DNA of 64,000 nt, from NCBI RefSeq assembly GCF_024628865.1, contig NZ_CP102385.1:136351-200350 (forward strand), given 5' to 3'. Below the pieces are notes generated by a model. It searched no databases and was not told where the DNA came from. It was given only the letters and a program-made list of their open reading frames with translations. Position numbers and translations under genes: made by a program. This stretch comes from Sphingopyxis sp. DBS4 (lineage in GTDB: Bacteria > Pseudomonadota > Alphaproteobacteria > Sphingomonadales > Sphingomonadaceae). Each line of letters starts with the position of its first letter. The stretch's first letter is position 1. Shown one piece after another: positions 1 to 64,000 of the stretch.

Positions 1-674
1 CTCAGCACTGCCTGATTGACCTCTCCGCTCGCGGCCAGCGCTCCGCCATCATCATATCGGCCAAGACCGCGCTTCTGGACCGTGAGATCGAGCATCCCAT
101 TGCCGGGCCCGGTATCGAGTGCGATGATTTGTTCATCGCTGCCAATGAACGTGAAATTCGCGACGCCGCCTACATTGAGAAAGGCGATTGGACCTGACTT
201 CCCGATCTTCCGTGCCAGTGCGGCGTGATAGATGGGAACAAGAGGCGCGCCCTCTCCGCCAACGGCCATATCGGCCTGCCGAACGTCCGCGACAACGTCA
301 ACGCCGAGCGTATTGGCGATTCTTGCAGGGTCGCCAATCTGGATCGTCAACCCGCGGTCGGGCCGGTGAAGGACGGTTTGGCCGTGATAACCGATCAATT
401 CGATCTTACCGGCCCCCGGTTTGGAGAGAAGTTCGCGCGCGCAGCGTACATGCGCGCTGACAATGATATCGTCAGCCTCCGCCAACAGTCTCGGTTCGGC
501 CGTACCGGTCGCCACAAACTGTTCGGTGGCGTCTTTGACGATGGCGCGCTCTGCGGTCGAGAATGAGGTGAGGTGCGTCGGGCCGAAGTCGTCGATTGCT
601 TCGCCATCGGAACTCAAAATGGCCGCATCAACGCCATCGAGCGATGTCCCGCTCATGAAACCAAGAATGCGCAT
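1..674 (-). CDS. anmK: Anhydro-N-acetylmuramic acid kinase AnmK (3' end cut by window edge)
   Basis: Cytoplasmic kinase/hydrolase that opens and phosphorylates 1,6-anhydro-MurNAc recovered from peptidoglycan turnover to give MurNAc-6-phosphate. About 224 N-terminal residues are present and the C-terminus lies left of the window. The reading frame is open with family signatures in order: MSGTSLDGVD at residues 7-16, GYHGQT at 95-100, ADVRQADMAVGGEGAPL at about 129-145 (D130/D135 region holds the family's catalytic Asp), and LDTGPGNGMLD from 186. The ATG at 674 gives the family's usual start just ahead of the SGTSLDG loop. It is divergent from the PP2C-like gene at 797 and shares a neighbourhood with a GntR regulator and an amino-sugar kinase, which fits a wall-sugar recycling locus. 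Seen: motifs. Known: reaction. Identity is very secure. Confidence 0.96.
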   Translation of the reverse strand, partial: MRILGFMSGTSLDGVDAAILSSDGEAIDDFGPTHLTSFSTAERAIVKDATEQFVATGTAEPRLLAEADDIIVSAHVRCARELLSKPGAGKIELIGYHGQTVLHRPDRGLTIQIGDPARIANTLGVDVVADVRQADMAVGGEGAPLVPIYHAALARKIGKSGPIAFLNVGGVANFTFIGSDEQIIALDTGPGNGMLDLTVQKRGLGRYDDGGALAASGEVNQAVL

Positions 675-796
675 CTCTCGTTCCCCTAACCGTAGTCGAT
701 GTTGCGCACCTGCTACCACTATGATACCACATCATCAAGCTGCGATATCGGTCGGCGCGCAGAAGGCCGGTCGCGCGTCTATTTAATGGAGCCGAG

Positions 797-1669
797 ATGT
801 TCAACGTCCGTTTGGCGGAGACTCGATCCGGAGCGGCAGCGAATGAGGATGTGGTCGGATATACGGACTTCGCGGCCTGGGTTATCGATGGCGCATCAGG
901 CATTGGGGAGAACCTCGTCTCAGCTGTCAGCGATGCACAATGGTTCGCGCAGCGGGTCGATAGGGAACTCCGCGATCTACTGGCTAGCAAGCCGACGATG
1001 CCTTTCGAGGATTTGTTCGCGGCCGTCATACGTCACTGCCGGTCGTCCTATTCGACGCTGGCGCGGCGACCGCCCGCGGGGCGCCATGAACTGCCAAGCG
1101 CGGCGATAGCTTTTGTCCGCGCCCTGCCCGAAAAGGTTGAACTGGCAACACTCGGAGACTGCAGGATCGCCTACCGGTCCCTAGGCGGAGAAGAATTCGC
1201 CGAACATGGAGACGGCGGCAATATAGGCCCTTTCGAACACCGCACCAAGGCGTTGGCCCGATCGATCCTCGCCGAGCGACCTGAGATTTCGGCGGCCGAA
1301 CTTTTCGAGGAATTGCGGCCACAACTCGTCCAAAATCGAGCCTTCATGAATGTCGATGGCGGCTATTGGGTGCTGGGTCTTCAAATGGAGGCAATCGAGC
1401 GCGCAGATCGCGCCGAACTGCCCGCCGGCGACTGGGCAATCGCGCTAGCAAGCGATGGTTTCCTGCGCCTCGCCGATATGTTCGCTCACCTTGGGGCCAG
1501 CGATCTGCTCTCAATCGAGAACCGCGCCGAATTCGAGAAATGCTATTCCGACCTTCGCAATCTCGAGCAAGTCGATGGGTCCCTTCGCCGCCACCCGCGC
1601 GCGAAAATTTCGGACGACGTCAGCTTCATAAGGATCGATGTGCATACCAATAGTGTGCCAAATGGTTGA
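797..1669 (+). CDS. PP2C-family protein phosphatase-like protein
   Basis: A 290-residue soluble protein with the ordered metal-binding motifs of PP2C (PPM) phosphatases: NEDVVGY (D18), VIDGASG (D31/G32), LGDCRIAYR (D120), ALASDGFLRLAD (D219) and a terminal SDDVSFIRI (D272/D273). Family members dephosphorylate Ser/Thr proteins using two Mn/Mg ions. The substrate is not indicated; the neighbours are cell-wall sugar kinases and a GntR regulator rather than a protein kinase, so a role in regulating recycling or a divergent hydrolase activity is only a guess. ATG at 797 is preceded by a GGAG-type site. No membrane segment or fused kinase domain is seen. It is transcribed divergently from anmK with about 120 bp between them, which should hold both promoters. 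Confidence 0.82.
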   Translation: MFNVRLAETRSGAAANEDVVGYTDFAAWVIDGASGIGENLVSAVSDAQWFAQRVDRELRDLLASKPTMPFEDLFAAVIRHCRSSYSTLARRPPAGRHELPSAAIAFVRALPEKVELATLGDCRIAYRSLGGEEFAEHGDGGNIGPFEHRTKALARSILAERPEISAAELFEELRPQLVQNRAFMNVDGGYWVLGLQMEAIERADRAELPAGDWAIALASDGFLRLADMFAHLGASDLLSIENRAEFEKCYSDLRNLEQVDGSLRRHPRAKISDDVSFIRIDVHTNSVPNG

Positions 1670-1790
1670 AGCCGGCAACCTCAAGGTGCTATTGGACCTT
1701 TATCGGTCAGGCTGACGGGAACGAACAGGCGAAAATGCGATTGTTCCTCGGCCGCTTGCCGGATCGGAATATGTGCGGAAAGGACCAATA

Positions 1791-2558
1791 ATGCGAGACA
1801 AGCTTGCCGGATTGAAGGAGAGCAACGCGCCTCTCTACCTTCAATTGGCGCGCAATCTTCGTGAGCACATCCAAAGCGGCGGCGTGGAACCGGGCGAGCC
1901 GCTCCCGTCCGAGCGCGAACTCTCGGAACGAATGGGCATGTCCCGGGTCACGATCCGAAAGGGCATCCAGAAGCTCATCGAGGAGGGCTTGCTCTTTCGT
2001 CGGCATGGTTCGGGAACATATGTCAGCGATCGTATCGAGGCGCGGGGTGCAATGCTAACGAGCTTTTCTGAAGATGCACGATCGAGAGGTGATGATCCTA
2101 GTGTCGTCTGGATGATGCGTAGCTACGCCAACGCCACCGACGAGGAGGCGGCCGCCTTGGAGATTCCGATCGCCACCAAGGTCGCAAGGCTCGCGCGTGT
2201 GCGCCTTGCGAATGGCGAACCGCTGGCGATAGAACATGCTGTCGTTCCCGCGGCGTTCCTCCCGGATTTGGATGCCGTGGGTGACTCGCTCTACGCAGCG
2301 CTTCAGAGTTCGGGGGTATTTCCTGTGTCCGGCACGCAGCGTATTCGGGCTGCCTTGGCCACTCCGACCGAAGCCGGGATGCTCTCGATTGCGCAGAGCT
2401 CGGAGATATTGCGCATTGAGCGCCTGACCCGTGATACGAAGGGTACGCCGGTTGAATTTACCAGGTCTGCGTATCGAGGCGATCGATATGAATTCGTCAC
2501 TGACATCGCTGCCAGCACAGCGTCGGTGTCACGGCGCGATCCTGTTGGAATGCCGTGA
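1791..2558 (+). CDS. GntR-family transcriptional regulator with UTRA ligand domain
   Basis: 255-residue HutC-subfamily regulator. Residues about 12-80 form the winged helix (LYLQLARNLREHI, PLPSERELSERMGMSRVTIRKGIQ, then the GLLFRRHGSGTYV wing). The remaining ~160 residues form the UTRA effector-binding domain (ARVRLANGEPLAIEHAVVP). Such proteins repress amino-sugar catabolic genes and release DNA on binding a phosphorylated sugar. Flanking anmK and a BadF-type amino-sugar kinase make an NagQ/NagR-like role likely, but the ligand is inferred. ATG 1791 is chosen because AGGA lies at the proper distance; a GTG at 1773 in the same frame would add six residues. The 3' end faces the kinase gene convergently, about 80 bp apart. 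Confidence 0.92.
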   Translation: MRDKLAGLKESNAPLYLQLARNLREHIQSGGVEPGEPLPSERELSERMGMSRVTIRKGIQKLIEEGLLFRRHGSGTYVSDRIEARGAMLTSFSEDARSRGDDPSVVWMMRSYANATDEEAAALEIPIATKVARLARVRLANGEPLAIEHAVVPAAFLPDLDAVGDSLYAALQSSGVFPVSGTQRIRAALATPTEAGMLSIAQSSEILRIERLTRDTKGTPVEFTRSAYRGDRYEFVTDIAASTASVSRRDPVGMP

Positions 2559-2637
2559 CGGAGTTTGAGGTGTGCCCACCACATCGCGCATATCTTGCTC
2601 GGTTCCGGGGCAGTTGATTCTCGATGGCGGCACGCCA

Positions 2638-3519
2638 TCACCGGCCAGATGCTAAAGACCCGATGGGCAGGCCGGCGAGAATCAGGGCGCCGTCGAGCGC
2701 GTCGCCAAGCGGCGCACTCAGCTTCTCGACGACACGGGCGCGCAGCCATGGCTTGATCCGCGGTGCGAGTCCACCCATCAGCACGCAACGGCTCGCGCCC
2801 TTAGCGAATATCGTCTCGATGAAGCGCTCGATATGCTGCGCGGCGTCGCGAACGATCAACAGCGCAATCTCGTCACCTATCTCCGCATATTCCATCACCA
2901 GTGGGGCAAAGGCGGCATAATCGGCCGGCGCTGCATCGTCCATCCAAGCGATGACATTCGGGATAGCATGGTCGAACTGCTTGGTCACCGCCTGACTGAG
3001 CTGTGTCGGCCGTGTCCGTCCGTCGAGCGTGCGCAGGGCATGGCGGATTGCACTGAGACCCAACGCCGCACCGCTTCCTTCGTCTGAAATGGGAAAGCCG
3101 TAGCCGCCGATGCTTAAACTGTCCTCACCGCGCTTGATCAACCCGACGCTTCCGGTACCGAGGATCAAGATCGCACCATCGCCGCCCATATGTGCACCCA
3201 GATTGGCGATGATCGAGTCGCTGGTTAACTGAACATTGGCAAAGGGAAAATCGAGCGCCTGGATTTGCTGCTTCATCCCCATCCGATTGATGCCCGCAAT
3301 TCCCATGCCGACCCGGACGCTCCCATAATCGCTGTCGGCGACACCACCATCCTTGAGCGCCTGGGTGCAGGCGTCGAGCAAGGATCTGTGCAGCGCGTCG
3401 AGCCCGATGCGCGTATTGGCGGGGCCGGCCTTCCCCGCACCCAATCGCAGGCCGTTCGCATCGACAAGCCTCGCTTTACTTGCGGTGCCGCCCGCGTCGA
3501 TGCCTAGATATAAGACCAT
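2638..3519 (-). CDS. BadF/BadG-type N-acetylglucosamine/glucosamine kinase
   Basis: 293-residue sugar kinase of the ASKHA (BadF/BadG/BcrA/BcrD) superfamily. Visible: N-terminal phosphate-1 loop YLGIDAGGTASKARL, the GMGIAGINR segment, the phosphate-2 loop ILGTGSVGLIKRG, the adjacent FPISDEGSGAALGLSAIR, and the C-terminal adenosine motif VLMGGLAPRIKPWL. Length and motif order match bacterial GspK/NagK-like enzymes that make GlcN-6-P or GlcNAc-6-P in the cytoplasm. With AnmK nearby it would handle sugars released by muropeptide recycling. GlcN versus GlcNAc specificity cannot be decided by eye. No partner gene follows on the same strand. The region upstream (3520-3790) has no convincing gene. 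Confidence 0.9.
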   Translation of the reverse strand: MVLYLGIDAGGTASKARLVDANGLRLGAGKAGPANTRIGLDALHRSLLDACTQALKDGGVADSDYGSVRVGMGIAGINRMGMKQQIQALDFPFANVQLTSDSIIANLGAHMGGDGAILILGTGSVGLIKRGEDSLSIGGYGFPISDEGSGAALGLSAIRHALRTLDGRTRPTQLSQAVTKQFDHAIPNVIAWMDDAAPADYAAFAPLVMEYAEIGDEIALLIVRDAAQHIERFIETIFAKGASRCVLMGGLAPRIKPWLRARVVEKLSAPLGDALDGALILAGLPIGSLASGR

Positions 3520-3792
3520 ATTATCGACCCGCTGCCATTGTGATGGGAACCATGAAAGCTCAATCTAGCTACTGATAACAAATTCGCTACGTTATCTCCT
3601 GCTTTCCTCACTATGACTCCATGCGTGGATGGCCTCCTGGTCGCAAGAGCTTTTCTGCAGTGAAGACGGCGCGCACGCATCGACGAGGAGACCTGGGTCG
3701 GCATGGATGAACCCTGGCGGTGGAGTTCGCGGTTCAACCTGATAGTGCTCGATAGTCCTTTCTTTTCCAACTATATGACCTCGCGCACAAAA

Positions 3793-3927
3793 CTACTGAC
3801 AGGACCAAGCTCGGACGTCCTTCTTCGGCGTTGCGATCGCGATATCAGCCGCCAACTTCACACCCCGCGCCTCGGTACCTTCAACAATCTTGTCGACGAT
3901 CGCTTCTATCTCGGCGGCCTCTGACAT
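3793..3927 (-). CDS. Possible 44-residue small protein of unknown function
   Basis: A short frame starting at the ATG at 3927, just past a frameshifted remnant (stop at 3944-3946) on the same strand. It encodes MSEAAEIEAIVDKIVEGTEA (first 20 residues) and ends at 3793. Composition (acidic helix, alternating hydrophobics) looks coding and AAGGA precedes the ATG at some distance. I do not recognise a family. It may be a genuine small protein or the intact N-terminus of a longer gene truncated where the accessory region joins the sugar-recycling locus. The opposite-strand frame at 3703-3924 is poorer in composition and was not called. Confidence 0.35.
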   Translation of the reverse strand: MSEAAEIEAIVDKIVEGTEARGVKLAADIAIATPKKDVRAWSCQ

Positions 3928-3943
3928 CCCGTTGGGAGTTCCT

Positions 3944-4139
3944 TCAGCTCGGCTTGCGGCTATCCTTGAGCACTCGAGGGGCATAACCGTCGCCCTGCCA
4001 TGCCACCAACTCACGGAGGAGGCCCAGCGCCGATGAAGCCATGACATGCACCGCTAAGCACATCATCGTTTCGATTCAGCATCTCGACCGCAGCCTGCAT
4101 AAGCCATTCTGCGGCCATCATCTTATCGACAATCGCCAT
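3944..4139 (-). pseudogene. Frameshifted small hypothetical gene
   Basis: From ATG 4139 one frame reads MAIVDKMMAAEWLMQAAVEM and then dies at a TGA near 4015. In the +1 frame the stretch continues with good coding character (AVHVMASSALGLLRELVAWQ, then GDGYAPRVLKDSRKPS) to a stop at 3944-3946. The two halves together resemble small accessory proteins with an 'aaHvmassAl.lLreL' pattern seen in proteobacterial mobile DNA; that resemblance is from memory and no function is known. A single-base frameshift around 4050-4080 or a sequencing error would explain the split. It lies at the junction between sugar-recycling genes and the accessory backbone, where decaying genes are expected. Confidence 0.5.
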
Positions 4140-4161
4140 CCAAGCCCCCTGGTGCGGAGTC

Positions 4162-5391
4162 TCAGTGGGCAGTTGATGTTCCCGCCACCTTTATTGGGGT
4201 CGAACCACTCTGCGCAATCTGCAGACAATCACCGGGTCGCCAAGTAAGATGCTCGACGCCTTGCGTCCGCATGAGCTGCTCGAGTGCCTCGTCATACCGC
4301 GGCTCAGGCAGGTTGTGTGCGAGATAGACCGCCGTGGCTTCGCCCCCGGTGTCAGTGAGTGTCAGGCTCGCGATCGGCATCTCGAGACCGAGATTTACCC
4401 GCATCCCCTTCACGAAATGGCGCTTCTCCTCGATCGCCTGCGTCACCAGCATCCGTTCCTCGAGCCCCTCATAGGGAATCCATTCGCGGGTGACTGGCAT
4501 CACCGACATCTCGAATATCTGCGCGAGGCCCGACGCCCCCATGGAAAAGCTTGCGGCCATGATCAAACTGCCGTCGCGATCGTCGGACCTCCAAAGCTCC
4601 TCTTCGGCCGCGAACCGCTTATGGAAGCGTCGGGCCATATCGGCGTCCATCAGAAACGGACGTTGCGGCATATGCTTGATCAGAATCTTCTCGCCATAGC
4701 GGGCGCTTTCGATCGAACGGATCTCGCCGATCAGGATCATAATCCTGTCCGGCTCCGATCGCGCAATGGCCAGCTCCGCATCCTGACGTCCCGCGATCGC
4801 GTCCTTGTCATCGAGCCGGAATGTCTCCGGAACGAACAGGCGCTGGGCGAGTGGATCGCCCCGCACCTTGCAGCCGAGCGCCGCATTCAGGAGCTGCCGG
4901 CGAACAATATACCAGTTGCGCTTGCCCGCCATGCGCGGATGCCAGTGAGTGAGCTGCGCTCGATCCCAAAGGAAATGCAGCATCCCGCGCATCGATAGAC
5001 GCTGTCCGGTAGCCTTCACATCGGGCTTGTCGTTCGTGAACGACGCTGGCGCCGCGCGCGCTGGCCCCTTTGACAGCGGGAACCCGAACTTGAGCGTCGT
5101 TACGCCATTGTCGATGTCGTCGACGATCGCGCTGCCGAGAACCTGGCCGAGTCCGGTCAGATGATCGGGCGCCTCATAATGATCGCAGTGCGGCGCGTGC
5201 CGCGGGCCCGTCCCGGGCCAGCGCGACAGCACATGCCCGCCATGCCGGTGGGCAATATAAAGATCGAGTGCGATGTCGCGCCGGCAGAGGCACCGGACTG
5301 CCTGCCTGAGCGTGTAGGCTCGCGCCACCATCGCCTCGAACCCGTCTTCGCCTGCGGCCATTTCCCGGTCGAGAACATAGTAGCGCTGCAT
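4162..5391 (-). CDS. DUF1173-family protein
   Basis: 409-residue protein beginning MQRYYVLDREMAAGEDGFEA. Features consistent with the DUF1173 family of sphingomonad and rhizobial plasmids/ICEs are an early Cys/His segment (CLCRRDIALDLYIAHRHGGH, then PHCDHYEAP) and the middle block MLHFLWDRAQLTHWHPRMAG. Function is unknown for the family. ATG 5391 was preferred over an in-frame start at 5553 because the upstream gene stops at 5394, so the two are almost contiguous, and because the extra N-terminus is Arg-rich shadow sequence. It is the distal gene of a minus-strand pair with the 166-residue gene. Family naming is recalled from pattern and should be treated as probable. Confidence 0.75.
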   Translation of the reverse strand: MQRYYVLDREMAAGEDGFEAMVARAYTLRQAVRCLCRRDIALDLYIAHRHGGHVLSRWPGTGPRHAPHCDHYEAPDHLTGLGQVLGSAIVDDIDNGVTTLKFGFPLSKGPARAAPASFTNDKPDVKATGQRLSMRGMLHFLWDRAQLTHWHPRMAGKRNWYIVRRQLLNAALGCKVRGDPLAQRLFVPETFRLDDKDAIAGRQDAELAIARSEPDRIMILIGEIRSIESARYGEKILIKHMPQRPFLMDADMARRFHKRFAAEEELWRSDDRDGSLIMAASFSMGASGLAQIFEMSVMPVTREWIPYEGLEERMLVTQAIEEKRHFVKGMRVNLGLEMPIASLTLTDTGGEATAVYLAHNLPEPRYDEALEQLMRTQGVEHLTWRPGDCLQIAQSGSTPIKVAGTSTAH

Positions 5392-5393
5392 GC

Positions 5394-5894
5394 TCAGTCC
5401 TCCGGGAGCAATGCTGAAGGCAGAAACGGCGTCCAATGTTCGCCGAGCTCGAAACGCTCGCTGAAGATTGCGCGGGGCCCTTCTGGCGCCGCCGTCCAAT
5501 AAGGATTGTCCGACTTCGCCGGCATAAGCCCGCGATCGTCTGCCTCGACCCACAGCATCGCGCGAGCAGCCATCAACTTCTCGAGCTCACCGAACGACGT
5601 CGCGACCGCGAGCGGGTCGCGGCCCGCGACCGTGTACCAGAGGCAGCGCTGGTAATCGTCGCCCGCGCGGCCGAGGATGCTCGCCAGTTGCGTCTTGCCC
5701 TCAATTTCACCGCGAACGATGCGCTCCATTGCCGTGCTCAGCTCGATGACGGCGCGCAGCCCCGCTATCGGATCGATGCCGATGCTCGCCCCCGCAAGGG
5801 CACGCACTTCCCACGCCTGCGTGTCGTCGTCACGAATATCGTACAGCGCCGCATCGACATCGATGCCTTCCAGCCATAGATTCTGCAGCGCCAT
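5394..5894 (-). CDS. Hypothetical protein paired with DUF1173 gene
   Basis: 166-residue soluble acidic protein (MALQNLWLEGIDVDAALYDI at the N-terminus) with no signal peptide or obvious catalytic motif. ATG 5894 is preceded by GGAGAA; the longer start at 5948 is unlikely. It ends 3 bp before the DUF1173 start, so the two are surely co-transcribed and probably act together. I do not recognise the family; the pair recurs, as far as I recall, on sphingomonad mobile elements. No regulator-type motif is seen. Confidence 0.7.
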   Translation of the reverse strand: MALQNLWLEGIDVDAALYDIRDDDTQAWEVRALAGASIGIDPIAGLRAVIELSTAMERIVRGEIEGKTQLASILGRAGDDYQRCLWYTVAGRDPLAVATSFGELEKLMAARAMLWVEADDRGLMPAKSDNPYWTAAPEGPRAIFSERFELGEHWTPFLPSALLPED

Positions 5895-5969
5895 AATATT
5901 CTCCTGGTTTCTCTGCCGAACACGATATGAAGATCGGCATATTATCAACTGGATCGCATCTGCGAATCC

Positions 5970-6563
5970 CTAATTCGCATCCGGTTGCTCTCGTTTTTCA
6001 TCGTCCGCCTCGAGCCGTGCCCGCGCTCGCGCAAATACTGCGGGAATTTCGTTGAAAGCCTCCAAGCCTGCGGAATCGCAATAGTTGTAGAAGACTTGTT
6101 CAAGCGGGATCGCCAAGTCGTGAGTATCGTCGGCCGCAAACCCGATCACGGCGATCATCTCCGGATCTTTGGGGTCACGTCCCCCGATATAAGGGTTCGG
6201 CGCATATGCTACCCCTGACTTCTCGATCACCTTCCGCCGAAAAATCTCGTAGACCGGCTCGATCGCCTGTGCCCAATCCATATTCCCGATCTCGACCAGG
6301 CGTGTCTCAAATGCTTTGCGAACCGCATCGAGCTTGGCAACCTGATGGCCGACGAGGGCTTCATAGGCGTCCTGAACTGCGGACCCATAGTCGCTCCAGT
6401 CGTCATGAAGCGTTTCCCATCGCCGCTCATCATCGGCCATCGACTTCAGATGCGCAGAAATTGCATCGCGCGCGATCTCCGACTTGCTCCGACCCGACTT
6501 CTTCGCCGCGGCCGCTAGCTCAGCTTCGTCTTCGCGCGACAATCGCACGTTAAAGATGGTCAT
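5970..6563 (-). CDS. N-terminal ribbon-helix-helix protein
   Basis: 197-residue protein. Residues 1-45 (MTIFNVRLSREDEAELAAAA, KKSGRSKSEIARDAI) have the beta-strand/two-helix pattern of MetJ/Arc ribbon-helix-helix DNA-binding proteins. The remaining ~150 residues (WETLHDDWSDYGSAVQDAYE ... FYNYCDSAGLEAFNEIP) are an unrecognised acidic helical domain. ATG 6563 was chosen over 6569 because GGGAG sits six bases upstream. It is followed by the 5894 gene on the same strand after 75 bp. The RHH domain suggests autoregulation or control of the DUF1173 pair; the C-terminal domain might be an effector or ligand-binding part. Inference only. Confidence 0.7.
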   Translation of the reverse strand: MTIFNVRLSREDEAELAAAAKKSGRSKSEIARDAISAHLKSMADDERRWETLHDDWSDYGSAVQDAYEALVGHQVAKLDAVRKAFETRLVEIGNMDWAQAIEPVYEIFRRKVIEKSGVAYAPNPYIGGRDPKDPEMIAVIGFAADDTHDLAIPLEQVFYNYCDSAGLEAFNEIPAVFARARARLEADDEKREQPDAN

Positions 6564-6685
6564 ACGCATCTCCCGATGACTAGGTCATCATGCGTAAGAC
6601 AAATTTAAACAAGCAGAAAGTTTGTATTACAGGCGCCGTGGACCGGTACGAGCTGCCCTGCGATTGCGTCTGCGATCGTCCGGAC

Positions 6686-6985
6686 TTAACCGGGAGTGTC
6701 GGCAAACTCGTCGCAGATCTTCCATATTGAAATGAGGGCGTCGGCGATGCACATCTCGACTGTGCGGACATCGACCCCCACGCACGTCGCGATCTCGCGA
6801 TAACTCAGTTCGTGAACGCAGTTCAGCAGATAGACGGATCGCGCGAGCGGCCAAACGAGCTGGATCGCGAGCTTCACTTGCTCTCGGATGTCCGGCGCGG
6901 GGCCGAGATTCTGAGCATACGCGGGGTATTGCCTCAATCGGACGCGCAGCCAATAGTTTCGCCCGAAGCGGTGATGCCAGATCAT
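6686..6985 (-). CDS. Sigma-70 region 4-like protein (copy 1)
   Basis: 99-residue protein: a basic N-terminus (MIWHHRFGRNYWLRVRLRQY) followed by a region resembling sigma-70 region 4 (WPLARSVYLLNCVHELSYRE, IATCVGVDVRTVEMCIADAL), i.e. the HTH that contacts the -35 element. No region 2 is present, so it is either a partial sigma-like regulator or a stand-alone DNA-binding protein. Its ATG overlaps the stop of the upstream Tat-signal gene (ATGA, 6982-6985), indicating translational coupling. It is paralogous to 7628-7915, with the same length class, order and overlap. Confidence 0.7.
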   Translation of the reverse strand: MIWHHRFGRNYWLRVRLRQYPAYAQNLGPAPDIREQVKLAIQLVWPLARSVYLLNCVHELSYREIATCVGVDVRTVEMCIADALISIWKICDEFADTPG

Positions 6986-7491
6986 CGACCTGCTGCCTTG
7001 CCTTCGGCGCCAACCAGGTGCGACCGAACCGCCATCAGCAATTGCGACACCCCGGACGTCGCGGCGCGGACGTCGATCGTTCCGACATTGATGCGAGCGC
7101 CCGTCGCCGGCGATCGCCACTGCCCGTATGGCGACAGCTGCGGGACCAGGCGCGTGAAGGGATCGGAATCGAATTGCAGTCCGGCAGCCTTCGCAAAGAA
7201 GAGGGCTTTGCCGACGTCCAGTCCAATCCTCCGGCGACAATCGTCGTCCGTCCATCCTTCAGCAATGACGCATGCCGTCAGGGCGAGCTGCGATACAATG
7301 CCCAATTGATAGAGCAGGTCGCCCGCGCGCACGATTTCTCCCTTCGGGAAAAACGCTCGCGCGTTCTGCAGCCGCCACTGCGCATCCTCGTATCGTTCGT
7401 TGCCGGGGGAAATCGGTGAAGCGCCAAGATAGCCCACGCCGACGATCCCCGCGGCCGCGTTCAATCCGCCAATGAAGGTCCGGCGTTCCAT
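6982..7491 (-). CDS. Tat-signal hypothetical protein (copy 1)
   Basis: 169-residue protein starting MERRTFIGGLNAAAGIVGVG, a twin-arginine-type signal, so probably exported folded. The mature part is helical with conserved landmarks shared with the second copy: DLLYQLGIVSQL (copy 2 DLLYQAGIVAQL), DDDCRRRIGLDVGKAL (copy 2 DDWCRQRIGLFVDKAL) and LSPYGQWRSP (copy 2 LSPYGQWRGP). Start 7491 is preferred (GGGGGA upstream, Tat motif at the N-terminus) over an in-frame start at 7581. It is coupled by ATGA to the sigma region 4-like gene. Function unknown; an exported sensor or modulator working with the downstream DNA-binding protein is a hypothesis. Confidence 0.65.
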   Translation of the reverse strand: MERRTFIGGLNAAAGIVGVGYLGASPISPGNERYEDAQWRLQNARAFFPKGEIVRAGDLLYQLGIVSQLALTACVIAEGWTDDDCRRRIGLDVGKALFFAKAAGLQFDSDPFTRLVPQLSPYGQWRSPATGARINVGTIDVRAATSGVSQLLMAVRSHLVGAEGKAAGR

Positions 7492-7573
7492 CTGACGTCC
7501 CCCGAATTGTGCGCGGGTCGCGCACGCGGAAAGGATCAGGTTCACGGTGGTTAAGTCACCCCCTGTAAATTGG

Positions 7574-7594
7574 TATTCCAATAAATGGGGGGTA
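7574..7594 (-). promoter_or_regulatory. Shared upstream motif of Tat/sigma4 module, copy 1
   Basis: On the minus strand TTACCCCCC is followed after a short AT-rich gap by TTGGAATA, about 85-105 bp upstream of ATG 7491. A very similar block (ACACCCCCC ... GGGTATA) stands upstream of the paralogous module at 8534-8553. Little else in the two upstream regions matches, so this looks like a common promoter or operator. It could be read by the module's own sigma region 4-like product; that is inference. Confidence 0.4.
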
Positions 7595-7627
7595 ACATGA
7601 GGCTCACGTTACAGCGGTTCCGCGGGC

Positions 7628-7915
7628 TCACTCGAACTCCCGGCGAACCATTCTGACCGACCACAGCGCATCGGCGATACAGCGTTCGATCGTCGCCACG
7701 TCGACGTCGACCGCGGTCGCAATCGCTCCATAGGACAGATCATCGACGCGGTGCATGAGGAACACGCGCCGCGCGAAGGGCCACAACAGGTCCATCGCCA
7801 GATCCAGTTGATCGAGGACCGGCGGATCAGCGCCGAGCCGACGAGCATAATGCGGATAGCGCTTCGCGCGGATCCGGAGCCAATAAGCGCGCGACAAGTG
7901 ATGATGCCATTTCAT
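7628..7915 (-). CDS. Sigma-70 region 4-like protein (copy 2)
   Basis: 95 residues beginning MKWHHHLSRAYWLRIRAKRY, paralogous to 6686-6985. The HTH part reads FARRVFLMHRVDDLSYGAIA followed by TAVDVDVATIERCIADAL, matching sigma-70 region 4 spacing. No region 2. The ATG overlaps the stop of the Tat-signal gene (7912-7915). The two copies differ at many positions while preserving the aromatic WHH/YWLR N-terminal patch, so the duplication is old and both copies look maintained. Confidence 0.7.
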   Translation of the reverse strand: MKWHHHLSRAYWLRIRAKRYPHYARRLGADPPVLDQLDLAMDLLWPFARRVFLMHRVDDLSYGAIATAVDVDVATIERCIADALWSVRMVRREFE

Positions 7916-8454
7916 CGTGCGCGCGCTTCGATGCGCTCGCCGGCGAGCCGGCGCCGCACCTTCGCAAGCAAGTCATTTAGTGTCGCCGACACGCGAAGCT
8001 CGTCGATCGCCGCGGTCATCGGCAGATCGGCCGCAAAAGGCCCGCGCCATTGCCCATAGGGTGAGAGCAGCCGGGCCAGTTCGAGCATGTCGGGCTGACG
8101 ATGATCCAAACCTGCCCCGTTCGCAATCGCCAATGCCTTGTCGACGAAGAGGCCGATCCGCTGCCGGCACCAATCGTCCGAAGCGCCAAGATCGAGCAAA
8201 TATGCGCCGATGCCGAGCTGCGCCACGATCCCCGCCTGATAGAGAAGGTCGCGCGGATCCCGATAAAGTCCCGCGGCTACGCCCTGGTAGAATTCTTGTG
8301 CACGCTCGAAGCGATCCGCGCCGCGGCCCTGCAGGCTGCGCCCCCAATCGCTCACATTGTCGTCGATCGGCAATATGCCGGTCAGCAAAAGTCCTCCGCC
8401 GGCGCGCACAAGGCCCCGGCGCGACAAGCTCGTTGTCACGATCATCGTCTTCAT
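7912..8454 (-). CDS. Tat-signal hypothetical protein (copy 2)
   Basis: 180 residues with the N-terminus MKTMIVTTSLSRRGLVRAGG, a twin-arginine motif (SRRGLV) followed by a hydrophobic stretch GGLLLTGILP. The mature region shares DLLYQAGIVAQL, CRQRIGL and LSPYGQWRGP with copy 1. It probably acts outside the cytoplasmic membrane. Translationally coupled to the sigma region 4-like gene. No enzymatic motif recognised. Confidence 0.65.
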   Translation of the reverse strand: MKTMIVTTSLSRRGLVRAGGGLLLTGILPIDDNVSDWGRSLQGRGADRFERAQEFYQGVAAGLYRDPRDLLYQAGIVAQLGIGAYLLDLGASDDWCRQRIGLFVDKALAIANGAGLDHRQPDMLELARLLSPYGQWRGPFAADLPMTAAIDELRVSATLNDLLAKVRRRLAGERIEARAR

Positions 8455-8533
8455 CCTGCTGTTGTTCGGTCGCGGTCCGGCGAGGGCCTCGAACGACCGA
8501 GGTCAATGAAATCAGACTTTTCGCTGTCGCGCT

Positions 8534-8553
8534 ATACCCAGAAAGGGGGGTGT
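8534..8553 (-). promoter_or_regulatory. Shared upstream motif of Tat/sigma4 module, copy 2
   Basis: Minus-strand ACACCCCCC then GGGTATA, about 80-100 bp before ATG 8454, matching the block in front of copy 1. An 8-bp palindrome TGACGTCA lies immediately upstream (8559-8566). Likely a promoter or operator; no experimental basis. Confidence 0.4.
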
Positions 8554-8566
8554 GTCTGACGTCAAT

Positions 8567-9369
8567 AATACGGCTCCGCCGAAGTCTCGCTGGCGCGAAT
8601 ATCCCCCGACATTTCGTCCGGAAAGTGCGGGATTCTGCGGCTGATGGATTGGGGGAGGGGGTTGATCCGAGAATTGGAGCACGGAAAGGCGGGCCACCGA
8701 GCGGCATACGCCGATCGGCAACCTGCTCTACTCGCTAAGGCCGCGATTCTGCGATCGCGACCAAGCTCGCCGAGCCCCTGCGGGTCTCGGCCCTTCGGGT
8801 AACGATCAGGGGCACGGGAAGATGGTCGGCCGCCTTTTGGCGCCCGCAGTCGTTTTCGAGGCCTCGCCACGCTATTCGCGTGCCGAGGCGCCAGGGTGCG
8901 CGCAAACCTGTCCCGCTCCCTTCTACGCCGCCTTTCAGGCTCCCGGCGTCGCATCCGGCGGCGCGCGGGGACGCGCCCTGCGGGCGCTCAAGCAGAAAAC
9001 CGGCCCTCCGGGCCTACGGTTTCCACCGCTACGCGGCGGAGCCTCCGTTTTTCAGCTTGCCCCGCGCTGTCCCCCGTCTGCTTCTTGGGGCCTGCGACGG
9101 CGGCTCCGAAGGGGATAGACAGGTGAGGGAATCGCATCGCTTTCCCCTACCAATTTGGAACCGGCCCTCGTCGGGCCGGGAGATCTTCGCTGGCCGCGCT
9201 ACCGCGCGTCTGTTTGTTGCTCCGGCTCACCAAAGAGGATCGGAATTTCGTCAAGAAAACAATGCGATAGACCGGATTTGACGGCGCCGCTATTAAGTAA
9301 TGGTCAAGACGGCAACGCCGCTTTGACTTTCTGAAAAGGGGCATCGCCCTGAATTTATGGAGATACTTC
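8567..9369. other. Gene-free 0.8-kb interval with several hairpins
   Basis: No frame here has convincing coding character. It contains a strong GC hairpin ending at about 8987 (GCGCCC/GGGCGC arms), the 76-bp repeat at 8987-9062, and another hairpin at 9161-9179 (CCGGCCC, five-base loop, GGGCCGG). The last ~80 bp before 9370 are less GC-rich and should carry the promoter/RBS of the DUF736 gene. The amount of potential structure suggests an untranslated leader or ncRNA rather than spacer. Confidence 0.5.
8987..9062 (+). repeat. 76-bp structured repeat, copy 1 (upstream of DUF736 gene)
   Basis: Matches 13629-13704 at 71 of 76 positions in the same orientation. Predicted fold: an outer stem (AAGCAGAAAAC with GTTTTTCAGCTT), a first hairpin (GGCCC-TCC-GGGCC) and a second interrupted hairpin (ACGG..TCC.CCGC with GCGG.GGA..CCGT) as a three-way junction. 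Three of the five substitutions between copies fall in predicted loops. It could be a leader RNA element, a small RNA or a mobile palindromic repeat. Confidence 0.7.
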
Positions 9370-9873
9370 ATGGCTAATATTGGCAATCTCAAGAAGAACA
9401 GTGACGGCGTTTTCATTGGTCGTATCGATACCGTCGCCTTTTCTAACGTCGTTGCGCTGCGTCCGGTCATCAGCCAGAATGACGCGGCGCCCAAATATGA
9501 GGTCATGGCGCTGACCCCGGCGCGCACCTGGGCCAAGGTCGGGGCGATGTTCGAGCAGATCAAGAAGTCGACGGGTGAAGTCTTCTATCAGGGTCGCATC
9601 GACGATCCGAGCATGGCGAACCCGATGGACATTGCGCTGTGGCATGACCGCGAAGGGGGATTTGCCGTCCTTTGGAGCCGTCGCCGTCCGCGTCGTGAAA
9701 TCCCCGCGGGTCAGGCCGAACAGGACCTGCCGCCCGTCGGGCAGAGTTCGGACGATGGGATTGGCGGCGACTCCGGTCTGGGCGACAGCACGGCACCCGA
9801 TGCGCCGCAGACCGGCAAGGGCAAGGGCGCAGCAGGGAAGGGGGGCGAAACCGCCGACAAGGCTACCGCCTGA
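9370..9873 (+). CDS. DUF736-family protein
   Basis: 167 residues. The N-terminal ~110 match the DUF736 family common on alphaproteobacterial plasmids and ICEs: start MANIGNLKKNSDGVFIGRID, the KYEVMAL segment, the GEVFYQGRIDDPSMANPMDI block and the end FAVLWSRRRPRRE. The last ~50 residues are a low-complexity tail rich in Gly, Asp and Lys (GKGKGAAGKGG) that is longer than in typical members. Function unknown; a single-stranded nucleic-acid or partition-related role has been guessed for the family because of its contexts. ATG 9370 follows GGAG. A hairpin at 9880-9912 may end the transcript. Confidence 0.85.
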   Translation: MANIGNLKKNSDGVFIGRIDTVAFSNVVALRPVISQNDAAPKYEVMALTPARTWAKVGAMFEQIKKSTGEVFYQGRIDDPSMANPMDIALWHDREGGFAVLWSRRRPRREIPAGQAEQDLPPVGQSSDDGIGGDSGLGDSTAPDAPQTGKGKGAAGKGGETADKATA

Positions 9874-9879
9874 ATGAAG

Positions 9880-9912
9880 GAGGCCGGGAGAGGGTCTAGC
9901 TCTTCCGGCCTC
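9880..9912 (+). terminator. Stem-loop after DUF736 gene
   Basis: GAGGCCGG (9880-9887) pairs with CCGGCCTC (9905-9912), with inner AGAG/CTCT pairing. There is no clear T-run after it, so it may be a weak or Rho-assisted terminator or a processing hairpin. Confidence 0.5.
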
Positions 9913-9986
9913 TCATGGCTGAACATTGGTCAATGTCCGCTTCGATGCTTATCCAGTTTCCGAAGCGGCGAACAGGAAATTTCATC

Positions 9987-10955
9987 ATGGCCCGCTTCGA
10001 TAACTTCGCCGACCTCGCAGAACATTATGCCAGCCTCACCAGCGCCGACGCCTTCGCGGGCGCTTTCACCAGCGAAATTGCCGCCAGCCAGCTTTCCATC
10101 CACGACGAACCCACGGCCGACGACTTGCCCGACGCCGATGCAGCGCGCGCCGTTGCTGCCCACGTCACCGGCGAGATTTTCAACCTCTTCGCCGATACGC
10201 GCCTTGCACCTGTCGCACCTCGCATCGCTTGGGGGATCGTCAACAGCTTCCACAAGGTGGCGCAGCAGCTTTCACGCCAAGAGGATGACGCCGCGCGCGA
10301 GCTTGGCGAGCTGGCGCGCATCATGGACCCTTCCGAAATCCACGCGGTGAAGGTCGAGGAGACGCAGCGCCTTTGCCAGTCGCTTCATGAAGCCGTCGCG
10401 GCGATCTGCGCGATGCGCGACCACGCCGCCGAGATTTACCGCGTCGAATGCGGCCAGCCTTGGTCCGCTACCACCGGCAGCCGAACGGGCCGCACCTTGA
10501 CCGCCTCGCAGATCGACGCGCGCGACTTTCTCGCAGCGCGCGCGGTGGAAAAACGGGAAGCACACGCCCCGACTGGTCCGGTTGTCGTTTTGTCGGGCGG
10601 GCAGGACTGGACCGAGCATAAGGCGCTTTGGGATCGTCTGGACGCGATCAAGGCCCGCATTCCCGCGATGACGCTTGTCACGACTGCGCAGCACAAGGGC
10701 GCCGACGCCATCGGCGCCGCATGGGCCGCAGCGCGCGGGGTGCCGCTTGTCGCCTTCCGGCTCAATCGCCAGCTTGGCAACCGCGCCGCGTTCGAGCGTA
10801 ACCGTTCTATTCAGCGATTGCTGCCAGTTGAAGCCGTTATTTGCGAAGGCAGCGGCGTCCAGATCAATCTCGCGCAGAATCTTCGCGCCGCTGGCGTCCC
10901 GCTCACCATCTTCAAACACGCAGATTTTGCGATCCGCGATCAGGCTCACGCCTGA
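9987..10955 (+). CDS. DUF2493 (SLOG-superfamily) domain protein
   Basis: 322 residues from the ATG at 9987 (MARFDNFADLAEHYASLTSA). The first ~190 residues are helical (FHKVAQQLSRQEDDAARELG). The C-terminal ~130 form a DUF2493/YspA-like Rossmann SLOG domain: PTGPVVVLSGGQDWTEHKAL (nucleotide-binding GG loop), LVTTAQHKGADAIGAAWAAA and VPLVAFRL, ending in the ERNRSIQRL and EGSGVQINLAQNL segments. SLOG domains bind nucleotide-derived ligands; here the ligand is unknown. The longer start at 9915 only adds junk overlapping the hairpin. It is followed 28 bp later by the 114-residue gene, so probably one operon. Typical cargo-backbone gene of sphingomonad elements. Confidence 0.85.
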   Translation: MARFDNFADLAEHYASLTSADAFAGAFTSEIAASQLSIHDEPTADDLPDADAARAVAAHVTGEIFNLFADTRLAPVAPRIAWGIVNSFHKVAQQLSRQEDDAARELGELARIMDPSEIHAVKVEETQRLCQSLHEAVAAICAMRDHAAEIYRVECGQPWSATTGSRTGRTLTASQIDARDFLAARAVEKREAHAPTGPVVVLSGGQDWTEHKALWDRLDAIKARIPAMTLVTTAQHKGADAIGAAWAAARGVPLVAFRLNRQLGNRAAFERNRSIQRLLPVEAVICEGSGVQINLAQNLRAAGVPLTIFKHADFAIRDQAHA

Positions 10956-10983
10956 TCGCATTTCGCCCACCCGGAGAATTACG

Positions 10984-11328
10984 ATGCGCCTCTATCTGAC
11001 CAGCACTGGCGAATGGACGGGAAATCAAAGTGACGCAGCGGGCTTGGTCCGCGCGAACGGCGGGACCTGGGAACAGATCGACGTTCCGACCGACAAGCCG
11101 GGCCTGATTGCTTGGCTCACCCAGCAGTGGACGCGTTTTCCGACGATTGCGGCACCGTCGGCGCCGATAACGGCGCCGACCGAAACCGACGCGCAGCGAG
11201 CGGAAAGCCTCCGCCGGATCAGCATCGAGGAAGAGATTCAGAATTGCGACCTTCCCCACCTCGCAGTGCTCGCGGAAAATGTCGCTTGGCGCTTCCACGA
11301 ACTGGCGCGGGCCTCGAAAGACGATTGA
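10984..11328 (+). CDS. Hypothetical protein downstream of DUF2493 gene
   Basis: 114 residues beginning MRLYLTSTGEWTGNQSDAAG, preceded by GGAG. The N-terminal half is a small alpha/beta domain (ANGGTWEQIDVPTDKPGLIA) and the C-terminus is helical (IEEEIQNCDLPHLAVLAENV). I do not recognise a catalytic motif. Its frame also runs open upstream to 10675, but that part overlaps the DUF2493 gene and is shadow. Position suggests co-transcription with the DUF2493 gene. Confidence 0.65.
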   Translation: MRLYLTSTGEWTGNQSDAAGLVRANGGTWEQIDVPTDKPGLIAWLTQQWTRFPTIAAPSAPITAPTETDAQRAESLRRISIEEEIQNCDLPHLAVLAENVAWRFHELARASKDD

Positions 11329-11385
11329 CCCCAAAAACTGACGACATTCGATTTTCTTGATACACGGGCCGAAGGAGCCGAACCG

Positions 11386-11691
11386 ATGAATGTAGAAATT
11401 CTCGCTCACCCCGAGTTGAAGTCCGCGCTTAACCGCCTGATAGACCTTGCGCGCGCCGACACCGGCCAATCGGCCCGCGTCACGAATTTTCTCCTCGCAT
11501 GGTGGGACGGCGACCAGTGGGGAAACTTCCCGCTGACTGACCTGTTCGGCGTTGACCGGGACGTTGCCGCTGACATGGCTACCGTCTTTGCGTTTCTCGG
11601 TCAGCATGGCGGGGCCGTCTACATCGATGCTTTCGGCGACCAGTATCGCGGTCAGATGGCCGATCTGGTCGACCGTTGGCGCCCCGACTAG
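11386..11691 (+). CDS. Small conserved hypothetical protein (DUF7673-like)
   Basis: 101 residues: MNVEILAHPELKSALNRLID, then FLLAWWDGDQWGNFPLTDLF and VAADMATVFAFLG. The LLAWW....GFDLTDLW-type block recalls the DUF7673 family of small plasmid/ICE proteins; the label is from memory and tentative. No signal or membrane segment. GGAG precedes ATG 11386. Function unknown. Confidence 0.65.
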   Translation: MNVEILAHPELKSALNRLIDLARADTGQSARVTNFLLAWWDGDQWGNFPLTDLFGVDRDVAADMATVFAFLGQHGGAVYIDAFGDQYRGQMADLVDRWRPD

Positions 11692-11799
11692 GGCGCCTGC
11701 CGTTCGCGGCGCCACTTCGTAATTTTCCCAGCCCTTATTGTCGCAGCAGCCGTGGGAGCATCCACCCCAGCGTGGCCGCGCTGCGTCGGATATCGTGTT

Positions 11800-12390
11800 A
11801 TGCGCTTCACACCCCATCAGGGAATCTATGCCTACGAGCGGACGAACCGGAAATTGAAGGCGGCGGAACGCCGCCTGCGTCTGGATCGCGAGAAATTCCC
11901 GCTCTTCGCCGCCGAGATCGCCGAGAGCCAGCCCACACCGGAGGAATTGCTCGACGCGCGCGGCAGAGCATTCGTCGAGAACCAGCAAGCGAACCGCGAT
12001 CGCGAGGCTCGAAACTGGTGGCGCGCGCGCGCCGAGCTGCGCGCGATCGCCGAACCGGATCGCGCCGCATTCATCCGCTATTGGGGTCGCTGCAAATGTC
12101 CCGGCAACGCGTGCTATTTGCTGACCTATATCAATATGTTTCGTGACGGCCGACTGATCGTTCACGAGGGCGAGGTACGTCCGCGTAGCGATGTCGAATG
12201 GGAGCGTGATCGCAAAGCCAAGATCGCGGCGATGTCGGACCTCGAACTGGACGTGATGATCCAGACGCACATCAGTCCGCTTCTTGCCGAATGGGGCCGC
12301 GAGGAACGTCGGCGCCGTGCGGAATTGAGCGCGGCCGTCCCGCCCGCGCGCTCCAGCTCGATGCGCCGCAAGCGGCGCGGCGTGCGGTGA
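11800..12390 (+). CDS. Hypothetical protein
   Basis: 196 residues from ATG 11800 (MRFTPHQGIYAYERTNRKLK). Highly charged and helical in the first 100 residues (AAERRLRLDREKFPLFAAEI). It has a CKCPGNACYLL cysteine cluster in the middle (three Cys, possible metal site) and a very basic C-terminus (SSMRRKRRGVR). An in-frame start at 11752 is less likely because its extra residues are not protein-like. No family recognised; nucleic-acid binding would fit the basic tail, as inference. The interval 12391-12664 downstream holds no gene and ends in the promoter region of the toxin-antitoxin pair. Confidence 0.5.
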   Translation: MRFTPHQGIYAYERTNRKLKAAERRLRLDREKFPLFAAEIAESQPTPEELLDARGRAFVENQQANRDREARNWWRARAELRAIAEPDRAAFIRYWGRCKCPGNACYLLTYINMFRDGRLIVHEGEVRPRSDVEWERDRKAKIAAMSDLELDVMIQTHISPLLAEWGREERRRRAELSAAVPPARSSSMRRKRRGVR

Positions 12391-12664
12391 TGACCCCCCG
12401 CGCAGTTCCGCGATGTCATCTTGCTGAAGCACGACGGCGCCGAGCTGGTCGGGCGGCTGTTCGACTAGTCGTCGCCCGCAGTGGATCCCGGCGTAGAGGG
12501 CCGAGCCCTCATGCCGTGATCCAGCCCGCACACGGGCGGGGGTTGAATTCTCACATTCCGTAGATTACGTATGTTGGCGATTCCGATGATGATGATGACT
12601 TTCGAGACGATGAGAGCCGCAAGGTTCAGTTTGCCAGCATGACGATGAAGATGATGAGGGAATC

Positions 12665-12931
12665 ATGGAACTGCCAATCGAAAAGGTCACTTCCAGTGAG
12701 GTTTCGAAGCGCTTCGGCTTCTATTACGACGAAGCCATGACGCACCCCATCGGGATCGAGCGCAACGGCGCCACCCGCGTCGTCATGTTGCCCGCGTCCG
12801 AATATGAACGCCTCGCGCGCCTCGACCATATCGCTGTCACGCCCGAGGAATTGAGTGATGAAGCAACCCGAAGCCTCCGGACCGCCACGGCGCGCCCCGA
12901 AGCCGTCGCCCTTAACGAGCTCATGGACTGA
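12665..12931 (+). CDS. Phd/YefM-type antitoxin
   Basis: 88 residues: MELPIEKVTSSEVSKRFGFY, then RNGATRVVMLPASEYERLARLD, which fits the Phd/YefM fold (N-terminal dimerisation and DNA-binding beta-sheet region, the R..VV.LP..EYERL signature) with an acidic, flexible toxin-binding C-terminus. It would neutralise the overlapping PemK-like toxin and repress the operon. The upstream region contains repeated GATGATGAT and a TACGTA palindrome that could be part of an operator. Confidence 0.8.
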   Translation: MELPIEKVTSSEVSKRFGFYYDEAMTHPIGIERNGATRVVMLPASEYERLARLDHIAVTPEELSDEATRSLRTATARPEAVALNELMD

Positions 12932-13325
12932 GCCGCTCCCCACTGACGTCATCCAGTACGTGTATCTCTGGCGCGCCGAAAAGGAGCGCGGGCTTGAGGA
13001 CGGCCGCAAGATTCGGCCCTGCCTCGTTCTCAGCACGTTCCGGGCTCGGGGCCAGCTACGCGTCATCACCGCGCCGATAACGACGCGTAACTATGACCCT
13101 GGCCTCTCGATAGCGATCCCGCCCCGGGTGACGGAGCACCTGGGACTGGACGACCGTTCGCGGATCGTATGGAACGACCTCAACGAGTTCACCTGGGTTG
13201 GACCTGACGTACGAGGCGCAGCTGACGGCTCGCCCTTCATCGGCATCATGCCCGAGGCACTTTGGCGGCGGGTGCTCGATAATGTAATCAGCGCCCGCAT
13301 CAATCCAACGCACCGCTCCGAATAG
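12858..13325 (+). CDS. PemK/MazF-like toxin
   Basis: 155 residues. The core shows the PemK-like pattern IQYVYLWRAEKERGLEDGRK, IRPCLVLSTF, then LRVITAPITT and the C-terminal strand FIGIMPEALW. Relatives are ribosome-independent or -dependent mRNA endonucleases, or growth inhibitors of this fold. ATG 12858 (GTG at 12855 also possible) lies inside the antitoxin gene, with GAGGAA upstream; the 74-base overlap is unusually long and implies coupled translation. The first ~30 residues (Pro/Arg-rich) may not be translated if a later start is used. The stretch 13326-13628 downstream has no gene. Confidence 0.72.
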   Translation: MKQPEASGPPRRAPKPSPLTSSWTEPLPTDVIQYVYLWRAEKERGLEDGRKIRPCLVLSTFRARGQLRVITAPITTRNYDPGLSIAIPPRVTEHLGLDDRSRIVWNDLNEFTWVGPDVRGAADGSPFIGIMPEALWRRVLDNVISARINPTHRSE

Positions 13326-13628
13326 CCAGTCTGCCCGATACTGTCGAAGGCTGTCCGATGCGCTGCGTCGCGATCGGCGAAGATCAGCAATCCGGCCCGA
13401 CGGGTTGGCCGCTGTGCCTCCGATGACCGTGCGGACCAAAGTGCGGCGGTTCCACTTTCGCCCCCATCGGGGATCGATGCGCCACCATAGGCAGGACCGT
13501 CCCGATCGATCTTCAGCGAGCGCGGCCAGCCTGAATGGCTCCCTGCAGCTCGCCTCCTTGGGCGGCCTCGTTGCTGTCTGACGCACGTAGACAGCTCGCC
13601 CGCCTTTCGCGGGACGGGTCTATCGACC

Positions 13629-13704
13629 CTCAAGCAGAAAACCAGCCCTTTGGGCCTACGGTTTCCACCGCTGCGCGGCGGAGCCTCCGTCTTTCAGCTT
13701 GCCC
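13629..13704 (+). repeat. 76-bp structured repeat, copy 2 (upstream of ssb)
   Basis: 93% identical to 8987-9062, same orientation, ending 60 bp before the ssb ATG. It keeps the AGCCC-TTT-GGGCC hairpin, the second hairpin with loop TAC changed to TGC, and the outer AAGCAGAAA/TTTCAGCTT stem. Its position makes it likely to be in the ssb leader. Confidence 0.7.
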
Positions 13705-13764
13705 GCGGCGAGCGGCCGCCTCCTCGAAGTGCGTCAGCAACGACACCACCCAAGGAGACAAGCC

Positions 13765-14136
13765 ATGAAACAGAAAGCCGACTTCATCATCACTGGCCGT
13801 ATCGGAAAGATCGACGCCAAGGAGAAGGTCGCGCACATCGATGTCGCCACCAAATATCCCTACAAGGACAAGGATGACAACTGGAAGGATCGCACCGTCT
13901 GGAACCGCGTCACGCTCTTCAAGAAACAGCATGAACGCGTAACAGAAATCGGCGTCGGCGACCTGGTGACCTTCGAAGGTCGCGTTGGACAGAGCAGCTA
14001 CGAGCGGAACGGCGTTCGCCACTATAACGTGGACCTGACCGTCAACGACTTCACCATCGAGCGCCGGAAGGGCGAACAGGCGACGACCACGAACGATACG
14101 CCGCCCGCTGAAGACGACGATCACGTTCCCTTCTGA
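13765..14136 (+). CDS. ssb: Single-stranded DNA-binding protein
   Basis: 123 residues from ATG 13765 (MKQKADFIITGRIGKIDAKE), preceded by AAGGAGA. An OB-fold is indicated by the pattern FIITGRIGKID, DRTVWNRVTLFKK (the W..V..F region that stacks on ssDNA), GDLVTFEGRVGQSSYERNG and YNVDLTVNDFTI. The C-terminus ends in the acidic tip EDDDHVPF used by SSBs to dock partner enzymes. It is shorter than chromosomal SSB (~170), as usual for element-borne copies, and would protect transferred ssDNA in the recipient. A strong terminator follows directly. Confidence 0.85.
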   Translation: MKQKADFIITGRIGKIDAKEKVAHIDVATKYPYKDKDDNWKDRTVWNRVTLFKKQHERVTEIGVGDLVTFEGRVGQSSYERNGVRHYNVDLTVNDFTIERRKGEQATTTNDTPPAEDDDHVPF

Positions 14137-14143
14137 ACCTCTC

Positions 14144-14172
14144 GGGGCGGCTACGTCCGCCCCTTCAGTTTT
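14144..14172 (+). terminator. Rho-independent terminator after ssb
   Basis: GGGGCGG (14144-14150), loop of six, CCGCCCC (14157-14163), followed by TTCAGTTTT. Good GC stem and T-rich tail eight bases after the ssb stop. Confidence 0.85.
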
Positions 14173-14187
14173 CCCAGGAGACGCATC

Positions 14188-14253
14188 ATGGAAACCGAAC
14201 TCTACGACGATTATCGCGCGCTCGCATATGACGCAGGGATCAGATCGAGATGA
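14188..14253 (+). other. Tiny frame after ssb and uncalled 300-bp stretch
   Basis: A GGAG-preceded ATG at 14188 encodes METELYDDYRALAYDAGIRS plus one residue and stops at 14253. Its stop overlaps (ATGA) a second frame at 14250 starting MNFDDPDEQPMFAFAESLAV that loses coding character after ~35 residues. Both may be remnants of a decayed two-gene unit. The rest of 14254-14555 shows nothing I can name. Confidence 0.3.
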
Positions 14254-14555
14254 ATTTCGACGATCCCGACGAACAGCCAATGTTCGCCTTTGCCGAGAGT
14301 CTGGCAGTAAGGTCAGCCAACGGCGAAGATCTCCCGACGCCATTTAACGAACACCCATGTGTGGGCCGGCGACGACCGACCCTTTCGCTTTGCAAGCCGC
14401 GCGCCTGTGACCGCCTCGCTCACGGCGGGAAGGTGCCCGCCGGTTCGCATCGGCGGCACGCGGCCCTTCGCCATTTGCGCATCTCTCCGGGTATAGGCAC
14501 GATCGCCTTCACTCGTTGCCTCGGTTTGCTCGCAACCAGCACATCGCCGATCGCC

Positions 14556-14816
14556 TCAGAGCGTGTCCAACTTCTCCGCGATCCTCTTTGCGCCATGCTT
14601 CTCGATCGCCTTCGCAATGGCCGTAGCTTCGCTTCGATCCATCCGGGCAATCTTCACCTTTCCCAGTGCGGCGAGAAGTACATCACGTCCCGCATCGCGC
14701 TCCGCTTCGCGGGCTCGGCGTTCCGCTTCCGTCACCCGCGCAAGTTCGGCTTCCAGCTCTGCGCGTCTCGCCGCAATCGCATCCAGATTGCCTTCGATCT
14801 TCTTCGCCCTTGGCAT
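14556..14816 (-). CDS. Small charged coiled-coil protein
   Basis: 86 residues from ATG 14816: MPRAKKIEGNLDAIAARRAE leading into a long Glu/Arg/Ala helix (LEAELARVTEAERRAREAER) that should form a coiled coil, then a compact C-terminus (MDRSEATAIAKAIEKHGAKR). It resembles small relaxosome/mobilisation accessory proteins in style, and it sits just left of the candidate oriT and is divergent from the traD-traI operon. No specific family recognised. An in-frame start at 15047 would run through the palindromic region and is rejected. Confidence 0.6.
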   Translation of the reverse strand: MPRAKKIEGNLDAIAARRAELEAELARVTEAERRAREAERDAGRDVLLAALGKVKIARMDRSEATAIAKAIEKHGAKRIAEKLDTL

Positions 14817-14984
14817 CGTTTTACTCCGCTTCAGCCTATCCAATCTTTGCGCACTGCTATCACGATACGGGCGATAATCCAGCACCGAAACAGGTACACG
14901 ACGTCTGTCCGCGGCGTTACGAAATCGGACAGGGAATGGACACGGAAGGGTGCCGGTTTGACTCCCCGCCGGCGACAGAATGAG

Positions 14985-15023
14985 TTGCGTTTTGGGTTCA
15001 CGCTTCGCGCTCCCAAAACGCAA
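14985..15023. repeat. Perfect 12-bp inverted repeat in candidate oriT
   Basis: TTGCGTTTTGGG (14985-14996), 15-base spacer, CCCAAAACGCAA (15012-15023). Arm length and T-rich composition resemble relaxase-recognition hairpins of MobF systems. Could alternatively be a regulator site. Confidence 0.6.
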
Positions 15024-15436
15024 TGCGCTTGTTGGCGATCGGTCCAACAGGGCGTCGCGATCGATCGGTCATCCGACCAAGCGGATGATCCATATCGTGG
15101 TTCCAGCAGGCAACCTATTCGGCATCGTCAATCAAACGAGCGTTGCCGATTACGCTGCCCGCATGCGGACAAGCGATCAGCAAATGTCTGGCGGGGCTAG
15201 CGCCTCATGCAGGCCTGAACTCTCGTGCCCGAACCGGGCACGAATGTGCCCAGATTACAGGCAAGCTGACGGGCTATGCCCGGATTCCCTCCGATAAGCA
15301 GAATGAGAGACCCGCTTCGGGGATATCTCATTCTGAGATGCACACGGTATGCGGCAAGCCGCAATCCTGTTCGGCGAGAAATTGCACGAAAACCGCCAGT
15401 TTCAGTGTTAGACGTTTGTCGCACAGGGTATGACAG

Positions 15437-15469
15437 TTGTAGCACATCAGCGTGCTACAATCGTAGCAC
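15437..15469. promoter_or_regulatory. Palindromic operator with extra half-site before traD operon
   Basis: TTGTAGCAC (15437-15445), six bases, GTGCTACAA (15452-15460), immediately followed by a third half-site TCGTAGCAC (15461-15469). It lies about 150 bp upstream of the relaxosome-like gene at 15621. The layout is typical of ribbon-helix-helix or HTH regulator binding; the RHH-like product of 15621 is a natural candidate. No direct evidence of binding. Confidence 0.6.
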
Positions 15470-15620
15470 GCGACAGAGCCAACGGAATTCCGGCCCTTGG
15501 GGGCCGCTGATTGTACAACGTCTGGAGTAAGTCAGAAGCCCACCGCGGCCGTTCGTTGACCCGCGGTGCCGCTTGATGTATCGAGGTGCTGCTTTCCGAA
15601 GGATCCACTGACCGTCTCCC

Positions 15621-15911
15621 ATGGAGGGGCGGTTGGGTCACATTTCATTCAGAGTGCCGATGGAATTGCAGGGCGACCTAGCGTCGTTCTGCAAAGCCAA
15701 TTCGGTGAGCGCATCGGACGTGTGTCGGGACGCGCTGCGCGTCTACTTCGAGTTCAAGTCCGGCAAAGCATTCGACCCCCAGCGAATGGCGATCATCTGC
15801 GAATATACGCAGCTTGTTGCTGACGAATGGGTCAAGAAGAACGCCCCGGATCGACGCGACGAGTTAATGGCCGCGGTGGATGCGCGAATGGACCGCCACC
15901 ATGGCAGATAA
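15621..15911 (+). CDS. Small relaxosome-accessory-like (RHH-type) protein
   Basis: 96 residues: MEGRLGHISFRVPMELQGDL, then SVSASDVCRDALRVYFEFKS, a beta-strand plus two helices pattern consistent with a ribbon-helix-helix fold. This is the usual type of TraY/MobC-like protein that binds oriT and helps the relaxase. The ATG at 15621 lacks an RBS; the TTG at 15633, preceded by GGAGGGG at good spacing, may be the true start and would give a protein beginning at GHISFRV. It overlaps the traD start by about 10 bases, so it is coupled to traD and belongs to the traD-traI operon. Confidence 0.65.
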   Translation: MEGRLGHISFRVPMELQGDLASFCKANSVSASDVCRDALRVYFEFKSGKAFDPQRMAIICEYTQLVADEWVKKNAPDRRDELMAAVDARMDRHHGR

Positions 15912-18288
15912 GTCCTCGCGCCCCAAACATCCGCGAGCCTGGTCGAGCCACGGCGAAGCCAATCGCAACTCCGGAAACTTCACCCGCGGCTCCCAGCTCA
16001 TTGGGCACCAGTTCTCTATGTGGTGGCGCGGCGCGCGCGTTCCGCTGTTCGTCTGGTTCGGGCTGCTTGCCGCATTCCTGTGGCTGAAACTGACCCTCAT
16101 CCTCGACGATTATGAGTTCCAGATGCTCGGGACGAAGGCGCTCGCTGCGACGTGGGATTTCATCGGGCTGGACGAAATGAAGCGGGCGAATGTCACGCTT
16201 CGGGACGGCAGTATTTATCAAACCTATATGGGCTACGTTCCCTATATTCCCGATGTCCAGATTGCATGGGCGAAGCTCATGAATGCTCTTTTTGGGAGCT
16301 TCATATTCGCGACGATCGGCGCCGGAACATTTGCGTGGTGGTTCATTCCATGGGCACGCGATCGCGGTGAATCAATCCTCGCCGATCACCACGAACGCGG
16401 CGTTGAGATTGTCGAGTACGACGTCCTCAAGATGATGCTCGAGCGTCACAATCTGAATCGGGTTCGGGAACGGGCGAAGGAAGCGTTTCCGGATCTAACG
16501 CTGGCGCAGGTCGAGGCACTTCCGCTTGCCCAGCGGAAAGAGGCCGGAGTGATTTTGCCCTACAAAATTGCCACCCTGCCGTTCCCTTACGGGTTCGAAC
16601 AAAGTCATGTCATGCTCACTGGTACGACTGGTACGGGGAAGACAACGCTCATCCGGCAGGTCGTGGCCCAGGCGATCGAGCGGGGCGATCGGTGCGTCCT
16701 GTTCGACCTCACCGGGCACTATATGGAAGCCTTCTATGATCCCGAGCGCGACTTCGTTTTGAACCTCAACGATGCACGCTGCGAGTCCTGGTCATTGTTC
16801 AACGATTGCCATTCGCGCAGTGAGTTCGTGAACGCGGCGGCAGCGCTCATCCCGGCGGATCACGGTTCCGATGGCGGCTTCTGGGAGAAGGCGGCGCGCA
16901 CGCTGCTCGTCGAGATGTGCGACAATTTGCGAAAGAAGGGGCGCGGCACCAACAAGCATCTTTGCGACGAACTGCTGAAGGCGAACCTCAAGAAAATTTA
17001 CGCGAGTCTGATGGGCACGGTCGCCGAACCGCTGGTGTCGCCAGATGCTACAAAGATGGCGCAATCGATCCGAGCGGTCCTCAACGCCAACGCCGAAGCC
17101 ATTCGGTTCCTGCCCGATGGCGGCGAGCAATTCTCGATCAAGGACTGGATCAAGCGCGACAATGGGGAAGCCTCCCTCCTCTTTATCACGGCGCAATATG
17201 CTCACCTCGATATGTCTCGCTCGCTGCTCACGCTGTGGATGAACATCGCGATCAATACGATCATGACGCTGAAGCATACGCGCCAACTTCGCACCTGGTT
17301 CATCTTTGATGAGCTGGCTGCGCTTCACCAGCTTCCCGCGCTCGAACGGGGATTGCAGACGGCCCGCAGCTTTGGCGGTGCCTTCTTGCTCGGGCTGCAT
17401 AACTTTGCGGGTCTGCGCAAAACCTATGGCGATGATGGAGCGCAGAACATCATCAGCCTTGCGAACACGAATGTCATTCTTCGCGTCAAGGAGCGGGAGA
17501 CGGCAGAAGAATGTTCGCGGCTTATCGGGTTCCGGAAGGTCCGCACGATGGACGAGTCCTATAGTTATGGCGCGCACCAAACCCGTGACGCTTCCACCAT
17601 CTCGCCTACCACCAAGGAAGAGGCATTGGTGATCGCCGACGACATCACCAGCCTCCCCAATCTGAATGCCTATATTCGTTTTCCGGAGAAGTTCCCCTCC
17701 GCCCTGGTGTCATTCCCATATGTAGGTTTTCCGGCTGTTGCAGAGGGCTCCATCGAGGCTGAGCCTCCGCCGGATATTCTTCCCGCCGACGACGATGATG
17801 ACACTGAGGCTGGGGAAGAAGGGGGTGGACCGGACATTGCGGCCGATCGACCAGAACCCGGCGTCGAGCCGGAAACAGATCGGGAAGATCGCCGCGAGAT
17901 TTCGCACCTGCAGGATGGGCGAGAGGTCCGCGCGCGCGATGTTCTCGATGTAAGCCGTTCCGCAGTTGATGGACGGGTCGCGACGTCCGGTGAAGTGGAT
18001 AAAGGCAACATCGCCTCCCTCGCGAAGCGCTCGATCGACGATGATCAGCCCAGGGCAGGTACTCCACGAAATGCCGCCACGGGAACCAGTGGTCAACAGG
18101 ATGCCCTTGCCAACAAGGAACAGCTTCGCGGCCCGAAGGACCCCATAGAGGAAAAGGGCGGCGAGCTGGCGCGGCGTGAAGCCCGGATGGATTTCGGCGA
18201 GACCGATCAGCGCCGCGCCGGCGGCGCGGAGCTCGGCGCCGACGGCATGGCACGCGGCAGCGACGACCTCGACATGGACATGGATTGA
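15901..18288 (+). CDS. traD: Type IV coupling protein TraD
   Basis: 795 residues (ATG 15901; an in-frame ATG at 15880 is also possible). Hexameric inner-membrane DNA translocase that links the relaxosome to the T4SS. Seen: two N-terminal membrane segments (about 38-62, VPLFVWFGLLAAFLWLKLTL; and about 120-143, FGSFIFATIGAGTFAWWFIP), Walker A TGTTGTGKTTL near residue 240, Walker B TWFIFDELAALHQLP near 466, the LANTNVILRV segment, and an acidic tail (PADDDDDTEAGEEGGGPD) of the type that contacts relaxosome partners. Length exceeds F TraD (717). It is followed within 6 bp by a small ORF and then the TraI-operon genes. Confidence 0.96.
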   Translation: MADKSSRPKHPRAWSSHGEANRNSGNFTRGSQLIGHQFSMWWRGARVPLFVWFGLLAAFLWLKLTLILDDYEFQMLGTKALAATWDFIGLDEMKRANVTLRDGSIYQTYMGYVPYIPDVQIAWAKLMNALFGSFIFATIGAGTFAWWFIPWARDRGESILADHHERGVEIVEYDVLKMMLERHNLNRVRERAKEAFPDLTLAQVEALPLAQRKEAGVILPYKIATLPFPYGFEQSHVMLTGTTGTGKTTLIRQVVAQAIERGDRCVLFDLTGHYMEAFYDPERDFVLNLNDARCESWSLFNDCHSRSEFVNAAAALIPADHGSDGGFWEKAARTLLVEMCDNLRKKGRGTNKHLCDELLKANLKKIYASLMGTVAEPLVSPDATKMAQSIRAVLNANAEAIRFLPDGGEQFSIKDWIKRDNGEASLLFITAQYAHLDMSRSLLTLWMNIAINTIMTLKHTRQLRTWFIFDELAALHQLPALERGLQTARSFGGAFLLGLHNFAGLRKTYGDDGAQNIISLANTNVILRVKERETAEECSRLIGFRKVRTMDESYSYGAHQTRDASTISPTTKEEALVIADDITSLPNLNAYIRFPEKFPSALVSFPYVGFPAVAEGSIEAEPPPDILPADDDDDTEAGEEGGGPDIAADRPEPGVEPETDREDRREISHLQDGREVRARDVLDVSRSAVDGRVATSGEVDKGNIASLAKRSIDDDQPRAGTPRNAATGTSGQQDALANKEQLRGPKDPIEEKGGELARREARMDFGETDQRRAGGAELGADGMARGSDDLDMDMD

Positions 18289-18294
18289 ACTCCC

Positions 18295-18510
18295 ATGAGC
18301 TGTTCGCCTCTTCCGCCCAGTCCGCGCTGCCCAGGGATGGCGAGGTGGCGCACGGCTGTTGCGGCGAGAACCGCAAAGTTACTTCTGATGCGCGCGTGCA
18401 AAAGTCGCTTCGCCCCGCACAACGATCGCCGGCGAAAAATCGGGCTTCTGCAGCCTTATGAATGTGACCGTTGTGGCAAGTGGCATCTCGGCCATCCCGT
18501 TGCGGATTGA
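18295..18510 (+). CDS. Small Cys/His protein between traD and traI
   Basis: 71 residues; basic N-terminal part (MARWRTAVAARTAKLLLMRA from an internal Met) and a C-terminal YECDRCGKWHLGH motif. A C-x2-C-x2-WHLGH ending recurs in small sphingomonad proteins and suggests a minimal zinc site; function unknown. Begins 6 bp after the traD stop. Confidence 0.5.
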   Translation: MSCSPLPPSPRCPGMARWRTAVAARTAKLLLMRACKSRFAPHNDRRRKIGLLQPYECDRCGKWHLGHPVAD

Positions 18511-18541
18511 AAAGGTCCGAAGCAATGACGAGACTTGCGTC

Positions 18542-19228
18542 ATGATCGGGTTCTTCCACCTCGACGGTCTCGCGCAGTTGCGGCGACGTTTTGAGGAGCA
18601 TGCCGATGCAGGTCGGCGAATTGAGTGGTTTGGAGCCGGCGCCCAGGCACTTCGGTTGTCCGATGGCGCGACGGGCGCCGCACTTCAAGCGGCAATCGCG
18701 CCAGCAATCGAGCTTCAGCAGCGCGCCATTTCGACCAGCGGAACCGTCGCGGCCATCTCGCTGATCTTTTCCCCACCGTTCGATTTGGCAGAAAATCTCG
18801 AGGTTAATCGACGCGACAAACTCCGCTCCGCGCATGTTTCCGCGGCACGGGTTGCGTTGCATTATATTGAGGAGTGGTCAGCCGTTCGCGACGACCATGG
18901 CGAGCTAACTCGGCCGAGCGGCATTGTCTGTGCACTCTGCATGGCGGATCGCGCGTTTGTTCTCGAAATGCTCATCTTGGGGTGGGGGATCGCAGCCGAT
19001 CGACAGTGGGGACTTCTCGACGGGTGGTCTATCGTCGCCCAGATCGGCGCTGCTGAGTCCATGTATGCGAGTGAGCTCGGACGTCGCCTAGCCGGCCAAG
19101 CTGTGCGCTTGGTCTGGCTGGGGCCTTCGACCGCACGCCTCAAACCCATGCTCTGGCCTGAAAACCAGTCGCGGCCGTCGATAGAAAGCATGATGCAGGA
19201 TCTCGAACTCAGGCGAGGTGCGCGATGA
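18542..19228 (+). CDS. Hypothetical protein coupled to traI
   Basis: 228 residues from ATG 18542 (MIGFFHLDGLAQLRRRFEEH); the frame is open from 18458 but the earlier part overlaps the small gene. No signal peptide. It has a Cys pair in GIVCALCMADRAF and a C-terminal segment WLGPSTARLKPMLWPENQSR. Its stop overlaps the traI ATG (19225-19228), so it is translationally coupled to the relaxase. Conserved position suggests a relaxosome-related role, but I recognise no family. Confidence 0.6.
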   Translation: MIGFFHLDGLAQLRRRFEEHADAGRRIEWFGAGAQALRLSDGATGAALQAAIAPAIELQQRAISTSGTVAAISLIFSPPFDLAENLEVNRRDKLRSAHVSAARVALHYIEEWSAVRDDHGELTRPSGIVCALCMADRAFVLEMLILGWGIAADRQWGLLDGWSIVAQIGAAESMYASELGRRLAGQAVRLVWLGPSTARLKPMLWPENQSRPSIESMMQDLELRRGAR

Positions 19229-22200
19229 CCGTTTCGATTGGTCGCGTCCATTCGCCCGGAAAGGCCGCGGACTATTTCGCCAACGACAATTATTACACTG
19301 CCGAGCAGTCCGAGGCCGCGTCGGTCTGGATGGGCGAGGGCTCTCGCGATCTCGGATTGTCAGGGACCGTAGAGGCATCCGTGTTCGAGAAAATTCTCGA
19401 CGGCAAACTGCCTGACGGTACGCAGGTCAACAATCCAGAGACCCGCGACTATGGCCGGGACTTCACCTTTTCGATGCCGAAGTCTGCCTCGCTTCTCGCT
19501 CTTGTTTCGGGTGATAGTCGTATTCTCGCCGCGCACGTCCAGGCGGTGAAGGAAACGATGGCGTGGGCCGAAAAGAATCTTGCGGAAGCGCGCGTTCATG
19601 TCGGCGGGAACGATATTGCGGTTCGCACTGGCAACCTCGTCTACGCTCTCTTTCAACATGACACGAGCCGCGCGACGGATCCGCAAAGCCATATTCACGC
19701 GGTCATCGCCAATCTGACCCGGCTGCCCGAACGGTTTCGGAACCCCGATCGCGTCGATCCAAAGACCGGAGAGGTCACCAGCGACCATGGCTGGCGAGCC
19801 TGGCATAACGGGGCGATGTACCGGGCCAGCGCCACGCTTAGCTCGATGGCCAATGCGATCCTTCGCGAAAAGCTCGAGGGCTTGGGCTACAAGACTGAGC
19901 TAACCGGGAAACATGGCGCCTTCGAGGTTCTCGGGCCGAATGGCGAGCGCATCAACAAGGAGGCGCTCGACGGCTTCTCCAAGCGCGGAAACGACATCAA
20001 GGCGAAGGCCGAAGAACTTGGTGTTCATAGCCCGGAGGGTCGACGCGCTATCACCCAGCGCACCCGCGACGCCAAATTGGACGCCGGCGATCGAACCGAG
20101 CTCGCCGAGCGGTGGCGGGCGGAAGCACGAGACTATCGCTATAATGGCGATCAGATCTACGCGATGGCCCTCGCGAAGTCGCAGGAGCGATCGTCGCCGA
20201 TCGAGCGGGGAATTCTCGCCGTCAGCTCCGCTATCCGGGAAACGCGCGATCGCCTCGTCGATTACCTGAAGCGACCCGACGATCCGCTGGTGGATTCGGG
20301 CCTTGCGAAGCTCACCCGGACGCCTGCGACGGCCCGGGCCCAATTCGCAACGGCTAGCGCCATTCGCATCCTCAATGAGCGGGAAGCCGTGTTCAGCATC
20401 GCGGATGTTGTCAAAACGGCCATCGATCTTGGCGAAAAGGGCGTGACGCCGGAGCGCGTGGAGCGGCGCATCGCCGAGCTGGTCGAAAAGGGCGAGATCG
20501 TTCCCGAGACCTCGCAGCGGTTCGACAAGGCGGTCGACATGGTGACGACCCGGGAGGCGATCGAACAGGAACGCCGAATATTGAAGGCGATGGACACCGG
20601 CGCCGGCGAAGCACGGCCACTGATGTCTGCAGACATCGCAAAGACCCGGCTGCAGGATCTTGCCGCGCCGCGCGAGCTCAACCATGAGCAACTCGCGGCC
20701 GCGATCCAGATCGTGTCGTCGCCAGATCGCATCGTGCTTGTCCAGGGGCGCGCCGGCGCCGGCAAATCAACGATGCTCCAGCCCGTCGCCAAGGCGGAGG
20801 CTATCGACGCGGCAGCACGGGTCATCGGCGCCGAGGATACGAAGGCCGTGCTGTTGACGGCCGACATGCGGGGGGATGCACAGGCTCTCGCTTTTCAGAA
20901 CAAAATGGTAGCCGATCTTCGGGCTGACACCGGAATGGAGGCGCGAACCGTCGACAGCTTCATCTATTCCAACGAGAAATTCCTGACCGGCGATGCGTCT
21001 CCCCAGGCGCTCGCGGCGCGTAAGGCCGAGCTCGCCGGCACCTATCTGATCCTTGATGAAGCGTCGATGATCTCCAACGAACGGATGGACAAGCTCACCG
21101 CGATCGCAAATCTGATGGAGGTCGGCCGACTTGCGATCATAGGCGACCGCAAGCAGCTCAACCCGATCGACGCCGGCAAGAGCTTTTCGGTAATGCAGGC
21201 GCGCGCGATTCAGGACCAGCTCCCCGTGAGCGAGGTCAATATCAATATGCGGCAGAAGACCGAGGACATGCGTCTCGTTGCGGATCTTGCCGACGCCGGC
21301 AACGTGCGCGCCGCGATCGCGATATTGAGTGACCGCGTTATCGTGAGCAAGGATCGCATTACCGATGCGGCGAACGCCTGGCTCGCTTTGCCCGCCGACG
21401 ATCGCGAGAAGACGACATTGCTCCCGTCGAGCCGCGACGGCCGCGCAGAGGCAAACCGGATTATCCAGGACGGATTGAAAGCCGAGGGCACGTTGAAGGG
21501 CGACGGGCGCGCTTTCAATGTCCGCGAGACGCTCCAGCTCACCCGGGAAGAGTATCGATACGCGCGAAATTGGCGCGATGCCCAGTTCCTCGAAGTCGGA
21601 GGCCGCGACAACAGCTTGGGGTTGCCGAAGGGAGATTACCGCATCGAGCGCGTTTTCGAGAACGGGCGCGTCGAGCTGCGCGACATGCGCGGCCGCAAAC
21701 ACCGTGTTGAGCCGATGAAGATCGACCCAAATGGCAAGCTCAACCGGCTGAAGCTGAGCAACGAGAAGCTCATCGACGTCCACGAAGGCGAGCGGATCCG
21801 CTGGACCGACAGCGACAAGCGCGACGGCCGCGGCATGGTCAACGCGACGATCGCGAGCATCGAAAAGGTCCGCGCTGACGGAATCGTGGTGAAATTGTGC
21901 GACGGGGAGATTCGGGAGCTTAAGAACGGCGACCCGATGCTGAAACGCATGGACCTCGCCTATGCGATCAATACCCATATGGCGCAGGGCATCACCAACG
22001 AGACGGTATTTTCGGTCATGGGCGCCCGCGAAACCAGCCTTTCCAATGCTCGAGCATTCCTCGTCAACCACACCCGCCAACAACTCGACGTCCGCTTGTT
22101 CACCGATGACAAGGACAAGCTCGTCCGGCAGCTCGAAAGCAACCGCGGCGACAAGACGTCCGCGCTCGAGGCTATCGGTGAACTGAACGTCGAGAAGATC

Positions 22201-22467
22201 CTTTCAGGCAAGGACGCGCAGCGCGATCCCGGATTAGATCGAGACGGCGGAAGCACGTCGCATTCCAGTGACCTTGAGCGAAAGCTGGATCTCGGGAGCA
22301 AGTCGGATTCCGGCACGGGTTCAAAGGGCGATCTTGCCGATCACAAACCTGCCGATTTGGCTGGCGCCAGCAGTCCCCACGATAAGGGTGGCGCCAAGGC
22401 GGACGCCAAGACGCCGGGCCAGCGCGACGAACCCCAGCTGGATCGTTCGAAAGGGCTTGAACTATGA
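19225..22467 (+). CDS. traI: MobF-family conjugative relaxase-helicase TraI
   Basis: 1080 residues. N-terminal TrwC-type relaxase: tyrosines in DYFANDNYYTAE (Y17, Y23, Y24) for nicking and covalent attachment, FTFSMPKSASLL, FQHDTSR (H145) and the SHIH pair (H156/H158) completing the three-His metal site. C-terminal superfamily 1 helicase: Walker A LVQGRAGAGKSTM near residue 508, TYLILDEASMIS (Walker B), AIIGDRKQLNPI, and the late motif YAINTHMAQGIT. The last ~100 residues are a polar low-complexity tail. It nicks oriT, unwinds the strand and pilots it through TraD. Shorter than F TraI (1756) because one helicase-like domain and the C-terminal region are missing, closer to TrwC of R388 (966). 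Transcribed with traD. Confidence 0.96.
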   Translation: MTVSIGRVHSPGKAADYFANDNYYTAEQSEAASVWMGEGSRDLGLSGTVEASVFEKILDGKLPDGTQVNNPETRDYGRDFTFSMPKSASLLALVSGDSRILAAHVQAVKETMAWAEKNLAEARVHVGGNDIAVRTGNLVYALFQHDTSRATDPQSHIHAVIANLTRLPERFRNPDRVDPKTGEVTSDHGWRAWHNGAMYRASATLSSMANAILREKLEGLGYKTELTGKHGAFEVLGPNGERINKEALDGFSKRGNDIKAKAEELGVHSPEGRRAITQRTRDAKLDAGDRTELAERWRAEARDYRYNGDQIYAMALAKSQERSSPIERGILAVSSAIRETRDRLVDYLKRPDDPLVDSGLAKLTRTPATARAQFATASAIRILNEREAVFSIADVVKTAIDLGEKGVTPERVERRIAELVEKGEIVPETSQRFDKAVDMVTTREAIEQERRILKAMDTGAGEARPLMSADIAKTRLQDLAAPRELNHEQLAAAIQIVSSPDRIVLVQGRAGAGKSTMLQPVAKAEAIDAAARVIGAEDTKAVLLTADMRGDAQALAFQNKMVADLRADTGMEARTVDSFIYSNEKFLTGDASPQALAARKAELAGTYLILDEASMISNERMDKLTAIANLMEVGRLAIIGDRKQLNPIDAGKSFSVMQARAIQDQLPVSEVNINMRQKTEDMRLVADLADAGNVRAAIAILSDRVIVSKDRITDAANAWLALPADDREKTTLLPSSRDGRAEANRIIQDGLKAEGTLKGDGRAFNVRETLQLTREEYRYARNWRDAQFLEVGGRDNSLGLPKGDYRIERVFENGRVELRDMRGRKHRVEPMKIDPNGKLNRLKLSNEKLIDVHEGERIRWTDSDKRDGRGMVNATIASIEKVRADGIVVKLCDGEIRELKNGDPMLKRMDLAYAINTHMAQGITNETVFSVMGARETSLSNARAFLVNHTRQQLDVRLFTDDKDKLVRQLESNRGDKTSALEAIGELNVEKILSGKDAQRDPGLDRDGGSTSHSSDLERKLDLGSKSDSGTGSKGDLADHKPADLAGASSPHDKGGAKADAKTPGQRDEPQLDRSKGLEL

Positions 22468-22543
22468 CGACCGGGCGCGCGCACCTCATCGAGACCTAAT
22501 AGTTGATCTTTCCACGGTGGCCGCGTCCCGGGGACTGTCGCCA

Positions 22544-22573
22544 GTGACACTTTACCCTCGGGCAAAGTGTCAC
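22544..22573. promoter_or_regulatory. Perfect 10-bp inverted repeat after traI
   Basis: GTGACACTTT (22544-22553), ten-base spacer, AAAGTGTCAC (22564-22573). It lies 77 bp after the traI stop and 70 bp before the next gene. Could be an operator for the winged-helix protein at 22644 or a terminator stem (no T-run follows). Confidence 0.5.
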
Positions 22574-22643
22574 GAATGACAAAGCGCCGCAGCCGCGAAT
22601 TAGGGGATTCACTTTTCGTTCCCCATGTGCATGATTCGTTTTG

Positions 22644-23222
22644 ATGTTGGAAACCGCCCTTCAATCCCGATGGGACAATCGCCCGCTCGATATGCCGGGA
22701 CTGCTCGAGGTGCTCGCGCACAACTCGTCGCGCCCCCGCTACGCCTTCATGGTGTTGAACCTTATCGCAAAGGCGGCTGGAGCCAATGGCAGCGCGGGCC
22801 CTCTCATCGCCAATGACGGCGAGATGCTGACGGTGCGTGACTGGCTTTGCGATGCGCTCGCCCCTATGGGCCACCGCGACCTGAGGCGGCACGCGCTCGT
22901 CGAGCGCGTTCGCGAGGAGATGGTGGGGAAGGGGGGCCTGCCTGCCAACCTTGCCGATGCGGAGCGCGCGATAGAGACCGAGGTCCGGGCGCGCGTGCGC
23001 GTCTCGGGCAAGACCAATGTCAGCCGCGCAGTCTCCGATCTCGTGCGTGCCGGTCTCCTGTTTCGGCACTATCAGGGCTATTGCATCGACCACCACAATC
23101 GCGGCGGGCAGCGGCAAGCGGTCTATACGCTAACGCCCGCAGCGCGCGGGCTTCTCCAGGCAGAGACGGGTCCGCCTGCTCCGCGGCCCCGTTTCAGGCA
23201 GGCCTCGCTACCCTTCGGCTGA
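22644..23222 (+). CDS. Hypothetical winged-helix-like protein downstream of traI
   Basis: 192 residues (MLETALQSRWDNRPLDMPGL). The segment VSGKTNVSRAVSDLVRAGLL followed by FRHYQGYCIDHHNRGGQRQA and VYTLTPAARGLL reads like a winged helix (recognition helix, then wing) of the MarR/PadR type. The N-terminal half is helical with a long Ala/Arg-rich segment. It may regulate the transfer operon or the adjacent island; the 10-bp palindrome at 22544-22573 is a plausible target. Not assigned to a named family. Confidence 0.6.
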   Translation: MLETALQSRWDNRPLDMPGLLEVLAHNSSRPRYAFMVLNLIAKAAGANGSAGPLIANDGEMLTVRDWLCDALAPMGHRDLRRHALVERVREEMVGKGGLPANLADAERAIETEVRARVRVSGKTNVSRAVSDLVRAGLLFRHYQGYCIDHHNRGGQRQAVYTLTPAARGLLQAETGPPAPRPRFRQASLPFG

Positions 23223-23265
23223 TTGAGGATGCTCCACCGGCATGCCGGAAGGCATCGCTGATCAG

Positions 23266-23340
23266 CTAGTGCCGCAGCATGGTGATGGCCACCTCGGGAT
23301 TATCCGCGAGTGCATCGCGCAGCGCGAGCGTGCGATGCAC
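23266..23340 (-). pseudogene. C-terminal fragment of a ParB-like partition protein
   Basis: On the minus strand, VHRTLALRDALADNPEVAIT is followed by four residues and TAG at 23266-23268. The 'RTlALRdALA.NP.vA..ml' pattern recalls a recurring segment near the end of plasmid ParB-like proteins of alphaproteobacteria. An in-frame stop lies just upstream (about 23344), so only this fragment remains. Part of it forms an 11-bp inverted repeat (GAGTGCATCGC at 23308-23318 and GCGATGCACTC at 23332-23342), which could be incidental or a site in its own right. Identification rests on a short match. Confidence 0.4.
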
Positions 23341-23487
23341 TCCTCATCCTGATCTGGATAGTATAGGGCTCGGGAATCTGAAACGCGTGTCTGGAAACTG
23401 CATGATCGAGTCGCATGGTGATGCACATCACCAGACTGCGAGGTCCAATATTAAGGCCTTTCGGTCTCCTGTGTTTTGGGGTGCGCT

Positions 23488-24447
23488 ATGACTGCCGGTC
23501 GCCCCAAGCGACATCATTATGTGCCGCAATTCTATCTGCGGCGTTTTGCTTGTGCGGATGATCCCAACAAGGTTCGCGTTGCCGAACAGCACCGCGATTA
23601 TTTGGTGACCGATCGTAAGTCGATCGACCGGATCGGCTATGAAGATGCGCTTCACGATTATCGGGAGGATGGCGCCACGCGATCCATCGAGGGCGATCTC
23701 AACCGGGTGATCGAAACGCCTTTTGCAGCCAGTTCGACCTGGACGAAGGTCAGCGACGGGGCTTTGGAGACGTTGGATGATGGCGATCGGGTGCCAATCT
23801 ATGGCTTTGCGCGACATCTCCAGCGGAGAAACCTCGAGACGCTGCGGTTCATTGAGGCTGAGAATGAACGCTTCAGGGCGGGTGGGCTTGCGTTGGACCT
23901 CGACGATGAAGATGCCGACATGCACGAATGGATCGCGGCGTCAGCGCAAGGCGCGCACGCACTGTTCCGCGAGGGCGCGATGGACACCTCGTTGCCGCCC
24001 GATGCTCATGCCATCAATGTGATGGTCTGCCATTCGCCAATTGCGCTGCGGACTTCGACCAACCCGACATTGCTGATCTCGTCGCCGGGACGGCAATCGG
24101 TCTTCGGCTCCTTGTTCAACGATCTGCGGACGTGGTGGTTGACGCTGGACAGATATTGGGGCGCTTTCATCATTGCCGGCGGGCCGCCGGGTTTCAGCAA
24201 TCTGCCGATGCCCGCGGACGCGGCGCGGGTGATCAACCGGCAATATCTGGTCCAGCACCAGAATAGTCTGTCGGTTCGCTATATGATCGCCGACGATGAG
24301 CTTCTCGACGAGGATCTCGCCTGGGCCGACTATCGGTTCGAACGGCAGACCACGCATGGCGCCCGCTGGCTCAAGCCAAAACGACAGCCTAGAGATCATC
24401 CTTCTTCATCGACGCCAGTACTACCTCCGGCTGGTGACGGGCGGTGA
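23488..24447 (+). CDS. DUF4238-family protein
   Basis: 319 residues starting MTAGRPKRHHYVPQFYLRRF; the RHHYVPQFYLRRF opening is the hallmark of DUF4238. Later landmarks are the DHRIGYEDALH-like region (SIDRIGYEDALHDYREDGAT), FARHLQRRN and a C-terminal domain with INRQYLVQHQNSLSVRY. The function of DUF4238 is not established; members are frequent in variable regions and near defence genes. ATG 23488 is used. Its 3' end overlaps by 59 bp the convergent gene ending at 24389, which suggests the two were brought together compactly or regulate each other by antisense transcription. Confidence 0.82.
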   Translation: MTAGRPKRHHYVPQFYLRRFACADDPNKVRVAEQHRDYLVTDRKSIDRIGYEDALHDYREDGATRSIEGDLNRVIETPFAASSTWTKVSDGALETLDDGDRVPIYGFARHLQRRNLETLRFIEAENERFRAGGLALDLDDEDADMHEWIAASAQGAHALFREGAMDTSLPPDAHAINVMVCHSPIALRTSTNPTLLISSPGRQSVFGSLFNDLRTWWLTLDRYWGAFIIAGGPPGFSNLPMPADAARVINRQYLVQHQNSLSVRYMIADDELLDEDLAWADYRFERQTTHGARWLKPKRQPRDHPSSSTPVLPPAGDGR

Positions 24448-25075
24448 GGCAGGCGAGCATCAGCATGCCGGCAAGTTTGGTTGCTTCGAAGAAGGTGTCG
24501 ACGGCTTCGAAATAGGTTTCGTCGGGGCGCTGCGGGTCATGTCCGCTGATCTGGAAATAGGCTGTTCGCGTCTCATCGTCGGTTCGGGCGATCGAAACCT
24601 CGAAGTGGCGACCGGAGAGGTGGACGAAATCGGAGGTTCGTTCATAGACGGGGCTGATCCAGGCATGGTCTGAGGCCAGCTTCTCTCTCAGATAGGCGTC
24701 GGACATCTTATTTCCGTCCCGATCCTTGAGACGGTTGAATTGCTCGCCATCCAGGACGGCCTTGCAGGTTGCGTCCGGATCATCGACCAGGGAGAGGGCG
24801 TTGATCCGCATGGCTGTATCGATCTGCAAGCGTAGAATGGCGGCAGCACAGGGGAAATTTCGGGCCTCTATAAGATCGCGGAACCCGCGTGCCTGCGCCA
24901 GCGTTCGCCGCAGCGCGCCGAAAATGAAGAAGTCGGCATGGGTTAGGTCCACGGCCTTTCCCAGAATGGCTGCGCCTTTGCGGGTCAGCTCGCTTTCGAG
25001 CTGGTCGATCCGCTTCAACCGATCGACGAGGCCGGGCTGGGCCATGGATATCGTCTTTTCCTGACTATCGGTCAT
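24389..25075 (-). CDS. Hypothetical protein with R-x5-H (HEPN/DUF5677-like) motif
   Basis: 228 residues, all-helical. FFIFGALRRTLAQARGFRDL and AAAILRLQIDTAMRINALSL resemble DUF5677-like helical proteins. YERTSDFVHLSG contains R146-x5-H152, matching the catalytic R-x(4-6)-H pattern of HEPN RNases. Many HEPN proteins are toxin or abortive-infection RNases, but the class also includes non-catalytic members. It is the last of three same-strand genes with such motifs and overlaps the DUF4238 gene at the 3' end. The interval 25076-25360 upstream holds no gene. The fold call is inference from motif and helicity. Confidence 0.6.
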   Translation of the reverse strand: MTDSQEKTISMAQPGLVDRLKRIDQLESELTRKGAAILGKAVDLTHADFFIFGALRRTLAQARGFRDLIEARNFPCAAAILRLQIDTAMRINALSLVDDPDATCKAVLDGEQFNRLKDRDGNKMSDAYLREKLASDHAWISPVYERTSDFVHLSGRHFEVSIARTDDETRTAYFQISGHDPQRPDETYFEAVDTFFEATKLAGMLMLACLTARHQPEVVLASMKKDDL

Positions 25076-25360
25076 AGCTGCATATGCTCCTTGAAACCTT
25101 TGTCGGACATGAGCGGCATTTTGAAGGGGGCTGCGCTCTCGACTTAGGAGCCAGCCGGAGAAATTGGCGGCATTTTGCGATGCTGTTCGCGGCGCGGTCG
25201 CAGTTGATGAAGCGAATCCCGGTTAGAGTCGAGACCGCCCTGGTGTGGACGGCGGTCTGGCGATTTGTCGCTTATGACAGGATGGGCAGGATCGCGGGGC
25301 GGTCGCTCATCCGCCGCGAGCACGATATCCTAACATGATCCCCAGAATAGCTGCCCTGAG

Positions 25361-26347
25361 TCAGTCGTATCGAGATTGAAGTTCCATCTCTATCACGAAT
25401 GCGGCTGTGCAGATCGCGCCATGCAGAAATTCCATATTTGCTCTCACCCGCTGGAATTGCACGACTGCTGAATGCGGGTCGTGATTGGCTCGGACCTTAG
25501 CGATACCCTGACTCCACGCGCCGTGTGGGATGGCGTGATAGCGTGGAGCGTACTTCTTCCACGTCGTCTTGACGAAGTTGACCGCTTCGATCCGGCGGGA
25601 TGTATTGAAGTGCGTCTGTTCGAGCCCTTTCTTTTCCAACGCCATGTCGCGGGCGTGCTCGAACTGAACTTTTTTTAGGATTTGCGAAGTTGGCAATCGT
25701 GGCCAGGTATTCTCGATCAAAAAGCGGAAGGACATGACAATCGATTGTCGCTCCTGCTCCAGTTCGTCGGCGAGCGCGTTCTGGATCGTTTGTCCAGGTT
25801 CGATGTCGATCTGCGCATCCAGCGCGGCGGCAAGTTTGGCCCGGTTGATCTGTCCGAGAGAACCGTCCTGTTCGACGGAGGCGTCGTAGTAGCGACGGCC
25901 GATCTCGGTGAAGGCGAAGTTGCTCACCCATGTGTGAAACGCCATCTCAAAGCGGGTCAGATACTGGCAGGCGAAGCGGAAGTAGAGGATACAAAGCGGC
26001 CGGAGATAGGCGCCGCCACCGAAACCTTCATGATACGCGGTGTTTCGGTGCTCATGTGCGGCGAGTACGAAATCCGCCTCTAGCCTTGAAAGCTCGCTGA
26101 CATGCACCAACGCGGCAAGTCGGTCTTCTAACTTCTGACTGCGCGCCCGCTGGCGCTGGCTTGCTGTGTTCAGGCCTCCCGGATGGTCACCACCGAAACT
26201 GGTATGGACCGCCAACGAATGGCGCATCATAAGTTCGATGGCGTTGTCGATGAGAATAAGGGCCAGCCTGTTGTGAAGCGGATGGTCAAGGCGTAACTCG
26301 ACAGCCGCCCGGTCAAGCTGTTCGGCAAGAGGCAGGAGCTTATCCAC
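25361..26347 (-). CDS. Hypothetical protein with R-x4-H (HEPN-like) motif
   Basis: 328 residues from a GTG at 26347 (MDKLLPLAEQLDRAAVELRL). AHEHRNTAYHEGFGGG carries R101-N102-x3-H106, the HEPN RN...H signature, after two helices (LALILIDNAIELMMRHSLAV and AALVHVSELSRLEADFVLAA), the order expected for a HEPN four-helix bundle. The C-terminal ~200 residues are helical and charged (KKVQFEHARDMALEKKGLEQ). It follows the 26366 gene by only 18 bp, so the two form an operon. A role as a ribonuclease in a toxin or defence pair is likely but unproven. Confidence 0.62.
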   Translation of the reverse strand: MDKLLPLAEQLDRAAVELRLDHPLHNRLALILIDNAIELMMRHSLAVHTSFGGDHPGGLNTASQRQRARSQKLEDRLAALVHVSELSRLEADFVLAAHEHRNTAYHEGFGGGAYLRPLCILYFRFACQYLTRFEMAFHTWVSNFAFTEIGRRYYDASVEQDGSLGQINRAKLAAALDAQIDIEPGQTIQNALADELEQERQSIVMSFRFLIENTWPRLPTSQILKKVQFEHARDMALEKKGLEQTHFNTSRRIEAVNFVKTTWKKYAPRYHAIPHGAWSQGIAKVRANHDPHSAVVQFQRVRANMEFLHGAICTAAFVIEMELQSRYD

Positions 26348-26365
26348 TTTGCCTACCGACCTAGT

Positions 26366-27688
26366 TCAGGGTTGGAGCCACTTGTCATAAACAGATTTTG
26401 AGCTCGTCGGGATGCTGCTCGGCTGGAGTGCATGGACGATTTCCTTGAACTTTGCTTTGCATCGGGCATGGGAGTTCACCCGTCCCGCAAGCACCGTTTG
26501 CGACGAAACGACTTCGAACATCATCTGTATCTCTCGCGGCGAAAACCCCCTTATCATCTGCATATAATAGATGTCGGCTGAGTTGGCTGTTCCATAGGGA
26601 TTGCCCACCGAGCAGGTGACGACGGTTTCCACGAACTCGCGACGGACTGTTTCGGGGACTTGGTGGCCTTCGGAGAGCTTGGCGACGCGCTCCGCAAAAG
26701 GCGTTTCATTGTAGAAGTTGTTGAGCCCCTGGTGGATCGTCATCAGGTTCTTGCAAGCCGTCGAAATCAGGGAATGCCGCTCTGTTTCCGACAAAAGTCC
26801 GATGATCTTGAGGTTTTCGAAGAAGGCCTGCGAAGCCTTGAAGCGTTCCTGCTCACCCTTTGCCTGATATTTTTGGTGCTGATTGATGAGCAGTGAGATG
26901 GAACTGGGTGAAAAGGATGCAGCAAAATGGTTGCAGACGGTTATTGCCGTTACCCGAGAATGTTCCTCCTTGGACGGATCGCAATAGATGCCGTGAAGCA
27001 TGCCAAAAATTGCATCTCGTTGCGCGTCGAAGGTCTGCGTAATGCGCTGACACCAAATCTGCATTTGCTCCGTAGAGAAGCTGGCTGCGTTGAGCGCGGT
27101 CATGAATTCTTTGATGTCGACGCCCGCAGTGTTTTGCTCGTCGCTGAGAGCATGGCGACTGCATCGGTTCAGGAAGCTGATGAATTCATATTCGTCAATG
27201 TTCCCGATGACGGGGTGAGCGGCGGAAAAATTGTTCCTAATGTCCCGGCACTGATCGAGCATGAAGTAGCCGGTTTCGGAAATGAGATTCAGCTTGAGGC
27301 AAAGAGTCAGCAGTTCCGCATCTTGCATATCGAGCAACTTCTTCTCGTCGAAGTCTTTGTCGATGATCTGCGGGATGATATGGATTCCGAAGCGTCGAAC
27401 CTTTTCACGGAGTTCGACGACCGCTGCGTTCCAAGCGTAATTTATGGCGGAATCGAATAGGCCGGTGGCGACCGCCACGCACATCCGCATTACGCCTTCC
27501 GTCCTTAAATGGGGCGGAATATTGCTCAGTAACTGGGGCAGATTCTGCCAAGCGTTCTGAATCTGAATGTCCGACGCTAACACCGATCGATCTATGCCCA
27601 ATGCATCGGTTAGGGCAGTCAACATCGGCGCTGAAAAAGTGGAGACCGTGGGAAGCTGTACGGGACTCAAGACAAGCTGGTTTGCCAC
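26366..27688 (-). CDS. Hypothetical protein with R-x6-H (HEPN-like) motif
   Basis: 440 residues from a GTG at 27688. Around residues 133-160, LISETGYFMLDQCRDIRNNF continues as SAAHPVIG and includes R151-N152-x5-H158, a classical HEPN 'IRN..aaH' motif. Upstream helices (LFDSAINYAWNAAVVELREK) fit the bundle. The remaining ~280 residues are helical and may form the sensor or partner-binding part. It is the first gene of a two-gene unit with 25361-26347. The upstream 27689-27760 region should hold the promoter. No homology I can name; candidate anti-phage RNase or toxin. Confidence 0.62.
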   Translation of the reverse strand: MANQLVLSPVQLPTVSTFSAPMLTALTDALGIDRSVLASDIQIQNAWQNLPQLLSNIPPHLRTEGVMRMCVAVATGLFDSAINYAWNAAVVELREKVRRFGIHIIPQIIDKDFDEKKLLDMQDAELLTLCLKLNLISETGYFMLDQCRDIRNNFSAAHPVIGNIDEYEFISFLNRCSRHALSDEQNTAGVDIKEFMTALNAASFSTEQMQIWCQRITQTFDAQRDAIFGMLHGIYCDPSKEEHSRVTAITVCNHFAASFSPSSISLLINQHQKYQAKGEQERFKASQAFFENLKIIGLLSETERHSLISTACKNLMTIHQGLNNFYNETPFAERVAKLSEGHQVPETVRREFVETVVTCSVGNPYGTANSADIYYMQMIRGFSPREIQMMFEVVSSQTVLAGRVNSHARCKAKFKEIVHALQPSSIPTSSKSVYDKWLQP

Positions 27689-27761
27689 TTAAGGTGTCTC
27701 CGATCTCTAATTCGGTGTAAAACGCGTTCTCCTAACACCGCTCCCCTAGAAGCGACAATCA

Positions 27762-28157
27762 TTGCCGCGCACCCTTATGTCGAAACTTGCTCGCGACAGC
27801 ACTCCTCTGGTCATCGAACATGGCCCACCCGAGCATATCAGGTCTGACAACGGCCCCGAGATCGTCGCCCATGCGGTGCGCGAATGGCTCGGTCGGCTCG
27901 GCGTCCCCACCCTCTATATCGAGAGCTTTAATGCCCGCCTGCGGGATGAACTGCTCAATGGTGAAATCTTCTACAGTCTGGAGGAGCTCCGGTGCGTCAC
28001 CGGCTGGTGGCGCGATCATTACCATCGCCTCCGACCGCACAGCAGCCTCGGATATCGACCACCGGTTCCGGAAACGATCAAGATGCGAGCCTGGCCGCTC
28101 GGCTCCGCTGCGCTCCGCGTCCCGCTCAGGCTGGCATCGGAAGCGATCTTCAACTAA
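27762..28157 (+). mobile_element. IS3-family transposase (OrfB) C-terminal remnant
   Basis: The frame contains GPPEHIRSDNGPEIVAHAVR (second catalytic Asp region), GVPTLYIESFNARLRDELLN, then a GEIFYSLEEL and HYHRLRPHSSLGYRPPVPE ending typical of IS3 (IS407-type) DDE transposases. The usual sequence between LYIE and SFN (PGSPWENGYIE) is missing: an internal deletion between two YIE-coding repeats. The N-terminal two-thirds of OrfB, OrfA and the terminal repeats are not seen. Non-functional. Confidence 0.85.
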
Positions 28158-28196
28158 CTATGCAAACGGACCAGTCATCGCGGGCGGTCCATTTTC

Positions 28197-28367
28197 ACTG
28201 GGCGCGGGAATGATGTCGTCGAGATATTCGGCAGTGGAGCCTATGTCGAAGGCGGGGACGGGTACGACTATTTCGTGTTCGCCGACGCGTCGTTGATCGC
28301 TGACCCGTGGATTACGAACTGGGTCGAGACACGACGCTACGCGCAGCCGGAACACATCGATATTTAA
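28197..28367 (+). pseudogene. Fragment of an RTX-type calcium-binding protein gene
   Basis: From about 28197 the frame encodes TGRGNDVVEIFGSGAYVEGG followed by DGYDYFVFADA and ends at TAA 28365-28367. It closely parallels GRGNDVIEIFGTSNRIMGG followed by AGYDYFVFDS inside the giant gene at 59430-64000. The upstream frame is open only to 28158 with no start. A C-terminal scrap of a paralogous surface protein, abutting the IS3 remnant. Confidence 0.7.
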
Positions 28368-28392
28368 CATAATCTTTGTTATCGCATATTGA

Positions 28393-28433
28393 TTTATCCC
28401 ACATTTGACGACTTTAAGAAATTGTGGGATAAA
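28393..28433. promoter_or_regulatory. Perfect 11-bp inverted repeat before nucleotidyltransferase gene
   Basis: TTTATCCCACA (28393-28403), 19-base spacer, TGTGGGATAAA (28423-28433), ending five bases before the ATG at 28439. It occupies the place of the RBS, so it could be an operator overlapping the promoter of a leaderless transcript or a hairpin masking initiation. Confidence 0.65.
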
Positions 28434-28438
28434 TTCTC

Positions 28439-29440
28439 ATGGACACCCTTCGCACCTTCAGCGATGAGCAATCCCGGCTTCTCGTCAACCTCCGGCAACG
28501 ATATGAAGCTTGGGTCGAAAACGAGCGCGCCCGGGCTGCGCTGCCTTATGATTTGCGCCGCAAGACCGTCGGCGAATATGAATATCTCTATCAGATCCAT
28601 GATCGTAGCGGAAACGGCAAGTCGCTCGGTCGCATGGACGCTGCGCGGGAAACCGAGTTCCAAGCTTATCGCGAACAAAAGGCCGAACTGAAAGAGCGCG
28701 GTGCATTACTGAGCTCCAGTCTTGCCGAAAGCGCCGCTCTGTACCGGGCTCTGCGTCTTCCCCTGCTTTCCAGCGATGCCGGTCCCATTCTTAGGGAATG
28801 CGACCGTCGCGATCTCCTTGGCTCGCACCTGCTCGTCGTCGGGACCAACGCGATCGCGGCCTATATGATTGAGGCCAATGGCTTCATGCTCCTGCCCGAC
28901 GAAACCGAAGATTTCGATCTCGCATGGGTTGCCGCCGCGCAAGAAGATTCCGAACAAACTGTCTGGCAGATGCTGAAGACCGTCGATCCAACATTCACGA
29001 TCAATAGCGAGCGTGATTTCCAAGCGCGGAATGCCCGTGCATATGAGGTCGAGTTGCTCGTAGCTCCGTCTCGTGCCGGAACACTGAGCGACCGCGATCA
29101 ACCGCGGCCGATACCTTTGGCAGAGCAGGAGTGGCTGCTGCTTGGTCGACCTGTCGACCAAGTCGTCGGCTGCCGCGATGGGTCCCCTGCCCGGATCGTG
29201 GCGCCGGACCCTCGATGGTTTGCGCTCCACAAACTCTGGATGTCAGAGCAGGCCAAGCGCAATCCTCTTAAGCGTCCGAAGGACCGTAAGCAGGGGCTGG
29301 CGCTGCTCGACGCCGTCGCCGAGGCCATGCCACACTATCCGCTCGATGAGGCATTCGAAGCGGCGATTCCGCCCGATTTGCAGGTGATTTTCGAGAATTG
29401 GCAGAAAAATACCACATCTGGACGCAAGTCCAAATGGTGA
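28439..29440 (+). CDS. GSU2403-type nucleotidyltransferase-fold protein
   Basis: 333 residues. The centre contains LLVVGTNAIAAYMIEANGFM and LPDETEDFDLAW, the G(T/S)xA...DxD pattern of the nucleotidyltransferase fold as in PF12281 (GSU2403-like). It has a helical N-terminus (YEAWVENERARAALPYDLRR) and a C-terminal domain with DPRWFALHKLWMSEQAKRNP plus PKDRKQGLALLDAVAE. Relatives are found near toxin-antitoxin and defence genes; the substrate is unknown. No canonical partner antitoxin is next to it. A perfect 11-bp inverted repeat lies directly before the ATG, with no Shine-Dalgarno visible. Confidence 0.75.
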   Translation: MDTLRTFSDEQSRLLVNLRQRYEAWVENERARAALPYDLRRKTVGEYEYLYQIHDRSGNGKSLGRMDAARETEFQAYREQKAELKERGALLSSSLAESAALYRALRLPLLSSDAGPILRECDRRDLLGSHLLVVGTNAIAAYMIEANGFMLLPDETEDFDLAWVAAAQEDSEQTVWQMLKTVDPTFTINSERDFQARNARAYEVELLVAPSRAGTLSDRDQPRPIPLAEQEWLLLGRPVDQVVGCRDGSPARIVAPDPRWFALHKLWMSEQAKRNPLKRPKDRKQGLALLDAVAEAMPHYPLDEAFEAAIPPDLQVIFENWQKNTTSGRKSKW

Positions 29441-29464
29441 TGTGAGAGAGCCTTTCGGAAGAGA

Positions 29465-29662
29465 TTATGCGGCTTTGTTTACCTCGTCGATCAGCGCCTG
29501 AACCTTCCCAATCGGTGTTTCGTCAATTGGCCGGATCGTCTCGCCGCAACCTTGGCATTCGACCGTTCGCCGCAAGCGCAACGTCCTGTAAGTGAGGTTC
29601 AGCGCGAAACCGCATACCGGGCAGTTCGTCTGCGCCCTGATGTCGTCCAGTTCGTTCGCCAT
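29465..29662 (-). CDS. Small zinc-ribbon protein
   Basis: 65 residues from ATG 29662: MANELDDIRAQTNCPVCGFA, then RTVECQGCGETIRPIDETPI. Two C-x2-C knuckles 22 residues apart form a likely zinc ribbon. Convergent with the nucleotidyltransferase gene and divergent from 29793. Function unknown; might bind nucleic acid or act as an antitoxin-like partner. The longer start at 29713 is less likely. Confidence 0.6.
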   Translation of the reverse strand: MANELDDIRAQTNCPVCGFALNLTYRTLRLRRTVECQGCGETIRPIDETPIGKVQALIDEVNKAA

Positions 29663-29792
29663 AGGCCATAATACCACACTGACGGTGCCCCGGCTACGCG
29701 GTGATGTCCTCACGCGGTGTTTCTGCCCGTCTATAATCGAATTACATCTTTAGCGACAGAAGCTGTTCACCAATTGCTGCTAGTGTGCGCCC

Positions 29793-30296
29793 ATGGTTGA
29801 ACTTGCCGATCACGACAGAGCCTTTTGGGACGATGGCGAATGGGTCAGCTGGGACGAGATAAATCAGCAGATCGAATACAAGGAATGGCGGGCGAAATAT
29901 CCGAATGCCGACATCTCGCTCGTTCCGATCTTCGAAAGCCTTCTCTCGACAGCGTGTAGCTACAACGCCCACACCGGGCAGCATCTGCAGGTTTACGGCG
30001 ACATCGGCGAATTATATGGCGCGATCACCCATGGCATCCGGTTGAACCGGAATTATGCGCAAGGGTCCGACGGACGGCTCGACAACGACCTGATCGAAAT
30101 CAAAACGATCACGCCGTTCAAGCGGACGGACACCGTTGAAATTAATATGGCGCGGAACTTCAGCAAGGTTCTAATCGTCCGCATCAATGATGAGTTCGAT
30201 ATCAGCGGGAAGCTGATCGACCGGAAATCGCTGCCCAAGGCTAAAGGGAAAATCCGTGTAAGCTGGAGTGAGGTTTCAGGTCATTCGATCATCTAG
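29793..30296 (+). CDS. Probable PD-(D/E)XK-type nuclease
   Basis: 167 residues. GDIGELYGAITHGI (E73) followed by GSDGRLDNDLIEIKTITP (D99, E102-x-K104) fits the PD-(D/E)XK catalytic core: Glu helix, Asp strand, then E-x-K strand; a helix with NMARNFSKVLIVRIND follows, as in restriction-endonuclease-like folds. It is too small for a classical restriction enzyme with its own recognition domain, and no methyltransferase is adjacent, so this may be a stand-alone defence nuclease or a repair-type enzyme. ATG 29793; divergent from the zinc-ribbon gene, so they may share a regulatory region. Inference from motifs only. Confidence 0.62.
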   Translation: MVELADHDRAFWDDGEWVSWDEINQQIEYKEWRAKYPNADISLVPIFESLLSTACSYNAHTGQHLQVYGDIGELYGAITHGIRLNRNYAQGSDGRLDNDLIEIKTITPFKRTDTVEINMARNFSKVLIVRINDEFDISGKLIDRKSLPKAKGKIRVSWSEVSGHSII

Positions 30297-30315
30297 GTTT
30301 TCCGCTTTCCCGGGC

Positions 30316-30891
30316 CTAGTCGAACACCATCTTCCGGGTGACCGACGTCGTTCCCAAGGTTGCGTACGAACCGCCTTCCAAGAGCTTGGCTAAGCCGACG
30401 CAATTGAACCATTTGGCGTTGATGCCATTGTCCGCAAGATATTTGGTCACATAGGCCTTGGACCAACCCTGACTGGTCGATGCCAGCCGGTTGCCGCGAC
30501 CCACGATTGTCTCTTCTGGATTGCCGATCCCTATCGAAGAGCAACGGTAGGTGTCCGGGACAATCAGCTTTTCGCCCTCGAACCGGATCCCGCTGATGTT
30601 GCCATCGTTCGGCAGGGTCCTCACTTCCCCGGCAGAGATATCGATTGTTCGAGACATTTGCGCCGCATGAACGCATTCGTAGCCATCCTTAATCGACCAG
30701 CAGCGGGTCAGCGCGTCCGAAAAGCCTTCGACGCCCGATTGCGCTACAAAGCTCCCGTCTGCCACCTTCTCCCAAGTCACCGTCTTTTCAGCCGATCGCG
30801 GCATATCGACCGGGCGTGATAGGAAAATCCAAGCGCCATAACCGGCGGCGATGGTCGCGACGGTGGCCACCCCGATCCAAAGCTTGCTCAT
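30316..30891 (-). CDS. Membrane-anchored protein, third gene of PLD operon
   Basis: 191 residues with one N-terminal membrane segment (LWIGVATVATIAAGYGAWIF, residues 4-23) and an extracytoplasmic part with four Cys (RCWSIKDGYECVH, DTYRCSSIG, FNCVGL), suggesting disulfides in the periplasm. The ATG overlaps the stop of the PLD-like gene (30888-30891), so it is translated with it. No family recognised. In a defence setting it could be a membrane effector or a sensor. Confidence 0.65.
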   Translation of the reverse strand: MSKLWIGVATVATIAAGYGAWIFLSRPVDMPRSAEKTVTWEKVADGSFVAQSGVEGFSDALTRCWSIKDGYECVHAAQMSRTIDISAGEVRTLPNDGNISGIRFEGEKLIVPDTYRCSSIGIGNPEETIVGRGNRLASTSQGWSKAYVTKYLADNGINAKWFNCVGLAKLLEGGSYATLGTTSVTRKMVFD

Positions 30892-33257
30892 TCGCCCGCC
30901 GCCCTCTCCGCACCAACCGCCGCGTCTTCCGCCGCGATGATATTATCCGCGTTCGCCCGCAACCCCAGTCTGATTCCGATCGAGCGATCCAAGCCAGCGC
31001 GGATGTCCGCGGCGATGGCGCCAGTCAGCTCGGCGCTCGTCAGGCCTAGCAGTTTGATCATCAGCACTCGAAGCTTGGAGACATATGGCAGGAAGTCACG
31101 ATTTGCACGATTGTTGGGCATCAGCGCCTCGATGGTATCTAGCGCCCAAAGCGAGGTTACCCAGCATTCCATAAAGTCGACAGGCATTTCGACATATTCT
31201 CGCGCCATCATGAGCCTGGAGATAGCCGGCGATCGACTGCCGAAAAATGCGACGAGCGCCCGTACGACCAGCCGGGGCCATGATTGGGGTGCGCTCGAGC
31301 AGTCGAGCCCCTTCGGGAGGTCGTTACAGCGAGCCTTGTAAAGCAGGAGCAGGATCCAATAGCGAAGACGGAGGACCTCGGCTGATCCGATGGCACCCTC
31401 TCCATCTTCGATTTCCTCCGCATAGGCCCAGATATAATATTCGAACTCTTTGGCATCTACTGTCCGAAGCTCGACAGGCTCCCGATCAGCCGAAGTCGAC
31501 GGGGCGGGTTCGACGTCGGCATCCGGCATGTCATCCATGTCATCCGCTTCGTCGCCCATATCGAGCCAGCCGTCATCGTCGCGATCGGTGCTGGGCTCGC
31601 CGCGCCCGGTCAACAGATTTAGAAAACCCCGAATGCTGTCGGTGTAGGTGCCGGCCAGGCTATTGGCTCCATTCCCGCCCCCCCGCGTAGCGCCCGGGCG
31701 CGCTTCGGTGAATTCCTCATAGCTGAGATTTGTTGGATCGGCTCCGGCTCCGACTTCTTTCGGATCTCGCGGACGAGCGCTTGCGATCACGGCACCCTCT
31801 TTGTTCTCCGAAAAATCGGCGCGGACCAGAGTTTCGAATGCTTCGTGCATCCAAAGCTCAAAATCAGTTCCATCGGTGAAGTGGGAGAGCGCCCGAGCGA
31901 CGCGGCCGCTGGCTGCTTCCCGGCGACTTTCCCTGAGCGCCTGCCGGTGCGAAACGTGGGCCGTTGTCGAGATATATTCGCCGCGGACAATGCGTGCAAA
32001 GTAAAGCTTCTGCTGAAGTTCCGAGGCGATTGACACAACTCGTCGAGCGCCAACGCTCGCAAACGACGTCGCCGGAACGTCTGCCACCACCCTGCCGGTG
32101 CGGTCGAGAAGCTGGACGGCTCCATCCCCTGCGTCGCCGATGGGCGGCTGCCAGAATAGCGAGCCTTGATCCAGTTCGAAGGAGCCAGGACGCCGAGCCG
32201 CCAAGGCCACCAGCGGGATTTCGGGCCGAGCTTCGCGGTCCGCTAAATCGGAGAGCTCAAGCCGATCAGCGTCAATCCAGCGATCTAGCGCTAACGCTTC
32301 GACTGCGGCCCCCGCTGGCAATCGGCGATAGATGCATGCCTCTGCGTTGCTGCCGACGCTGGTCAGTGCCGCCGTCGTACAATTCGCGCTCCCCAATAGG
32401 ACATGATCATGATGCTTCGTCATCGCGACGAAGATTTTCGCATGAGTGAAGCGCGATGACGGGTAATCAAGATCTACGAGCCGCACCCTTTTTGCGAAGG
32501 CTGCTTCGATGGGGAATTCGTGTTGTTCGCTGTCGATCGGAAGAATGATCTCTTTAGGCGAGAGTTCGGCCGCCAATTCAGACAGGGCGCTGAGGTTGTT
32601 ATCCCAGTAGGGACTGACAATGATCAGCCTCCGCACCTTCTCGTCGCCGATCCATTCCACGAACCGGTCGGCAATCCCGTGATCTGATGATGAAGGAAGG
32701 AAGCCAATTGCAGAACCGTCCCCCAGTTCTTTAAGCGGTGCCCCGACCGGCCCTTCCAGCCAAGGCGCACGTTCCCGGGCCCAGCGTAGCGCATCTCGCG
32801 CTGGGCACGCCTCATCAGGCACCAGCGAGTGCAAATACTGCCAGATAGCGCGGAGCAGTTCTCGTTCGGGCCCCTCTTCACTGCCAGACTCGATCTCAAT
32901 GGCGATCTCCACATTCCCGCCGAGCCCGGCAGCAGTAGCATTGGCCGAACTGACAAATGCCCTTCCCGTCTCGCGACCGAGTTGCAGAATGATCTTGGGG
33001 TGGAAGATGCCGTCGCTCGCTGGCGGACTATGAAGCGCGTAATCTCGGCCTAGTGCGATGGGTAACCTCGAGCCGTCGGAAAGGGCCATTGCCACCATGC
33101 GATCGTCGGCGATCATGAGAAGATTGGTGGCGCCGCTTGCCATGATCTGCGGCAGCAGTATTTCTTCGACCGCGGCGAATTCAACCGCGAACGTGGTCGC
33201 GATGGCGCTGTGAAAGGGCTTGCGGGGTCGCCGACCCAGCCGATCAGGCAGTTTCAT
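30888..33257 (-). CDS. Two-motif PLD-superfamily (HKD-type) nuclease-like protein
   Basis: 789 residues. Two phospholipase D-type half-sites are seen: FHPKIILQLG (H86-x-K88) with FVSSANAT downstream (103-108), and FTHAKIFVAM (H272-x-K274) with LLGSANCT (288-294). The HxK plus (G/S)SAN pairs match PLD-superfamily nucleases such as those in restriction and defence systems; the usual downstream Asp is not conserved in place. A long C-terminal portion has an acidic linker (MGDEADDMDDMPDADVEPAP) and a helical domain (VLRLRYWILLLLYKARCNDL). It is coupled by ATGA to the genes on both sides. Best reading: the nuclease component of a three-gene system. Not a match to a named system that I can recall. 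Confidence 0.75.
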   Translation of the reverse strand: MKLPDRLGRRPRKPFHSAIATTFAVEFAAVEEILLPQIMASGATNLLMIADDRMVAMALSDGSRLPIALGRDYALHSPPASDGIFHPKIILQLGRETGRAFVSSANATAAGLGGNVEIAIEIESGSEEGPERELLRAIWQYLHSLVPDEACPARDALRWARERAPWLEGPVGAPLKELGDGSAIGFLPSSSDHGIADRFVEWIGDEKVRRLIIVSPYWDNNLSALSELAAELSPKEIILPIDSEQHEFPIEAAFAKRVRLVDLDYPSSRFTHAKIFVAMTKHHDHVLLGSANCTTAALTSVGSNAEACIYRRLPAGAAVEALALDRWIDADRLELSDLADREARPEIPLVALAARRPGSFELDQGSLFWQPPIGDAGDGAVQLLDRTGRVVADVPATSFASVGARRVVSIASELQQKLYFARIVRGEYISTTAHVSHRQALRESRREAASGRVARALSHFTDGTDFELWMHEAFETLVRADFSENKEGAVIASARPRDPKEVGAGADPTNLSYEEFTEARPGATRGGGNGANSLAGTYTDSIRGFLNLLTGRGEPSTDRDDDGWLDMGDEADDMDDMPDADVEPAPSTSADREPVELRTVDAKEFEYYIWAYAEEIEDGEGAIGSAEVLRLRYWILLLLYKARCNDLPKGLDCSSAPQSWPRLVVRALVAFFGSRSPAISRLMMAREYVEMPVDFMECWVTSLWALDTIEALMPNNRANRDFLPYVSKLRVLMIKLLGLTSAELTGAIAADIRAGLDRSIGIRLGLRANADNIIAAEDAAVGAERAAGE

Positions 33258-34768
33258 GCGGCCGCCTCCAGCAGGGAACGCGCGCGCGCGGTCGGGCCAT
33301 CTTCGTTCAGGAGGTGAATGTCTTCGAGAAACTGGATCGCCGGCACCAGACGAGGAGTCGTCGCGACTGGCTGATAGCCCTTGAGGTAGATCAATCGACC
33401 ATCCCGTGCCTCGAACAGGAAGGTATAGTCTCGTTGCCTGCGGAGCTTTTGCATCGCGACCCAGCTATGACGTCGAACCACACGCTCGACTACATAGTCG
33501 GCGATCTTCTCGATGACGGTCTGATCTTCCTTCAAGGCCAGCCAATTCAGCTCGGTGCGGAGCGAATGCGCCATACCGCGCGCAGGAAAGCCCTGATCGA
33601 CGCGGCCCGCTAGGTCGGGACGCTCCAACGTTCGTTGATGGAGCGCTGCCATCAACTGAATGGCGGCTATGGCCTTCTCGTCAGGCGCGCCGCGCGAATT
33701 TGTCAGCTGGTTCCAGGTCGCTCGGAAGTCATATTTCGCGCTGTCGATCTTGGATCGGAATTCGCCCCAAGATCTAGCGAAACCCGTCTCGGCTTGCGAC
33801 ACGAGATCGTCGACGACCTGCGCACGAATCTCAGGAATCGATAGGCCGCCATCGGAGGTATTGAGCAGCGAGATAGCCCAAGCCAACAGCGATGCGGCCG
33901 CCACCTGCATCAGGTCCTGGCAGTTGTAGACCTCCCAGTTCAGTCGCTGAGCTTCGAGTTCTAAGGGCAGAAAGTCCGCGGGCGGATTGAAGAGGTGCCA
34001 TCGGACGTCTTCCGGTCCGGGGCTCTCTGCGATGGCACGAGCCGTTTCGAGGACGAGGCGCAGAGATGCACTTCGGCTGCGCGCGTTCTCTGAGGCAGTG
34101 TCTGCGTCTGCGAATAGGAGCATTTCGTAAAATTCGCACTCGGCGCTGCCCTCTTCGATTTCGGATGGAGCAATTCCGCTGAGGCGCTCGAGATCGGGAA
34201 CGCTTACGCTGGCATCCGCGATCTTCTTCTTGAGCAGCTTCGCAACGTCCGGGCCGATTGCGTTGGCGAACAAGATCGCGGCTCGTTTGCCGAGCTCGCG
34301 CGTGGCGACCTGAATGCCATGCTTGTTGTAGGTGAAGAGCCCCAGTTCTTCCATTTGGGAAAAGTATGCGCCACCGAAGACGCCGAGCGCTTGGCGCAGA
34401 TATAGTTTCTGCGATCGATCGGTAGTGGCGGCTGCAGCGAAATCGATGACCTTCTTGCCGGCGGCAAGCCTTCCGTTCGCCCATTCGGTTCCCCCGACGC
34501 CAGTCTCATTGGCATAGGCAGCGACAAGGGCATAGAGCGCCTCAGCTCTGCGGAGCCAAGTTCGCCACGCCTCGAAATCGTCGGAAGCTCCGCTGCGTGC
34601 ATAAGTTTCGCTGACCCAGCAATAGTAGCAGTAGTAGCGCATGCGAAGGGTAACATTGCTGATTCCCGGCAAAAGCGCTTGGTACAGGAGGACACCGCTA
34701 TTTTGAATGCCAAGGGGGTCTAGGCCGCGCTTCTCCGCCTTCTCCGTCCACTGAGGTAACAGATCCAA
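33254..34768 (-). CDS. First gene of PLD operon, DUF6361-like helical protein
   Basis: 504 residues from a TTG at 34768 (G-rich stretch upstream). The N-terminus (MDLLPQWTEKAEKRGLDPLG, then LYQALLPGISNVTLRMRYYC, YYCW) recalls the DUF6361-type opening 'LGI..i.d...LFPG.st..tR.RY..f.pW'; this similarity is from memory. The rest is helical with an RNase/nuclease-free appearance. A C-terminal stretch, VERVVRRHSWVAMQKLRRQR followed by DYTFLFEARDGRLIYLKGYQ, looks like a small beta-rich domain. Its stop overlaps the start of the PLD-like gene. Probably a recognition or scaffold subunit. A 10-bp palindrome lies just upstream. Confidence 0.68.
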   Translation of the reverse strand: MDLLPQWTEKAEKRGLDPLGIQNSGVLLYQALLPGISNVTLRMRYYCYYCWVSETYARSGASDDFEAWRTWLRRAEALYALVAAYANETGVGGTEWANGRLAAGKKVIDFAAAATTDRSQKLYLRQALGVFGGAYFSQMEELGLFTYNKHGIQVATRELGKRAAILFANAIGPDVAKLLKKKIADASVSVPDLERLSGIAPSEIEEGSAECEFYEMLLFADADTASENARSRSASLRLVLETARAIAESPGPEDVRWHLFNPPADFLPLELEAQRLNWEVYNCQDLMQVAAASLLAWAISLLNTSDGGLSIPEIRAQVVDDLVSQAETGFARSWGEFRSKIDSAKYDFRATWNQLTNSRGAPDEKAIAAIQLMAALHQRTLERPDLAGRVDQGFPARGMAHSLRTELNWLALKEDQTVIEKIADYVVERVVRRHSWVAMQKLRRQRDYTFLFEARDGRLIYLKGYQPVATTPRLVPAIQFLEDIHLLNEDGPTARARSLLEAAA

Positions 34769-34787
34769 AATTTCCCCCCAATCGGGG

Positions 34788-34797
34788 ATTCCGGAAT
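34788..34797. promoter_or_regulatory. 10-bp palindrome upstream of PLD operon
   Basis: ATTCCGGAAT at 34788-34797, 20 bp before the TTG start at 34768, within an AT/GC-alternating stretch. Possible operator. The rest of the 34769-34999 gap shows no gene. Confidence 0.3.
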
Positions 34798-34999
34798 TTC
34801 GTCCCCTTTATCATGTAAGACGTTCCGCGCCCCTTTTTTTGCGGAAGTGCCGCTGAGATTGTGTTGGCCGATGCAACTCTTCCCCGCGAGCGTTTCTCAG
34901 CTTATCGAATTTTGACGGCGGTGCTATTGCGATCTGCGCCGTTTCGGAACGGTGTAGAGATTGACGTCGCCAGCGAAAGTCAGCGTTATAGGGGTGCGG

Positions 35000-35671
35000 T
35001 TAGTTGGTGATCGCGAGTTCAATGAGGTTGCGGCTGATTTCTCTTGAGCGGGCGACGAGGCCGCGTGTTTGGTCACGAAGCATAAGTTGGCCGATAATGC
35101 CTTCGACATAGGCCGGATTGGTTTTATCGATAACTTCCAGCGCGTTTTTGCATTTGTCGAGCGGGCATTGCTTGAGGGCAGACACCACATATTCCGACCC
35201 GAAATGCTCGGAAACAGCGGCTAGATCGAACATATCACGAGGTTGGAAGCTCCAGCCGCGATAGAATACCTTCTTGGCGATGATTTCCGCTGGCGTCTCC
35301 AAAGCTACTGCATGCCCTCGTACATCGGTCGCTGTGGTCGGGTCTGGAAGGATATTATCGCAGCAAATGAAGTCGATTTCGCCCAAATTCTCATATGCGA
35401 GCTTCAGGACGTCCGCGCCGGCTTGGTAGCTATCGGGAGCTTGGTCGAGCTTGATACCCTGCGTCTCGGGATTCAAGAACGGTAGATATTGCGGATCGTC
35501 CAGAAACAGATCGATATCGTGGCTCTCGCGATGATCGATCTGCAACATCAGGGCAGTCCCGCCGCCGAAGCTCCATTGGGGCGAAAAACCATTTTTTTCG
35601 TCGAAATGCTTCAGGATGCCGATGGCGAGATCGAAGAGGACCGGCCATTCGCTTGGCCGCTTCTCGGGCAC
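35000..35671 (-). CDS. AbiEii/AbiGii-type nucleotidyltransferase (toxin-like)
   Basis: 223 residues from a GTG at 35671. FGGGTALMLQIDHRESHDID followed by LFLDD gives the nucleotidyltransferase signature GG[G]TALxL...R.S.DIDLF of PF08843 (AbiEii). A C-terminal helical region has YRGWSFQPRDMFDLAAVSEH, also typical. In AbiE systems this enzyme is the toxin and modifies tRNA or protein. No AbiEi antitoxin is present; instead an 88-residue gene ends 4 bp upstream. An in-frame ATG at 35749 would overlap that gene by 74 bp and gives an Arg/Ser-rich shadow N-terminus, so the GTG is preferred. Confidence 0.82.
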   Translation of the reverse strand: MPEKRPSEWPVLFDLAIGILKHFDEKNGFSPQWSFGGGTALMLQIDHRESHDIDLFLDDPQYLPFLNPETQGIKLDQAPDSYQAGADVLKLAYENLGEIDFICCDNILPDPTTATDVRGHAVALETPAEIIAKKVFYRGWSFQPRDMFDLAAVSEHFGSEYVVSALKQCPLDKCKNALEVIDKTNPAYVEGIIGQLMLRDQTRGLVARSREISRNLIELAITN

Positions 35672-35675
35672 GGCG

Positions 35676-35942
35676 TCAGGCCGCCAGCGGCAATGCGTAA
35701 CCCGAAAGCTGCGAGACCTGCTCTGCGACTTGGCTAGCCAGTTGCTCATTCACATTCATGGCCCACATGAACTGCTTCTGGACCTGAAGCGGAACTTCCG
35801 AGAAAAATGCGAAAACCGGCGCATTGAAGTCAATCGCGCTCTGGGAATCGATGATCATAGCGGCAAGCTGATGTGCGGAAACAGCCGCCCCGTAAGGGGC
35901 GTTCACCGTCGTAAGCACTTGAGTTACAGCGTTTGCCATCAT
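35676..35942 (-). CDS. 88-residue partner of AbiEii-like gene
   Basis: 88 residues (MMANAVTQVLTTVNAPYGAA, then VSAHQLAAMIIDSQSAIDFN). Helical, no DNA-binding motif recognised. It ends 4 bp before the GTG of the AbiEii-like gene, so it is the first gene of the pair and may be a non-canonical antitoxin. ATG 35942 or 35939 possible. Function unknown. Confidence 0.55.
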   Translation of the reverse strand: MMANAVTQVLTTVNAPYGAAVSAHQLAAMIIDSQSAIDFNAPVFAFFSEVPLQVQKQFMWAMNVNEQLASQVAEQVSQLSGYALPLAA

Positions 35943-36137
35943 CCGACTCTTAACGCGATCCTGATTGGATCGTTGCTCTCATATAGCGTCGCGCGGTTAT
36001 CAAAACAAGAATGCCAGCTTTGACGGGCAAATCCTGCTCAGAATTCGCAGCGTTCGACGCTTACCCGTTACCGCAAAACACACAGCAACTTGCCGTTCAG
36101 GGGTGTTTCCTGTATGTTCGCGAAGAAGGATAGCGCC

Positions 36138-36422
36138 ATGGACGATCAGTATCACGGCTTTCACGATGACTCGGAGCATCTTCGAAACGAGGATCTGATG
36201 AGTCAGCTAATTGATCCCACGCACCCGCTGTACCTGTCGCCGGCATCGGCCGCGCCGACGCATTTCGCGTCGACCGTGGATGCTGATTTTGATCCAGCCT
36301 CGCAGACGGCTGCCGGTCAGGGTGCGGGCGAACTGGGACCTTGGGGCAAGCGTTTCGTCTATTCGTGGTTCGCGCTTGGCGCAGCCTACTTCGGCCTCAT
36401 CTTTATCTTTGGAGCACATTGA
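36138..36422 (+). CDS. Small C-tail membrane protein
   Basis: 94 residues from ATG 36138 (MDDQYHGFHDDSEHLRNEDL). A soluble acidic N-terminus is followed by a single membrane segment (VYSWFALGAAYFGLIFIFGA) at the very C-terminus, so the protein is tail-anchored. It lies between the cargo island and the tra operon and is convergent with traG across a shared terminator. Possibly a transfer-associated or exclusion-type protein; no family known. The frame is open from 36090, but the ATG at 36138 is the best start. Confidence 0.6.
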   Translation: MDDQYHGFHDDSEHLRNEDLMSQLIDPTHPLYLSPASAAPTHFASTVDADFDPASQTAAGQGAGELGPWGKRFVYSWFALGAAYFGLIFIFGAH

Positions 36423-36453
36423 ACACAGCCGGCGACATGTCTCCGGCTGTGTT
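36422..36453. terminator. Bidirectional stem-loop between convergent genes
   Basis: AACACAGCCGG (36422-36432), ten-base loop, CCGGCTGTGTT (36443-36453): a perfect 11-bp stem filling the gap between the stop of the 36138 gene and the traG stop at 36456. Likely ends both transcripts. Confidence 0.8.
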
Positions 36454-36455
36454 GA

Positions 36456-39400
36456 TTAGCGCTTCCGTCCTCGACCTCGCTGCGGCTTCGGATCGTGTTC
36501 AATGTGAAGATGGTTGTTCGCCGGCTTGTCCTTGAACGTCTCGAAATTGACGTCGTAGTCGGGGCCCAGTCGCTCCCGGACATCTCGAGCCCACTGGCGC
36601 CCCTGGCCAACACTAATGTCGTTCCCGCGCAAATCGACGCCTTTCCCTTCCGGGTGAAGACTGCCACGAGAATGCTGGCTGTCGCGCGCAGAAGTCACCA
36701 CGCGCTGTGGCAGCCCAAGCGCGTGGGCTGAAGCTGCCGCGGCGGTCAATGCCGGCGCCATACTCGAGTCCATCGAACTCAAATTGGTCCCCGACTTAAT
36801 TCCGAGACCCGCGGCCGAGGCAACACCTCCGAGGTTGACCCGTTCTCCACCGAGCGGCGCTTCTGCCGCGCTGTCGAGGCCGAGCGCACGAAGCGCAGAC
36901 GCCACGCCAGGCATTGTACGGATAACCCAGCTGTCATTGCGAGCTTCTGCGGTCGCACCGAGGCTATCAGCTTGCCGGCGATCTCCGAGCAGAGTTGCGC
37001 GCATGCCCTGTCCATATTCTTCAAGCCGAGCAACACTCCCGTCCAGTCGGCCAGAGACGTCGTTCTCGAGCCCGACGTCTCTCGCGGAACCGGAAACATC
37101 GACTGCAGGACCGCGCGAGGAGATGTCGGCCATGCCGGCAGCACCGATCGCACGGATGTCGTCGGCTGTGGAGAACGACGGGCCAGCGATTGTCGCCCCC
37201 GGCGCATCGGGGACGACGCCGAGATCGCGGTGCATTTGGTCAACGCGATCATCCATGAACTGCTTCAGCAAGGCATCCTGCGTCATCGCTTGAGTTGTCG
37301 TCATGTTGACAAGTCCAGGATGGTAGCTCTGGTCGAGATGGCGGTTTTGCGGATCCATCATCGCCGTTTGCGCATAGCGCACGAAGTCCTGGCTCAGATT
37401 CTTGTTGAGCGAATAGCCGTCGCGCTCGAACTGCGAGAATTCGTTCGACCAACGCTGGTATTGATCTTCGGCGCGCGAAGCTTCCTCGCTGAGACTTTGC
37501 GAATGGCGAAGATCCTGTGACACTTCTTGACCGAGTCCACGAACCTGGCTGTCGGTTGACGACGTAGTAGCCCGATAGAAGCTCTCGCGTGCTTGGCGAG
37601 CGGCTTCCGAATTGGATTCCCTCTCAAGCCACTGCAAGGCATCCGTATTGGAATTCTGCGTCGACACGCCCTGTTCGGTATTTCGCGTGTCAGTAGATTT
37701 TCCATTCAGCCCGGCGCGTAAGCTGCCCTGAGCGGAGAGAGGTCCTCTGCCCTTAAGGGTGCCGCTTCCGTCGACCCCATAACTGCCCGTCAGCGCAGTG
37801 TCGCGTGCAAGTTTGTCGGCCTCGGTCTTGGTCATACCGAACTGAGTTTGCAAGGTATTCGACCATTGCGCCGACAAGTCCTGAACCTGCGCAATTGACG
37901 ACTGGAGCGCGCGGCCTTCTTCAGTGGTTGCACTTGCTGACGTCTGCGCGGTGTCAAAGAGGCGCGCCGATTCTGTTCGGGTCGTAGCCCAGCTATCGTT
38001 TGCCGCGACCCGCTTCTGTTCCACCACGCTCGAACCTTGGCTAAGTCCCTTCTGCAGCTGCGAGCCATAATCCTTGCTCGCCGAAATCGCGAAGCCGAGG
38101 TTCGAAATACCCTGACTAGTATCATAGGCGAAAGTGCCGTCCTCGTTATACCGGGTGAACGCGCCGTCGCCGGAGCGCTGCTGGATGGATCCGGCGCCGG
38201 TTTGGAAGCTCGGCGCGGTCGAATATTGATCGCGGCTGAGCGTATTGATTTGACGGTTCATCAGAGACGCGTTGCCATAGGAATAATTGCCCGTCGTGGC
38301 TTCGGCCGCAGCCTGTTCGGCCGCATTCTGGCTGGGCGAGAGAAAACTCGCCGAATGCGATGCGATCGCCATCGCACCCTTCGCCATGCCGGCAGCAATG
38401 AAGGGCACGGACATGATCATGTAGCCGGCGAGTGCGCCGACATCCTGATTGACGGCCGAGATGCCCGAGAAGTTGGCAGCGGTCATGCCGCCGCTCGCGC
38501 CCCACGACGCCAAGGAATCCTGCCAGCGCGACATGAAGATCATGTTCAGAATGACGAACAACGGCCCCCACGCGGCGAGGTAGAAGAAGCCGGTGATATA
38601 GCCTTTCGCAACCGTCATTCCGTTTGTCGGCAGCAGCATGAGCAGGAAAAGGATCGGGAACAGCGAATAGAACACGACAGTCAACACGATGTTCAGCAAG
38701 GGAACCCACTTCATCGCGCCCGACGCGATCGTAGAATAGGTGTTCCGCGTCTGAATGTCCGCGCGGGTCTGAGCGAACGCATCGATCGCCCCCTGCGCCG
38801 AACCGTTCGCAAAGCTGTCTCGAGCTTCCGTCAAGGCGTTGATGAACATCGCCTGCCGAATGAGCTGACCGCTGCTTGAGCCCATACCCGCAGCGTTCAT
38901 GCCGCTCATATCGTTGTTCAGCCGAGTTGAGGCCTGCGCGACAGGTATGCCCGGGAAGAACTGCGACGCAATTTTGGGTGCCGCGACCGCGTAATAGCCG
39001 TTCCAGCCATTGCGAATGAAATTATAGGCCGTTTCGCAAGTGACGATTCCGGAGGTCCCGTCGGGATAGATATATTGCTGCGACAGCGCGACCGACCCCG
39101 GCCCCATGGCGGTAAGCAGGTCCGGAGACTTCAGAATGTCGTCATAGGTCTTGCGGCCGAGCAGGATGTCATAAAAGACGCACTGCTTGAAATGCTCGTT
39201 GAGGTTGGTCGCGTAGACCGGATCGTCGATACGAAGGCCCTGGGTGGCGTCGAGCAGTTTCGCGCCATAGATCATGCCACCAGTCGAATAGTTGAGGACC
39301 TGGGGCATCGCGAATACGGTTTCGGCCGCGCGCGTCAGATAATCGCCGATTTGGCTGGTGAAGCCGGCGATCAGGCCGAGTCCGATCGGAACATTATCGA

Positions 39401-39677
39401 CGACCGCGGCCGTCACACCCGGGTTGGTGCGGTCGGTGACCTTGACCGAAATCGTCGGCACCAAGATGACCATATACATCAAGGTCGCCTGCATGAACCA
39501 TTTTAGCAGTGCGCGCGGATCCATGTTCCACGCCGTGACGAGGAGCGCCCAGGTGAAGGCCATGACCATCACCACGCGAATGAGGCCCCGGTAGCCACCG
39601 GAGCCAGCCCACGACGCGACCGCGTTGAAGACGTTGACGAGATACTCCCCGCCCCCAACCGTGAAGACCTCGATCAT
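36456..39677 (-). CDS. traG: Conjugal transfer protein TraG with M15-like C-terminal domain
   Basis: 1073 residues, last gene of the F-type operon. The N-terminal ~450 residues contain several membrane segments (VVMVMAFTWALLVTAWNM, ATLMYMVILVPTISV, and around MLLPTNGMTVAKGYITGFFY) as in F TraG, which acts in pilus assembly and mating-pair stabilisation. A long polar Gln/Ser/Arg-rich middle follows (periplasmic). The final ~75 residues carry SLHPEGKGVD (S1006, H1008, D1015), WARDVRERLGPDYDVNF and NHLHIEHD (H1056/H1058), the SxHxxGxGxD...HxH pattern of M15-type D,D-carboxypeptidases/endolysins. F TraG (938) ends in a different, periplasmic domain. The fusion suggests a wall-cleaving activity at the mating junction. 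Confidence 0.93.
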   Translation of the reverse strand: MIEVFTVGGGEYLVNVFNAVASWAGSGGYRGLIRVVMVMAFTWALLVTAWNMDPRALLKWFMQATLMYMVILVPTISVKVTDRTNPGVTAAVVDNVPIGLGLIAGFTSQIGDYLTRAAETVFAMPQVLNYSTGGMIYGAKLLDATQGLRIDDPVYATNLNEHFKQCVFYDILLGRKTYDDILKSPDLLTAMGPGSVALSQQYIYPDGTSGIVTCETAYNFIRNGWNGYYAVAAPKIASQFFPGIPVAQASTRLNNDMSGMNAAGMGSSSGQLIRQAMFINALTEARDSFANGSAQGAIDAFAQTRADIQTRNTYSTIASGAMKWVPLLNIVLTVVFYSLFPILFLLMLLPTNGMTVAKGYITGFFYLAAWGPLFVILNMIFMSRWQDSLASWGASGGMTAANFSGISAVNQDVGALAGYMIMSVPFIAAGMAKGAMAIASHSASFLSPSQNAAEQAAAEATTGNYSYGNASLMNRQINTLSRDQYSTAPSFQTGAGSIQQRSGDGAFTRYNEDGTFAYDTSQGISNLGFAISASKDYGSQLQKGLSQGSSVVEQKRVAANDSWATTRTESARLFDTAQTSASATTEEGRALQSSIAQVQDLSAQWSNTLQTQFGMTKTEADKLARDTALTGSYGVDGSGTLKGRGPLSAQGSLRAGLNGKSTDTRNTEQGVSTQNSNTDALQWLERESNSEAARQARESFYRATTSSTDSQVRGLGQEVSQDLRHSQSLSEEASRAEDQYQRWSNEFSQFERDGYSLNKNLSQDFVRYAQTAMMDPQNRHLDQSYHPGLVNMTTTQAMTQDALLKQFMDDRVDQMHRDLGVVPDAPGATIAGPSFSTADDIRAIGAAGMADISSRGPAVDVSGSARDVGLENDVSGRLDGSVARLEEYGQGMRATLLGDRRQADSLGATAEARNDSWVIRTMPGVASALRALGLDSAAEAPLGGERVNLGGVASAAGLGIKSGTNLSSMDSSMAPALTAAAASAHALGLPQRVVTSARDSQHSRGSLHPEGKGVDLRGNDISVGQGRQWARDVRERLGPDYDVNFETFKDKPANNHLHIEHDPKPQRGRGRKR

Positions 39678-39701
39678 CGCACGCGCTCCTTCAGCCCAAA
39701 A

Positions 39702-41150
39702 TCAGGGCCGCAAACCTTGCGCCGACAAGGCGCGTGAGAAGTTGAGCGATGCCGCCATCCCGGGAGCCATGCGCGTTTGCAGCGTACTTTCGATCATCAT
39801 CGCGCGATCGACGATTTCGAACGTGCGGGTAACGCGCTGGTTCACCGTGCTTTCACGTTCGAACAACCGCTGCCGCACACGCGCGAGTTGCTCATTGAAC
39901 TGCCTCAGGTTCTCCGAGTCTGCCTGATTGCTGTTGTTCGATTGGCCGGCGGCAACCTGGTCGAGCATTCGCTGGACGATCGAATTGAGAAGATCGATCG
40001 CCGTGACTTCCGCAAGCGAATTGAGTTCGCCCGGTGAAAGATTGAAGCCGGATGCGGCTTGCACGGCGACAACCTTGTACAGCGGGATGCTGGCGATACC
40101 GAGAAGGTTCTTCTCTTCCGTCGTCAGCGCCGCGTTGGTGCGAACCTTATCACTCATCGACTGGATGAGAGCTGCAACGCGCGGGCGGAGCGCTGTTCCT
40201 CCCAGCGCGGGGATAGTGCGCTTGCTCGGGCCCAGGCACTTGTCCGTTTCGTCGCAGCCGAGCACATCGATCGCCTTGTCGCCATCGAGGAGCGCATCCA
40301 GGATCGCGGGATCGCCCTCGCCGCGATAAATGATCGGCAGCGGATCATTGTCGGAAGGCCGCTTGCCGACGACGATCGTCCCGGTCAGCGTCATCACCAA
40401 CTCGCGCATCTGACGATCGGCACTCTCCAGCGGAGATTGCTTGATCATGTCCCAGGCATAATTCTTGGGTCCGGGGGTCATTGCTGCCAGCGAAGGATCG
40501 GTGTTGGAATTGATCGTCGACGATCTTTCACCGCCGTTGCCGCATCCACGACGCGACTTCGCCCAGTCAGAGAACCGACCGGCTGACGTGCCGATCGATT
40601 GACAGATACGATCTTCGGCCGCGTCGACCTTCGGCCAGACGGCGCCGACAGCCGCGGCGGCCGCCTCGCAGCTCTGCATGTTGAACTGGTTCACCTTGTT
40701 GGCGATGTCCTGGAGCTGGTCCATGACGCCCCCGATTTGCGGGCTGATGCTGTCGATCGCGAGCTTGAAAGCGAAACCGATCGCGTTGTTAGCGATCGCC
40801 TTCAGGTTCGCGACGAACTCGGACATATTGATGAACGAAAAAGAGCCCGAGAAAATATCGATACCGCCGCAGCCGGCGCGAACCTTCGGGAGCTGGATGT
40901 TCGCAGGGTAAACGCTCTTTTGCGGGAATCGTGCCCAGACCGAGCCCAGCGAATAATAGCCGGCTGACTGGCCCTGATAGGCCGTGGCACCGGTGGCGTT
41001 CGCCGAAGCGCCCATATCGTTGAAAAAGTCGCTCATTTCGTCGCCGACGCCAGCCTGTGCCGGCGCTGCCGCCACCGACAGGGCAATGACGCCTATACTG
41101 ATGCGCGAGACTGCCACGCGGATCCGCGCGATGAATGTGATTGCGGTCAT
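39702..41150 (-). CDS. traH: Conjugal transfer pilus assembly protein TraH
   Basis: 482 residues with a cleavable signal (ALSVAAAPAQAG, cleavage near residue 33). Landmarks of TraH are GVGDEMSDFFNDMGASANAT at the mature N-terminus, YSLGSVWARFP, RAGCGGIDIFSGSFSFIN, and the C-terminal NQRVTRTFEIVDRAMMIE coiled region. TraH works in the periplasm/outer membrane with TraF, W, U and TrbC in pilus extension. The ATG shares a base with the traF stop (41150), and traG follows after 24 bp. Confidence 0.95.
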   Translation of the reverse strand: MTAITFIARIRVAVSRISIGVIALSVAAAPAQAGVGDEMSDFFNDMGASANATGATAYQGQSAGYYSLGSVWARFPQKSVYPANIQLPKVRAGCGGIDIFSGSFSFINMSEFVANLKAIANNAIGFAFKLAIDSISPQIGGVMDQLQDIANKVNQFNMQSCEAAAAAVGAVWPKVDAAEDRICQSIGTSAGRFSDWAKSRRGCGNGGERSSTINSNTDPSLAAMTPGPKNYAWDMIKQSPLESADRQMRELVMTLTGTIVVGKRPSDNDPLPIIYRGEGDPAILDALLDGDKAIDVLGCDETDKCLGPSKRTIPALGGTALRPRVAALIQSMSDKVRTNAALTTEEKNLLGIASIPLYKVVAVQAASGFNLSPGELNSLAEVTAIDLLNSIVQRMLDQVAAGQSNNSNQADSENLRQFNEQLARVRQRLFERESTVNQRVTRTFEIVDRAMMIESTLQTRMAPGMAASLNFSRALSAQGLRP

Positions 41151-42010
41151 CAGAAGTCGCTCCCAACTTTGGTGCTCGTGAGCGTGAAAATGCGTTCGGT
41201 GATTTCGTCGGCCGACAATATGCCCGTGCCGATCGGGATGGGGCGCCGATTCACAGTGTCGTAGAGCACGAGTGCCGGCGTTGCCTTCGAGGTCAGACCC
41301 ATCTTGGCGTGTTGACCGACGTCGACGACATAATTGGGGAACACGCCGTTCGGACCGCCGTCCATCGACACCGCGACGACATTGAAGCCGCTGCTTGTCG
41401 CAAGCGATTTCAGGATCGGAGCGAAGATGTCACACGCGCCGCAGCTCTGCGCGTAGAAATAGAAAATCCCGTAACGGCGCGAGAGGTTGCGAAGCGCTGC
41501 TTCCTGCTCGGCTTTGCGATTATCGATCCATGCGCGCTTCGCGAGCGTCGATACCGGGCGCTGCAGCGTGTAGTCCAATTCGGGATTCTGCCACATCGTG
41601 CGCTGCCAAACGTCGGAGAATGTCGACGCCCGATCGAGCTGTTCGCGCTGGAAACGAATATAGGCGGTAACATTCTGCTCCGAGGGCTCGAGGATCGCTC
41701 GTGCCTTCAGCTCGTCTAGCTGCTTGCTGATCGCCGCCAGTCGTTCGCTGGCAGCCGCGGAAGCAACTGCCGGCGCCGGTTTAATACTCGGCCGCGGTTT
41801 CGGCTTGTCACAATAGAACCAGGTCCCGAGTTTCCGTGCGCCACAGTAGAAATCTTGATTGGGAACCTCGTCTGTCGCACCCGTCGTTGGCTCTTCGGCC
41901 GAGGTCTGCGACGCACCTGAATCGGAGCTGAGTTTTCCATGGACGGGTGCACCGGCAACGATATGAGATGCTCCGGCCAGCGCAATCACGCAGCGGATCG
42001 CCGTGTTCAT
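41150..42010 (-). CDS. traF: Conjugal transfer protein TraF (thioredoxin-like)
   Basis: 286 residues from ATG 42010 (MNTAIRCVIALAGASHIVAG, signal peptide), four bases after the traN stop; the frame is open to 42034 but this start fits the signal. The thioredoxin-like C-terminal half has FYFYAQSCGACDIFAPIL with a CxxC (CGAC). F TraF lacks a full CxxC, so this homologue may be an active oxidoreductase that helps fold Cys-rich TraN, TraU and TraH in the periplasm. Downstream of traN and upstream of traH, as in F. Confidence 0.93.
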   Translation of the reverse strand: MNTAIRCVIALAGASHIVAGAPVHGKLSSDSGASQTSAEEPTTGATDEVPNQDFYCGARKLGTWFYCDKPKPRPSIKPAPAVASAAASERLAAISKQLDELKARAILEPSEQNVTAYIRFQREQLDRASTFSDVWQRTMWQNPELDYTLQRPVSTLAKRAWIDNRKAEQEAALRNLSRRYGIFYFYAQSCGACDIFAPILKSLATSSGFNVVAVSMDGGPNGVFPNYVVDVGQHAKMGLTSKATPALVLYDTVNRRPIPIGTGILSADEITERIFTLTSTKVGSDF

Positions 42011-42014
42011 CCTG

Positions 42015-45000
42015 TCAATTCCCTCCCGGTCCATGCTGTTTGTAATAGGCGTCGATCTTCGCCTGAATGTCGCTCGCCATCTGCGCTTCGTCGGGCAGTT
42101 TCACAGCCTCGAGAAAATCCGCATAGATGTCCGAGAAGTCCATTTTGCTGAGGTCGAGGCGCGAGAATTCCTCGACGGTGAAGCCTTTGCATTGCTCCTC
42201 CTTCGGTTTGTCCCACGGCTTGTTGATTTGCGGCCGCCCCTGCTCCTGCAGGATGCGCGTCAGCTTCGATTCAAAGCAGCAATAGGCTTTCCGCTTCGTC
42301 TGGCAGACGCCGAGGAAACTCGACGAACAATAGCTTCCGATCGAGACGCAAAGCCCAAGGCGATCCTTCACATCGAGCTGCTTTTCTTCATTCGAGCAAA
42401 GGAACGTCGTCAGGAACTGGGTAGCAACGCCGGCCAGAGCCGCCGGACCTCCACTGAGCCCCGCCCAGGCGGCCGCAGCGGCGACACCGCCCGAGAACAA
42501 ACCCGACACCTTGCCGGCGCAACAGTTGACCAGACCGAACACGGGCTTGTGACAAGTTTCGCGTGTTCCTTTGAACAAGCCCAACGTGTCGGGGTCGAAT
42601 TCCTTGCCGACCTGGTCGATCGCGCCCATCGCAACCAGCGCATCCTTGAACTCGTTCGAGGCTTCATCCTCGATCTCGCTGCAGCTCCCGTTGATGCAAT
42701 ACATCGAACCGCCGCAGACATATTCCTTCACATCGGTCGGCGGCGAATTCGGAATGGGGCATTTGAACGTCCGCTCCATGACCTTGCACGGGCCATTCGG
42801 TTCTTCGTCGAGACAGGTATCGCGCACATGGCTGCATTTCGGATTGGCCTCGAGCTCGGCGCATTCGCTCTGGCCAGCACTCTCGCCATAGCAAGTTCCA
42901 TTCTGCTCGGTGGCTCCCGGGGGGCAAACCATCGTGACGGTAGCCGGCAACGACAACGTCATCGAACAGGTCGTACCCGAGAGCGTGTAATTCGCGGGAC
43001 AGCTATAATTGGGCTGCGCGGGATACGTCTTGGTGCAGGTCGTACCCGACAGCGTGAAGTCAGTCGGGCAGCTATAATTCGGCGTCGCCGGCTGCGTTTC
43101 CGTCTTGCTGCACATATTGCCGCTGAGGCTGTACCCCGACGGGCAGGAATAGATCGGCGTCGCGGGCTGGGAGAGCACAGACCGACACTTGTCGCCCTGG
43201 ACCTGCCAACCCGACGGACAGCTGTAGGTGACGTCTGCCGGCTGTGCGAGGTCGATCGTGCAGACCGAGCCCGACAGCGACCCGCCATTCGGGCAGCTGT
43301 ATGTGACCGTCGCGCTTGATTCGTCGGTCCGCGAACAGGTCGTGCCGGAGAGGTTATAGCCGGAAGGACAATAATAGACCGGGCTCGCTGCCGTCGACGT
43401 GACGATAGTGCAGGTCGTTCCGTTCAAGGTGCCCCCGTTGGGGCAGGTATGCGTGACCGTCGCCGGCAACGAGCTGCTCGTATTGCAGATGTTGCCCGCA
43501 AGCGTGCCGCCACTCGGACAGCTATAGGTAACCGTCGCGGGGCTGCTCGAGCTCGTCTGGCAATTCGTACCATTGAGCGTTCCGCCGTTCGGACAACTAT
43601 AGGAAACCGTGCCGGGAGTTGCTGAAACCATCGTGCACATCGAGCCTTCGACGACATAGGCGCCGGGGCAGGTGTAATTGACTTTCGGGTGGAAGAAGCA
43701 CTTCGTGCCCGAATAGCCTTGCGCCTTGCCTTCCTTGTAGAAGCCGATCCAGCCAGTCGGACAAGTCTTGCCCGTCTTTGCGAAACCGCAGTAGGGGGCA
43801 TTTTCAAAGGTATAGAGATCCATCGGCAAGGCCCAGCCGCTGCACTGGTAGACCGGCGTGCCCGGCGTCTGGGACGTTGTCATGCAGTTCGTGCCGTTGA
43901 GCGTACCACCGTTGGGGCAGCTATAGCTGGCGGTCGCCGCATAACTTCCCGAGGTGACGCATTCGGTCCCCTGCAGCGTGCCTCCATTCGGACAGCTGTA
44001 ATTGGGCGTAGCGCCATAGCTTCCGGTTGCCGTGCAGGTCGTACCCGAAAGTGTATAACCAGACGGGCAGCTGTAGTTCGGAACAGCCGTATAGGTTCCG
44101 GTCTGCGTGCACGTCGTGCCGTTCAGATCATAACCTGCCGGGCAAGTGTAATAGACATCAGCCGGCTGCGAGAGCGTCCGCGAACAGGTTGTGCCGGAGA
44201 GATTATAGCCAGCCGGACAGCTATAGCTTGCCGTAGCGGCGTAGGTCGATTTCGACCGGCAAGTGGTTCCTTCCAGCACATAGCCTGCAGGGCAATTATA
44301 GTTGGGCGTCGCCGATTGCTCGAGCGTCCGGACGCAACGATCTCCCTCGAGCATATAGTCTGCAGGGCAGCTGTAGCCGGTAATGACCGCCGGTTCGGTC
44401 GTCGTCCGAACGCAATTCGTCCCCTGCAGCGAAAAGCCCGCGGGACAGCTATGGCTCGACACCGAAGCGGGCTGAGTGACCACGCACGTCGTGCCTTGCA
44501 GCACACCGCCATCCGGACAGGTATAGGTCACATCGGCGGGTTGCGTCAGGGTCTTCGAACAGGTCCGGCCAACGAGGGTATAGCCATCGGGACAGCTCAA
44601 CTCCTCGACGCGATCGGGCGTCGTCACGGTTACGCCGACATCGCAGGTCGCGTCATAATAATCCTGCTTTTCGCCGACTTTGACTTCTTCGCAGGTTCCC
44701 GGCGTATTGCTGATGTTTTCGCCGAGCTCCGAGCTCCCGGCGTTTTCGTTGATCTCTTCGCCCTTTTTGATGATGTCTTCAAAGGACGACGGGTCGACGG
44801 TCGCGCGATTCGCACCGGCTCCCATCATGACTTCCCACGCCTCGTTCCCGACGGCCGTGCCGCCGGCGGAGTTCAAGGCACCGTCATCGCTCCCAAAGAG
44901 ATTCGACAGATCGCTTGGGGCGGTGGAGTACCCGGGGATGACGTCGCCGTTGACTTCCTGATCCGGGATCGAGGCTGCGCCTTCTTTGCCCGACTTGGCG

Positions 45001-45191
45001 AAGGCTTCGCCGTCTTTCTGCGCAGAAGTGATGTCGCCAGATGGAGCGGTTTGCGCCCGAACGACGGGCATCGGACCAACGACCATTGAAAGCGCGGCCA
45101 CGATCGCGACCATCGAGCGGCTGAAGCGACGGCCAAGACCGAGAGTTCCAGCGTTCTGATCGATTGCGGCACCATTCACAGCATCGGTCAT
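42015..45191 (-). CDS. traN: Outer-membrane mating-pair stabilisation protein TraN with expanded Cys-repeat array
   Basis: 1058 residues against ~600 in F. Signal peptide near residues 30-47 (MVVGPMPVVRAQ). Between about residues 200 and 790 lie ~20 units of ~25 residues of the form Y-[S/T]-C-P-x-G-[Y/G]-x-[L/V]-x-G-[T/N]-x-C, interrupted once by a different Cys segment (around YQCSGWALPMDLYTFENAPY). The C-terminal ~250 residues are the conserved TraN part (CHKPVFGLVNCC, VSIGSYCSSSFLGVCQTKRK, AYCCFESKLTRILQEQGRPQ). Over 60 cysteines in total, so it should need the operon's DsbC and TraF. TraN contacts recipient outer-membrane proteins; the repeats probably lengthen or diversify the exposed tip. 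Confidence 0.95.
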   Translation of the reverse strand: MTDAVNGAAIDQNAGTLGLGRRFSRSMVAIVAALSMVVGPMPVVRAQTAPSGDITSAQKDGEAFAKSGKEGAASIPDQEVNGDVIPGYSTAPSDLSNLFGSDDGALNSAGGTAVGNEAWEVMMGAGANRATVDPSSFEDIIKKGEEINENAGSSELGENISNTPGTCEEVKVGEKQDYYDATCDVGVTVTTPDRVEELSCPDGYTLVGRTCSKTLTQPADVTYTCPDGGVLQGTTCVVTQPASVSSHSCPAGFSLQGTNCVRTTTEPAVITGYSCPADYMLEGDRCVRTLEQSATPNYNCPAGYVLEGTTCRSKSTYAATASYSCPAGYNLSGTTCSRTLSQPADVYYTCPAGYDLNGTTCTQTGTYTAVPNYSCPSGYTLSGTTCTATGSYGATPNYSCPNGGTLQGTECVTSGSYAATASYSCPNGGTLNGTNCMTTSQTPGTPVYQCSGWALPMDLYTFENAPYCGFAKTGKTCPTGWIGFYKEGKAQGYSGTKCFFHPKVNYTCPGAYVVEGSMCTMVSATPGTVSYSCPNGGTLNGTNCQTSSSSPATVTYSCPSGGTLAGNICNTSSSLPATVTHTCPNGGTLNGTTCTIVTSTAASPVYYCPSGYNLSGTTCSRTDESSATVTYSCPNGGSLSGSVCTIDLAQPADVTYSCPSGWQVQGDKCRSVLSQPATPIYSCPSGYSLSGNMCSKTETQPATPNYSCPTDFTLSGTTCTKTYPAQPNYSCPANYTLSGTTCSMTLSLPATVTMVCPPGATEQNGTCYGESAGQSECAELEANPKCSHVRDTCLDEEPNGPCKVMERTFKCPIPNSPPTDVKEYVCGGSMYCINGSCSEIEDEASNEFKDALVAMGAIDQVGKEFDPDTLGLFKGTRETCHKPVFGLVNCCAGKVSGLFSGGVAAAAAWAGLSGGPAALAGVATQFLTTFLCSNEEKQLDVKDRLGLCVSIGSYCSSSFLGVCQTKRKAYCCFESKLTRILQEQGRPQINKPWDKPKEEQCKGFTVEEFSRLDLSKMDFSDIYADFLEAVKLPDEAQMASDIQAKIDAYYKQHGPGGN

Positions 45192-45958
45192 GACCCCTGC
45201 CCCCTCTTCAGCCGGGAAAGTGCCTGGCCCGCGATCGCCGATCCCGGGCCCCGCCCGTTCACAAAGGTCTCCAGCGCATATTCGAGCGGCACGTTGCCGG
45301 TCATCCGGTCAAAGGGCGGAACCGTCGTTCTGCAGTCGAAGCCGTCGCACAGTTCGAAATCGGAGGTGACGACGACGATCGCCGGCACGGCCGTCACATC
45401 GAACGCGCGGAACAGTCGCGGGTCGATCCCGATGCTGCCATAGGCGTCCTGGTTATCGACCACCTTCATGATGCCCTGCTGAAAGGCTTTCATGGAGTTG
45501 CCGGGGAACCCGTTGAAGACAACAGTGCCGCCAACCTTCGCGGTATCGCGAATGAGCTTCTTCAAACTCTGTTCGGGCATCGACAACGACGCGAAGACGA
45601 TGAGCTGGGGCGCGCCCTTGTCGCTCGCCTCGAGATCGGTCGACGCGGCAAGCATTTGGTCGAAATCGATCGGACCCGTTGGTCCGCCGCCAAGCACACC
45701 CTTGTTCTCAGCCAGATTGCGGTTGCCGGCGTCGGCAGCATCCTTCGCCTCTGCCCGCATCTCATCACCGCGGCGCGAGACCTCGCGGATGAGCGCTTCC
45801 GCATCTGCATCGGCCGCTTCACCGCGACCAATAATCTGCTGAATGTCGAGACCCTCGACGTTCTGCGCGAGCGCAATGCCGCCACCGCAAACCGACAGGA
45901 TCGCGACGCCGGCAAAGAACTTCCCTTTTCCGGAAAGGTTTTTCAAAGGACGCAGCAA
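45188..45958 (-). CDS. trbC: F-type conjugal transfer protein TrbC
   Basis: 256 residues. The frame is open much further upstream, but it overlaps traU. The best start is a TTG at 45958, preceded by GGAGGA at seven bases, giving a signal peptide (LSGKGKFFAGVAILSVCGGG, then IALAQ). The conserved TrbC part is QLIVFASLSMPEQSLKKLIR, then GTVVFNGFPGNSMKAFQQGI and GIDPRLFRAFDVTAVPAIVV. TrbC interacts with TraW in the periplasm for pilus assembly. Its stop overlaps the traN ATG (45188-45191). An alternative TTG at 45946 exists. Confidence 0.92.
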   Translation of the reverse strand: MLRPLKNLSGKGKFFAGVAILSVCGGGIALAQNVEGLDIQQIIGRGEAADADAEALIREVSRRGDEMRAEAKDAADAGNRNLAENKGVLGGGPTGPIDFDQMLAASTDLEASDKGAPQLIVFASLSMPEQSLKKLIRDTAKVGGTVVFNGFPGNSMKAFQQGIMKVVDNQDAYGSIGIDPRLFRAFDVTAVPAIVVVTSDFELCDGFDCRTTVPPFDRMTGNVPLEYALETFVNGRGPGSAIAGQALSRLKRGQGS

Positions 45959-47007
45959 TTTCGCTTCCTCCAAACAAGATAGCCCATGTCTTCGCCAACG
46001 GCGGGATAGGTGTTGCCGGATCCCGGCTTCATGTCGGAGGCGCCGATCGGCGGGCAGGCCCAGCGTCCCTTCACCATCGGCGACGGCACCGTGGCCTGGA
46101 ACCGATATTGCTGCTTCTTCATGATCGGCATGATGTATTTGCCGCAGAGCCCCTTCTTGCCCATCGTCCCCCACGCGATACCTTGCCGATGAAGCTTGAA
46201 GGCGAAGCGCGACAGTGCGAGCCGGCTCGACTGGACGTGGCCGATGTGCGCGGAGATGTTTCCGTTCATCGGATACATCGGCCCGAGGCAGCCAGCGCAC
46301 CAGAAGAGCGGATCCAGCGGAAGTTTACCGGTGGCGGCGCCACAGTCTGCCGCGCACGCCGTTTGCGCGAGCGGATTGGCGAAGAGCGCGACTTCCGGAT
46401 TGATCAGCGCCGTCAGCGTATCATCCTGCCAGAGCGGGTCGATTTCGGTGACATAGGCGATGTCGAACGACGACTGCTCGAGGCAGGCGACATCCGTGAG
46501 GAGCTCCATCCAGTAGAGCAGCGGATAGACATACCAATGGACATGCCATTTCGCGCCGCGATCATGTCCGTCGACGCTATCCGCCGCGCGGCCGTGGCCG
46601 ATATTGAACCCCGGCGAAATCTTCTTGCCGCCGAGACTCGCAAAGCACCACGGCTTCATCGTGACATCGGCAAGGCGGACCGGCTCCCAAAAGCCCATCG
46701 CTACGCCAATGCGCGGGAGCGGCGACCCGCAAGCGCAGATCGGGAGATCGGGATTGTCCGTGTCGGGACGATCCGACGGCATGATCTTCAGGCCCCCCAC
46801 CGACAACGGAAACAGGCAGGACCAGCAGACGTCCGTGATGGGGTTCACGAACTTGCCCGTACACTTGCCCGGGGTTCCGTCGATCCCCGCCGCCCCAGCG
46901 GTTGCCGGCGCAAGGATTGCGAAGGTCAGCGCCGCGAGCGCGGCGCGAACAGACGTGCGAGCGGCCCGGACGACTCCGCCAACAGATTTGGAGAGGCGGC
47001 AGCTCAT
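45943..47007 (-). CDS. traU: Conjugal transfer protein TraU
   Basis: 354 residues. Signal (LTFAILAPATAGAA) then CTGKFVNPITDVCWSCLFPL, the TraU hallmark, followed by KIMPSDRP, ICACGSPLPRIGVAMGFWEP, MKPWCFASLGG and CGKYIMPIMKKQQYRFQATV. Rich in Cys (disulfides). TraU acts in the periplasm, mainly for DNA transfer rather than pilus growth. ATG overlaps the traW stop (47004-47007). Confidence 0.96.
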   Translation of the reverse strand: MSCRLSKSVGGVVRAARTSVRAALAALTFAILAPATAGAAGIDGTPGKCTGKFVNPITDVCWSCLFPLSVGGLKIMPSDRPDTDNPDLPICACGSPLPRIGVAMGFWEPVRLADVTMKPWCFASLGGKKISPGFNIGHGRAADSVDGHDRGAKWHVHWYVYPLLYWMELLTDVACLEQSSFDIAYVTEIDPLWQDDTLTALINPEVALFANPLAQTACAADCGAATGKLPLDPLFWCAGCLGPMYPMNGNISAHIGHVQSSRLALSRFAFKLHRQGIAWGTMGKKGLCGKYIMPIMKKQQYRFQATVPSPMVKGRWACPPIGASDMKPGSGNTYPAVGEDMGYLVWRKRNCCVL

Positions 47008-47660
47008 TTGCGCCCCACACCGAGCGGGATTTCAGAAACCCGCATCGTCTTCCCGTTCGGTTCGACCACCGCCGGCACCGCTCGAATCCCGAAGCGGCCG
47101 ACAAGAAAACCGCCCTGGTCGAAATAGAAGCGGCGCTGATGGGCGGTCATCGCATCGAGCGGCGCACCCTTGACCATGACGAGCTTGGCGCCGCGGTCAT
47201 CGAAGCGGCGCAGCGCCCAATTCACCTGGTCGCGGTCATCGCCGTCGATGAACACGAGCTTTTGACGGATCGTCACGAAATCCAGCGGGTTCACGCGCTG
47301 GCCCGCGCGCGCGATCACATTGCCCTTATTGTCGAGAATATCCTTGTCGACCTGCATTGTTGGGTCGAAGATCCAGCTCCGCTCGCGAACGGCAAGGGCG
47401 ATGCCGGCGACGGGACGGGGACGGCGGACCCCGGCTTCCGTGCGGCGCGTGAGTTCGGCGTTCATCCGTTCGATGCCGCCGCTCGCCTCGAGCGTGCGAA
47501 GCTTCTGCTCGATCGTGCGCAGAAGATCGGGCTCGGAAATCCGGAACACCGCAACCTGCTGACCATAATCCTTCGCGCTGGCGCTAGGCATAGATGCAAA
47601 GAGAGCGAACGGCACAAGCCCAGCGGCGAACGCAGCATGGCGACGGGCGGCGCGCGTCAT
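47004..47660 (-). CDS. traW: Conjugal transfer protein TraW
   Basis: 218 residues from ATG 47660 (MTRAARRHAAFAAGLVPFAL, signal cut after ASMPSASA), whose ATG overlaps the peptidase stop. The mature part has YGQQVAVFRISEPDLLRTIE, SWIFDPTMQVDKDILDNKGN and RAGQRVNPL, typical TraW, and a TrbC-like end (GRFGIRAVPAVVEPNGKTMR). Periplasmic partner of TrbC in pilus assembly. In-frame upstream starts at 47672 and 47702 overlap the peptidase gene more. Confidence 0.95.
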   Translation of the reverse strand: MTRAARRHAAFAAGLVPFALFASMPSASAKDYGQQVAVFRISEPDLLRTIEQKLRTLEASGGIERMNAELTRRTEAGVRRPRPVAGIALAVRERSWIFDPTMQVDKDILDNKGNVIARAGQRVNPLDFVTIRQKLVFIDGDDRDQVNWALRRFDDRGAKLVMVKGAPLDAMTAHQRRFYFDQGGFLVGRFGIRAVPAVVEPNGKTMRVSEIPLGVGRK

Positions 47661-48205
47661 AGCAGCGACCATTTCGATACTCCAACAATCTGACGGGTGC
47701 ATACGAAGCCGATGGCGGCATAGCGGCTATCGAAGCCGTCGGGATGCGGGCTCCCCATGTAATAGCAGCCGCTCGGGATCACGCCCGTCGGCCCGGGAAC
47801 GAGTTTCTCGCCGACCGAAGATACGGGCTTTAGCTTCCCGACCAGCTGCTCGGACGGCGCGTCGTTTCCCGCCCCCGCGGACCAGGTGACGATAACGTCC
47901 GCACCGCGATGTACGACGGTATCACCCGGCATCCCATAGACGATCTTGCCAAAGACCGGAGGTTCGGCGCCGAAATGCGAATGAACCAGCTTGTTCGACG
48001 GAGGGACGAAAAACGCCACCTCGCCCCGCTTCACCATCTTGCCGCGCTCGAAATAATAGGCCCAATTGGGGAGCGAGGGCGAACGGTTGATGAAAAACCC
48101 ATGACGCTGCGCGTAGCTGTCGAGCGAGAGCCAGGCGTTAGTGGCCGCGACGATCCCGATCGCGATCACCGTGTTGCGAAGGAAAGGCGATCGCAGCACG
48201 CGCAC
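47657..48205 (-). CDS. S26-family (TraF-type) signal peptidase
   Basis: 182 residues from a GTG at 48205, five bases after the trbI stop. N-terminal membrane segment (NTVIAIGIVAATNAWLSLDS), catalytic Ser motif NRSPSLPNWAYYF (the Ser before LP), and the Lys motif FGKIVYGMPGD, both as in S26 peptidases. RP4 TraF of this family cleaves and cyclises the pilin; F uses host LepB instead. So this enzyme probably matures the TraA pilin of this system. Not to be confused with the F-type TraF at 41150. Confidence 0.9.
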   Translation of the reverse strand: MRVLRSPFLRNTVIAIGIVAATNAWLSLDSYAQRHGFFINRSPSLPNWAYYFERGKMVKRGEVAFFVPPSNKLVHSHFGAEPPVFGKIVYGMPGDTVVHRGADVIVTWSAGAGNDAPSEQLVGKLKPVSSVGEKLVPGPTGVIPSGCYYMGSPHPDGFDSRYAAIGFVCTRQIVGVSKWSLL

Positions 48206-48209
48206 CGCG

Positions 48210-48782
48210 TCACTGCCCGCCGCCGGGCAGCAGGCCGCCGCCACCGAACACAGGTGAGTTTGCAGCTGCCGCCGCGGGGGCCGACGGCATCAGCGCCGGC
48301 ATTGCAGGCGCCGGGGCGGCGGCCGCAACGCGCGGCGGCGGATTGCGCTTGATAAATTCGCCGACCGCTGCGCGCACATCGGGAGTGATGTCCGGCATCG
48401 AGGCCGCCACCACCGCTTCGCTCACCACGATCGTTTCGCCGGCGGCCGCACGGTCCTGAAGGGTGCGCTGCATGGCCGACATAAAATGCCGTGTGTCGGA
48501 ATCGACCTGTTTTGGGCTGGCGCCCGAGCGCGCTTCCGCCATGATGAAATCGTTGGCCATGCCGGCGAGGCTGATCGAGACGATCCGCCGTTCCTTGAGG
48601 ATCATGAGCTCGCGCGTTGCCCATCCACCCCACACGAGCGCGGCAACGAGGGCCGTGCCGCCCAAAATCTGGCCCCAACTGAACCCGGCAAAACCGCGGC
48701 GGCGGGACGCTGGCGCCGCCGCGGCATCGGTCGAAGGAACAAGCGGCTCCCCACCGATCGTCAATGCGAGTTGTTCAGTCAT
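48210..48782 (-). CDS. trbI: F-type TrbI protein
   Basis: 190 residues. One membrane segment (WGQILGGTALVAALVWGGWA), then a periplasmic region RRIVSISLAGMANDFIMAEA, SGASPKQVDSDTRHFMSAMQ and a Pro/Ala-rich C-terminus. Matches the F TrbI pattern in sequence and position before the S26 peptidase and traW. TrbI influences pilus extension/retraction. Overlaps the preceding membrane-protein gene by 8 bp. Confidence 0.88.
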   Translation of the reverse strand: MTEQLALTIGGEPLVPSTDAAAAPASRRRGFAGFSWGQILGGTALVAALVWGGWATRELMILKERRIVSISLAGMANDFIMAEARSGASPKQVDSDTRHFMSAMQRTLQDRAAAGETIVVSEAVVAASMPDITPDVRAAVGEFIKRNPPPRVAAAAPAPAMPALMPSAPAAAAANSPVFGGGGLLPGGGQ

Positions 48783-49161
48783 TGGAAATTGCCCCCTTGG
48801 CTGTAGCGGTCACCGAGAGCAGCGCCGAGCGCCGCACGATGCAGAAAAACAGAACGAAGCCGCCAAAGAGGTGCAGAAGCAGCTCGGCGAACTCGCCGCG
48901 CCGATCGCCGTCGGCCGCGAGATAATGATTTGAGAGATTCGCCGTTTCGGCAAAAAATTGGTCGACGCTGAGATTGGCCATCAAAGCGAAGAAGCCGAGC
49001 AGAAGACCGCCGGCAGCCAGACAGTTGATCGCGAGCCAGCACGTTACCGATACGAACGAATAGGCGATGTCCTGGAACAGCGATCGTCCGGGGATTGTAC
49101 CGGGCGCTGACCGTACAGGAGTCGAGCCTGCGCCAATTGCAGATGGCTGCGCGGCGCTCAT
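48775..49161 (-). CDS. Small bitopic/ polytopic membrane protein of tra operon
   Basis: 128 residues. Two membrane segments (WLAINCLAAGGLLLGFFALM and LLHLFGGFVLFFCIVRRSAL). The start overlaps the traC stop (ATGA, 49158-49161) and the end overlaps trbI, so it is expressed with the transfer operon. Its position is that of small accessory genes between traC and trbI in other F-type clusters. No named family recognised. Confidence 0.7.
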   Translation of the reverse strand: MSAAQPSAIGAGSTPVRSAPGTIPGRSLFQDIAYSFVSVTCWLAINCLAAGGLLLGFFALMANLSVDQFFAETANLSNHYLAADGDRRGEFAELLLHLFGGFVLFFCIVRRSALLSVTATAKGAISND

Positions 49162-51734
49162 TCCGCCGCTACCGCATAATCGGCGCCGCCGCCCTGGCGG
49201 GCCTTCACCGATCCCGGGAATGCGACGTCCTCGATCGCTTCCGCCATGCTCATGCCCGCGGCCGTCTTCGCGTCGATCGCCGCGAACACTTGCGGGCTCG
49301 AGGAGTAGAGCGTCGCCGAATAGGGATCGAGCACCAACCTGCCCATCGCCAACATCTCCGGGCCCTTGATGAGCATGTCGGAATATTCGGTGCCGTTCCG
49401 TTTCAGCGACCGCATCATCGATTCGACCGCATCATTCATGTCGAAGCGATCGAGCTTCTTAAAATCCGCGATCGTTTCAGGCTTCTGCTGAAGGATCACG
49501 AACCAGTCGCTGTTCTCAAGCGCCGCGATCGACCCTTCGGACTTATAATAGTCGTTGAGCGACTGGGTCGCGGTAATGAGGGACGCCCCATATTTGCGAC
49601 AGGTACGGGCGTAGGTTTCGACGAAATCAGCCATGGAGCCGCCCTTGAGGAGCTGCCACGCCTCATCCAGCAGCAATGCCTTGCGCGTGCTGCGATCCTT
49701 CCGCATCGCCTGGCTCGACAGGAACATGATCGCCGTCAGAACGACGGAACGTAGCTCCTCGCGCGCGGACAGATCCGAAAGCTCGAACACGGTCAGGTCG
49801 GCGCCGATCTTCAAGGTGGACTGACCTGTGAAGAAACGGCCGTAGGTGCCAGCGCTGGAAAAGGGTCGCATCGCGATCGCGAGCTCTTCGCCCTGAATAT
49901 GCTGTCTGGCGTTCAGCGCCTCGATAACACCATCGATCGAGCCCTCTGTACCGCTCTTTTCCCATTCGGCATTAACCGCGGCATCGATCAGGCCACGCTC
50001 CGTATCGTTCAAACGGTCGATATGCCGACCCATCTGGCCGATGATCGCTTTCAGCATCGCGATGCAGTCGAGACGATAGTCTTCGTCGCGCTCGGCCTCA
50101 TCAGCGTCGATCATCGAGAAGGGATTGAGACAGAAGCCCGAGCTCATCGTGAACTCGACGAATGCCCCGCCCTGAAGTTTGCAGCTATGCTCGAAGCTGC
50201 GGCCGTCATCGATCACGATGACCTTCGCGCCGGCGCCGACAAGCGCCGAGGTCATTTCCTGCAGCGCGACAGATTTACCCGAACCTGACTTACCGAACAC
50301 CGCAACATTGTGGTTGCCGGCAGTGTTCTCGAAGGGCGACCAAAAGAAGGGCTGACCGCGGCGGCCAAGAAGCAAGAGATGCGGAATGGGGCCACCATTA
50401 TATTCGCCCTGCAGCGGCGCGATGTTGGCAACCGTCGTCGTCAGCATCGTGCGGAAGCGTTTCAGGCGCTCGAAATCTTTTGCGAGCCCATTCGCCATCG
50501 TGAGCGGCATGACCGAGATCAGCCCGGCCATCTGCAGATAGCGTTCGTCCTGGAGCTCCCAGCCCGCGGCTTTGTATACCGCCTTCAAATTGCGTTCGTG
50601 ACGATCGCCCTCGCCGTAGGGCGAGACACTCATCACGCTGTAAAAGACGCGAACGAGTTTCTGCCCCTGCCGGAGCTGGTCCTGGACATATTCCCACTCG
50701 CGCGACTGGTCGCGAATCTGCGGGGTGAATTTCGCGCTCTGCGAATTCGCCAGACTCGTCGTGCGCATGAACTTGAAGGCCGCACGCGAGGTGGCGGCCT
50801 GTTCATCGGGATAGGTGATGGTGAGCATCGTCGCCACCGGACACGGCATCCGGAGCTTATCGAAATAGGGATCGCCAATGAGCTTCACTGTATCCCACGG
50901 CGCCCAGCGTGGCGGCAGGTTGCGGATCGCGTAACAGCGAATATCGAACCGGTCGGGCACGATCTCGCCAATGTCGGGAACCCCGTCCTGCAGCGCGCCA
51001 AGCGCGCGAAACCGTTCGGTGCGGATGAGGATGCGGTTGGGATCGGTGACGATCTCCATATCCCGGCGCACCGCCTGGTCCGCGATCGGATCGAAACGGT
51101 TATAATCGACGACATCTTCACCGGACACAGTGGTCGGCGACGTCAGATCGTCGACGAGCTTGAGAAGCCCAACGGGATCGAGGATTTGCGCCTCGACGTC
51201 GATCGAGCGAAGCATGGACGCCATCGATTCACGAAGAGTAATCAGCTCCTCGTCGGTGACCTTCGCACCTTCCGGCACGCCGAGCGAAATGAAGACCCGG
51301 TGCGATCGCAGATGGAACGGAGCATCGGCGGACAGGCTCGACCAAACCCCTCCTTCGAGATAATCTGCGCGATGCTGTGCAATCCGCTCGTAAACGCCCT
51401 TCGCCATTTGGCGCGGGATGAACCACTGCACCATGCGTTCGGCGATCCGAGGGCTCATCCACTGCAAAATCTGGATCGACGTCTTGTCGGGAATACCTTC
51501 GGAGAGAAACTGCGAGATGATCTCGCTCGTCCGATCGTCGGCGCCGACCAGAGGCGAAACCTCCAGAATGAACCCGCGCGAGGCACTGTTGTAATAGAGC
51601 CCGGTCTTCGGATTGAAGCTGCGATACGGCAGCCAATCCGCAAACATCGGGATCGAGGTCGACGGCACCGCCTTATCGACCTTACGAGGCCCACCAAGCA
51701 AATCGCCCAGCAGTTTGTCGAACCAGCCAGCCAT
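49158..51734 (-). CDS. traC: Conjugal transfer ATPase TraC (VirB4 type)
   Basis: 858 residues, the F-type VirB4 ATPase that powers pilus assembly. Seen: N-terminal TraC region (PMFADWLPYRSFNPKTGLYY), Walker A VFGKSGSGKSVALQEM around residues 476-491, IVIDDGRSFEHSCKLQGGAF, Walker B KALLLDEAWQLLKGG near 685, and the GASLITATQSLNDYY and VILQQKPETI segments of VirB4. Cytoplasmic, at the inner membrane. The start shares a base with the traV stop. Length matches F TraC (875). Confidence 0.97.
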   Translation of the reverse strand: MAGWFDKLLGDLLGGPRKVDKAVPSTSIPMFADWLPYRSFNPKTGLYYNSASRGFILEVSPLVGADDRTSEIISQFLSEGIPDKTSIQILQWMSPRIAERMVQWFIPRQMAKGVYERIAQHRADYLEGGVWSSLSADAPFHLRSHRVFISLGVPEGAKVTDEELITLRESMASMLRSIDVEAQILDPVGLLKLVDDLTSPTTVSGEDVVDYNRFDPIADQAVRRDMEIVTDPNRILIRTERFRALGALQDGVPDIGEIVPDRFDIRCYAIRNLPPRWAPWDTVKLIGDPYFDKLRMPCPVATMLTITYPDEQAATSRAAFKFMRTTSLANSQSAKFTPQIRDQSREWEYVQDQLRQGQKLVRVFYSVMSVSPYGEGDRHERNLKAVYKAAGWELQDERYLQMAGLISVMPLTMANGLAKDFERLKRFRTMLTTTVANIAPLQGEYNGGPIPHLLLLGRRGQPFFWSPFENTAGNHNVAVFGKSGSGKSVALQEMTSALVGAGAKVIVIDDGRSFEHSCKLQGGAFVEFTMSSGFCLNPFSMIDADEAERDEDYRLDCIAMLKAIIGQMGRHIDRLNDTERGLIDAAVNAEWEKSGTEGSIDGVIEALNARQHIQGEELAIAMRPFSSAGTYGRFFTGQSTLKIGADLTVFELSDLSAREELRSVVLTAIMFLSSQAMRKDRSTRKALLLDEAWQLLKGGSMADFVETYARTCRKYGASLITATQSLNDYYKSEGSIAALENSDWFVILQQKPETIADFKKLDRFDMNDAVESMMRSLKRNGTEYSDMLIKGPEMLAMGRLVLDPYSATLYSSSPQVFAAIDAKTAAGMSMAEAIEDVAFPGSVKARQGGGADYAVAAE

Positions 51735-52354
51735 CAGTTGCCGTCCGGCGTCGGTTGAGCGGCCAGCGCGGGCGTCGACACAACAGCGTCGCCGGTGTCG
51801 CTGACTTGCGGGGTGCTGTTTGACGGCGGCACTTCGACGGGCTCCGGACCTTTCCGTCCCGCGAGACGTCGTTCGACTTCGGCGCGAAATGCCTCCCCCG
51901 TTACAGCCTTACCTGCCGCCCCCACCGCGGCGCTCGCTATTTCAGCAGGAGCCGGCGCGCCGGCGGCAAGCTCTACCAGCGACAATCGCGCGGGTCGGGG
52001 CGAGCCCGCCGCAATCTGGTTGTCGCCGTTCGCCGCGGCGGCGAACTGGGGCTCAACGTATACGATGGTTTCGTCGCGCCAACGACCGAAACGATCGGTC
52101 CTCGCCGGCAAGACCACTTTTAGCGAACCCGCCGACTGGGGAACCGACGCATTCGGAGCCGCCGCACCCGCCACAGCGCCTGAGGCGACCCCGCCTGTCA
52201 TCGCCGCAATGGCCTGATCGTCGATGTTCGAGGTAGGCGAGCAAATCCCGTCCGGTGCGCGGCAGATGAAATTGCCCTTGATATTGCCGCCCATCGACGC
52301 GCACCCGCCGAGGGAAATGAGGCAAGCCCCTGCGACCAGACCCAAGCTACGCAT
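51734..52354 (-). CDS. traV: Lipoprotein TraV
   Basis: 206 residues from ATG 52354: MRSLGLVAGACLISLGGCAS, with the lipobox LGGC. A Cys-bearing region (FICRAPDGICSPTSN) and a Pro/Ala-rich remainder follow. TraV is the VirB7-like outer-membrane lipoprotein that with TraK and TraB forms the core complex. Begins four bases after the stop of the membrane gene and ends overlapping the traC start. An in-frame ATG at 52432 overlaps the upstream gene and lacks a signal. Confidence 0.9.
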   Translation of the reverse strand: MRSLGLVAGACLISLGGCASMGGNIKGNFICRAPDGICSPTSNIDDQAIAAMTGGVASGAVAGAAAPNASVPQSAGSLKVVLPARTDRFGRWRDETIVYVEPQFAAAANGDNQIAAGSPRPARLSLVELAAGAPAPAEIASAAVGAAGKAVTGEAFRAEVERRLAGRKGPEPVEVPPSNSTPQVSDTGDAVVSTPALAAQPTPDGN

Positions 52355-52358
52355 ATCG

Positions 52359-52613
52359 TCAGCTCCTTCCGTTGCCGATTTCGAGAATCTGAGCGCGCCT
52401 CGACCGAACGGATCGCAGCGCCATCGCTCCACCCGCCATGCTGGCGAACAGGATCATGCAAATCGCCAAGGCTTTGAAAAACGCGAACATCAGAGCGAAC
52501 CGACCTGCCGGTCCGAACTCCGCGAAGTAGGAATTGACGATGATGATCATCCCGACCTGGCTTGCCAGGAACAGGACAAAAATTGCCCCGCCCAATCGAT
52601 CGACGGGAGCCAT
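52359..52613 (-). CDS. Small membrane protein of tra operon
   Basis: 84 residues from ATG 52613 (MAPVDRLGGAIFVLFLASQV), two membrane segments (IFVLFLASQVGMIIIVNSYF and FALMFAFFKALAICMILFAS). The ATG overlaps the dsbC stop by one base (TGATG). Unknown function; perhaps stabilises the inner-membrane complex with TraB and TraV. Confidence 0.65.
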   Translation of the reverse strand: MAPVDRLGGAIFVLFLASQVGMIIIVNSYFAEFGPAGRFALMFAFFKALAICMILFASMAGGAMALRSVRSRRAQILEIGNGRS

Positions 52614-53440
52614 CAGCGGCCTCCCTTCAGCCAAGTCTCGAGCACCGCGCGCGGGCGATAGCCCTCCAGAACCGTGCCATCCGAGCGAACGAGCACCGGC
52701 GTCCCGCTGAACCCGTGCGATCGCGCAAAATTCTCATTGGCGTCGAGACCGCTGGTGTCACACGATGCCGGCGCCACCTCCGCACCCGCATAAGCGGCTC
52801 GAAGGGCCCGCGGCTTGTCCTTGGCGCAATAGACGCGGTTCGAAAGATCGCGTGTTCCAAGCGTCGAAATCGGACGCTCAATGACACGCACATTCATCTG
52901 CTCGAGCTCGTTGGCAAGGGCACGGCAAAAGCCGCAATGAAGATCCGTGAAGATAGTAACGGGAGTGCCCGAAGGATTGCCCCAGACGATCGCGCCGGTC
53001 GCCGGGAGCTTGGACAGGTCGACCTTCTGAGCGGCAGCGGGCGGCGGTGCTGCTCGACCTGCCGGACCGGCGGCCGCCATCTGCGGAACCGGCGTTTCGC
53101 TTTCTTCTTCGAGACCCGCCTTCGCCGCTCCACCCAGCAGCATATCGGGGTTCATTTCGAGAAGCTTTGCGGCCGTCAGGTCTTGTCGCGATTCCATGTC
53201 ATAGACGCGGCCGACGATGAGATAGCGCGCGGTCCCGTCGACGTAGAAGAGGGTCTTCCCGGCAACCACCTCGCAAAGTCCCGCGACCTTGTCGCAGTCG
53301 ATCGCCGACACTTGTGTTTTCGGCAGGCGCGTCTTGAGCAGCGCGGAGACCCGCGTGGGCTCGAGCCGATCGGCGGCGTAGACTGCCGTCGCGGCGCCCC
53401 CAAGAAGCAATGCGGCGACTAAACCAATCTTGAGCTTCAT
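52613..53440 (-). CDS. dsbC: DsbC-family thiol-disulfide isomerase
   Basis: 275 residues from ATG 53440 (MKLKIGLVAALLLGGAATAV, signal ends AVYA), with AAGGG upstream; an ATG at 53458 overlapping the traB stop is also in frame. N-terminal DsbC dimerisation domain (TLFYVDGTARYLIVGRVYDM), a Pro/Ala linker, then a thioredoxin domain with FTDLHCGFCRALANEL (CGFC active site) and a cis-Pro SGTPVLV. Periplasmic isomerase for multi-Cys proteins; TraN with >60 Cys and TraU are the evident clients. Confidence 0.93.
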   Translation of the reverse strand: MKLKIGLVAALLLGGAATAVYAADRLEPTRVSALLKTRLPKTQVSAIDCDKVAGLCEVVAGKTLFYVDGTARYLIVGRVYDMESRQDLTAAKLLEMNPDMLLGGAAKAGLEEESETPVPQMAAAGPAGRAAPPPAAAQKVDLSKLPATGAIVWGNPSGTPVTIFTDLHCGFCRALANELEQMNVRVIERPISTLGTRDLSNRVYCAKDKPRALRAAYAGAEVAPASCDTSGLDANENFARSHGFSGTPVLVRSDGTVLEGYRPRAVLETWLKGGR

Positions 53441-53454
53441 GTTCAGCCCTTTCA

Positions 53455-54786
53455 TCAATTGCGAATGAATGCGCCGTCGAGAAACACGATCTCGACTTCG
53501 ACGCCGGTCGGCATCTCGATGACGGGCTGATATTGTTCAGCGCGCTCGATGAGATATTGGGAGAGCATGTCGCCGGCCTGGCTCACGCCTTCGCCGATAC
53601 CGCCCTTGGCGATGTCTCCCGTGGACAGCTTCTGACGCTCGCCGTTCACGACGGTCGTCGTACCCGAGAGGAAGCTGTTCGAGTTGGCCGAGAAGCCGCG
53701 GCCGATACCGCCGACAAGGCCGGCGAAGAATGCCTGCATCGTCAGGCTACCTTCGCGGCTGACCACGCGCCCGCGCACGCCGGTCTTGCCACCGAACGCG
53801 ATGAAGCCCTTGACCTCGCTCTCGGCGTATCGCCCTCCCGGCTGCGGGCACGTCATCTTCGCAAGCTTCACATAAACCTTCTCCGACGAGAGATCGCCGC
53901 GAGCTGCGCCGTTGACCAGACAGCCATCGATCCGCGTCGTCAGCACCTTGCCGTTCTGCGCGACCGACCGCGCGGGCCCGACGATACGAAGGACAACGGG
54001 CAGCGGATCCGACTGCGACTGGACGTTTGACGCCGCGTCGACGCCCACGATAACGCGCGCTTTGGCATAGCTGTTCGCGGGCAAGTAATTGGGGCTGTCC
54101 GATGCGAAAAGATTGCCGGTCGGTGCGGCTTTGGATCCTCCACCGGTCGACGCCGGCGTTGCTGCAAAGCTGATGACCTTGAGCTCGCGTCGCGCTTGAG
54201 CTGCCGCGACCGCCCCGCCGCCCGTCGGATCGTAGGCGGCGGGGCCGCCAGCGCCATAGAGGGCGGTCGGACCCGCGGACGGCCGAGCGCCAGCCTGTGC
54301 TGCCGCCAACTGCTCCTTCAACGACCGATTTTCATCGTCATAGGCCGAAAGAACCCGTGTCCCTTCGGACGCCATATTCTGGTTCTCCGAGCGCAGCGCG
54401 TCGATTTGCGCCTGCATCTGGTCGAGCTGATCGCCCTGCCCCTGCATCCGGCGGAGCTGATTATCCTGCTGCGTGAGCCGATTTTCCGACATCGACAGCC
54501 ATTCTTTCTCCGAAAGATTGCGGGCCGCGAGATCATCGGTCGAAACCTTGATGTTCTCCGAGGCCATATCCTTCGGCGCGTTCGGATCGTCTTCAGCACC
54601 ACCGGCGAAGAAGAGCCAATAGACTGCGGCCGTCAGCAAAAGTCCGCCAACGCCAAAGAGCAGCATCCGCTGCCGCTTTTCGACGCCTTCGTTGACTGTG
54701 AGGCTCGCGCCTTCCGGAACCGAGGGCGCGGCCGCGGCTTCGCCGCGCGGCGCGCCTCGCTTCAGAAATGACCCCAGACCTGCCAT
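53455..54786 (-). CDS. traB: Conjugal transfer protein TraB
   Basis: 443 residues. Single membrane segment near residues 40-62 (MLLFGVGGLLLTAAVYWLFF), a coiled-coil (LTQQDNQLRRMQGQGDQLDQ, MQAQIDALRSENQ), then the conserved VirB10-like domain with YLPANSYAKARVIVGVDAAS, GCLVNGAARGDLSSEKVYVK, FIAFGGKTGVRGRVVSREGS and the C-terminal end. Spans the periplasm between inner-membrane ATPase and outer-membrane TraV/TraK. Located between traK and dsbC. Confidence 0.95.
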   Translation of the reverse strand: MAGLGSFLKRGAPRGEAAAAPSVPEGASLTVNEGVEKRQRMLLFGVGGLLLTAAVYWLFFAGGAEDDPNAPKDMASENIKVSTDDLAARNLSEKEWLSMSENRLTQQDNQLRRMQGQGDQLDQMQAQIDALRSENQNMASEGTRVLSAYDDENRSLKEQLAAAQAGARPSAGPTALYGAGGPAAYDPTGGGAVAAAQARRELKVISFAATPASTGGGSKAAPTGNLFASDSPNYLPANSYAKARVIVGVDAASNVQSQSDPLPVVLRIVGPARSVAQNGKVLTTRIDGCLVNGAARGDLSSEKVYVKLAKMTCPQPGGRYAESEVKGFIAFGGKTGVRGRVVSREGSLTMQAFFAGLVGGIGRGFSANSNSFLSGTTTVVNGERQKLSTGDIAKGGIGEGVSQAGDMLSQYLIERAEQYQPVIEMPTGVEVEIVFLDGAFIRN

Positions 54787-54788
54787 GA

Positions 54789-55595
54789 TTAGCTCCCTTC
54801 CTTCCGGGTGACGACGTAGGCCGACGTCGCCTGTCGCGGCGCCAGCTTCGGATTGGCGATCGACACGGCGAGCGCGTCGGAGGGCGCGATGCGCCCTTCG
54901 GAGATTTCGATGGGAGCCGACGAGCTGTTCTCGATCCGCACCACGCGGCCGACGACATCCAGCCCCTCATATTCGGCAACGAGCTGGACGGTGAGGTCAC
55001 CGGCCTGAACCGGAACCAGCGCCGAACGGCGCATCCGGTAGCCGGGAACTATCTCCTGCGATGCCATTGCCTGGATCAGTCGCACCGCCGTTTCGTCGGC
55101 GTCAGGCGCAGCCTCTTCCGATTCTGTGACGGCTTCCGTCTTCGCCATCGCGAGCGGGTTCGACACGAAGATTTGCTGCGCTTCGATTGCCTCGATCCGG
55201 CAACCGAATTTATAGACATAGCCCTTCTTCGTCGTTCCGAAAAACGACAGGAGCTTCAGGCGAAAGCCTTCCGGGACGGACAGATAGATGTCGCCGCGGG
55301 TCGGTTCGTTGACCACCGAAAAATCATCGAGCGGGTTCGTCGGCTGAACCTTGGACACACTCGCGAACTCGTCGCCGATCAGACTGATGCGCGTCAGATC
55401 CTTTTCCGACGCCACGCACGCAACGCGCGAGTTGTCCTCGACCATCACGGTTTCATCCGCCCGCGCGGTCTGTGCGATCAAGAACGCAGCGCCGATCATC
55501 GTGACGCCGAGCGCACGCTGAAGCCGATCGAGCGAGCGCGACGAAACCAGCACGCCGCCAGTGCCAAGTGCCAAAGGCATGAGCATCTCCATCAT
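54789..55595 (-). CDS. traK: Conjugal transfer protein TraK
   Basis: 268 residues. The ATG at 55595 overlaps the traE stop. A hydrophobic segment MIGAAFLIAQTARADE (residues 33-48) is the signal, so translation may also begin nearer to it. The mature VirB9-like secretin part is RVACVASEKDLTRISLIGDE, DIYLSVPEGFRLKLLSFFGT and a C-terminal beta domain (VVRIENSSSAPIEISEGRIA). Outer-membrane core complex component with TraV and TraB. Confidence 0.92.
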   Translation of the reverse strand: MMEMLMPLALGTGGVLVSSRSLDRLQRALGVTMIGAAFLIAQTARADETVMVEDNSRVACVASEKDLTRISLIGDEFASVSKVQPTNPLDDFSVVNEPTRGDIYLSVPEGFRLKLLSFFGTTKKGYVYKFGCRIEAIEAQQIFVSNPLAMAKTEAVTESEEAAPDADETAVRLIQAMASQEIVPGYRMRRSALVPVQAGDLTVQLVAEYEGLDVVGRVVRIENSSSAPIEISEGRIAPSDALAVSIANPKLAPRQATSAYVVTRKEGS

Positions 55596-56191
55596 TGGGG
55601 AGCGGGTAGCGTGGCGCCGATCGGCGCGTCCTCACCCGGCTTGTTGGGAACCACGATGCCGAAACCGGTCAAACGGAGCTCGACGCCCGTGTAATTCCAC
55701 TCGAGACGGAAGGTGCGTTTCACCGCGCCCACTTCCTGACGACCGACCATCGTGTGGAGTGTGCCCGTCGTCTCCGACGTCAGCCTCTTCGGATCCACCC
55801 GCATGGCTTCCATCGTGAAAAACTGCGAGACGCTTGAGCCCCGTTGATCGTTGACGATCTTGAGCAAATCGCCCTTTATCCGCCCGTAAGCCGACGGGTG
55901 GACGATCCTCAGAACTGACTCCATCCAGTAATCGAGGTTCTGGGGACTGCGATTGAGCATCATCACCGATGCATCGCGCGTGACGAGCTCGAGATACTCT
56001 CGGCTCACTCCTGCGCTGCTGATCTCGATTTGCCGCGTCAGCACCGGCTGAAGCACGATTTCACGATCGCGCTCCGATGCAGCTATCAGCGAAAAGATCG
56101 TAACAATGGCAAGGCCGGCGCTCGCTAGCACGAGCATGTTGCGCTGTTTAAGTACGCGCTGCGCTTGCGCCTGGCTGAATCCCGCTTCCAT
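55592..56191 (-). CDS. traE: Conjugal transfer protein TraE
   Basis: 199 residues. N-terminal membrane segment (MLVLASAGLAIVTIFSLIAA), then SREYLELVTRDASVMMLNRS, LDYWMESVLRIVHPSAYGRI and GRQEVGAVKRTFRLEWNYTG, the VirB8-like TraE pattern. Inner-membrane scaffold of the T4SS. Between traL (3-bp gap) and traK (4-bp overlap). Confidence 0.95.
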   Translation of the reverse strand: MEAGFSQAQAQRVLKQRNMLVLASAGLAIVTIFSLIAASERDREIVLQPVLTRQIEISSAGVSREYLELVTRDASVMMLNRSPQNLDYWMESVLRIVHPSAYGRIKGDLLKIVNDQRGSSVSQFFTMEAMRVDPKRLTSETTGTLHTMVGRQEVGAVKRTFRLEWNYTGVELRLTGFGIVVPNKPGEDAPIGATLPAPQ

Positions 56192-56194
56192 TGC

Positions 56195-56479
56195 TTACCC
56201 CGCCATCAATCGAAGATATGAAGGCGGAACGGCCCGGATGCCCATGACACCGCTGGGGAGATACCAATAGGCCATATGCAGTAGCCATGAACCAGCACGT
56301 CCTGCTTTTGCTTTCCGAAGGACCCACCAACCCAAGATTCCGAAACAAATGCCCCAGATGATATGCTGGGCGAGGATCCCGACAAAAAAGGGTCCGGCCA
56401 TCGCGACGAATTCGTCCATGGTCCAGATCCCGATCCGTTCGGGTTCGTCCAGCTTCCCGGGAATCACATAGCGATCCAT
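56195..56479 (-). CDS. traL: Conjugal transfer protein TraL
   Basis: 94 residues: MDRYVIPGKLDEPERIGIWT, then membrane segments AGPFFVGILAQHIIWGICFG and the YWYLP motif. Length and pattern match F TraL (91), a VirB3-like inner-membrane protein. Second gene of the operon after traA. Confidence 0.94.
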   Translation of the reverse strand: MDRYVIPGKLDEPERIGIWTMDEFVAMAGPFFVGILAQHIIWGICFGILGWWVLRKAKAGRAGSWLLHMAYWYLPSGVMGIRAVPPSYLRLMAG

Positions 56480-56537
56480 AACCGCCCCGCCCCATTTGCC
56501 CGGTCACGCACTCGGGTGCGCATCCGGGGCGCCCAGA

Positions 56538-56870
56538 TCAGATGATTGCCGTCACAGCCGAGGTGACGATCGGAACGCCCGTGCCGACGCCGATGCCGAC
56601 GCCGACGGGAAGAGCGATCTGGCCCAGGCTGAAGCGGCCCGAGGCCATGCCGGCGAGGCCGAGCGCGAGCGAGATGATCGTGATGATCTTGCCGCCCGAA
56701 CCTTCGAGGAACGCGGTGAATTTGTTGAACGCGGTGTCGAAGGTGGTGTCGGTGCCGGCGAAGGCCGGTCCGGCGAGCAGCACGAACGCGAGAAGTAGTA
56801 CCGCCAAAAGAAGCGGCACTTTCTCGCGGGCTAACAGCCCACGGTCTTTCGTCAGTGACATGGTTTGCAT
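56538..56870 (-). CDS. traA: F-type pilin TraA
   Basis: 110-residue propilin (start 56870 or internal ATG 56861). Long leader with a hydrophobic stretch (LLLAVLLLAFVLLAGPAFAG) cut after AFA to leave ~70 residues, and two hydrophobic helices (IITIISLALGLAGMASGRFS and ALPVGVGIGVGTGVPIVTSA), the F-pilin architecture. First gene of the tra operon; the S26 peptidase at 47657 is its probable processing enzyme. The divergent intergenic region 56871-57165 should hold the operon promoter. Confidence 0.92.
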   Translation of the reverse strand: MQTMSLTKDRGLLAREKVPLLLAVLLLAFVLLAGPAFAGTDTTFDTAFNKFTAFLEGSGGKIITIISLALGLAGMASGRFSLGQIALPVGVGIGVGTGVPIVTSAVTAII

Positions 56871-57016
56871 GGTTCATCTCCCATCCGTGTGAACGACGCC
56901 CTGATCGGGCGCCGGTGAGATGGGGGCTACCGCGGCCTCAGTTGGTCAAGCGTCGTTCGAATGAATCTTAGTTCAAAACGAGGTTCGGGCATTTTTTCAT
57001 CAATTACTCGGCATAT

Positions 57017-57068
57017 TCCGAACGAAAACTTCGTCACTGTGCCCATGATTTTCGCGATCCGAACGAAA
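57017..57068. promoter_or_regulatory. Direct repeats in the tra promoter region
   Basis: TCCGAACGAAA occurs at 57017-57027 and 57058-57068, starts 41 bp apart (about four DNA turns), with a degenerate copy TTCGAATGAAT at 56956-56966. They lie in the relatively AT-rich divergent gap between traA and the 57166 gene. Likely operator half-sites for a transfer regulator. Confidence 0.5.
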
Positions 57069-57165
57069 TTTCTGCACGCGACAACAAAATTTTCGGGCAC
57101 CTTGGACTCGAAGACGACGTGCGAAGATCGACATCAAAGTACCAGGCCATCGAAAGTAAATGGGA

Positions 57166-57525
57166 ATGCCAAAAAGCCAAACTGTGACGCTTCGCTACAG
57201 GGCTAGCGAAGCATTCTGGGAAATGCAGTGTCGCGCGATATGTGAGTTATCTATACGCGAACAAAGGGCTTTCTCCCTGCCAAGCCTGCTTGCGCATATG
57301 GCTGATAAGAAGCTCAATGAACTAGGAAAGCTAGCCCCCAAGGACCTGCTCTTTTTTGCGAGCACGGACCTAGTTTGCGGCGATATCCCAATCAACATCG
57401 GGGTTGATAAATGGGTCAACGATCGTCTCAGGAGAGTCCGGTGGCGCCTCTCTGACTTGTCCGGCACGCGAGTGACCAATATCCAGCTACACCGGCTCGC
57501 ATTCTACATCATCACTGGGTCATAA
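57166..57525 (+). CDS. Hypothetical protein divergent from traA
   Basis: 119 residues from ATG 57166 (MPKSQTVTLRYRASEAFWEM). A strand (QTVTLRYR) followed by helices (LSIREQRAFSLPSLLAHMAD) could be ribbon-helix-helix-like but is not convincing. C-terminus WRLSDLSGTRVTNIQLHRLA. Located where transfer-operon regulators usually sit; codon use looks less GC-rich than neighbours, suggesting recent acquisition. Function unknown. Confidence 0.6.
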   Translation: MPKSQTVTLRYRASEAFWEMQCRAICELSIREQRAFSLPSLLAHMADKKLNELGKLAPKDLLFFASTDLVCGDIPINIGVDKWVNDRLRRVRWRLSDLSGTRVTNIQLHRLAFYIITGS

Positions 57526-57640
57526 TATTCAAACCAGAATTGAGGACTTCTCTGCTTGACATTCAAGTCCCCCGAGGCTCGCCTATACAGGAACGAATTA
57601 GTTCATATCATAGGATTTATTCATTTCTCCGGGGCGCAGA

Positions 57641-58072
57641 ATGTCACTGTCAAATCTCTACCGCTCTCTATGTCGGGAGCAGCAATCAAGGACCGGCCTA
57701 TCGATCAGGCAGGTCGCCAACACCGCTAGATTGAGCCCCGGGACAATCGATCATTTTTTGGCGCATGGTGGCACGCCCAGCTATGATCGCTTGCTGGCGA
57801 TCAGTGACGCATTGCGGATTGACCGGCTCCGAGCCCAGATAGCTCTTGAGGTGTTAGGCTGCTCAGCAGCATATTACATGCCCGGAACTATCCTAGTTTC
57901 ACGCTTGGTCCACCGCCTGGCCGAAGCGATTTCTCACCCCGACAATGAACCCGAGGAGGAATTGAACAGCTGGCAGACGGAAGCGATCCTCAATCAGGCC
58001 GAACAAGCGGTTTGCAAGGGTCTTGAGGCGAACAGACAAATCAAGCAGCGCTTCCTGGCTCTTGGTCGATGA
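57641..58072 (+). CDS. HTH (XRE/Cro-like) regulator
   Basis: 143 residues. SIRQVANTARLSPGTIDHFL followed by AHGGTPSYDRLLAISDALRI fits a Cro/C1-type helix-turn-helix near residues 21-58. The C-terminal ~80 residues are helical. Its stop overlaps the transglycosylase ATG (58069-58072), so the two are coupled. Probable regulator of the transfer genes or of the hydrolase; targets unknown but the repeats at 57017-57068 are candidates. Confidence 0.72.
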   Translation: MSLSNLYRSLCREQQSRTGLSIRQVANTARLSPGTIDHFLAHGGTPSYDRLLAISDALRIDRLRAQIALEVLGCSAAYYMPGTILVSRLVHRLAEAISHPDNEPEEELNSWQTEAILNQAEQAVCKGLEANRQIKQRFLALGR

Positions 58073-58926
58073 AAAGGCCTCTGCTTCCGTCGACTGTATT
58101 GCTCTGCGCTCTCCAAACAGTGGCGGCAGACGCAAGGGAAGTCTCTGTCCGGCAGGCTCAGTTAATCGACTTTTCTCGGCCTCAATCACGTCTTGCTGCG
58201 ATTCCCGCGGTCGAAAACGGTATGCGGGACGCCTTCGCAGACACTGCGACAGTAGTCCAACCATACCCCGCCGGTCCCCGATTGACCCTGATAGATCATC
58301 GCGGACTTTTTCGGGCGAGTCCCAAGCCCCCCACGGCGAATCTGCCGTTGCGCTCGCCAATAATTGCCTATCCCAAGGCGGCCAGCAAATGCGCATTCAG
58401 GACGTACCGGCCATCGCCGGTCCTGAGCCGGGGCGCCGATCGACGCAGGCAGCTTCTCTACCCCCTTGTCCAACGAGCCGCGTGCGAAGCAAATCTTCCG
58501 GTGGGATTGATGGACGCGCTTGTTATTCAGGAGAGTCGCTACAACCCGACTGCGATTAGCCCGAAAGGAGCGTTCGGCCTTGGACAGCTGATGCCTGGCA
58601 CCGCCCGGCAACTGGGCGTCGATCGCTACAGCCTCGATGGCAACCTTCGTGGTGCTGCACGCTATCTCAGTTGGCAACTGCGGGAATTCGGACGCGTCGA
58701 CCTCGCGCTAGCGGCATATAACGCTGGTCCAGGGCGAGTTCGTAGAGTGCAGCGGATTCCGCGGATCGCCGAAACTCAGAATTACGTCCGAAATATCCTC
58801 GCCAATTGGCAGGTGATTGAGTCCAATCATTTACCGCTGGGATCCGCGCAGCCATCTCGCCCGCCAATACAGGCAATTTGGTTCCGGGATTTTCGGCCTA
58901 GAGCCGGTTCTGGTGGCAGCGATTGA
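58069..58926 (+). CDS. Lytic transglycosylase (SLT domain), T4SS-associated
   Basis: 285 residues; signal peptide (LLPSTVLLCALQTVAADA). C-terminal goose-lysozyme-like SLT domain: VGLMDALVIQESRYNPTAIS (catalytic Glu in QESRYNP), PKGAFGLGQLMPGTARQLGV, GAARYLSWQLREFG and ALAAYNAGPGRV, the VirB1/orf169 pattern. It makes openings in peptidoglycan for the T4SS and pilus. Before the domain lies a ~120-residue unique Pro-rich region. Translationally coupled to the HTH regulator. Confidence 0.93.
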   Translation: MKRPLLPSTVLLCALQTVAADAREVSVRQAQLIDFSRPQSRLAAIPAVENGMRDAFADTATVVQPYPAGPRLTLIDHRGLFRASPKPPTANLPLRSPIIAYPKAASKCAFRTYRPSPVLSRGADRRRQLLYPLVQRAACEANLPVGLMDALVIQESRYNPTAISPKGAFGLGQLMPGTARQLGVDRYSLDGNLRGAARYLSWQLREFGRVDLALAAYNAGPGRVRRVQRIPRIAETQNYVRNILANWQVIESNHLPLGSAQPSRPPIQAIWFRDFRPRAGSGGSD

Positions 58927-59429
58927 CGGACGCGCAAGGTCCCCACCACCGTTGCGCTAGCGCGATTCCTGCGCCGTCCACACCAGCCGCAAACCGATCA
59001 CGGATGCGCCCGACGCGGAACGAATGAGCGCTCCGTGCCGCCACTGGGTCTTCTCTTGGTTCGATCACAGCGAGGCCGCCGGCATTCGTCTTGGTCGCTC
59101 GGCTACGCAGAATCGAGACGACACTTTTGCCGCGTCAGCCCATTCGCCCCGCTATGGTGCCGCTAGATCGTCGCGCCATCGGCGGTGCCCTCTTTGAGCA
59201 AGAATTTTGATGCGCCGGAAAACGGACTCGTCGGCGCTCGCGCTCACAGTCAACGACCCCGAGAAACGCCACATCGTCTCGGCCAAAAGCCGGACGACGC
59301 TCCCCCCGGTCGGTTTTCGAGTTCCGGATGTCGAGCCGTCCGCTGCCTTCGGCGAGGGGGATCTGCGACCGTCGCCGCCAAGGAGACTTTCTAGGGTCCT
59401 GAAACTATGACTTGTGACATCTACCGGCG
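58927..59429. other. Gap between transglycosylase and giant RTX gene
   Basis: Half a kilobase with no convincing gene. Two overlapping short frames (59185-59394 and 59210-59410, plus strand) lack a good RBS and protein-like composition. Because the RTX gene ends at 59430 on the minus strand, this gap holds the convergent ends of both transcripts; I see no clear T-tailed hairpin. Confidence 0.4.
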
Positions 59430-62400
59430 TTACGCAAAGAAGTCGAAGGGCATCACTCCATCTCGCCTAGTCGTCACTCGACTATCGAAAGCGCCATCCG
59501 CCCCAAAACCGGCCATCTCCTGCACCATGGACGCAAGTATCTGATCCATCTTTACTGTCGCCGGCAAGACCTGCGCCTTTGCGGCGCCGTCGTTAGCAAG
59601 CCCGGTTTCGGAAACGACATCATTCGGTGCAATAGTCATGATGAGCGGCGGGGACTCCAGCACCGGCTGAAGATGGAGGCGCCGCCACTCAGCCAAGGCC
59701 GCATGATCGGGCAGAATTCCAGCCGCTGTCTGCCGAAGCGAAGCAACAAGATCGTCGGCTGACATGGCAGGCTGCGGGTCGATGTCCAGCGCCGGCACCT
59801 CTTCAGACAATGGCCCCGTTTCAATCTCCGGCTCGACAACCGGTTCTGTGGTCATCGGCTCGGGCGGGAATCTGTCGGTGTCGAAGGTGAGCGGTACCGC
59901 GTCGAGGCTCGGCATCAAGGGATAGCGCCCAGCAGACAAGCCGCGCTCGTCATACTGCCCAGCGAAGTCGAAGCGCGGGTCGCCGACCGAGAGATATCCG
60001 CCGCTCGAACGCAGTGCGTTCAGCAGGCTCTGATTGGGAGTAGGCACAGCAGGCACGGTCCCGGGCTTGTACGCCAGCGCCGCGTTCCCCAAGGTTCCCG
60101 TCGAGCCATTCTCGCGGGTGAATACCGCAGTCGAGAGGAGAATATTCTCTCCGAGCTTCGCGCGACCTTCGCGATGCTGCGCAACAAGACCAATCGACTT
60201 GATCCCAAGCTCAGCGAGCGTCTTAAGCTCGCCAGCATCTGTCACGCCATCGAGGTCTGCATCGACCCAGATCTTGAGTTCGCCGAAGCGTGCGTCCTTG
60301 GCGTCGATGACCTTGTCGCCGTTATTGTCCAAGGCCGCCAGCGCATCCAGGTCGCTGGCTGCGTTCGGATTTTCGGTACCAAAGCTCAGTTCGGACACAT
60401 CGTTGATCAGACCGTCATTGTTGCGGTCGATGACGAGAAAGCCGTCGCCCTTGCCGATCCAGCCAGTATCATCGCTGCCGCCGTCGCCGTTCATGTCAAA
60501 GCGGGCCTTCGACTTCTTGATCGACTTCATCTCGATGCCGTCGCCGTCGAGATCGAGGATGATCGGCGACAGCAGCCCATATTGGCTGCCCTTGAACGAC
60601 ATGAGATTGGAGACACCAAGCGCGCCGGCGCGGGGATCGACATTACCCTTCTTCGGCCCGATCGCCATCGCGCCGCCGCCGAAGCTGATGCGATAATTCT
60701 TGGACTTGCGCTCGAAGCTCTGCGAACGCGCGGCAATGTCGGGGAGCTGGGTCGCCGACGAGAAGTAAGTCAGAGCCGCGTCGATATAGTCCCTGACGAC
60801 GCCATCGGTGCGGGTATAGCTTCCCTTGTTGATGACGACGACATCGCCAAGTTCCGAAGTGCCGTTGACAGCCGTTCCGATCAGATTGAGGGACCGGACA
60901 CTGGCGCCCGCCAGCGTGAAGATCTCGCCATCCTCGGCCACGCCGTCGCCGTCGCGGTCGCGCCAGATCCGGAAATCGGCGAACTTCGCGTCAGCCGACG
61001 AGAGGATTCCGTCCTTGTTGCTATCGAAAGCCCGCAGGCCAACCAAGTCGGACGTCGCCCCCGGAACGTCATTCACAAAGCTGAACTCGCCCGCATTGGT
61101 CAGCTTCCCGTCGCCGTTGCGGTCAAGGAACAGCAGCCCTTCACCGGTGCCCATCCAGCTGGTGTCGTCGGCAAGGCCGTCGCCGTCCATGTCGTAGCGG
61201 GCACTGCTCTCAGCGGCGGACAGGGTGGCGACACCGTTGCCGTCGAGATCGAGGATGATCGGCGACGAGATATTCACCGTGACATTATTCTTGAAAACGA
61301 GCTGCTCGATTCCGATGAGCTGGTCTGTCCCGTCATTGCCATCGGCGCTCGTCGCATTGTCGACGATCGATACAATCCCTCCTGAGGTCGAGAGCGAGTA
61401 GGTCGTGCTGACGCCTGCGAAGATCGCCTTGTCGAACCCGGCCCCGCCGTCGATGATGTCGTTGCCGCGCCCTGCGTTGATCGTGTCGTCGCCGTCACCG
61501 CCACGGATCGTGTTTGCGGTAGTCGTGCCGGTCAGCGTGTCATTCCCCGAGCCACCGGTCAGATTTTCGACATTGGTGATCGTGTCGACATCGCCCGCGG
61601 CGACGGTCTGCGCCGCCGTAATCGCGAGGCTGACCGTCAGATTGGCGGTCGCGTAGGAATAATCGACGGTATCGGTTCCCCCACTGCCATTGATGGTGTC
61701 GTTACCGGCGCCGCCGCTCAAAATGTCATCCCCGGCATCGCCGACGAGACTATCGTTGCCGCCGCCGCCATAGAGCCGGTCGTTGCCGTCACCACCCCAC
61801 AGGATGTTGGCGGCGGCATTGCCCGTGATGACGTCGTCACCGGCAGCACCCTGAATCCGGGTGATGTTGACGAGATCGACGTTGCTGAAGTCGAGGATGT
61901 CGCCGTTCGCCGTCCCCGACACCGTTACGCCGGTGAAACCATTGGCGGTGACCGTCGTAACGCCGATGGTGCTTCCCATGCGGATCGCGTTGTTGGAGCG
62001 CAGCGCTTTGACCACCGCAGGCTGGTTCACGAAGAGGAAATCGCTCGCATCGAGGCTCGCGAGGTCGATATCCTCGATGATGATGTCGGGACGGTCGCCG
62101 ATGGCGATGCGGACATCGTCACCGTCCTGCGACATGATCGGGACAAGATCCGCGTAACTTGTCAGCCCGCTCATGCCGTTAAGGAACACAATCTTGTCGG
62201 CCCCGTCATGATAGTCGGTGATGGTCGCCCAGAGTTCCTCCCAAGGATCGAAATCGACCATGAAGCTGTCGAAGACGAAATAATCGTAACCCGCCCCGCC
62301 CATGATCCTGTTGCTGGTGCCGAAAATTTCGATCACGTCGTTGCCGCGACCACCGTAGATCGTGTTGTTCCAGCCATCCGAGGTAATATGGTCGTTGCCG

Positions 62401-64000
62401 TCCATGGCATCGACGGTGACGGCGCCACTGCCATAAGCGAGGACGCGCTCGCTCGCGTTGCCGAGTTGGTCGCGCTGCGCAAAGGTCTTGACCACGGTCG
62501 TCGTCGGATAGGGAACCGAACCCGCTGCCGGCGCGGCTCCAAAGCCGCCATCGGTGAGCCAATTGCCGAACATGAAGTCCGACGCGTCGAGGTCGGCGAG
62601 CAGGATATTCTCGACCCGGATTACCGGCAGACCCTTGAGTGCGATATCGACATGCGCTCCCACCTGGATCATGTATGGCGCGAGATCGGCAAAGCCTCCG
62701 ATACCGCCTGTCCCGTTGACGATGCCGATCCGGTCGACGCCATTCTGGAAGTCGGTGATCGTTGTCCATTTAACGCTCGGATCGCCACCCAATAGCGAGA
62801 AGCCATCGAAGATGAAGGTGTCGGCACCGGCATCGCCCATGACCGAACCACTGTCGCCCATCAGCTCAATGATATCGTTGCCGTCGCCAGCCGACACGCT
62901 CATGGCCCATCCATCGACGGTGATATAGTCGTCGCCGCCGAGCGACCCGATATGACCGTTGGAAGAACCACGGCCAACGATGCGGTCGTTACCGGCCCCG
63001 AAAAGTGCCCATTGCGATGGGGTGCGCTCCGGCCCGGTTGCCAGCATCCCCACCTTGAGCGTGAAGACGTCGCTCGCGGCAAGGCTGCCATCGCTGGCCG
63101 TGATCCGGATATTATAATCGCCCAGCGCGCCGCCGGGGATCGTACCGGTGAGATGCCCGCCTGCGAAGGTCAGCCAGGCCGGAAGTGCCGAACCATCGGC
63201 CATCGTGGCGCTGTACGTGAGCGCGTCGCCATCCGGGTCGCCAAACGCATTGGCCGGGATCGCGATGTCGATGGTGTCGCCGCGGGTCGCCGCAGCATCC
63301 GCGATCGGATTGAGGACCACCGGCGCGTCGTTACCGCCCGCGCCGACCGAAACGGTCAGGCGGAAGATATCCGAAACGGCGAGCAGCCCGTCATTCGCGA
63401 AGACCTCGATGTCGATCGGCCCCGTGAAACCTGCCGGCGGAGTCCCCGTGAAGCGCGCGCCGTCGAAACTCAGCCATCCCGGAAGCGCATAGCCGTTCGC
63501 AAGGCGCGCCGTGATCGTGAGCGTATCGCCATCGACGTCGGCGAAACTGCCTGCCGGCAGCGCAACATCGAGCGCGCCAGCGCTCGTCCAATCAATGTCG
63601 GCCAGAGCGGACGCGACAGTCGGGGCGTCGTTGACCGAAACGATCTCGAGCTCGAAGCTGTCCGAGACGCTCAGCGTACCGTCGCTTGCGGTCACCGCAA
63701 TGGCAAGCGCACCATGATAGTTGAGCGGGGCTGGCCGGTGAAACGCCGCGTCGCGGCATCGAAGCTGAGCCACGAGGGCAGCGGATCGCCGTTGGCGAGT
63801 TTCGCCGACAGGGTGAGCGCATCGCCATCGGGATCGCTGAATGCGCCGGCAGGAAGCGTGATGTCGACGGCATGATCTTCCGCCACCATGACATCCGCAA
63901 GCGGAGCCGAAACGACCGGCGCATCATTGTCCGAACTGATCGTGAGGCGGAAGCCGTCGGCAACGACAAGCGCCCCGTCAGAAGCGACAATCTCGATGTC
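59430..64000 (-). CDS. Giant cadherin-like/RTX calcium-binding surface protein (5' part outside window, possible frameshift)
   Basis: About 1520 residues of a larger protein entering from beyond the right edge. Order: several ~100-residue cadherin/dystroglycan-like repeats ('LSFDGARFTGTPPAGFTG', 'VNDAPTV', 'DPDGDALTYSATMADG'), RTX nonapeptide-type calcium repeats (GGDGNDRLYGGGGNDSLVGD; GGAGNDTINGSGG), two EF-hand-like 'SPIILDLDGNGVATL'/'DLDGDGIEMK' modules with DRNGDGKL, and a helical C-terminus. RTX proteins are usually exported by type I secretion; no transporter is in the window. At 63727-63730 (GGGG on the plus strand) the frame shifts: one frame reads RRFTGQP up to it, another PLNYHGALAIAVTASDG after it; one added base restores a continuous domain, so this is a real frameshift or a sequencing error. 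A paralogous scrap is at 28197-28367. Confidence 0.85.

Follow-up and report, generated by a model that had tools for sequence, protein, structure and literature searches.

Zac, the nearest catalogued system

The nearest catalogued relative of the locus described here is Zac, a candidate set of PADLOC-DB made up of ZacA (PDLC03828), ZacB (PDLC03829) and ZacC (PDLC03830). The name presumably comes from the preprint of Payne and others 2024 or from PADLOC itself. Within the open-licence PMC literature we found no paper with DUF6361 or with ZacA or ZacB in the defense sense, and nothing pairing Zac with Zorya or PADLOC; the word 'zac' was absent from three articles citing the Payne and others 2024 preprint (PMC12988326, PMC13356809 and PMC13092281). 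DNA was retrieved around six full-length ZacB matches, and a PADLOC scan of two of these loci (L083 and L086) identified canonical Zac in both, with ZacA, ZacB and ZacC consecutive and overlapping at their ends. The ZacA proteins were 392 and 412 aa in length (DUF6361), the ZacB proteins 618 and 617 aa, and ZacC was a DEAD helicase of 1059 aa, its L086 copy being cut by the contig end. A large gene and a 424-aa gene were also observed upstream of canonical ZacA (L083:9260-13932 and L081:9259-13931), perhaps as parts of a larger Zac operon, and the large gene in L083 was UvrD-like by PADLOC. Across 289 genomes of the class, 30 had some match to the ZacB profile, including 6 full-length matches at E-values of 7e-117 to 4e-173.

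Organization of the locus

We analyzed a window of 64,000 nucleotides from Sphingopyxis sp. DBS4 (NZ_CP102385.1, positions 136,351 to 200,350), in which a preliminary description had proposed a three-gene operon as an undescribed defense system. The three minus-strand ORFs were present, with ATGA at both junctions, but the core consists of genes A and B alone, as gene C was observed beside A-B only in close Sphingopyxis-plasmid copies. The label "undescribed" is qualified by the match to Zac, although the pair is divergent and without ZacC. The features are listed below.

33254..34768, minus strand: gene A (504 aa, TTG start), ORF; helical protein, putative very distant ZacA relative; upstream member of the two-gene core
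34484..34723, minus strand: A residues 16-95, conserved D-x-LG...PG-x-S...R-x-RY...W block putatively common to ZacA (PADLOC ZacA; hhalign, 48 columns, E 0.0017; own HMM alignment)
33254..33257, minus strand: A/B 4-bp ATGA overlap, read in the sequence
30888..33257, minus strand: gene B (789 aa, ATG start), ORF; two-half-site PLD-superfamily protein, putative distant ZacB relative
32223..33257, minus strand: B residues 1-345, pair of PLD halves predicted to make up one Tdp1/PLD3-like domain (from an AlphaFold model compared with PDB structures)
32940..33002, minus strand: first half-site, H86-x-K88 ... S-S-A-N106 (motif; H, K and N kept in 57 of 57 B proteins)
32382..32444, minus strand: second half-site, H272-x-K274 ... 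G-S-A-N292 (motif; H, K and N kept in 57 of 57 B proteins)
30888..30891, minus strand: B/C 4-bp ATGA overlap, read in the sequence
30316..30891, minus strand: gene C (191 aa, ATG start), ORF; hydrophobic anchor and four Cys; passenger, not core

Linkage and distribution of A and B

Genes A and B form a two-gene unit and a conserved operon. At all 60 loci where both genes were found they were adjacent and co-directional, with A preceding B. An NTGA 4-bp overlap in the B frame was present at 55 of the 60; of the others, L004, L011 and L012 had small overlaps of a different kind, B was fragmented in L050, and L066 was a short, degenerate contig. The 60 loci were drawn from a scan of genome contigs with an A profile, in which 55 of 80 matched stretches encoded an A relative, together with six plasmid loci and three short loci, and they include some redundancy (L007 with L014-L016, probably also L043 with L044 and L003 with L048). 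Three loci (L031, L063, L065) carried A only, with the frame short or broken at the contig end and B beyond reach, and two more (L006, L068) gave merely weak or short A matches. A was also directly upstream of B at each of eight loci selected from the stronger B hits in two genome searches, of which at least two (L106 and L112) duplicate loci already described. The preliminary description had called for co-occurrence of the three-gene set in other genomes; the A-B pairing was constant, with C rarely along. The computed pairwise divergences of A and B were closely linked (Mantel r 0.98 for 51 rows, the window among them, a value reached by none of 2000 permutations; the rows exclude three near-identical copies and seven loci where a gene was partial), a correlation that would also follow from plain vertical descent.

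Database relatives numbered at least 147 for B and at least 501 for A, with about 8000 candidates scored for each, and relatives of the pair span Alphaproteobacteria to Bacteroidota. At E <= 0.001, B matches came from 10 of the 80 genus genomes (7 of them below 1e-100) and from 9 of the 398 genomes in a phylum sample (three short and weak), while A matched 5 of 289 genomes of the class (one weakly). In one genome of the genus (G294) B was present twice, with 85% and 58% identity to the B of the window. Sixteen of 72,556 plasmid records matched B, one of them over 80% of the B length, and the partial matches included Myroides and Prevotella; 5 of the 16 were conjugative and 5 mobilizable. In the window the A-B-C operon adjoins a tra block. 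The same traF-H-G block (91% identity) was found in Sphingopyxis granuli pRW412b, where traG and mobF are separated by other genes and neither B nor C had a match, which indicates that the operon is cargo. The distribution of A-B is patchy, and the module is most likely mobile.

Protein B and its predicted PLD domain

The assignment of B to the PLD superfamily was borne out by a Pfam PLDc_2 match barely above the cut-off (E 2e-6, 28.1 bits against 27), by a two-site PLD fold in its model and by conservation of both active-site motifs. Both of the half-sites reported earlier were found: B contains exactly two HxK motifs, H86-P-K88 (SSAN at 103-106) and H272-A-K274 (GSAN at 289-292), each with about 15 residues between HxK and SSAN or GSAN. 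Two such composite motifs occurred in 0 of 10000 shuffles of B, and the H, K and N of both half-sites were kept in all 57 B proteins with letters at those positions. No PDB chain matched B by sequence at E <= 1. The AlphaFold model of residues 1-345 matched two-site PLD enzymes, e.g. Tdp1 and PLD3/4, so that B is predicted to have a two-site PLD fold with conserved active-site motifs. Vaccinia F13, phospholipase D and phosphatidylserine synthase scored like Tdp1 in this comparison, and polyphosphate kinase nearly so.

The best catalogue profiles for B were ZacB, DrmC and PDC-M27B. The ZacB profile matched at E 1.5e-16, with its best stretch covering only profile positions 220-333 (114 of 586), and hhalign aligned B with ZacB over 339 columns (E 2e-5, probability 77%). 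The suggested B-ZacB link comes largely from the PLD part.

Protein A

The AlphaFold model of A was nearly all helical (pLDDT 83.8), in agreement with the helical protein first proposed. No significant Pfam match was observed for A, and no PDB relative was detectable by sequence or convincing by fold. The preliminary description had also given A a DUF6361-like opening; Pfam DUF6361 did not match at E <= 1, but the PADLOC ZacA profile matched this opening at residues 16-95 (80 positions, E 9.3e-4), and two genuine ZacA proteins matched DUF6361 at E 4.9e-89 and 2.5e-15, so the hint was pertinent. Conservation of A in a 22-row alignment was highest in the N-terminal D-x-LG...PG-x-S...R-x-RY...W block and in a C-terminal basic block.

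By hhalign, A and ZacA aligned over 48 columns (E 0.0017, probability 15.5%). Three of four distant A proteins matched the ZacA model at 7e-4 to 2e-3, the fourth having no match at 0.01. Our own A and B profiles ranked four of four ZacB and three of four ZacA proteins above 716 neighbor proteins and 800 shuffled decoys; the remaining ZacA scored E 1.5, among the decoys. We therefore regard the suggested A-ZacA link as weak. Comparison with the PADLOC catalogue, one of the checks proposed at the outset, thus returned a distant Zac match from which the helicase was missing: a search of the whole DBS4 genome for ZacC at E <= 0.001 gave no match, and at 70 A-B loci the ZacC protein matched only stretches of 43 and 57 residues, in two of them (L011 and L028).

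Gene C

Protein C carries a single hydrophobic stretch near its N terminus (about residues 4-24), followed by four Cys (64, 73, 117 and 164), and no significant Pfam match. The membrane anchor and four Cys described previously are present in this sense, whereas the extracytoplasmic position of the Cys would depend on a presumed periplasmic facing. One database search returned 14 relatives of C, all at least 79% identical. Among the 72,556 plasmid records a close C was observed only in Sphingopyxis fribergensis pSfKp5.2, adjoining A-B, and the only genome-contig loci with C (L014-L016) all carry the same plasmid-type region. A 25% identical relative that keeps the four Cys was found on Sphingobium RAC03 pBSY17_4; A-B does not adjoin it there, and the plasmid search gave no match to B for this record. 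This plasmid is mobilizable, and its C relative (L013:6902-7567) adjoins an annotated ParD/RelE-ParE pair. The anchor protein, at first counted as the membrane component of the system, occurred together with A-B solely on related Sphingopyxis plasmids; C is a lineage-restricted local passenger or accessory of these plasmids and not part of the core.

Genomic neighborhood of the pair

Defense-type company, noted for the island as a whole, was recovered for some A-B neighborhoods. HsdR-like proteins were observed near the pair in 8 of 56 loci, and on checking, all 8 had SWI2_SNF2 and T1R_D3-like matches and 6 had HSDR_N. Within 50 non-redundant genome-contig loci (0.92 Mb) there were 6 HsdR-like proteins against 0.39 expected from the density of only those 63 of 289 genomes having HSDR_N (Poisson 3.6e-6, or 7e-4 if only 4 count), a comparison that serves as a guide, with its baseline an HSDR_N profile in Alphaproteobacteria and its loci, which are related, taken by BLAST cluster in mixed Proteobacteria. 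HsdR-like genes lie near the pair on genome contigs as well as on plasmids. In Roseovarius, A-B is no more than a few kb from a type I system, A-B follows Zorya genes on Polaromonas pPNAP01 (the EH-signature gene being ZorC, E 1.3e-223), and in a Caulobacteraceae MAG (L033) A-B comes directly after a DUF1156 gene and a DUF499 gene. In Sphingobium CAP-1 an SNF2 gene and a hypothetical gene lie upstream of A-B; this locus and the plasmids pPNAP03 and pSfKp5.2 (the AbiEii gene of the latter apart) had no clear defense partner.

The absence of helicase and methylase partners held for the window, while a few other loci abut HsdR or DUF499/DUF1156 genes. At 42 of 54 loci the pair had no same-strand gene of at least 500 aa within 150 bp, and most pairs thus look free-standing. 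No Pfam family was common to more than 4 of 104 and 3 of 71 in scans of the neighbor proteins.

Several individual arrangements were also observed. On a Myroides plasmid (L012:823-14695) A-B sits between the HsdS and HsdR genes of a type I restriction operon. At L033:101-13869, five near-abutting same-strand genes (a 1259-aa gene, DUF1156, DUF499, A and B) look like one large operon. Related Walker A proteins, possible helicase partners, were found directly upstream of A-B in Rhodobacteraceae IMCC 34051 (L038:2174-5623, 1149 aa) and Ruegeria conchae (L047:6517-9933, 1138 aa). The window itself encodes an AbiEii-type nucleotidyltransferase at 35000-35942 (PF08843, E 1.1e-11) with an 88-aa ORF just upstream that had weak Pfam matches only, and both are annotated beside A-B-C in pSfKp5.2. 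It further encodes an NTP_transf_8 nucleotidyltransferase at 28439-29440 (PF12281, E 1.3e-32), whose like-placed counterpart in pSfKp5.2 is annotated as GSU2403 family, and, at 29465-29713, an 82-aa protein with a CxxC...CxxC zinc-ribbon look and weak Pfam matches only.

Proposed function and alternatives

With moderate confidence, we propose that A-B is a mobile two-gene module, a helicase-less relative of Zac, whose job would most likely be defense against phage or other incoming DNA. Other PLD enzymes act through a covalent phosphohistidine. Protein B would be a single-chain PLD phosphodiesterase with one expected active site, built from H86/K88/N106 together with H272/K274/N292, and would be expected to act by the same covalent intermediate. 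It probably cuts or trims nucleic acid, and A, the constant helical partner, probably binds DNA or another protein and may target or restrain B. A nuclease rather than another PLD activity for B, the role given to A and defense itself are suggested by the fold, the company of the pair and the relation to Zac. That PLD folds also serve lipid and polyphosphate enzymes counts against the nuclease reading. The weak A-ZacA link, a B-ZacB link coming largely from the PLD part, the 42 of 54 loci without a large same-strand neighbor and the lack of a widely shared Pfam family among neighbor proteins weigh against the proposal as a whole.

A less probable reading, which we hold as a tentative view, is that A-B is a plug-in adaptor-nuclease cassette that would couple to different DNA translocases or act alone. 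The translocases would be a dedicated helicase in Zac and, in single or few loci, HsdR, SF1-like helicases, the DUF499-DUF1156 set or Zorya, and the commonest form would be the free-standing pair without a translocase, as in the window. An unlikely explanation is that A-B belongs to Zac proper as a divergent member, its helicase supplied in trans by the host or by a neighboring translocase. The ZacB and ZacA profile matches (E 1.5e-16 and 9.3e-4), the gene order and overlapping ends shared with ZacA-ZacB, and the varied ATPases that A-B abuts in a few loci, i.e. HsdR (L012, L062), DUF499 (L033) and the Walker A proteins taken for SF1 helicases (L038, L047), are consistent with this. It is opposed by the lack of ZacC in the own genome and, apart from the two short matches, among the 70 loci, by an A protein that does not match DUF6361, and by the 42 of 54 loci with no large same-strand gene close by.

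The constant two-gene linkage with overlap, the matched divergence and the 5 conjugative and 5 mobilizable plasmids among the 16 records with a B match would also fit a toxin-antitoxin or addiction pair, in which a toxic nuclease B is held by A and aids the persistence of a plasmid or island, anti-phage effects being secondary. We consider this improbable: the proteins of usual toxin-antitoxin pairs are far smaller than A and B, and HsdR-like genes occur near the pair on genome contigs too. Least probable of all, and by our estimate very unlikely, is a role outside defense in which B would be a PLD enzyme acting on lipid or envelope, with A as its helical partner. The highest 19-residue hydropathy was just 1.49 in A and 1.53 in B against 1.72 in the anchor of C, restriction genes lie near some pairs, and the best catalogue matches of B are profiles of the ZacB, DrmC and PDC-M27B type.

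If the pair is indeed defensive, it would be a compact two-gene, helicase-free PLD system that falls outside its nearest catalogue entry, a set with a helicase, and would offer a direct route to ask how a PLD enzyme distinguishes foreign DNA from that of its host with neither motor nor methylase. Should the plug-in reading be true, one nuclease-adaptor pair would serve many sensing motors or work alone. The natural series of free-standing, Zac, HsdR-, Zorya- and DUF499-associated forms would allow the exchangeability of defense nucleases to be tested.

Comparison with known systems

DISARM DrmC shares the PLD half-site motif with B and matches it weakly (E 4.1e-7 by PADLOC), and the NCBIfam DrmC model NF038319 scored E 4.1e-6 and 26.5 bits, below its curated cut-off of 133. 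The matching DrmC profiles cover 153-381 positions, whereas B carries two HxK sites in one long chain. A search of the DBS4 genome for the DISARM partner DrmB (PF09369) gave 0 matches at E <= 0.001; PF09369 is the MZB family, formerly DUF1998. The PADLOC candidate PDC-M27 (M27B, M27C) resembles the pair through M27B, which matched B at E 4.8e-5 and a Sphingobium relative at E 1e-7, although the match to B is weak and partial; the M27C helicase model PDLC04554, one of two for M27C (the other being PDLC04556), found 0 matches across the same genome at E <= 0.001. Tdp1, PLD3/PLD4 and the PLD restriction enzymes SauUSI, NgoAVII and BfiI are similar to B in the PLD fold by model comparison, while B has about 440 further C-terminal residues and the partner A.

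The closest likeness is to Zac, where a helical A gene is likewise followed by a PLD B gene with overlapping ends, the N-terminal block of A appears to be common to ZacA, and the PLD half-sites of B appear to be common to ZacB. The two differ in that the window's A (504 aa) has no DUF6361 match and is longer than ZacA (392-412 aa), that its B (789 aa) is longer than ZacB (617-618 aa), and that Zac has the ZacC helicase, for which A-B loci showed nothing beyond the two short motif matches. Judged by these sequence comparisons, the most fitting description of A-B is a distant and divergent relative of the Zac core that lacks the helicase.
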